A DNA stretch of 26,389 nt, taken from the IMG/VR virus record IMGVR_UViG_3300037189_002449, positions 1 to 26,389 of that record. The stretch is one strand, 5' to 3'. A program made the position numbers and the translations under genes. This document shows, piece after piece, positions 1-26,389 of this stretch. Position 1 is the first letter of the stretch, and every line of letters starts with the position of its first letter. The DNA comes from a virus. The notes beneath the pieces are model-generated. The model was not told the origin of the DNA. It did not search any database and saw only the letters and a list, made by a program, of their open reading frames with translations.

Positions 1-1187
1 CCAGCGTTGATTGTAATTGGCCCAGTCGACATAGCGTTTTTGTCCGCTGGAATTGTGTAGTTGGTCGTGACAACCTGACCATTCTGAACAAAAATCTCAT
101 CTGCACCGCCGCCGGTAGCACCGCCGCCGACAGAACCCCACGCCGATCCATTGTAGCCCTCGAACTTGGTGACATCGCTGTTAAAGCGGAAGAAGCCCGC
201 AGACGGGCTGCCATCGCGCTGAGCCTGCGTGCCAGTAGGAATGACGGCAGATCCAGTGTTAGAAGTTTTTGCAACCCGGTTTTCAGCAGATGCAGCCGAT
301 GCAGCCGCAGCCGTGGCAGAGTTGGCCGCGTTGGTTGCCGACGTAGCCGCCGCCGATGCAGACGATGAGGCATTGCTGGCTTGGGTCGTAGCGGTCGAGG
401 CCGAAGAGGAAGCCGAGCTGGCAGACCCCGCCGCAGCCGTGGCAGAGTTAGAAGCATTTGTGGCCGAGGTTGCCGCAGCAGACGCAGATGATGCAGCATT
501 AGATGCTGACGTGGCCGCCGCAGCCGCGTCAACAATCAACGCCCATTTGGCCACATCAGCGTTGCTGCTGATCGGCTGAGATCCAGTGGAGGTGTGAGCC
601 GTCACGCAGATGTAGATGTTGTTGTTTGACGTGTCCTTTACAATGTCGCGCTCAGCAAAGGCCGTGCTGGTTGCCCAGTTGTTGCGATAGGTGCCAAGCT
701 CTTGGGCAATTGACAACTCGCCGGCGCTGTTGAAGGCGAATATTTTGTTAGCGCGGTCAGCCGCCAACACAGTAAATTCGGTCGAGCTGATTGTGTTTGT
801 GCGCGAGGCCTTGATTGATCGGCCCAGCTCTTCGTCATGCTGCTGGACAATGAACGTCAGCTTGTCCAGGGCGTCTTCCAACGACTGAGCCGGAAACGGA
901 TCGTTCTCAACCAGATCCAGCTCCTGCACCAGATCCTGCTCACGCAGAATGGTCAGCGTCTCACCAGATGCCGGCGCCGTCAGCATGGTGACGTTGCCGC
1001 CGCCTGCGTTGCCGACACCACTCACAGTGTAGTGGGTGGTGATCGTCTTGACTGTCTCAATGCCAGTGGCCGAGCGCAAGATGACGGTCAGGTCATCTTG
1101 GTCAAAAATTTTGAAAGAGTAAGCAAAGACAGTGGTTGATCCATTGCCGTTAAACTGTACTCTGCTGGTGCTGCTACTAACGGTCAT
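1..1187 (-). CDS. Tail fibre protein, T7 gp17-like N-terminus (3' end outside window)
   Basis: The reading frame is open from an ATG at 1187 to the left edge, giving 395 codons without a stop, so the C-terminus is missing. GGAG lies about 6 bases upstream of the ATG. Residues 1 to about 130 (MTVSSSTSRVQFNGNGSTTV, then FAYSFKIFDQDDLTV and an LREQDLVQ...DPFPAQSLEDALDKL stretch) match the pattern of the T7 tail-fibre N-terminal domain that joins the fibre to the tail. Residues about 219-306 are a low-complexity Ala/Ser/Thr/Asn segment of the phage fibre-repeat type, probably a trimeric shaft. The visible end contains IPADKNAMSTGPITI, a motif common near the distal part of phage fibres. The gene is last of the leftward virion genes, as in T7. 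The receptor-binding tip lies beyond the window, so host specificity cannot be judged. Confidence 0.88.
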   Translation of the reverse strand, partial: MTVSSSTSRVQFNGNGSTTVFAYSFKIFDQDDLTVILRSATGIETVKTITTHYTVSGVGNAGGGNVTMLTAPASGETLTILREQDLVQELDLVENDPFPAQSLEDALDKLTFIVQQHDEELGRSIKASRTNTISSTEFTVLAADRANKIFAFNSAGELSIAQELGTYRNNWATSTAFAERDIVKDTSNNNIYICVTAHTSTGSQPISSNADVAKWALIVDAAAAATSASNAASSASAAATSATNASNSATAAAGSASSASSSASTATTQASNASSSASAAATSATNAANSATAAAASAASAENRVAKTSNTGSAVIPTGTQAQRDGSPSAGFFRFNSDVTKFEGYNGSAWGSVGGGATGGGADEIFVQNGQVVTTNYTIPADKNAMSTGPITINA

Positions 1188-1233
1188 CGCACACTCCTAT
1201 TTGGCGGCATATTAGCATGGTTTATTAGGCTAG

Positions 1234-3702
1234 TCATCCACCTGGTAAGGCGGAGCTGATATTTGGAGCGCGAGACGGCGTTGATTTTCCTGGCGCCCAC
1301 CAATAATCCTGATCATATTCTCTCTTGTATTTGTTCTGCACCGACCGGAACTTTTGCGAAGCTTTCGGATCTGCATACAGCTGAAGCCGATCGAACAGCA
1401 TACGCTCAAGTCCAAGACGCATGTACCACAGAGATGCGCCAGGAGTGTAGCGCTGGACGAACTTTACCATCTCAGATGCTGCGTTAGTGTCCTTGCCAGA
1501 TGCAACCTCCATCAAGTTGCCTAGGGTCAAATTGCGCACGTCGTTTGCAAACCCGACGACCGGGCCAGCGATCGTTTGAGCCAGACCGCCGCCAAATCTG
1601 TTTACGTCCGAGAACAAAAAATCGCCGTAGATCCCTAGGCCACCACCCTGCAAGAATGCAGCGCCCCAAAACTCAGGTGAATCCATAGGCCGGGGGTCAC
1701 GCCCCTTTGACATCTCTTTCAGCTGCATTGCTAGGGCGCCCATGATCGTAGCAGAGATCAACAGATCCGCGAAGTACACGCCCTTCCCCTTAACGCCGGC
1801 TTGGTTCATCCCGCGCATCAGGTGCGTGTTCAGCAGGGTAATCCCGAATCCTTTGTACATTGCAAAAGATCTTGTCAGCTCGCCGGCAATCGTGCCTGGC
1901 CTGGTGTCGCCAGTCAAAGCAACCCGGCCACGAACAGACGTAGACGGAACAGCAAAGTTGGTTTCTGTGTTGATCATCTCCATCAGACGAATGCCGAGCT
2001 GGTTGGCCATCTGTGGCGTTAGATCTGTGCGAGCTTTCACATCAAGCGGGCGCAGGAACTTGGCGCCTTGCTCGTCGTAAAGATCAGTTGCGCGGATCAT
2101 GTCCCACCGATCAGATCCGATGTCATAACGCTCCAATGTCTTTTTGAGCATTGGCGGAAGATCATCAAACTTTTTGCCCACGCTGTCGGCAAGCGTTCCC
2201 ATAAACTCCATGCCGAAAGACCAGCGCCCTGCTTGCGTCATTGGCGAAAGCAAAGACGCACGCATCACGAAGTCGGCCACCCGGCGCGTCACCTCGGGGC
2301 CGGAGATGTCGCCAACATAGCGCATCTGCGCAGATGCAATGCTGGTCCAACCTTCAGCGATCAGGCCGAGGCGGATTGCCAACTCACCTTTCTCTTTCGC
2401 ATCCAGCGGGTTCAGGAATTTGAGGTACTGCCCGAGCATCCTGGTTTGCGGCAGGCCGGCAAAGTTCCGCGCCATGCGTTGAAAGTTGATGTCGGTGATT
2501 GCAGAGATCGCCGCAGATCCAAGCTGCGCAGACTGCAAAACTTGGCGGGTTCCTGCGAACGTGGCCGCAAAGAACGAGTTGATCGGTGCGTTCACGTTGC
2601 CGGTGATTGCCATGTACAGCTCATCAATCGTCTTCGATGTGCCGCGCGCACGATTGGCCATTGCCGGATCACCGCCGGCTTTCTTGGCCAGCGTCTGCTT
2701 AATGAATGTCGCAGTTGCTTTAGGGTTGGGCCCCATGATTTCCATCATGCCGATGTCGCGCGCCATCATGTCGATGTGAGCAATCATCGTGTCAAAGACA
2801 TTGGAGTTGCCAAATTTATCTTGGTATTGCAGCCAAGTGTTTGCGTCCTTGAATACCAAGAAGCGATGATCCTGGCGACGGTTGGCGATTGATTTTCCAG
2901 ACGACTGGCCGCCAGGCTTCAGTTTGTTCATGCCATCCGTGCTTATGCTTTCATACACATCACGAAGGGCAAGTTCTAGCTTTTGCGGTGAGAACGGAAG
3001 CCCAGTGGTTTCGTCAACCATCTTGTTGGCGTTTAGCCTAGGAGCGATGTAATCGCGCCATTGCGTGTAGCCTGCCTTCATCACTGCAAGCTGATCGTGG
3101 ACCTGCGGCAAGCCCCAGTCGCTGCGCTTGGGAATGGCGCCGCCGGCCATGTTGAAGCGCTTCCTCATTATTTCTGCCGTTTTGTTCCAAGCCTGGGCAA
3201 GCTCACTTGCAGAAGCATCGCCTGTCGATTCGCCAAAGATCTCACGCGCAACATTCTTGAGTTTTGCCTTCTGGCGCACCTCACCGATTAGGTTGCGGCG
3301 GAATTCTGCCAAGAACGACGACATGCCTGAGAAAGCCTCGCTCTTAACTTCCTCAATGCGCTGAGTAACGCTTGAGAATGTGGACAAGGTGTCTTGCTCA
3401 AAGATTGCAAGAGCGCCACTGAATGGATCTTTACGGCCAAACCGATCGGTATAGCCGTCCATGTTTTTGGTGATTTGTTGCCAGGAGCGCAATTGCGCAA
3501 CCTTATTGCGCTTGCGGCGGATAGCCTGTCTGCGCAGAGTGTCAAACGTATCCTGACCAGCTTTGGCTTGCGCCGAAGCTTTGTTCATCTTGCCCTGGTA
3601 TTCGGCGTCCAGCTCGTCAAAAAGATCTCGCGCCGTTGTTGCTTGCTCTGGCGTAATCTCGCCAGAAAGCTCGGCATCGTCTATGCAGTTTCTAAAGCTC
3701 AT
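1234..3702 (-). CDS. Internal virion / ejected protein candidate (T7 gp16 position)
   Basis: The 822-residue frame starts at ATG 3702, which overlaps the stop of the upstream gene as ATGA, with AGTAGG 8 bases upstream. A GTG nine bases earlier is possible but lacks a ribosome site. The N-terminal 150 residues are charged and helical (coiled-coil-like). The middle is Met/Ala-rich, and there is a hydrophobic segment, YFADLLISATIMGALAMQL, in the last quarter. The C-terminus ends in an aromatic, basic tail containing YDQDYWWAPGK, which I recall from the ends of large phage polyvalent or ejected proteins. It lies between the internal virion genes and the tail fibre, the T7 gp16 position. No lytic transglycosylase motif is evident, so I do not call it gp16. 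The probable role is in the virion core and DNA ejection; the exact biochemical function is unknown. Confidence 0.72.
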   Translation of the reverse strand: MSFRNCIDDAELSGEITPEQATTARDLFDELDAEYQGKMNKASAQAKAGQDTFDTLRRQAIRRKRNKVAQLRSWQQITKNMDGYTDRFGRKDPFSGALAIFEQDTLSTFSSVTQRIEEVKSEAFSGMSSFLAEFRRNLIGEVRQKAKLKNVAREIFGESTGDASASELAQAWNKTAEIMRKRFNMAGGAIPKRSDWGLPQVHDQLAVMKAGYTQWRDYIAPRLNANKMVDETTGLPFSPQKLELALRDVYESISTDGMNKLKPGGQSSGKSIANRRQDHRFLVFKDANTWLQYQDKFGNSNVFDTMIAHIDMMARDIGMMEIMGPNPKATATFIKQTLAKKAGGDPAMANRARGTSKTIDELYMAITGNVNAPINSFFAATFAGTRQVLQSAQLGSAAISAITDINFQRMARNFAGLPQTRMLGQYLKFLNPLDAKEKGELAIRLGLIAEGWTSIASAQMRYVGDISGPEVTRRVADFVMRASLLSPMTQAGRWSFGMEFMGTLADSVGKKFDDLPPMLKKTLERYDIGSDRWDMIRATDLYDEQGAKFLRPLDVKARTDLTPQMANQLGIRLMEMINTETNFAVPSTSVRGRVALTGDTRPGTIAGELTRSFAMYKGFGITLLNTHLMRGMNQAGVKGKGVYFADLLISATIMGALAMQLKEMSKGRDPRPMDSPEFWGAAFLQGGGLGIYGDFLFSDVNRFGGGLAQTIAGPVVGFANDVRNLTLGNLMEVASGKDTNAASEMVKFVQRYTPGASLWYMRLGLERMLFDRLQLYADPKASQKFRSVQNKYKREYDQDYWWAPGKSTPSRAPNISSALPGG

Positions 3703-6700
3703 ATTGGACACCTACTCAATCTATCGATCATCATATTGTCAGCGTTCAGCTCATCTAGCAACATGCGCGGAGTGATCGTTTCACTGACAATCTCGCCGGT
3801 GTCTGGATCGATCCTCTCAGCAGTAGGAAACTCCATGTCCAGCAAAGACTCACCAACTGTCGGGATGTCAATATCTTCTTCCGCAACTGATGACTTGACG
3901 CCGACCGTCTCTCTGCCTATATCTTGGTTGGAGGTATTCCCCATGCGACTATTTAGGTTTGACGGTTCCGAGATCGGAGCCGTCTCAGATAATGGCCTTG
4001 CCAAGTTGCTCGTTGGGTCAGATTGGCGGCCGAGCGACCCTTCCAGAGCAATGGCCCTTGAGATATTGGCTGACGAAAGAGCTGTAGAGCTTTCAGCCAC
4101 AGAGGCTGCAGATGCTTTAGCATCACGCGGCGCACCGACCCCAATCTTCTGAGCAAACGACGGATCAAGCGTAGCTTGCACGTTGCCATACAGCTCAATC
4201 ATCTTGGCTTCAGCGGCCAGGCGATCTTCGATTGACTGCAGCGGATCGCGCGAAATTTCGTACAACTTGTGACCGCCCTTGTTTTCTTTGGCATCCAACA
4301 TGCCAGGCGGCCATATCTGGATTTCGCCAAGCTGCCCGTCATCAAATCGCACCATGAGCTTGCGATCAAAGTATCCAACAGGCGTGACCGACCATCCCTC
4401 ATCAACTAGGTGAAACTTGGCCGCTAGAGCTGCAACAAAGTTTTCAGCTTCATCAAACGTGCGGGCTGTGATGCCGGTACGGGCGACATCGGTAATCTTT
4501 CGGTAGTCGCCGTCGTACTTGTCTTGCACCTTTTCCAGTGCGCGATCCGCCGTTTTGATTGGCGCAGGCTCGAACTCAAGATCAAGCAAACGTGCGGCAG
4601 CTTGGGCCGCATCATTCAATTCGGCATGATTGCGTTCAGCCGCAGACATAACGGCGTCGAGATTGTCGTATGGCTGTGTGGCCTTCAGATTAGATCTCAG
4701 CTCATCAAATTGGATTTTGCTGAGAGACGGGACGCTGATGAAGACACGATCGACCCCAGCCACCATAGAGCTGATAGTGGCAGCAACATCGAACTGAGGC
4801 GGCAAGAGCGCTTGCATCTCTTGGAAGAAATCCTGCTCGAAGATACGCGCCTGGTCTTCAGCACCAGATCCACCTGGATCGTCAAAAGAGTCTAGCTGTT
4901 CTTGCTCAATGCTATTTCGTACTGAGCGTTCCGGCGCTGCAGCATTGATATTGCTTCCTGCATCGCTAATCGCTGCGCTATCATAGTCGCCCGAGTCAAT
5001 TGCTCGTCTGACAGATTCGACGAAATTTCGAGTAGCCGAGGCAATATTCCCAGTGGATTTTGCGCTTCGAGCGGCGGCGTTGAGCGCATCTGCGATTGCA
5101 CCTTTTCGGTTGGCTTGACTTTGGAGGAAGGCAATTGCGGTGCCATCTTCATTAATCCTTTTCTGGTTTGACTCGGTGGCAAGCTGGTTGCCCTCGCCTT
5201 CGATCCGAGACTGGTTCTCTACTAGGTTTTTGAACGTAGAAAGATCTTTGCGGAGCTGCTTCTGTGCGCGATCTAGGATCTTAGCCCGTTCTGCAAATAG
5301 GCTTTCAACCACCATCTCTTCGCCAAACAAGTTTTCCTGCATCTCACGAGAGATCGGTGTCGCCATGACCTGGCGCACGATCGCCTCGGCCTGAAACTCA
5401 TTGGCAGGATCTGCCTTCGCCAGAACACCCATCGCTGCTGTCTGCATGTCAGGGTCGCTTGATGCCAGCCTTCCAACAATGGCGGCATAGTTCGACGGGA
5501 CGACCTCATTGCGCACCATGCCCCAAGCCTCATCGCTTAGGTTGGTCAGCTCACGGGCCTGCCGTACAAACGGCGAGCGCGGCGGCAGCTCGGTGACGCG
5601 ACCAGGCGCCGTGCGCAAGACCTTGGCAGCATCGATTGCCGTTCCGGTTCCTTCAGAGATGTTCTTAAGTGCGGCAATCACCATTGCCTCTTGAGGGCTG
5701 ACGCCATCAACCTCTCTCAGTTTCATGCCGTACATTACGACATTTTGACTTGGGTCAGAAGCCTTGATACGCTTTGCCAGACCGACGCGCTGGTGGCCGT
5801 CTGCGATAAACTTACTACCATCAGCGTATTCGTAGATGGTGACGTTTCCAGCTTTGATTGGATCCCAGGTGGTGACGCCCTGCAGACGTTCGGTCACGCC
5901 GAAAGCATCGCCGCCAGCCTTAAACTGAAACGTCTCAGCATCGACTTCGATCTCGTCTGGGTCAAACTTGAAGATGACGCCATCAAGGTTGTCGTATGCG
6001 TCAATCGATTTGGCTGGTGCTGGTGGCGTCTGAGGCTGGTTCGAGATCGCTGGCGGCTGATTGGCCTCGACAGCGGCAATTGCATCAGACACGCGTGCCT
6101 TATGCTCGGCTTGACCTTTTGCCGAAGGGGTCAGCGGATTTGCTTCTGCAAGATCTTCCGCGTTTTGCGCTTTGAGCAATAGCGTCTCAGCTTCCGGCGA
6201 CAGCTTGACACCAGACTTGAGCAAGGCTGCAATGCCAGATTTTGCCTGGTTAATCGTGAAGGATACCCCACGATTAGCGCCGGCGATAGCAACCGGGATT
6301 GCCGCGCCGCCAACCGCTGCAAGGCCAACATTGGTGAAAAAGTCTTCAGACGTGTATTCAAGGCCCAGAGTTGCGTACCATTCAGCAATCTCAGGCTGCT
6401 GGATGCTTTCGATGGCTGCCCCGATCAAAGCCTCTTGCATCGCAAGACTCCACAGGTTTTTGGCAGCGCCGCTAAGGAGCATAAGTTCGAGATTGACGGG
6501 ATCTACAATCGCAGCCCCAGCTCCACCGACAAACTGCGCCATGTAGTTGCCGGCTCCAGGGGACCGACCGAAAAGCTCATCGGCCTCCCCCATCGTGCTT
6601 ATCGCGTCTTTAATGACATCTTTCCGCAAATTAAAGTCAAAATTCGGATCGGTGATGCGCGTCACAAAATCTGCATCAAACTTGTCCTTATTATCAGAAA

Positions 6701-7010
6701 CGTATTTCTGAATTTTTCTAAGCTCAAATTTATATCTATCTTCTCGCGTATCGGAGCTATGAGGCGCAGATAATACGCCGGTGTCCATATAGATCGCAGG
6801 GTTGTAGAAGTCTTCACCCGTTGCCGATCGGATTTGCTCAACCACTGGATCTAATGAGCTGCGAAGGCCCGAGATCAAGCCCTGGCGCCCAGTTGCAACA
6901 CCAGACTTGAAAGCCATAGACAGATTTTCAGACAGCTCACCGATCGGCTTGCCCCTGGTTGGGAACGAACCAATTGCTAGTGGATCTGGCTGGGACGGAA
7001 TGATCCCCAT
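3699..7010 (-). CDS. Large polyvalent ejected-protein candidate with ParB-like and RelA/SpoT-like domains
   Basis: This 1103-residue protein starts at ATG 7010, overlapping the upstream TAA by one base. Residues about 155-250 hold two hydrophobic Gly/Ala-rich stretches that could enter a membrane. Residues about 335-500 resemble a ParB/ddrB-like fold: ADGSKFIADGHQRVGLAKRI at 396-415, followed by ALKNISEGTGTAIDAAKVLR at 447-466. Residues about 770-945 resemble a RelA/SpoT nucleotidyltransferase: KVQDKYDGDYRKITDVARTG carries Asp841, and GEIQI carries Glu896, matching the Mg-binding Asp and the E-x-Q motif of ppGpp synthetases; a GY at 879-880 and a GGH at 912-914 also fit. The last 150 residues are Ser/Asn-rich linker. 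Such multi-domain proteins are known in phages as polyvalent proteins injected with the DNA. Gene position among the internal virion genes supports ejection; enzymatic activity is inferred only. Confidence 0.75.
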   Translation of the reverse strand: MGIIPSQPDPLAIGSFPTRGKPIGELSENLSMAFKSGVATGRQGLISGLRSSLDPVVEQIRSATGEDFYNPAIYMDTGVLSAPHSSDTREDRYKFELRKIQKYVSDNKDKFDADFVTRITDPNFDFNLRKDVIKDAISTMGEADELFGRSPGAGNYMAQFVGGAGAAIVDPVNLELMLLSGAAKNLWSLAMQEALIGAAIESIQQPEIAEWYATLGLEYTSEDFFTNVGLAAVGGAAIPVAIAGANRGVSFTINQAKSGIAALLKSGVKLSPEAETLLLKAQNAEDLAEANPLTPSAKGQAEHKARVSDAIAAVEANQPPAISNQPQTPPAPAKSIDAYDNLDGVIFKFDPDEIEVDAETFQFKAGGDAFGVTERLQGVTTWDPIKAGNVTIYEYADGSKFIADGHQRVGLAKRIKASDPSQNVVMYGMKLREVDGVSPQEAMVIAALKNISEGTGTAIDAAKVLRTAPGRVTELPPRSPFVRQARELTNLSDEAWGMVRNEVVPSNYAAIVGRLASSDPDMQTAAMGVLAKADPANEFQAEAIVRQVMATPISREMQENLFGEEMVVESLFAERAKILDRAQKQLRKDLSTFKNLVENQSRIEGEGNQLATESNQKRINEDGTAIAFLQSQANRKGAIADALNAAARSAKSTGNIASATRNFVESVRRAIDSGDYDSAAISDAGSNINAAAPERSVRNSIEQEQLDSFDDPGGSGAEDQARIFEQDFFQEMQALLPPQFDVAATISSMVAGVDRVFISVPSLSKIQFDELRSNLKATQPYDNLDAVMSAAERNHAELNDAAQAAARLLDLEFEPAPIKTADRALEKVQDKYDGDYRKITDVARTGITARTFDEAENFVAALAAKFHLVDEGWSVTPVGYFDRKLMVRFDDGQLGEIQIWPPGMLDAKENKGGHKLYEISRDPLQSIEDRLAAEAKMIELYGNVQATLDPSFAQKIGVGAPRDAKASAASVAESSTALSSANISRAIALEGSLGRQSDPTSNLARPLSETAPISEPSNLNSRMGNTSNQDIGRETVGVKSSVAEEDIDIPTVGESLLDMEFPTAERIDPDTGEIVSETITPRMLLDELNADNMMIDRLSRCPI

Positions 7011-9226
7011 TATTCAAGCTCCATCAGATCTTCGAAGGTGAACGTGATCGTATCGCCTCTTCCGTCAATCATAACAGCAAACGAATTATCGCCATACTGG
7101 CCGTAGGTAAGAGCGTAAACCTGACGCCCTTGCTCGTCTCTGCCAAAGACCATTGCCTTGTATTCATCATCATCAGATGCCTCTGCAAGCATTTCAGATG
7201 TATCTGTGTCGATGAGCAAGTCTTTGTTCCAAGGGACAGTAAGCAAGGCTCCTTTGGGGTCAAGCCTAGGCAGTAGGTTTTCTGCGTCATCTGCAGTCAT
7301 CGTCGGCGGCAACATGGTTTGAATGCCACGAACCTCTTGAATGCCACCGCGTCCAGTTGCGTTGTCGTAGCCCGTCACAGCCAGGACCGATTCCTGCCAG
7401 AGGCTAGGATCAAAATCGACTACACCGCGCCGGCTGGCTTCTCCTGTGTAGTACGCCATAGCCGATTCATTCAATGCGTTGGTGAGCTGCGCGTTTACAC
7501 TTGCAGGCAAAAACGACAGAGACGACGAAACGATTTCGCGCACAAAAGGCTCAGTCATCTGCGGAGTTGCGCCATCTGGCTTGTTGCCAGCCGCAATCAA
7601 CGTAAGGCCTGTGACAACCCTCTCAGCCGTAGCCCCCTGGCCGTCGCTCAAAAGACCGGCAACATGCCCCATCGCCGGAACCTTTGGCGCTATCTCAGCA
7701 ATGACAGAAGGAGCATATCCACCAAAGCTTTGATTGATGTTTGAGATCATCTGAAGCTTTTGCAGCGGGGGGGCTGCATCAAAGTTTGCTGCGATCTGAT
7801 CACGCTCAGCCTGCAGCAAGAAAACAGGTGTTGCAGATGGGGTTCCGATCGGCGTTGGGCGGTATAGATCGCGAACCTTTATTGCATCATCAATCCGTGC
7901 CTGGGCCAACTTTGGCATAGGCTGAGAAAACGAGGTGTCAATCGGCTGCAATCTGACCTGACCATTTTGGTTGCCCCATGACAAGCCTCCATCCTGAGTG
8001 ATGGCCTTTTGCATATTGTCCTTGAAGGATCTCAAGAAATCAATTGCGATTTGCTCGCGGTTTGTATCAAGACCTGCCGCGCCAAATGTCGTGCCGCTTT
8101 CCAGATCGGTCAGGATATTCTGTACCTGAAGCGGCGTAGCAATTTTCACTTCGTTGGACAGGTCGCGAAGGAACGAGGCGTCCTGGTACTGCGTTTCGAC
8201 TGCAGCCACCAAGCCAGGATCTATTCCCGCATCCCTAGCGGAACTGATGACAGAGCCGACTTGCGCCCATTCAGCATCTGGAATAGTCCCACCACTTTTA
8301 AGGGTAGAGACAGCCGAGGAGATTGATTGTTTGGTTTCTTTGAACGCACCCTGTGTACGAAGCTGAAACTGCTCTTGTTCTAGGGTCGGGCCGTTCACAT
8401 ATTCCGAAAGGCCGTTGACAGTCTTCAGAATAGACACCCGATCAACCGGGTCTAGTTTCTGCATCAGGCTGTAAACATAGAGGCCACGAGCGTCAGGGAT
8501 CTTTGACGGGTCGTCTGTCTTCAAAGCCTCGTGAAGCCGGCTCGCTGCAGCGATCGACAGATCCTGCCCTTCAAGATATTTGATCGCGGCGCGACTCGTG
8601 CCGTCTTTAAGGAGGCTATACTCTTGAGCCTTGAGGGCTTCTGGATTGCCAAGGCCGAATTGCTCAAGCCGATTTGTGTCAACTCCTACGCCGGTCAACA
8701 CCATGTTCAACATGCCAATGTCTGTTCCATTGGCAATGCTGTCTTCAGCGCTCTTTATTCTTTGCGCACGAGCCTCGGCAATTTGGCGCTCCATCCGCGC
8801 CTGAATTGAGTCGCGCAGTTGGAAACGCAGCGTCAATTCTTGCTGACTAAATCGTGAGTTAAATGAATCTGTCATCGATCGGCTGGACAGATTGTCAGCC
8901 AGGCGATCGCGGATGTCTTTGGTTCTGGTGCGCCATGCACCATTTTCATTAATGACATCTTCAAGCCGACCGGTCTTGCTGAAGTCTTCCGCAAGAACGC
9001 GCATCTCTTCGTCGGCTGCAAGCATAGCCTCGCTGTACTGGACTTCAGCATCAGCCTTGGCACGCATCAGTGCATACTCACCAACCTGATCAGCGGCCTC
9101 AGTTAAAACAGCGCCCTTGCTCAAAGCAGCCTGGATAAAAGGCGCTGCGTTCATTCGCGCCGTAATGCGTGACCCTGGCGCCTCGCTAGTAGCTTGAGCC
9201 TCAGAACGGAAGACTGGAATGCGCAT
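7010..9226 (-). CDS. Internal virion protein (T7 gp15-like position)
   Basis: The 738-residue protein starts at ATG 9226, three bases after the stop of the gp14-like gene, and its TAA overlaps the next ATG by one base. It is predicted by eye to be mostly helical, with an N-terminal coiled-coil-like region (residues about 40-180, many Glu/Arg/Gln), a helical middle, and an acidic C-terminus (FTFEDLMELE). There are no enzymatic motifs that I can recognise. Size (T7 gp15 is about 750 residues) and position, directly after the small gp14-like gene and before the giant ejected protein, match the gp15 component of the internal core that forms the ejection channel. The call rests on synteny and length rather than on a diagnostic motif. 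Confidence 0.72.
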   Translation of the reverse strand: MRIPVFRSEAQATSEAPGSRITARMNAAPFIQAALSKGAVLTEAADQVGEYALMRAKADAEVQYSEAMLAADEEMRVLAEDFSKTGRLEDVINENGAWRTRTKDIRDRLADNLSSRSMTDSFNSRFSQQELTLRFQLRDSIQARMERQIAEARAQRIKSAEDSIANGTDIGMLNMVLTGVGVDTNRLEQFGLGNPEALKAQEYSLLKDGTSRAAIKYLEGQDLSIAAASRLHEALKTDDPSKIPDARGLYVYSLMQKLDPVDRVSILKTVNGLSEYVNGPTLEQEQFQLRTQGAFKETKQSISSAVSTLKSGGTIPDAEWAQVGSVISSARDAGIDPGLVAAVETQYQDASFLRDLSNEVKIATPLQVQNILTDLESGTTFGAAGLDTNREQIAIDFLRSFKDNMQKAITQDGGLSWGNQNGQVRLQPIDTSFSQPMPKLAQARIDDAIKVRDLYRPTPIGTPSATPVFLLQAERDQIAANFDAAPPLQKLQMISNINQSFGGYAPSVIAEIAPKVPAMGHVAGLLSDGQGATAERVVTGLTLIAAGNKPDGATPQMTEPFVREIVSSSLSFLPASVNAQLTNALNESAMAYYTGEASRRGVVDFDPSLWQESVLAVTGYDNATGRGGIQEVRGIQTMLPPTMTADDAENLLPRLDPKGALLTVPWNKDLLIDTDTSEMLAEASDDDEYKAMVFGRDEQGRQVYALTYGQYGDNSFAVMIDGRGDTITFTFEDLMELE

Positions 9227-9229
9227 GGA

Positions 9230-9757
9230 TTAGCCCCCAAAAAACTTGTATTCATAGCCAATCTGGGCGGCCTGACCAATGGAACTGATCAAGCTGGCAG
9301 TCCCCTGTGCGCGCAGGGCTGCAGCCTGCGCACCGCCTTCCATGCGAGACATCTTCGCATTAAGCCGCGCATTTTCCTGCTGATCGGTAATCTGCATATT
9401 AACGATCTTGCTATTGAACTCGGCCACATCCTGTTCATACTGGAATTCGCGAGCATTCTCACGAAGTATTTGCATCGGAGAGCCCTGCGAGATGTCAATG
9501 CCGGCAGAGCCGAAGCCGGCGCGCACGGAGCCCTGCGTATCCCGCTCAAATGCTCTCCTGCTGCGCTCAGTTTGGGTTACGAAGTTTGCATTAAAGATCT
9601 GGCGCTGGCGTTCAAGCAAATCGATGTCGCGCTCAATGATTTTAGCGTTGAACTCACCAATTTTTTTCGCTTCAGCGGCGGCACGATCAGAGGCACGTTT
9701 CTGCGATGCGCCGCTCAAAAGCGATGCCCCTAGAGAGATTACCCCGAACAAAGACAT
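9230..9757 (-). CDS. Internal virion protein (T7 gp14-like)
   Basis: I chose the ATG at 9757 (175 residues) because GAGG sits 6 bases upstream; a GTG one codon earlier would be too close. The protein opens with a short hydrophobic segment (MSLFGVISLGASLLSGA) followed by a long charged helix rich in Ala/Lys/Glu/Arg. A central motif, GSAGIDISQGSPMQILRENA, is typical of the small internal core proteins of T7-like podoviruses, which often read G.....G..GSP..IL. The C-terminus is Ala/Gly-rich. T7 gp14 (about 196 residues) forms a pore in the outer membrane during DNA ejection. Its location right after tail tube B agrees with this call. Confidence 0.78.
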   Translation of the reverse strand: MSLFGVISLGASLLSGASQKRASDRAAAEAKKIGEFNAKIIERDIDLLERQRQIFNANFVTQTERSRRAFERDTQGSVRAGFGSAGIDISQGSPMQILRENAREFQYEQDVAEFNSKIVNMQITDQQENARLNAKMSRMEGGAQAAALRAQGTASLISSIGQAAQIGYEYKFFGG

Positions 9758-9765
9758 CACTCACC

Positions 9766-11769
9766 TCATTTGTCGAAGGTGTTCAGGCGCGGGAATAGCG
9801 CAAGAACCGTTAGTGGGAGCGGCTGAGTTTGCCGTGCATAGATGCGATCGTCATCGTCAAAGCCGCCTTCGAACTCAACATCTTTGTCGCCAGTGAACAA
9901 CGGCACAGCCTGGTCCATTGGCATAGAGCTGTCACGAAAGTAAATTCGATTAAGCTTGTCCAAGCCGCTGCCGATCTCAGCGCCGACCGTCTCATGCAGT
10001 CGGACCGTAATGGCGTGGATGCGTTTAGGCTTACCTTGGCTTGTGCCGTCAGAAGATCCGGCCTCTAAGCGCAAGGTCTCCATCACGCTGGTGTAGCCAT
10101 AGCCAATAGCGGCAACCGTGGTGGAAACATTCATGCTCACAGCGCCATTAGCCACTGTTTTGTCCTGGTGGCTTGCGCCGTTGGCCAGGATTGACACTGT
10201 TTCGCCCTGCAGGTGGTGCAGGCCAGACAGGGTGGTCACGGCGCTGCCACTGTAGGCTAAGCCACTGTCCACAAAGAAAGCGCCGGTAGTCACGCCGCCA
10301 AAATTGAATGACTTCATCAACTCAATGTAACGTTTGGTCACACCATTGATCGTGCGTTTGACTACCATGTACAGCTCGTCTTCGCCAGAATCGGTCGGCA
10401 GCGTGGCCACGCTTTCAACAACCGCTTGGCCACCGCTGAAGGTGCCGCCGATCACATGCTTGTGAAACGCGACCACCTCCTCCTCCCGGCGGTATGTCAT
10501 ACCGACGAGCGTGCCGTCACTCCGCACCATCCAAATGATGCTGTCAGGCTCTTGCTGGTAGGCAAACTGCGTGATGCCAGCCCCAGTGATATGCTCGGCC
10601 AAGATTGACATGTCGGGCGCCTGATAGGCATCCGCGTTGACGTCACCGACGTATTTGAATTCTCTGATCTTGCGGCTGCCGCGCTGCAGAAATAACGTCA
10701 CGTCGGCAACCTGCACAGGTTCGATTGGTGCCGTGCCGTAGTTTGAGTATTTACGAATCAGTGTCGTGGTCGGTGTCACAGGCCCATCACTGGTGGCCGT
10801 CACGACATATTCCCCGCCAGAGGTGCCAAGGGTCAAAACCCTGGTGGCCGATAGATAGCGGATCGCGTTTACCTGGTTAGAGGCGATTGTGTAGATCAGC
10901 GCGTCATCAGCAGCCGTGCCAACCGTGAAGTTCAGATAGTTGCTATTCTTTGAGAACCACAGCGTCTGCGGGTTGTTGTTGGTGTTTCCGAACACCAAGC
11001 GCTGCTCAAAAAATGTCACCACACTAGGGCGATTGTCTGAGCCACTAAGTGCAGGAGTAGGTGAACCAATAATCGTCGCAGTGGATAGCGTCCATGCTGC
11101 AGATCCAGTGCGCGACAGTACGCGGATGTCATAGCTAGGATGCACGATGTACATCGTGTCAGCCGATTGCGCATACCGCAGTTCGAAAAGATCGGCCTCA
11201 ACATACGGGGTCGAAATCTGGTAAATCTTGTCAGCCGTTCCGCCAGAGGTAAACGTGGTGAACGATGTCGTGTTGATCGCTGCGCCGAACAGATCGGTCA
11301 GCGTAAAGGTGTTAGTTGTAGCATTGGTTACAATGTAATTGCGGTCATTCAACTGCGTCATGCCACCAACGCCAGTAATGTAGATTTCATCGCCATTGCT
11401 AAAGCCGTGCGAGCTGGAAGTAATCACGCCAGGATTGGCCTTCGTTACAGCAGTGATCGTCTTGGCCGAGCCGGTCAGAACCTGCATCCCATTGCGGTAA
11501 ACCCGCATGGTTTGCGGACCAAACTCCAAGATGTAGGTGTCGCTGGTCTTAAACTGAAACGGGATCAGGCGAGCCTTGGCTGCGCTGTTTTTGACCTCTC
11601 CAAGGAACTCAGTGCCTGGCCGGCGGGTCACTCCACCATGCGGCATGACCACCATGTTCGTCAGCTCTGACAAACCCTGGCGGTATTTCTCAAGAGTGAT
11701 CTGGCCCTCAAGCCGTGGCGAGATCTCGCCCGCAGTGAATGAACTTAGGGCCGGTGCTGAACGAGCCAT
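9766..11769 (-). CDS. Tail tubular protein B / tail nozzle (T7 gp12-like)
   Basis: This is a 667-residue protein starting at ATG 11769, whose A overlaps the last base of the upstream TGA; GAGG lies about 5 bases before it. The N-terminus (PALSSFTAGEISPRLEGQIT, then LTNMVVMPHGGVTRRPGTEF) is the hallmark opening of podovirus tail nozzle proteins. Residues about 104-179 form an inserted domain with HGFSNGDEIYITGVGGMTQL and TNTFTLTD, resembling the E1_FCCH-type beta domain found in many phage tail proteins. The remainder is beta-rich with TFFEQRLVFG and Trp/Phe-rich repeats consistent with a propeller-like nozzle. The protein would close the distal end of the short tail and bind the fibres. Confidence 0.88.
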   Translation of the reverse strand: MARSAPALSSFTAGEISPRLEGQITLEKYRQGLSELTNMVVMPHGGVTRRPGTEFLGEVKNSAAKARLIPFQFKTSDTYILEFGPQTMRVYRNGMQVLTGSAKTITAVTKANPGVITSSSHGFSNGDEIYITGVGGMTQLNDRNYIVTNATTNTFTLTDLFGAAINTTSFTTFTSGGTADKIYQISTPYVEADLFELRYAQSADTMYIVHPSYDIRVLSRTGSAAWTLSTATIIGSPTPALSGSDNRPSVVTFFEQRLVFGNTNNNPQTLWFSKNSNYLNFTVGTAADDALIYTIASNQVNAIRYLSATRVLTLGTSGGEYVVTATSDGPVTPTTTLIRKYSNYGTAPIEPVQVADVTLFLQRGSRKIREFKYVGDVNADAYQAPDMSILAEHITGAGITQFAYQQEPDSIIWMVRSDGTLVGMTYRREEEVVAFHKHVIGGTFSGGQAVVESVATLPTDSGEDELYMVVKRTINGVTKRYIELMKSFNFGGVTTGAFFVDSGLAYSGSAVTTLSGLHHLQGETVSILANGASHQDKTVANGAVSMNVSTTVAAIGYGYTSVMETLRLEAGSSDGTSQGKPKRIHAITVRLHETVGAEIGSGLDKLNRIYFRDSSMPMDQAVPLFTGDKDVEFEGGFDDDDRIYARQTQPLPLTVLALFPRLNTFDK

Positions 11770-12374
11770 CAGAACCTCGATTCGATAAAGTCACTTGCCT
11801 CAAGCTTTTGCGGCGCACCTTCGGTCGCGTCAACAAAGCGGGCCTCGCGCAACTTCTCATCATAAATCGCGGTCACAAGCTGCACAACCGTGGTAGATCC
11901 AGTGACAGCATATGCGATCTCCATAGCCAGACGCGCAGCCAGCGCCTCAACCAAACTGGCATCGTATTCCTGCGGGTCAGTCACCCGCGCAACATATTTA
12001 ATCCGAGCCGTTCCTTCGTCCGTAAGAAGCTTACGACCCTCAATGACAAACACCGGTCCTCCGCGATTGGAGAACATGTTATCTTGCGGGTAGGACAGAG
12101 AGCCATTGCTAAACTCAAGAACCCGCAGACAGTACGGATCGGTTGGCAGCGCGTACTGGTTGGAATATCCAAACGCAGGAGCTTGCGTCTCTTGAGCCAG
12201 TTCAGCGCGGCGGATCAGGCAATTCCAAGGATGTGAGCGAAAGACAGCATCGCGGGCAGATTCATAGCGCTGGTTGACCAAGCGCCCTGCCTTGCTGTTT
12301 TCATCAAGGCTAGAGATGTTTGAACCACCGATCATGTTGAGCGCGTAGTTCGCAATATCAACTGTGCTTGTCAT
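11769..12374 (-). CDS. Tail tubular protein A / adaptor (T7 gp11-like)
   Basis: The 201-residue protein begins with VDIANYALNMIGGSNISSLD, the typical start of T7 gp11-like adaptors, followed by a YESARDAVFRSHPWNCLIRR block in which RD..L/F..HPWN is strongly conserved in the family. Length equals T7 gp11 (about 196 residues). It sits directly upstream of, and is translationally coupled to, the tail nozzle gene. The protein forms the ring between portal and nozzle. The ribosome site (GGGGCG) is weak, and a strong hairpin lies just before the gene. Confidence 0.9.
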   Translation of the reverse strand: MTSTVDIANYALNMIGGSNISSLDENSKAGRLVNQRYESARDAVFRSHPWNCLIRRAELAQETQAPAFGYSNQYALPTDPYCLRVLEFSNGSLSYPQDNMFSNRGGPVFVIEGRKLLTDEGTARIKYVARVTDPQEYDASLVEALAARLAMEIAYAVTGSTTVVQLVTAIYDEKLREARFVDATEGAPQKLEASDFIESRF

Positions 12375-12395
12375 CGCATCGCCCCTTATGGTGGC

Positions 12396-12428
12396 TAAGG
12401 GGGCAGTTGCCCGCCCCCTTAATTTTTT
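12396..12428 (+). terminator. Intrinsic-type hairpin with T-run on the antisense (+) strand
   Basis: A perfect 9-bp stem, TAAGGGGGC (12396-12404) with GCCCCCTTA (12413-12421), has an 8-base loop and is followed on the + strand by six Ts (12423-12428). In the leftward (gene) direction the same stem lacks a following T-run. It occupies the short gap after the decoration gene, and the T-run overlaps that gene's TAA. It can therefore stop antisense transcripts, or act as a weak terminator or RNA-stability element below the capsid genes, where T7 also has a terminator. Confidence 0.7.
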
Positions 12429-12888
12429 AGTCGATAGCGTAAAGGAGGGTCAACTCAATGGTGCCAGTGGCGGAAGCGCCGCCAAGCGTCACCGTGATCG
12501 GAATGCCGTTCGCGTTGGCATCAACCTCAGTGCCAGAACCCAAAGCCAAGGTTGCAAAGGCCGCAGTCCGTGCAGCCGACGAGGTAGAGGTCGCTGCCAG
12601 ATAGGCGGCAGCCGACGCAGCCACAACGGTGCCAGCGGAGTTGTTGTAAGCGCCATGACCAACCGACAGGGTAGTCGAAGCGCCGAGAGCGTCATTCGCC
12701 AAGAAACCTTGGATGATCCGAGCGTGGTCCGGCAGGACAAACATCTCAATCACATCGCCCGAAGCCAGCGAGGAAGCCTCATAAGTCCCGTGCGCAATGC
12801 GAACACGGCCAGCAAGCTCGTTGGCCTTGTTCTTAACGGTCGGGTTTGCACGAGTGTTCGTGCGTTGCGCAGAATAAACAGTAGCCAT
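12427..12888 (-). CDS. Virion structural protein, possible capsid decoration protein
   Basis: The 153-residue protein starts at ATG 12888 behind GGAG and is placed 11 bases after the major capsid gene. It is Ala/Thr/Gly-rich and beta-like, with the blocks DVIEMFVLPDHARIIQGFLA and LSVGHGAYNNSAGTVVAAS, then a C-terminal run of alternating small and hydrophobic residues (ITVTLGGASATGTIELTLLY) typical of beta sheets. I have seen proteins of this pattern next to capsid genes in podovirus genomes, annotated only as structural. Head decoration or capsid stabilisation is the likeliest role; a head-fibre protein is the main alternative. There are no enzymatic motifs. Confidence 0.6.
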   Translation of the reverse strand: MATVYSAQRTNTRANPTVKNKANELAGRVRIAHGTYEASSLASGDVIEMFVLPDHARIIQGFLANDALGASTTLSVGHGAYNNSAGTVVAASAAAYLAATSTSSAARTAAFATLALGSGTEVDANANGIPITVTLGGASATGTIELTLLYAID

Positions 12889-12899
12889 TGCTTTTCTCC

Positions 12900-13763
12900 T
12901 TATTCAGTGCAAAGGATTTCAACGACCTTTTTCTCTTCCATGCGGGTGGCGCCAAGCGTCATCGCATAGTAGATTTGGGTCGCATACGACTTGTCGGCAC
13001 GCTCATCAATACGTGCGGTCGGCTCACGGCCAACAGCCAGCTTGATGCCGTCCATCGCAAAAGCGATGACACGGCGAGCAGACGAACCATCAACACCTAG
13101 GCGGTTGGTGACGATAAAGTTGAAGCCAACAAAGCTGTTGATTTCGCCCATCGCCAGAGCCTTGACGGTGTTGAAGTCCGACGAGGTAACCGTGGTGGTG
13201 TTTAGCAGGTTTGAGATCTGCTTCGGCGCGACCGCGATGTAACGCGGGATCGACGGGTCAACGTCACCAGCGTCAAGGATCTCCTTGGCCTGGATCAGTT
13301 TTGCCAGCGTCAAGCCAGTAGCGCCAGCAGCGATCTGGTTGGTTGCAGTGGCAAAGGAGGTTGAGGTGCCGCCGTCTTTGCCGGTCAACGCGGTGCCAAG
13401 GGCAGCCGAGATAATCACATCGTCCATCGCACGACCCATAGCTGCAGCAGCAGCACGCGAGTAGGTCGATGTCGGATCGACAAGCAGGCGAACCTTGTCC
13501 TGATCATCAATCAGGTCGGCATATTCGAAGTCCGACATGGTGACCATACGACGCGAATGCGGCGTATCAATCAGTGGGGTGTCCGCATGACGCGAGGTGC
13601 GCAGGACAGCAGCAGCGCTACCGACCTGATCGAAGAAGGCTTTTTCGCCGTTCACAGTTTCCACGTCTACCGCATTGCGCAGCAGCGAACCCATCTGCTG
13701 CGAGAGCATCTGGACGTTCGAGGAAAACTGATTGACGAATGCCGTAGTGATTTGAGTAGACAT
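12900..13763 (-). CDS. Major capsid protein (HK97 fold expected)
   Basis: The 287-residue protein begins at ATG 13763 with GGAG upstream. The opening STQITTAFVNQFSSNVQMLS and the block TPLIDTPHSRRMVTMSDFEY are characteristic of the capsid family found in many short-tailed phages (Phage_capsid_2-like): an N-terminal arm, then R-hVTh-DfeyadliDdqDk. The middle has YSRAAAAAMGRAMDDVIISA, and the C-terminus has a YYAMTLGATRMEEKKVVEI ending that also fits. It lies between the scaffold and the decoration gene, the standard order. The shell protein would form the icosahedral head. Confidence 0.92.
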   Translation of the reverse strand: MSTQITTAFVNQFSSNVQMLSQQMGSLLRNAVDVETVNGEKAFFDQVGSAAAVLRTSRHADTPLIDTPHSRRMVTMSDFEYADLIDDQDKVRLLVDPTSTYSRAAAAAMGRAMDDVIISAALGTALTGKDGGTSTSFATATNQIAAGATGLTLAKLIQAKEILDAGDVDPSIPRYIAVAPKQISNLLNTTTVTSSDFNTVKALAMGEINSFVGFNFIVTNRLGVDGSSARRVIAFAMDGIKLAVGREPTARIDERADKSYATQIYYAMTLGATRMEEKKVVEILCTE

Positions 13764-13894
13764 TTGTCTTCACTCCAACAAAGGTTTCAGGGTGCTACGC
13801 TCGATTGTCCCATGCGGGGTCGGGCTTACTGCTTGGGCAGTTAATCCGCCTGTCTCACAAGCTTGGCGCGCGGGTCCGAAGATTGTCCGCTGCA
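13764..13894 (-). other. Intergenic leader between scaffold and capsid genes
   Basis: These 131 bases carry no convincing gene. The leader contains a small inverted repeat (ACTGC-N4-GCAGT in the gene direction), two direct copies of GATTGTCC on the + strand (13803-13810 and 13881-13888), and the capsid ribosome site GGAGTGA about 7 bases before the ATG. It is the longest gap within the head gene block, so it may hold a promoter or processing site that boosts capsid expression, but I see no clear -10/-35 pair. Confidence 0.4.
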
Positions 13895-14701
13895 TCACAT
13901 ATAACCTCTGAGGCGAAGAGCCTCATCGACATACGCACTATGCTCAGGGTGGAATTTATCCCAATATGGGGTGCCTTGTCTAGTGATCTCAGAGATTTTG
14001 CTCTGAGCTTCTGTCGGGGTCATCACAAGCTCACTTGCTTCGCCCAACAATTTGTCCTCGCCGATCTCGCGCGCAAGGCTTGCAAACATCCTCACGATCG
14101 CCGGGTGATCGCCCAGAAGCCGGCCATCGGCAAGCTCGACCGTGTCAAGCAGCTCGGTGTTTCCCAAGAATGTCACAGCCGCTTTGTGCGCAAGCTGAAC
14201 CTGTTGCTCAAACGCCTGGCCCCACTCGCGGCGCAACTCCTGCTCGCCCTCAAGCCGAGATGACTCTAGGCTCTCTTCCATAGATGCACGCGATTGCGTC
14301 ACAGTGCCTTCCAAGAAATCAGCAATCCGGCTGGCCTGCCTTCCGTTTAGCCCGGCCTCAAAGGCCGCAGCACGAAACGCCTCAAGCTCAGTATCACGCA
14401 TGACATCAGAGCCGATCTTTAACTCGTAGCCCTTTGGATTGTCCGGAGCGCCCAACCGCTTGTAAACCTGGCGCCACTCATCATCCGTGGCAGACTTGCC
14501 GGGCAGCGGGATCTTGTCCGCGCCAATCATCCGCTGCGCATGGACATAGCTCTTGGCCAGCGAAACAGGGTCGGTAAAATTGCGCAGGCTCGGCTCAGCC
14601 CGCAAATCATCTGGCAGGCTGTCAAAAAACCCGACAGGTGCAGCCGGAGCTGCGGTCGCGACTTCTTGAGATCCAGCGTCTTGGATTGTCTCTTCGCTCA
14701 T
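13895..14701 (-). CDS. Scaffolding protein
   Basis: The 268-residue protein starts at ATG 14701 overlapping the upstream TGA (ATGA). The N-terminus is acidic and Ala-rich. It is followed by FFDSLPDDLRAEPSLRNFTD and an LAKSYVHAQRMIGADKIPLP block, a classic signature of podovirus scaffold proteins, and then by DEWRQVYKRLGAPDNPKGYE, another recurring block. The second half is a long charged helix (about residues 130-200), and a basic or aromatic region lies near the C-terminus (YWDKFHPEHS...LRLRGYM) that could contact the capsid protein. It guides procapsid assembly and then leaves the head. Confidence 0.9.
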   Translation of the reverse strand: MSEETIQDAGSQEVATAAPAAPVGFFDSLPDDLRAEPSLRNFTDPVSLAKSYVHAQRMIGADKIPLPGKSATDDEWRQVYKRLGAPDNPKGYELKIGSDVMRDTELEAFRAAAFEAGLNGRQASRIADFLEGTVTQSRASMEESLESSRLEGEQELRREWGQAFEQQVQLAHKAAVTFLGNTELLDTVELADGRLLGDHPAIVRMFASLAREIGEDKLLGEASELVMTPTEAQSKISEITRQGTPYWDKFHPEHSAYVDEALRLRGYM

Positions 14702-14916
14702 TTGTTTTCCCTAATCCCACCTTCGGAGAGCATCCTGACGACCAAAAGCACAGCATCACGCTGCCCCTCCTTGAAGGCGGAATAGTGAGGATCGCCAGGA
14801 ACAAACGTGCTGGCCTCAAACGCAAACCGCAATTTAAGGTCAGCCAATACCTTTTGGCCGTCTTCGGTGTTAAACGTCCGACGATATGCCAGCTTTAAAT
14901 CTTCAATCTGCTTCAT
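14698..14916 (-). CDS. Small Bbp19-like phage protein
   Basis: The 72-residue frame overlaps the portal stop (ATGA) and the scaffold start (ATGA), so translation of the three genes is probably coupled. The pattern RRTFNTEDGQKVLADLKLRF, then FVPGDPHYSAFKEGQRDAVL, matches small proteins found next to portal genes and named after Bordetella phage Bbp19, with the core F.t.dG..VL.dL and f.pGdp..sA..eG.Rd. Function is not established. Its invariant place between portal and scaffold suggests a role in head assembly. Confidence 0.75.
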   Translation of the reverse strand: MKQIEDLKLAYRRTFNTEDGQKVLADLKLRFAFEASTFVPGDPHYSAFKEGQRDAVLLVVRMLSEGGIRENK

Positions 14917-16523
14917 GCCATACCCCCAGGAATACCACCGACAGCCTTAACGAGCGGCGCCACGTTCTTGGCCTGCTCGCTCTCCATCATGTCTTGCTGC
15001 ATCTGCGCTTGCTGTTGCTGCTCCTGCTGAGCCTGCCGGCGAATACGGGCAACCTCGTCATCCGATCGGATAACCCGCGCAGGGATGCCAGTGACCTCAA
15101 CCAGATACTGCACCAGCTTGTCGGCGTCCAGGTAATCCATCACAGGCGCAATCTCAGCCACCTGCATCATCACCTCAAACCCGCGCAGCATCGACTGCAG
15201 ATCCGTCAGTCTCTGAGCCTTCGCCAGTGGCGACACATACTCAATATCAATGTCTTGGCCTTGTAGCTCCTCAGGAGCCGGGGGGAGAAGGCCCGTCCTG
15301 AGGAGCAGTGCAAAGGCACGAGAGATCAGCGGCTGCAGCAGCTCCGATTGCAATCGGCCCAAAACCGGGCCAAGCAACCGCATCTTCTCTTCGTTCCGTT
15401 GCAACACTTCGGTTGCCGTCATTGCCGAACCTTGCGCCAACAGCAACTGATCCACATAAAACGCCTGGCGAATAGCCATCCGGCGCTGTTCTTCCATGTT
15501 CAATCCCAGCGGATTGTTCGCGCCAATCTGCAAAGGCTCAATCCGATCGCGCGTGCCAGCCCGGTAGAAGTTCAAAGACCCAGGCGTCGTGCGGATCGGC
15601 AACATGAACCCATCATCCGGCGCCATCAAAGGCGGGTCGACTTGTTTCTGGGCCGCGCGGATCGTGGTCTCTGACATCTTGTTCAGCATTTTCACGTCAG
15701 GCAGCGCCGTCATCGCGGGCGATCGGCCATATGTCGAAACACTGTCCTTCACAAACCGGGGCACCATAAACGGGAACTCGTCAAACCCGCTCTCAGATAA
15801 CAGCGCCTTGGTCGCTTTGTGGTAATAAACCGACGCAATCGGCTTATTCTTGGCAACCCTGCCCCTGCCTTTAACCTCACCACGCGGGTAAACCACATGG
15901 ACAATATCATGCTCCTTGTACGGCTCGTTCTTAACGTCATTCAGCACGCCAGTGGGCAACTCAGTCCCAAACTGCTGCTCCATAGCCCGAGCCGTCATCT
16001 TAAACTTGCGATACACCGTATCAACAAAACCCTTTGAATCCTCAGAAATGCAAATCTCGGCAATGTGCCGAGTGCCAAACCGCAGATTAGTGCCGTCAAT
16101 GTCCAAGTAAATGGCACCCGTGCCAAACACCACTAAGTCATAATACAGCTCATGCACTTCTTGCTGGAAGTTCGAACGATGAAACGCTTGGTACATCTGG
16201 TCAAGACAGGTCTCCAGCCACTCATTTGCAGCGTCATTGCCCTGCAAAGTAGGGTTACGATACCGCAAGGAAAACCACGGCGCACTCGGACTTGTCATCA
16301 TCCCATGCAACGAAGCCGCCAATAGCTCAACCGCGTGAATGGCCGTGCCGTCAAAAATCAACTCAGTGCGCTTATCACCCTGAGTACGCTTCTTCGTGAT
16401 GTCAGCCTTGCGCGGCAACATGTAATCCGCCAGCTCTTGCCAGTGCTTCTCCCAGTTAGACCGGGCATTCGACAAGTCTTGATAACGACGATCAAGCTTA
16501 GCAACCAGCGGGTCAACCTGCAT
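14913..16523 (-). CDS. Portal / head-tail connector protein (T7 gp8-like)
   Basis: I chose ATG 16523 (536 residues) because GGAG lies 6 bases upstream and the ATG overlaps the preceding TGA by one base; a GTG one codon earlier is less likely. The N-terminus has the family hallmarks: RSNWEKHWQELADYMLPRKA, then HAVELLAASLHGMMTSPSAP and WFSLRYRNP. The middle contains FPFMVPRFVKDSVSTYGRSP and the block MALPDVKMLN-type ALPDVKMLNKMSE, also conserved. The C-terminal region is Gln-rich (QAQQEQQQQAQMQQDMM), probably a flexible crown. It forms the dodecameric ring through which DNA is packaged and ejected. Confidence 0.93.
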   Translation of the reverse strand: MQVDPLVAKLDRRYQDLSNARSNWEKHWQELADYMLPRKADITKKRTQGDKRTELIFDGTAIHAVELLAASLHGMMTSPSAPWFSLRYRNPTLQGNDAANEWLETCLDQMYQAFHRSNFQQEVHELYYDLVVFGTGAIYLDIDGTNLRFGTRHIAEICISEDSKGFVDTVYRKFKMTARAMEQQFGTELPTGVLNDVKNEPYKEHDIVHVVYPRGEVKGRGRVAKNKPIASVYYHKATKALLSESGFDEFPFMVPRFVKDSVSTYGRSPAMTALPDVKMLNKMSETTIRAAQKQVDPPLMAPDDGFMLPIRTTPGSLNFYRAGTRDRIEPLQIGANNPLGLNMEEQRRMAIRQAFYVDQLLLAQGSAMTATEVLQRNEEKMRLLGPVLGRLQSELLQPLISRAFALLLRTGLLPPAPEELQGQDIDIEYVSPLAKAQRLTDLQSMLRGFEVMMQVAEIAPVMDYLDADKLVQYLVEVTGIPARVIRSDDEVARIRRQAQQEQQQQAQMQQDMMESEQAKNVAPLVKAVGGIPGGMA

Positions 16524-16726
16524 CACATACTCCTATAGCTAGACATCAAAGATTGACGCGCACGGTCTTCCTTAGTCTTCTTCTTAACCGCACCGCCCTC
16601 CGTCCGGCCAGCCATCCGCTGGTTCAAACGCTCTAGCGGATCTACGTCAACAGAAGCCGACATCCCCTTGGCAACCTGGTTCGATTTCTTTCCCATCAAG
16701 CCAGCAATCATCTTACCGTCCATCAT
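16523..16726 (-). CDS. Small basic hypothetical protein before the portal gene
   Basis: The 67-residue frame (two adjacent ATGs at 16726 and 16723) overlaps the upstream stop and ends in TGATG with the portal start. It is Lys/Arg/Met-rich with no domain I recognise; DPLERLNQRMAGRTEGG and a KKKTKEDRARQSLMSSY tail are its clearest blocks. The ribosome site is weak, which suggests translation coupled to the upstream gene. Position suggests a head-assembly accessory, but that is inference only. Confidence 0.6.
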   Translation of the reverse strand: MMDGKMIAGLMGKKSNQVAKGMSASVDVDPLERLNQRMAGRTEGGAVKKKTKEDRARQSLMSSYRSM

Positions 16727-17226
16727 TGGATCAAACCCCCGCCCATCAATGAACGACGACGACGCAACTGACCCGCAGGCTCTTGCTCAGCCAACAAACC
16801 CTGTGGACCCGTCAAAATCGTAGACGCACGGCCACCACGCGTACTCTCAATGGCAGCGGCCTCGACCTCACTGGCCGGCGGAGTAGCCAAATCAACCAAC
16901 TCTGGCGGTGCCGGTGGCGTTACAGGAGTAGGCACGGGTTTCGTCGGCATCGGGGTTACAGGAACATCCGCTTTAGGCTTATCGGGCTGTTTGTCGCGCT
17001 GTTTGCGATTGCGCTCACTGCGTTCACTGCGCTCCAAATCCTCACGTTGCTTTCTCTTTTCCCGCGTCGCTGCAGTGCGATCCTCATAGCCCTTAATCTC
17101 AGACTCACTATATCCTGCGCGTGAAAGCCGTGAAGCACGCCTCTCACTTGAGCCAAGCCCCGCAGTAGATCCCATCTTCACACTTCGCACAATGTTGCGC
17201 AGAACGTCACCAAAACCTATAGCCAT
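16723..17226 (-). CDS. Hypothetical protein with charged coil and Pro-rich linker, between TerL and portal
   Basis: The 167-residue protein starts at ATG 17226 with GAGG about 7 bases upstream. Residues about 25-75 are densely charged (EKRKQREDLERSERSERNRK), followed by a Pro/Thr/Val linker (PVTPMPTKPVPTPVTPPAPP). The C-terminus has RGGRASTILTGPQGLL and ends RRRRSLMGGGLIQ. The GGRASTILTG...LLG ending is recurrent in small proteins beside terminase or portal genes in podoviruses, whose function is not known to me. It could be a flexible minor structural or packaging accessory protein. Confidence 0.65.
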   Translation of the reverse strand: MAIGFGDVLRNIVRSVKMGSTAGLGSSERRASRLSRAGYSESEIKGYEDRTAATREKRKQREDLERSERSERNRKQRDKQPDKPKADVPVTPMPTKPVPTPVTPPAPPELVDLATPPASEVEAAAIESTRGGRASTILTGPQGLLAEQEPAGQLRRRRSLMGGGLIQ

Positions 17227-17235
17227 CCCATCACC

Positions 17236-18525
17236 TCATGTCGCAAACGGATCGTAATCCATCTCCGCCTGCCGTTGTGGGGCCTTCAACATAGGCCCAG
17301 CCTCTCTATACCCAACCGCAAAGTACCGAAACGCATCAGACGCATGACTCGTCCAATCATGCACAGGACTCGCCCGAAAACTCCGCGTCCGCTCATTGTA
17401 AGCCCGATGATACGACCGCAATGCCTCCAAACCAACATTACACCGATCCCGGTCAAACCACAACCGTGGGATCAACATCTGAGCCGCATGAATGCCATCC
17501 TCAATCGGCAACCTCGGAACAACCCGAAAGTTCAGCCCCAAGTCCCAGGCAACCTCACGCCTACTCTTCCCACTCCCCAATTCCCTAACCTCTATATCAT
17601 GCGGCGCATTATGTGTCCCATACAAATATCCACGCTTGTTCAACACCTCACAATAATGCGGAAGACCCTCATTCCGAGCCTCATAAAAATCAACCACATG
17701 CACAGCCCGACCAACCGTCTGCGTAAACCAAATCGCCGTGCTATCCCCAACCCCCAAATCCCACCACGTATCAACCCTGTGCCCAAGGTCATACGGAACC
17801 TTGCAAATCCGACCACCAGCCTGCGCAGCCTCCAACTCCTTCCCGTAAATCGAACCAGGAATGTTCGCGTTCCAACTGCACTCAAACTCCTGCTGATACT
17901 GGTCATCCGTCATCGTCTGCTGAGCCGCCGACAATTCCTCATCGTCCAAAATGCCCGTCTCGCTCGCCCTGTTTACAACACACAGCCAATCCTCATTGCC
18001 ACTCGCTTGCTCATACAAATCATAAAAAGCATTGTGACCCTTCGGCGTGCCAACAAACACAGCCCAACCCTTCCGATCAGATAGCGCTGGGCGGATAACC
18101 TCAGGGAAAACATTCTCAGGCATCTGCGCAACCTCGTCCATCACGCAGCCATCTAAGTAAATACCACGCAAACTGTCAGGGTTTTCAGCGCCAAGCAAAC
18201 TAATCCGCCCGCCAGTCGGCAAGTCACACCGCAATTCCGTCTCGTGAAACTTCACACCAGGTATCGCACCAGCAAACTGCTTCAAATAATCCCACGCCAC
18301 GTTCTTCGCCTGACGATACGTCGGCGCCATATACGCATACCGGGGGTTCGGCTTCTGCGACATGATCGCATCTCGCAGAATGTGATTGATTGCCCAAACC
18401 GTTTTGCCAAATCGGCGATGACACACAACCACACCCCACCGCTTGGAATCCATTTGCGCGTGCAACTCACGCTGCAATGGACGAGGAGAATACGGAATTA
18501 CAATGTTCTGGTTCTTGGAAGACAT
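17236..18525 (-). CDS. terL: Terminase large subunit (ATPase-nuclease)
   Basis: I chose ATG 18525 (429 residues) because GAGG lies five bases upstream. The frame is open for 62 more codons, but that part is low-complexity and unlike terminases. Walker A is CHRRFGKT (residues 35-42, Lys41). Walker B is CVMDEVAQMPE with Asp130/Glu131. YMAPTYRQAKNVAWDYLKQF and the coupling-type FVGTPKGHNAFYDLYEQ are typical TerL blocks. The nuclease half has TWWDLGVGDSTAIW (Asp256), VVDFYE, and a final HDWTSHASDAFRYFAVGY block with Asp390 and Asp397. It pumps DNA into the procapsid through the portal and cuts the concatemer. Overall it resembles the Terminase_6 family. Confidence 0.95.
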   Translation of the reverse strand: MSSKNQNIVIPYSPRPLQRELHAQMDSKRWGVVVCHRRFGKTVWAINHILRDAIMSQKPNPRYAYMAPTYRQAKNVAWDYLKQFAGAIPGVKFHETELRCDLPTGGRISLLGAENPDSLRGIYLDGCVMDEVAQMPENVFPEVIRPALSDRKGWAVFVGTPKGHNAFYDLYEQASGNEDWLCVVNRASETGILDDEELSAAQQTMTDDQYQQEFECSWNANIPGSIYGKELEAAQAGGRICKVPYDLGHRVDTWWDLGVGDSTAIWFTQTVGRAVHVVDFYEARNEGLPHYCEVLNKRGYLYGTHNAPHDIEVRELGSGKSRREVAWDLGLNFRVVPRLPIEDGIHAAQMLIPRLWFDRDRCNVGLEALRSYHRAYNERTRSFRASPVHDWTSHASDAFRYFAVGYREAGPMLKAPQRQAEMDYDPFAT

Positions 18526-18881
18526 GGCAACCTCAGTGCGTGGATGTTTCGTAGACCCGTTGTATAGCAGGAGCGGGCGGCGGGCGATCTGGCGGGGGGT
18601 GGGGGGTGCCGGCCTTCGAATTTGCGACCATCGCGGCGGCCAAGGCACTGATAATACAAAGCGAATCGGAAGCATGGCGCCAAGCAGCAAGCCACCAAGT
18701 AGCCTAGCCATCCAGGCCGCCTTGCCATTGAGCTGGCACGACGGTCACGACGGACGCGAACTGCGCCCAATTGCAAGCCATTGATATTGCACCAAATCAT
18801 TATCCGATAATCCCCATTATGTAATGTGTAGCGGCACAGCCCCCGCGCGTGGTTCGGCAGACGCTGTGCTTATCGGACCGA
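18526..18881. other. 356-bp non-coding gap between the terminase genes, with G-tracts and inverted repeats
   Basis: No plausible gene fits here: the two open frames on the minus strand are low-complexity and have no ribosome site. The + strand carries four G runs within 32 bases (18575-18577, 18582-18584, 18594-18599, 18601-18606), a potential G-quadruplex. Other signals are a palindrome at 18799-18811, an inverted repeat of TTATCGGA (18803-18810 and 18870-18877), and a 7-bp hairpin GCACAGC/GCTGTGC (18834-18840 and 18863-18869). Candidate roles are a packaging recognition site, a regulatory leader for terL, or a small RNA. I cannot separate these. Confidence 0.5.
18799..18811. repeat. Palindrome ATTATC-C-GATAAT (operator-like)
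   Basis: The sequence reads ATTATCCGATAAT, a perfect 6+1+6 palindrome. A second copy of the TTATCGGA half lies at 18870-18877 in the opposite orientation. This arrangement is typical of a binding site for a dimeric HTH protein; the 87-residue HTH protein encoded just upstream is a natural candidate, by inference only. Confidence 0.45.
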
Positions 18882-19343
18882 TCATTCGCCTGCCTTCGCA
18901 TCAACCGCTTGGTCTCCCTTCGCCCAGCTAATGGTGATTGACTGCTGCGCAGGTGCATCCTCTTTGCGATCTCTGATGCCATGCGGTTGGCTGCGTGCCA
19001 GGGTCCAGCGCAGCGTTTCGATCTCCAGCTTGCGGCGTTGGATCTCTGCGCCTAGCCAGCGCCCATCGCATGGCGTTCCGTCTGCGTGTGTCTTTGGCAG
19101 CTCGGCCATTGCGAGTTTGTTGATGCGGTCGCTGTGCCACTCGGCCTGCATGATCCTGCCATGGCGGTAGATCTCGAACATGTTTTCGTCGCGTGCGACG
19201 GCTGATGTGATGGCGCGATAGGATGGCATGTGCGGATCTTCTACGATCTGCAGGAGGTTTTCGCCCATTGCCATGCGCTCAGCGACTTCGGTCATGATGG
19301 CCTTGGTGACTTTGACCTGATGGCCTTTATTGTTTCCGCCCAT
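18882..19343 (-). CDS. terS: Terminase small subunit-like protein (Sf6 gp1-type)
   Basis: The 153-residue protein has an ideal ribosome site (AAGGAGGA) before ATG 19343. Residues about 12-60 form a helix-turn-helix of the small-terminase type: AIMTEVAERMAMGENLLQIV, then DPHMPSYRAITSAVARDENM and FEIYRHGRIMQAEWHSDRIN. The order (genome-start helices, HMPS..., then a Y..AR..Q...D/H) matches Sf6-like terminase small subunits. It is followed by the LGAEIQRRKLEIETLRWTLA helix used for oligomerisation. The short Gln/Ala-rich C-terminus would contact the large subunit. It recognises the packaging site and regulates TerL. It overlaps the preceding HTH gene by 17 bases. Confidence 0.85.
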   Translation of the reverse strand: MGGNNKGHQVKVTKAIMTEVAERMAMGENLLQIVEDPHMPSYRAITSAVARDENMFEIYRHGRIMQAEWHSDRINKLAMAELPKTHADGTPCDGRWLGAEIQRRKLEIETLRWTLARSQPHGIRDRKEDAPAQQSITISWAKGDQAVDAKAGE

Positions 19344-19590
19344 TTCGTCCTCCTTGGGGTTTGGTCAATGGTACATCATTCTGCCCAACAACCCAAGTGT
19401 TTGGTGTAACTTCACCCAATGTCATCATTTGGATGTGTACTTGATGCTCAGGGCTTGGGTTTAGGTATGACTGATGCTCTGGATGGAGGCACCATCTAGT
19501 GACCAGGCCCGTGGTTGGATGGCCTAGTTTTTGGGCCATGTCGGCGTATGTGAGGTCTTTGGCTTTTCGCCAGGCTTCAAGCTTGTTCAT
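19327..19590 (-). CDS. Small HTH protein (Cro/XRE-like) upstream of terS
   Basis: The 87-residue protein begins LEAWRKAKDLTYADMAQKLG, a typical start of an XRE-family helix-turn-helix (helices at residues 3-8, 14-22 and about 26-33). The recognition helix, with GLVTRWC, and the residues up to HPEHQSYLNPSPEHQ follow. The remaining 40 residues are not typical of Cro. A GGAG precedes the ATG at 19590, and the gene overlaps its neighbours on both sides (14 and 17 bases), so it is part of the terminase operon. It may regulate late genes or help terminase choose the packaging site. It differs from the 60-residue HTH protein at the control region. Confidence 0.7.
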   Translation of the reverse strand: MNKLEAWRKAKDLTYADMAQKLGHPTTGLVTRWCLHPEHQSYLNPSPEHQVHIQMMTLGEVTPNTWVVGQNDVPLTKPQGGRNGRKQ

Positions 19591-19855
19591 CTGCCAGCTC
19601 CATCATGAGTGCGAGGTACGCGATGGCATCAATGATGCTATCCTCGTGGTGTGAGTTTGCGAGGCGTGCAAGTTTTAGCTCGACCATGATTTGCGCTGCC
19701 TGCTGCTTGGTGATTGGAGCTTTGACGATTTGGCTGATGCGCTGTGCGAAGCGATCGAAGTTCATACGCGGCGATCCATAGGCTTCCTGCCTTGGGCCAT
19801 TGATGAGGGTTGACGCCTGCTCCAGTGCGGCTTGCGCTTTAGAAAGGTACTTCAT
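19577..19855 (-). CDS. DUF6378-like phage protein
   Basis: The 92-residue protein starts at ATG 19855 with GGAG 8 bases upstream. The pattern LINGPRQEAYGSPRMNFDRF, then ITKQQAAQIMVELKLARLAN and SHHEDSIIDAIAYLALMMEL, matches the small family I know as DUF6378, in which a G(p)r...YG.p..Nf.ria segment precedes (v/a)...m..lKlaRL..s...DS.iDi.aY.al. These are common near phage replication genes and have an all-helical, MazG-like look, so a nucleotide-pool role is possible but unproven. The gene overlaps both neighbours. Confidence 0.7.
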   Translation of the reverse strand: MKYLSKAQAALEQASTLINGPRQEAYGSPRMNFDRFAQRISQIVKAPITKQQAAQIMVELKLARLANSHHEDSIIDAIAYLALMMELADEQA

Positions 19856-20420
19856 TTTCCAGCTCCTGATTTCTGATTTCTATGACTTCTGCACCTGGGA
19901 ATGCAGCTTTGGTTGCATCTATCATTTCTTTGGCGAGGCTGCGTCTGTACATTGTGAGGGCCAGGACCATCTCGCGCTCGGTGATCAGCTCCAATTTCGG
20001 ATACGCCTCCTGCGCCCTCTGCCAGGCCCTAGGATCGCGCATCAGGCCGAAGCTACACCCATCTGCCTCAACGACCCACACCTGCGCTGTGGGAGGCTCT
20101 CCGTGAGTCTGCGAGGCAATCTGATCCATAGCCTGCATCCCTCTAATGCAGACCGATGCTCTGACGCTCACCTCGTCTGGATCTTGTGCGTCGATTGCTG
20201 CGTTGAGCTTGGCCATTGCTGACCCGAACTTTGCCGCAACATCTGTTGGCACCAGCTCGACGAGCCGATCGATGCCCCACTTGTGATCCATGTCACGGGC
20301 GATCTTGTCAAACGGTGCGAGTGCGTAGTCACATTTGATCTGGGTTGCCGATGCGCCTGGATGAATGATCCTATCCGACTTTCTCTCACGCCTTGGCTTC
20401 TGCGGTCTCTTGTATGTCAC
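19839..20420 (-). CDS. Hypothetical protein next to the candidate origin
   Basis: The 193-residue protein uses a GTG start at 20420, supported by GGAGAGG 5 bases upstream. It is basic at the start (RPQKPRRERKSDRIIHPG) and helical in the middle (KFGSAMAKLNAAIDAQDPDE, VRASVCIRGMQAMDQIA). It ends with an EREMVLALTMYRRSLAKEMI helix and a short beta-like tail. I recognise no domain. It is the first gene after the repeat array in the transcription direction, so it may act with the origin, but this is only its position speaking. Confidence 0.65.
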   Translation of the reverse strand: MTYKRPQKPRRERKSDRIIHPGASATQIKCDYALAPFDKIARDMDHKWGIDRLVELVPTDVAAKFGSAMAKLNAAIDAQDPDEVSVRASVCIRGMQAMDQIASQTHGEPPTAQVWVVEADGCSFGLMRDPRAWQRAQEAYPKLELITEREMVLALTMYRRSLAKEMIDATKAAFPGAEVIEIRNQELENEVPF

Positions 20421-20438
20421 GATGCCTCTCCTCTGGAC

Positions 20439-20580
20439 TTCCTCACCTCACCACCTCACTTACCTTCCTCACCTCCTCACCTTCCTCACCCCTATATAGG
20501 GGGGGTGAGGAGGTAAGGTTCAGGTGGTATTCTTCCTCACCTTTCCTCACCTTTTCCTCACCTAAAAGCAGCAGGTGAGG
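20439..20580. repeat. Iteron-like GGTGAGG array, candidate replication origin
   Basis: Six exact copies of TTCCTCACC occur on the + strand (20439, 20465, 20482, 20533, 20543, 20554), plus TCCTCACC at 20474 and weaker ACCTCAC copies at 20445 and 20453. Two inverted copies (GGTGAGG) lie at 20504 and 20574. The three copies at 20533-20562 are 10-11 bases apart, about one helical turn. The centre has the palindrome CCCCTATATAGGGG at 20489-20502 (extended as an imperfect arm with TGAGG). It lies in the gap between the primase-helicase gene and the next gene. Iterons next to a helicase or primase gene are the usual plan of iteron origins. On the + strand the same tract is C-rich and G-poor, which would also suit Rho. 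Confidence 0.6.
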
Positions 20581-20606
20581 ATGCATATTTGTCACGCTTT
20601 TCCGTC

Positions 20607-22796
20607 TCACAAACCTACCTCATCGCGATTGATCCATGCGCCTACGACCACCACTGAGATCTCCCGTCCTTGTCGTGGGTCTGTTATCTTATCGACCCGC
20701 AGCACGTCTGTCTTGATCCATTGTTTGATGATCAGCGCCACGCGGCCCTTGCCTGCCTTCTCTGTCGTGTCGATGCCGAGCATCTCGCCAATCAGATGGC
20801 CGACCCACGCCTTGGCTTGACTGCTTTCTCTGAGCGCATCTGTCTCGGCTGCCTTTCCGACGGCGCGCTGCACCCTCATTGCGGCCTCTGCTGTCACGCC
20901 TTCGAATGCGTCGGGCAGCGTGACCGGCACAACGACTGCGATATACTCGCCGTTGGCGATCTGCACGCCGATGGTTTGCATGTATGCAGCCTTGTCTGAG
21001 GGCGCTGCGAGGTTGGCCTTGGCATCGTCTATGCGGAACAGTCCCTTGGCTGCATCGCCTTCGAGGCCGAGCTTTTCTGCGGCTTCTTCGCTGACTTTGT
21101 TCAGCACTCGGGCCGCTCGGGCTGCGCCGATGAGGGCGTTGGCGCCGCGCACGCTGTCCACTGTTGCATCATCTCCGTTACCCTTGCGGATATGGTGGAC
21201 TGGGTGCACCGATGCGCCTGTCTCTCTGGCCAGCCTGCGCAGCATGGCGACCACCACTTGCACGGCCATGTTGCTATTCTCATTGACCATGTGAGCCGAG
21301 ATCAGGGGATCTATCAGGATGACCCCTATGCCCAAGGATCTGACTTTGTTGATCATGTAGTTCAGAAGCGCCTCATTCTCTGTCACGCCGTCCCTTGTTT
21401 CGGCGGCCAGGGTAATGCGGATGTCATCCTCCCCATCAAGGAAGAGCCAGCCTGCCAGATCCTGGTGCCCGATGTTGTAATGCTGCATGACAGCTGCCAG
21501 GCGCAGGAGGCTCTCGCTGCGCGGGTCTTCGAGGTTGACCATCCAAACCCTTGTGCGCTCGTGAACGTCTTGATTCAGCAGCTTGCGGCCTGTTGCTATG
21601 GCGACGGCCTCAACCATAGTCAGGCTGGTTTTTCCGATGCCTCCAGCTGATGCTGTCAGGCTGACGTATCCTCTGATATATGTTCGACCATAGATCCACT
21701 GTCTGCGCGGCAGGGTGAGCGGGTTAAACTCTTCGATCGGTGTTGGCCATGTTGCATGGTCGGCCTGTGTCGCTGGTGCGGGCGTGTCGAAGCTTTTTGC
21801 TGGCACTTGCTCAGCCATCTTTTGCTGCAACTGGTCTGGCTGCGGTGTCCAGCCCTTGGCCCTGGCGCCGTCGATCGCCTGTTGGACTTCTCTGCGAGTG
21901 TCTTCAGTCGTGTAGCCTGCGAGTGTTAGGCGATCGGTGAGGGCGTGGATCTCGCTGTCGGCCAGACCGCGTGAGACGTATGAGGCAACCAGCCTGATGA
22001 TGTTGGCGTGCCAGTTGTTGCCTTGCAGAATGTTGGCCTCTGCTAGGGCCCGGTCCATAGCTTGCTGGCCAAGGTCGATCTGGATGCCAGCGGATGCGTC
22101 TGTTGAGGCTGTGCTGGTGCGTTGCTGTGCGGGCGGGAATGCCCGCATCATACGCTCAAACGGAACAGGGTCTCTGTCGGTTGAGAACTCTGTGCGGAGG
22201 GTTGTCAACTCGGGTTGATAGCCTCTCTTCCTCTTGTCGTCATTGGGCCATGAAACTGTACCGGCGACTCGCATGATGCGAGATGGGTTGATCACGGCTG
22301 GATCTGTGCCGAGGCTGGCCGCGATGCTGGCCTGCACGTTGCGCCATGCGTCGAGGTTGTAGCACGGTTCTTCTAGGCGCCAGTACGCGTGGCCTCGCAC
22401 ATATGGTGTCGTGCCGGTTTTGACGCTCATCGTAAACTGCGGGCCGGCTAATGCCATGACGTTGCGCATGGAGTTGTCGCTGTCGGCATCTGCAAAACAA
22501 AAGAGGGCTGCCATAATGTCTGTGTCTTTGGCGGCTTTGCCTGCTGCGATCTGCGCATGTGGGTTGATCGGGTTGATGCACATGTACACGTTTTGGTGGG
22601 CAGCGTTCATGGATTGCGCGTGTTGCACGGCACCCTGGATGTCGATGTGCTTAAATCTGGCGGCGCTGACCTGTCTGGTAGCTGAGATGCAGCGCAACTC
22701 TATCTGAGCTAGACCGAATTTATCCCATTCTTGAGTGATGTAGCGGATGAAACTTTCGATTTGTTCAGGCTGTGCTTGCAGTAACTTGTCTTGCAT
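20607..22796 (-). CDS. Fused AEP-type primase and RepA-like hexameric helicase
   Basis: The 729-residue protein starts at ATG 22796 with GGGGAC upstream. Residues about 40-205 are archaeo-eukaryotic primase-like, close to the plasmid RepB-primase family: YMCINPINPH, an acidic CFADADSDN (Asp103 and Asp105), GHAYWRLEEP with His136, and RIMRVAGTVSWPN. Residues about 350-600 are a RecA/RepA-like ATPase (AAA_25): Walker A ASAGGIGKTSL with Lys389, Walker B GVILIDPL with Asp496, HPVHHIRKGN, and an arginine region VDSVRGANALIGAARAARVL. The C-terminal part may bind DNA or DNA-bound proteins. The pairing mirrors RSF1010 RepB'/RepA fused in one chain, and it implies origin-dependent unwinding and priming. 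No DNA polymerase is seen in the window. Confidence 0.87.
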   Translation of the reverse strand: MQDKLLQAQPEQIESFIRYITQEWDKFGLAQIELRCISATRQVSAARFKHIDIQGAVQHAQSMNAAHQNVYMCINPINPHAQIAAGKAAKDTDIMAALFCFADADSDNSMRNVMALAGPQFTMSVKTGTTPYVRGHAYWRLEEPCYNLDAWRNVQASIAASLGTDPAVINPSRIMRVAGTVSWPNDDKRKRGYQPELTTLRTEFSTDRDPVPFERMMRAFPPAQQRTSTASTDASAGIQIDLGQQAMDRALAEANILQGNNWHANIIRLVASYVSRGLADSEIHALTDRLTLAGYTTEDTRREVQQAIDGARAKGWTPQPDQLQQKMAEQVPAKSFDTPAPATQADHATWPTPIEEFNPLTLPRRQWIYGRTYIRGYVSLTASAGGIGKTSLTMVEAVAIATGRKLLNQDVHERTRVWMVNLEDPRSESLLRLAAVMQHYNIGHQDLAGWLFLDGEDDIRITLAAETRDGVTENEALLNYMINKVRSLGIGVILIDPLISAHMVNENSNMAVQVVVAMLRRLARETGASVHPVHHIRKGNGDDATVDSVRGANALIGAARAARVLNKVSEEAAEKLGLEGDAAKGLFRIDDAKANLAAPSDKAAYMQTIGVQIANGEYIAVVVPVTLPDAFEGVTAEAAMRVQRAVGKAAETDALRESSQAKAWVGHLIGEMLGIDTTEKAGKGRVALIIKQWIKTDVLRVDKITDPRQGREISVVVVGAWINRDEVGL

Positions 22797-22852
22797 TGTA
22801 TTGTCCCCGTAGGCTCTCTGGCCTGTTTGAGCTCTCCCTGACGTAATAACTT

Positions 22853-22883
22853 GCCCCCAGCGTGTCTGCGCTGGGGGCTTTTT
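22853..22883 (+). terminator. Strong intrinsic-type terminator facing against the genes (+ strand)
   Basis: A perfect 10-bp stem, GCCCCCAGCG (22853-22862) with CGCTGGGGGC (22869-22878), has a 6-base loop and is followed on the + strand by five Ts (22879-22883). The T-run lies next to the stop of the SSB-like gene. In the gene (minus) direction, the stem is followed by AAGTTATT, a poor U-tract. It should block rightward antisense transcription, while leftward it may be a weak terminator lowering expression of the primase-helicase. Confidence 0.72.
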
Positions 22884-22885
22884 CT

Positions 22886-23497
22886 TTAGAATTCCATGTC
22901 GTCATACATGGGGGGCGGAGGTGGTGGTGCCGGCTTCGGCGTAGGTGCCGGTTCCATAGCAATGCCACCTGCTGCGCCCTCTTTCATGCAATCGGGACGC
23001 GGCACCCATTTGATCACCTCAAGCACGGGGCTGATGGTAGATCCGCGTTTAAACTGCATGGCCTTGGTGTTGGCCAGGCGCACGAGGGGCAACATGCCCA
23101 GCGCCGGCTGCTGCTGCAGGCTCGGCGCCAGATCTGTCAAGGCTTGCCATGCGGCTGTGCCTGCCTGCTCCCAGGTTGCTGTTTCACCACCGCCGATCGC
23201 CACGTTGATGCTAAACCCCTTCTTCCAGTCTTCGCCGGGGGTTGGCAGCATCTGCGCTGGGCTTGGGTTCCACTTCCACTCGGGTGCCACGCCGGAGATT
23301 CCATCAGATTTCTGCCAGCCCGTCTTCATCTTTTCGATGTCGAAAATCATGCCTTTTGTGGCGTCATATGCGGCCTTGCCGTCGCTGCCGCGAATGTAAA
23401 AACACTTCGCGCCAATCGCTCCGTCCTGAGTTCCGCGTGCGGACCATTGCAAAAATGGACCGTTGGCGCCGTTGCCGCCTGTGTCTAGTGCAAACAT
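22886..23497 (-). CDS. Single-stranded-DNA-binding-like protein with acidic tail
   Basis: I chose ATG 23497 (203 residues) because AAGAAAGG lies 9 bases upstream; the longer start at 23524 has none. The N-terminal part is an OB-like beta pattern with Trp/Phe residues (GPFLQWSARG, GAKCFYIRG, WKWNPSPAQMLPTPGEDWKK, GFSINVAIGG). It ends with a Pro-rich linker and the tip YDDMEF, which closely resembles the acidic DDDIPF tail of bacterial SSBs, used to recruit partner proteins. It sits between the exonuclease-like gene and the helicase-primase. Known phage SSBs of this kind also lack recognisable sequence identity to host SSB, so the call rests on the tail, size and position. Confidence 0.68.
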   Translation of the reverse strand: MFALDTGGNGANGPFLQWSARGTQDGAIGAKCFYIRGSDGKAAYDATKGMIFDIEKMKTGWQKSDGISGVAPEWKWNPSPAQMLPTPGEDWKKGFSINVAIGGGETATWEQAGTAAWQALTDLAPSLQQQPALGMLPLVRLANTKAMQFKRGSTISPVLEVIKWVPRPDCMKEGAAGGIAMEPAPTPKPAPPPPPPMYDDMEF

Positions 23498-23517
23498 GAG
23501 TAGTGCCTTTCTTGTCG

Positions 23518-23579
23518 GGCGCATGTGCGCCGAGGAATGCCTGCTGCCGGCAGGCTCGGATCACGGCATTAAATGCCGT
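23518..23579. repeat. Cluster of three inverted repeats upstream of the SSB-like gene
   Basis: In order on the + strand: GGCGCA-TG-TGCGCC (23518-23531); GCCTGC-N5-GCAGGC (23539-23555), with a flanking CCGA/TCGG arm; and ACGGCATT-A-AATGCCGT (23563-23579), which spans the stop codon of the exonuclease-like gene. They fill the 71-bp gap between two minus-strand genes. Possible roles are a ribosome-site switch, an SSB self-regulation site, or a transcription terminator without a T-run. Confidence 0.5.
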
Positions 23580-24339
23580 AGAATTCGTTGCGGAGTTCTT
23601 CGTTGCCGGACCAGTAAAAGGACGACGGGTTGACCGGCACGATCGCCTTGGCTTCGTCTTTGTCGAGGCGGGCTAGGAATGCCTCCATGCGGAAAATCTG
23701 GGCCTTTGCCTTAATCAGCAGTTCGGTCGGATCGCCGTCCTCTAACAGTGAGGTTTTCTTCTCGCTGACGTACAGGAACTTGACAGCCATGTTGCCGTTG
23801 GCTTTGGCGTAGATGGCACGTTGCAGCTGATGTTCCGGCGACATCTGCGACGGGATGCGGCCAGTGGTTTTGAGATCGATGACGAGGCCGTGATCTGGGT
23901 AGACCAGATCCAGGTAGCCAATCACCGGAATGGTCCAGCCATCGCCCTTGGCGGTGATCTCAACCTTGTTCTGATGGTGGTCACCTTCCTCGACATCTGG
24001 GAAGTACGGCTTGCCGTACTTTTCCAGCTCAGCGACTGCCAGTTCTGTCATGGGTTTGATCCGATCGCGCTCACGAGTGGTGGCCTCATCGCCGATGCGA
24101 TACTTGCCGTCAAACTTTTCGACAGCCTGATCGATTGCCTGCGTGATGGGGTTGCCCAGCAGAGTGGCAGCCACTGCGTCTTCGGTGCAGATGCCACGCC
24201 ATGCGGCTGGTCCCATTGGTGTGCGCTTGCCGTGCAGATACTGCATCACCCAAACATCTGGCGCATTGGCCCACAGGTTTATACTGGATGCGGACAAGTG
24301 GTCGATATTGTGTCTCGTGAAGCCGTCAGAGTGCGTCAT
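23569..24339 (-). CDS. PD-(D/E)XK nuclease, RecB/Cas4-like exonuclease
   Basis: The 256-residue protein starts at ATG 24339 with an AAGAGAAAG-type site, overlapping the previous gene by 14 bases. The N-terminus has SINLWANAPDVWVMQYLHGK and a WRGICTEDAV block with Glu53. The core motif is GYLDLVYPDHGLVIDLKTTG: Asp144, Asp155 and Lys157 form the D...DxK signature. It is followed by the QLQRAIYAKANG stretch with Gln and Tyr, as in the PDDEXK_1 (RecB-like) family. Such phage enzymes usually supply a 5'-3' exonuclease for recombination or DNA processing, here next to an SSB-like protein and a helicase-primase. Substrate and polarity are not visible. Confidence 0.82.
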   Translation of the reverse strand: MTHSDGFTRHNIDHLSASSINLWANAPDVWVMQYLHGKRTPMGPAAWRGICTEDAVAATLLGNPITQAIDQAVEKFDGKYRIGDEATTRERDRIKPMTELAVAELEKYGKPYFPDVEEGDHHQNKVEITAKGDGWTIPVIGYLDLVYPDHGLVIDLKTTGRIPSQMSPEHQLQRAIYAKANGNMAVKFLYVSEKKTSLLEDGDPTELLIKAKAQIFRMEAFLARLDKDEAKAIVPVNPSSFYWSGNEELRNEFYGI

Positions 24340-24706
24340 GTGCCATTCTTTCTCTTGCTAGGTAACAGAAATCGTCGAAATTTACGTCAGCCGTCACGTC
24401 CTCCAGCATCAGCACGCAGCGGATGGGCTGGCGATCGTATTTGTAAATCAAAACGGGAAGCTTGGCCGCGCGGTTGGCTGCAGCGCAGGCTTGCTGCCAC
24501 CAGGTGATTGACCCACCGATCGGGCCGGAGCTGTACCGCTTGAGTTCCAGCAGGTACGGCCATGCCGGATCGTCGGTGATCAGGTCACCGTATTCGGCCT
24601 GCTGATACTGCCGCAAATCCCGTGCAAACTTGATGCCCAGCTCTTGATACAGCAGCTGGGAAACCTCACGTTCAAAGTTGGCCCCTTTGCTTCTGCTGTC
24701 AACCAT
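24326..24706 (-). CDS. Resolvase-like PD-(D/E)XK nuclease
   Basis: The 126-residue frame starts at ATG 24706, overlapping the regulator gene's stop by eight bases. It begins SRSKGANFEREVSQLLYQEL (Glu12, Glu14), then AEYGDLITDDPAWPYLLELK with Asp41, Glu54 and Lys56 forming the D...ExK signature, and TWWQQACAAANRAAKLPVLI, with the Gln and Lys positions seen in archaeal-type Holliday-junction resolvases (Hjc-like) and related phage endonucleases. The small size and helical N-terminus favour a structure-specific endonuclease, for example branch resolution before packaging. A restriction-type role is less likely. Confidence 0.78.
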   Translation of the reverse strand: MVDSRSKGANFEREVSQLLYQELGIKFARDLRQYQQAEYGDLITDDPAWPYLLELKRYSSGPIGGSITWWQQACAAANRAAKLPVLIYKYDRQPIRCVLMLEDVTADVNFDDFCYLARERMAHDAL

Positions 24707-24881
24707 TTTGCATGGCCTTGCTGACGTATTCGGTTAATTTAACCAAGGTCGTTTCTCTGGCCTCCTGCCGGCCAGAAAGCAAACGCCACAGCGTTGTGTG
24801 CGCTATGCCTGATTGCCTGGCAACTTCAGGCAATGGCCGATCGGCGAGCATCAATCTGATTTCCTTGATTGTGTAGACCAT
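24699..24881 (-). CDS. Small HTH transcription regulator at the divergent promoter
   Basis: The 60-residue protein starts at ATG 24881; longer starts run through the control region and are not credible. Residues about 15-40 (RPLPEVARQSGIAHTTLWRL) are a clear helix-turn-helix: the second helix is LPEVARQSG and the recognition helix is HTTLWRLLSG. The C-terminal helix may dimerise. It is the first gene of the leftward series, and its upstream DNA carries operator-like palindromes, so it probably controls its own and the rightward promoters. Whether it is a Cro-like, CI-like or early-to-late regulator is not evident. Confidence 0.82.
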   Translation of the reverse strand: MVYTIKEIRLMLADRPLPEVARQSGIAHTTLWRLLSGRQEARETTLVKLTEYVSKAMQNG

Positions 24882-24894
24882 TGCAGCCACCCCG

Positions 24895-24908
24895 TTGCGG
24901 TTTCGCAA
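24895..24908. promoter_or_regulatory. Operator-like palindrome O-left (TTGCG-N4-CGCAA)
   Basis: TTGCG (24895-24899) and CGCAA (24904-24908) are separated by GTTT. The site lies 14 bases upstream of the HTH regulator start and just after the predicted -10 box of the leftward promoter, so binding there would hinder transcription start. It shares both arms with the site at 25003-25018. Confidence 0.65.
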
Positions 24909-24909
24909 G

Positions 24910-24938
24910 ACTATGCAGAAACCGGCGGGCAAAGGCAA
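24910..24938 (-). promoter_or_regulatory. Predicted leftward sigma-70 promoter for the HTH gene
   Basis: In the minus direction, TTGCCT (24938-24933, -35, 4/6) is followed after 17 bases by CATAGT (24915-24910, -10, 4/6), with an A/T tract upstream (TTTTTTTTAA on the minus strand, 24941-24950 region) that could be an UP element. The expected start lies inside O-left, about 22 bases before the regulator's ATG. Confidence 0.5.
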
Positions 24939-24972
24939 GTTAAAAAAAATTCGCATTCGCAATTTTAACCTG

Positions 24973-25001
24973 TTGACAGGTGTTGCGGCATGTCCTATGT
25001 C
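24973..25001 (+). promoter_or_regulatory. Predicted rightward sigma-70 promoter (P1)
   Basis: A consensus TTGACA (24973-24978) is followed by a 17-base spacer and TATGTC (24996-25001; only TAT matches). The perfect palindrome at 25003-25018 covers the expected start site, and a 61-residue gene follows. The -10 is weak, so the promoter may need an activator or extra contacts. Confidence 0.55.
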
Positions 25002-25002
25002 T

Positions 25003-25018
25003 ATTGCGTAGGCGCAAT
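25003..25018. promoter_or_regulatory. Perfect 16-bp palindrome O-right (ATTGCG-TAGG-CGCAAT)
   Basis: ATTGCG and CGCAAT are exact inverted copies with a 4-base centre. It begins 2 bases after the -10 box of P1, so it lies over the transcription start region. Arms and spacing match O-left. Single half-sites CGCAA (24958-24962) and TTGCG (24983-24987) flank the -35 box of P1. Confidence 0.7.
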
Positions 25019-25032
25019 GAGGAGAGAATGAG

Positions 25033-25218
25033 ATGAAGCAGATGGATTTGTTTGACCAGCCCAGCGCAAAGGGCATGGCGGGTGAGCGGCAATCGGACAT
25101 CGAAGACTTGATTGCCTGGGAGGAAAGCTTGGCGGCGGCTGTGTTTGCCAGGGACGAGAAGAAAGCCGATGCCTGGGTTGCCAAGGCCAAGTCAGGCGCA
25201 GTGATGCGGATTTGCTAA
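25033..25218 (+). CDS. Small unknown protein, first gene of the rightward series
   Basis: The 61-residue frame starts at ATG 25033, behind GAGGAGAGAATGAG. It begins MKQMDLFDQPSAKGMAGERQ and has a helical acidic region, DIEDLIAWEESLAAAVFARD, with a Lys/Ala tail. I recognise no domain. It is the leading gene of promoter P1 and probably an early protein. A function cannot be given from sequence. Confidence 0.75.
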   Translation: MKQMDLFDQPSAKGMAGERQSDIEDLIAWEESLAAAVFARDEKKADAWVAKAKSGAVMRIC

Positions 25219-25229
25219 GGAGAGATGGG

Positions 25230-25484
25230 ATGAAAATGATGGGATTTCCTTTGATTGAGGTTTCTAAGATCCACTACGCCAACGGCTACGACAATGACGC
25301 CAAGGCGCAGGAAGCTTTTAATCGTGTGAGCAACGAGTTGGGCGCGGCAGCCTGGGCAGACGCTTTCAGCGCTCCGAGCTTTGATGACTATGCCGAAGCG
25401 ATCGATGCGATCGATGACGAACCCTTTGTCAGCTATGACGCAGAATGGGATTTTAACAACGTGGCAAGCCGCCACCACTATTAA
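25230..25484 (+). CDS. Small acidic unknown protein
   Basis: I chose ATG 25230 (84 residues): AAGGAG lies 8 bases upstream, while earlier codons of the frame (including a TTG) precede that site. The protein has about 16 acidic and 5 basic residues. The second half (FDDYAEAIDAIDDEPFVSYD) is especially acidic with almost no basic residues. It ends in NNVASRHHY. No family is recognised. Strong negative charge in an early phage protein would allow DNA mimicry, but nothing else shows it. Confidence 0.75.
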   Translation: MKMMGFPLIEVSKIHYANGYDNDAKAQEAFNRVSNELGAAAWADAFSAPSFDDYAEAIDAIDDEPFVSYDAEWDFNNVASRHHY

Positions 25485-25496
25485 GGAGACAAAGAA

Positions 25497-25703
25497 ATGA
25501 ACATCTATCGGAACGTCAACTGGAAGAGCCGGGACTACGACTGCACCAACGTGGTGTATCAGGCAATCAGCGGCGACGAACAGCCGTGCAGATTTAGCGG
25601 CTTGCCTGCCCCAGAAAATGAGTGGGTCAAGGCAAGCGATATCCCGGCTGACATGCAGCCTATCGGCGGCTTCGGTTGCCACGAGTTTTACGGATACATG
25701 TGA
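25497..25703 (+). CDS. Small unknown protein
   Basis: The 68-residue frame starts at ATG 25497 behind AAGGAGACAAAGAA. It has three Cys (DCTNVV, QPCRFSG, FGCHEFYGYM) and aromatic residues, with ADMQPIGGFGCHEFYGY at the end. The Cys/His spacing is too loose to call a zinc site. No family recognised. It is in the same tight series as its neighbours. Confidence 0.72.
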   Translation: MNIYRNVNWKSRDYDCTNVVYQAISGDEQPCRFSGLPAPENEWVKASDIPADMQPIGGFGCHEFYGYM

Positions 25704-25714
25704 GGAGACGATCG

Positions 25715-25891
25715 ATGAAATACGAAGAACAGATCTTGCACCAGGCAGGCAATGCCAAGGGCGTCGAATACAAGCGGGCTGAGTTCGGTAGCTTTGAGGA
25801 GTTGGAACATTTCTTCCTGCAGAACCTGTGGGGCAAGAAGGGCATCAAGTCCAAGGTGATCGGAAAGGTGTTGATCTGGAGCGACAGTTGA
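25715..25891 (+). CDS. Small unknown protein
   Basis: The 58-residue frame uses ATG 25715, with GAGGAGACG upstream; ATGs earlier in that frame overlap the previous gene and have no site. It is helical and charged: EEQILHQAGNAKGVEYKRAE, then FGSFEELEHFFLQNLWGKKG and a short beta tail (KVIGKVLIWSDS). The stop codon overlaps the -35 of the next promoter. No family recognised. Confidence 0.72.
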   Translation: MKYEEQILHQAGNAKGVEYKRAEFGSFEELEHFFLQNLWGKKGIKSKVIGKVLIWSDS

Positions 25892-25915
25892 CAGACTGCC
25901 GACCTAGTGTATAGT
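25888..25915 (+). promoter_or_regulatory. Predicted rightward sigma-70 promoter (P2)
   Basis: TTGACA (25888-25893), a 16-base spacer and TATAGT (25910-25915, 5/6) form the best promoter match in the window. The TTGACA overlaps the stop codon of the preceding gene. A related operator-like site follows directly after. Confidence 0.72.
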
Positions 25916-25917
25916 TA

Positions 25918-25931
25918 TTGCGCGAACGACA
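25918..25931. promoter_or_regulatory. Degenerate operator-like site at P2 (TTGCG-CGAA-CGACA)
   Basis: The left arm TTGCG is exact; the right arm CGACA matches CGCAA at three of five positions. It begins 3 bases after the -10 box, exactly as O-right does at P1, which supports a common regulator. Confidence 0.45.
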
Positions 25932-25955
25932 TATTAGAAACAAGGAGACGACCAA

Positions 25956-26150
25956 ATGCGCGAAGCCATCATCAGCGACACCACCCGCAGCGTCAGCATT
26001 GAGAAAGATATTGTCGAGTTCGACGGCATCGACCGTGAGATCTGGTCTATTGTCATCGACTGCCCGGTCAACGGGATCAGCGTGTGCGGCGAGTATTACT
26101 GCTCTCGCGAAGAGGCCACCGCTGCGATGCGCGAAATCTTCTTCGCCTAA
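25956..26150 (+). CDS. Small unknown protein, first gene after P2
   Basis: The 64-residue frame starts at ATG 25956 behind CAAGGAGACGACCAA. It is acidic and mixed alpha/beta (SIEKDIVEFDGIDREIWSIV, then CGEYYCSREEATAAMREIFF). Two Cys-containing stretches (IDCPVNGISVCGEYYC) could bind metal, but I see no classic pattern. No family recognised. Confidence 0.75.
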   Translation: MREAIISDTTRSVSIEKDIVEFDGIDREIWSIVIDCPVNGISVCGEYYCSREEATAAMREIFFA

Positions 26151-26178
26151 TCCAACTAGCAAACAAGGAGACAACAAT

Positions 26179-26389
26179 ATGAAAATTACCGAATTAAAGA
26201 TTTGCCCGAAGGCCCCCTGGGAAGTGGTCGGGCGTAACAACCCACTGGTTTGCACTGTCAAACTGTCCAGCACGGACGTTGTGGTGCAGACTGTGCTGCA
26301 TGATGACCAGATCGAACAGATCCTGATGCTTGTGCAAGGCATAGTAGCAGAGGCAGCGCAGCGCAATGTTGCGGCGTTTGTCTCGCAGG
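26179..26389 (+). CDS. Unknown protein, 3' end outside window
   Basis: A frame opens at ATG 26179 behind CAAGGAGACAACAAT and is still open after 70 codons at the right edge. It begins MKITELKICPKAPWEVVGRN and shows a beta-like start (VCTVKLSSTDVVVQTVLHDD) followed by helix (QIEQILMLVQGIVAEAAQRN). No family recognised. It belongs to the P2 gene series. Confidence 0.7.
   Translation, partial: MKITELKICPKAPWEVVGRNNPLVCTVKLSSTDVVVQTVLHDDQIEQILMLVQGIVAEAAQRNVAAFVSQ

Follow-up and report, generated by a model that had tools for sequence, protein, structure and literature searches.

What controls the two operons that diverge from 24.88-25.02 kb in the genome of an uncultured aquatic phage? The window, as we call the whole stretch of DNA analysed here, is a linear viral record of 26,389 bases, and its portal protein, 57-62% identical to those of HTVC010P-like podoviruses, places it among them. 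A sequence-only reading of this DNA had proposed that one operator design recurs at three promoters, where it would be read by a small helix-turn-helix (HTH) protein. In order to follow this up, relatives were gathered by searches with the HTH protein and with the PDDEXK nuclease encoded downstream of it, the latter yielding 80 related loci. The HTH homologues, 60-98% identical in protein, fall into four subgroups: A (the window, L041 and L048), B (L055, L057-L059 and L010), C (L042-L047) and D (L049-L054). The portals of five HTH-bearing relatives from subgroups C and D are 87-96% identical to that of the window.

The probable regulator gene and the divergent operons

The HTH gene occupies 24699-24881 on the minus strand and its 60-residue product, read from 24881 to 24699, is MVYTIKEIRLMLADRPLPEVARQSGIAHTTLWRLLSGRQEARETTLVKLTEYVSKAMQNG. 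As the sequence-only reading had it, the gene starts 14 bp from the first operator, O1. Its stop overlaps the start of the PDDEXK endonuclease gene (24326-24706, minus strand; Pfam PF24608, E 3.8e-16), which indicates that the HTH gene leads a leftward operon running on through the nuclease, an exonuclease, a RepA-like helicase and further genes. On the other side, five small early ORFs run rightward (25033-26150, plus strand); they belong to no known family, with no Pfam match above cut-off. The predicted leftward promoter, PL (TTGCCT-17-CATAGT, 24910-24938, minus strand), has a -35 block that is kept between subgroups, and the predicted rightward promoter, PR or P1 (TTGACA-17-TATGTC, 24973-25001, plus strand), lies together with its half-site at the same place in 19/19 HTH-bearing relatives.

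Elsewhere in the window, a 186-bp gap adjoining the RepA-like helicase gene (20421-20606) holds ten copies of CCTCACC in both orientations; the whole window has 13 copies against 2.85 expected. This cluster is a candidate set of replication-origin iterons.

Profile matches of the HTH protein are weak, yet consistently of the HTH type: for Pfam HTH_3 the window protein scored E 0.0027, below the gathering score, and its best homologue E 3.3e-5. A sequence search of solved structures returned weak LacI/TetR matches only. The AlphaFold model (pLDDT 89.5) has four helices, and the nearest solved folds are Aca11, the N-terminal domain of AcrIIA15, DdrO and SinR (Foldseek E > 0.05); TM values of 0.65-0.80 to Aca11, DdrO and SinR point to a lambda-repressor-like fold for the modelled protein. 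The predicted recognition helix spans residues 28-35, of which H28 and T30-L34 are invariant among homologues down to 60% identity. No match was found by tblastn against isolated phages (50,697 records), and no prophage copies were found among the genome contigs searched. The best reading of the protein is a Cro/Aca-like repressor that would bind and repress at the sites described below.

Three proposed operators at PL and PR

Exact TTGCG-N4-CGCAA occurs just twice in the 26-kb window, 109 bp apart: at O1 (TTGCGGTTTCGCAA, 24895-24908), whose arms had rightly been called exact, and at O3 (TTGCGTAGGCGCAA, 25004-25017). These two palindromes cover the predicted starts of PL and PR, respectively. 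The 16-mer at 25003-25018 (ATTGCGTAGGCGCAAT) had been described as a perfect palindrome; its 6+6 arms are indeed perfect, but the centre is asymmetric. In 400 dinucleotide shuffles of the window, exact matches averaged 0.11, two or more appeared in 2/400, and a pair within 150 bp in 0/400. When up to two mismatches were allowed, no enrichment was seen in the window (18 sites against 23 expected), and weight was consequently placed on exact sites, positions and conservation only.

The earlier inventory overlooked a third core operator, O2 (ATTCGCATTCGCAA, 24949-24962), which matches 9/10 half-site bases in the window and 10/10 in subgroups B, C and D. Two extra half-sites had been reported around the P1 -35 box; the one at 24958 belongs to O2, whereas the one at 24983, in the P1 spacer, is unconserved in the other subgroups. 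Neighbouring operators are separated by 54-55 bp, equivalent to 5.1-5.2 helical turns.

Three TTKCG-N4-CGMAA sites (9 or 10/10 half-site bases), spaced 54-55 and 55 bp, are present in 19/19 HTH-bearing relatives, although these share ancestry and the count therefore amounts to few independent events (the four subgroups plus the L142/L143 pair described below). Offsets from the HTH start codon are equally constant, at 15-17 for O1, 70-71 for O2 and 125-126 for O3. Between subgroups, ungapped identity around the operators is 91% in the half-sites, 43% in the central 4 bp and 41% in the flanks. The palindrome is not spread through the genome either, since nearly all TTKCG-N4-CGMAA matches of the 19 relatives lie in this intergenic region; outside it, the pattern was found at one place in the 19 records (G018, 3746-3759). 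A reversed control pattern has three places in these records. The conservation that the sequence-only reading called for is thus present, and its expectation that the motif would not be scattered was borne out. Conservation, spacing, co-occurrence with the protein and the shuffles together rule out chance or base composition for O1-O3, an explanation to which we give practically no credence, even if the more distant P2 site, taken alone, falls within chance expectation.

The location of O1 and O3 over the start sites argues for repression by steric block. O2 lies exactly midway between the PL and PR -35 boxes, 20 bp centre to centre from each and ~52 bp upstream of both predicted start sites, with a spacing fixed in all subgroups. 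This would suit a dual regulator whose main effect is activation of PL and PR from O2, with repression through O1 and O3 only at high dose. We regard such a regulator as unlikely, as PR, with its consensus -35, should not depend on an activator, and an activation surface is not known.

Association of the proposed operators with the HTH protein

Another 33 relatives carry a different protein in the slot of the HTH gene, mostly a ribbon-helix-helix (RHH) protein of 53 aa or similar and in a few cases something else; three of them are isolated Roseobacter phages (CRP-811, CRP-821 and CRP-406). Upstream of the slot gene, sites with at least 9/10 half-site bases were found in 0/33. Conversely, the L142/L143 pair encodes, in another phage context, a homologue of the HTH protein (64% over 53 residues), and the gene that follows resembles a DNA methyltransferase; here an exact site (TTGCGGAGGCGCAA) and one 9/10 site lie 18 bp apart, neither of them more than 55 bp from the start codon. 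Sites in all 19 relatives with the HTH protein and in none of the 33 without it, together with those of L142/L143, indicate that the operator travels with the protein and that the 54-55 bp geometry is tied to the nuclease-linked locus. Hence the proposal that the HTH protein is the probable reader of the sites gains support from sequence comparison.

Other slot proteins have surroundings of their own. In the RHH relatives L063-L066, L072-L074 and L013, the same promoter region contains ATCCTAT/ATAGGAT-like sites, two or three per relative, and the rest of the locus has few of them. Within the RHH relatives these sites occur in one subgroup only, and they are possible operators of the swapped RHH regulator. 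L061 and L062 encode a third kind of slot protein, HTH-like and 106 aa long; upstream of this gene in L061, no operators of the TTGCG type were found.

The same co-occurrence bears on a host protein as reader. TTGCG-N4-CGCAA is the consensus of NnrR, and an open-access literature search for an operator of this consensus returned the NnrR paper only (PMC1274295). The NnrR motif of alpha-proteobacteria, ctTTGcgnnnncgCAAag, is the same as the operator consensus (PMC1274295), and Roseobacter, an alpha-proteobacterium, hosts phages related to the window phage. A CRP/FNR-family regulator of the NnrR type could then read the sites, allowing the phage to sense nitric oxide or anaerobiosis. We consider this very improbable. 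NnrR is a host activator of denitrification genes, whereas O1 and O3 cover start sites, and the phage protein belongs to another family and is much smaller. Moreover, the sites go with the HTH gene of the phage: they are absent from CRP-811, CRP-821 and CRP-406, which have the RHH protein instead, and sites of the same type also accompany the HTH homologue of L142/L143.

A further operator-like site lies within the early genes, at the internal promoter P2 (TTGACA-16-TATAGT, 25888-25915, plus strand), the only strong sigma-70-like match in its region. The site (TTGCGCGAACGACA, 25918-25931) reads TTGCG-CGAA-CGACA, with two mismatches. The claim that each site begins 2-3 bases past its -10 box was accurate for PR and P2, where the gap is an identical 2 nt, and was off for PL, where it is 1 nt. 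By count the P2 site is within chance expectation and is not significant alone, but two close relatives, L041 and L048, have conserved both P2 and the site. P2 lies at varying distances from the regulator gene (1,040 in the window, 1,593 and 1,085 in L041 and L048, respectively), and in L048 the gene after P2 differs from that in the window. Over window positions 25914-26160, identity to L042 is 96%, the counterpart there being the PR/O3 operator with the first early gene, and the homology of the apparently exchanged early-gene stretch (window 25888-26150) begins where the -10 box ends. From these alignments the P2 site looks like a PR-type operator that came from a subgroup C phage along with the gene behind it, which would explain its right arm, CGACA being the O3 arm of subgroup C. 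Subgroups thus seem to have exchanged an early gene together with its promoter and operator. The idea of one operator design at three promoters therefore stands at PL and PR, where the sites are exact, and depends at P2 on conservation and descent. The match of the P2 site to the operator is weak, and we treat it as a weaker satellite beside the three core operators.

Proposed control and comparison with known systems

The likely reader is encoded first in one of the two operons that its sites adjoin, which would lead to negative autoregulation and early-operon shut-off. We consider it likely that 24.88-25.02 kb is a symmetric control region with a single regulator, which autoregulates the PL operon and shuts the PR early operon. 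The 60-aa protein, with its predicted Cro/XRE fold, presumably forms a dimer and would bind TTKCG-N4-CGMAA at O1, O2 and O3. Host sigma-70 RNA polymerase would fire PL and PR early in infection, after which the accumulating HTH protein would block PR with its small early genes, PL itself and, weakly, P2. Early genes would then be off and the leftward replication operon capped by its own first gene. The most likely role of O2 is to help the protein occupy O1 and O3 or to tune the promoters, and it could also bridge the outer sites or act on polymerase. The sites, their spacing, their conservation and their co-occurrence with the protein are observed; binding, dimerisation, repression, timing and the role of O2 are inferred. 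Were PL the promoter of the entire left arm, capping it would call for other late promoters.

Phages lambda and 434 are among the closest known systems. Their OR/PR/PRM region has Cro-type repressors in a CI/Cro pair and three palindromic operators ~20-24 bp apart between divergent promoters. The phage described here shares the small HTH protein, the three palindromic operators, the divergent promoters and, as proposed, autoregulation. With these operators and a modelled fold that is Cro/CI-like, the HTH protein could serve a temperate phage as maintenance repressor in a lambda-type immunity switch, which we nonetheless think quite improbable. There is one regulator here rather than two, the operators are 54-55 bp apart, and the outer ones lie over start sites, while the central one is upstream of PL and PR alike. 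No pair of opposing repressors was found flanking the operators: the first gene past PR differs between relatives, none of these genes looks like a second repressor, and no conserved one was seen beside PR. The HTH gene points the same way as lytic replication genes and is apparently transcribed together with them. A search for tyrosine integrases (PF00589) found none in nine large relatives, the longest reaching 37 kb, whose records may be incomplete. The related phages of the CRP-822 type are described as lacking an integrase in almost all cases and as probably strictly lytic (PMC12629253). With no second repressor found beside PR and no tyrosine integrase in the nine large relatives, we do not read the locus as a CI/Cro switch of the lambda type.

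The consensus recurs in apparent prophages. At L018 (885-994), L025 (2193-2300) and L036 (9121-9228), up to four TTGCG-N4-CGCAA-type sites accompany regulators unrelated in sequence to the window protein. Further loci, L019, L023, L027, L030, L034 and L035, have a double palindrome between divergent genes of the small-HTH type (motif ..RVLxG..PGxxFIAG..). The control regions of L018/L025/L036 and of L019/L023/L035 resemble the window in having several such sites between divergent HTH-like genes; they differ in that the regulators look unrelated in sequence and the context is likely temperate, so that the palindrome appears to be of independent origin there. Since the consensus recurs with dissimilar HTH proteins, the palindrome by itself does not set this locus apart; the fixed three-site geometry and the strict link to the protein do.

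Control of divergent promoters by autorepressors of the Cro, Aca and C-protein types is already known, and to call this locus an undescribed genetic switch was therefore too strong. Aca autorepressors are small HTH proteins that act on inverted repeats in the core promoter (PMC9410906). Aca11 and the AcrIIA15 N-terminal domain are the nearest solved folds to our model, a likeness at the fold level, and O1, adjoining the PL -10, is likewise an inverted repeat in the promoter of the regulator's own operon. The differences are that two divergent operons would be controlled here and that no acr gene was recognised, the early genes being of no known family.

The CRP-822-type roseophages CRP-811, CRP-821 and CRP-406 share the gene order of a small regulator-like gene, a PDDEXK nuclease and divergent early genes, but the product of their slot gene is the 53-aa RHH protein, and they lack the TTGCG operators. 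A bolder reading, which we hold tentatively and think rather doubtful, is that of a one-protein symmetric switch in phages thought to be strictly lytic, with three equidistant operators coordinating both directions, perhaps by bridging or looping, and with regulator and operators forming a cassette exchangeable with an unrelated RHH regulator and its operators. Early gene control in HTVC010P-like and CRP-822-type aquatic phages appears undescribed, and the CRP-822 paper mentions no promoter or repressor (PMC12629253). The locus provides a concrete predicted regulator with its operator consensus, together with three promoters, and in a sister group the regulator is a different one. With a 60-residue protein and short DNA, the exchange of regulators between phages that are alike in other respects can thus be put to a direct test.
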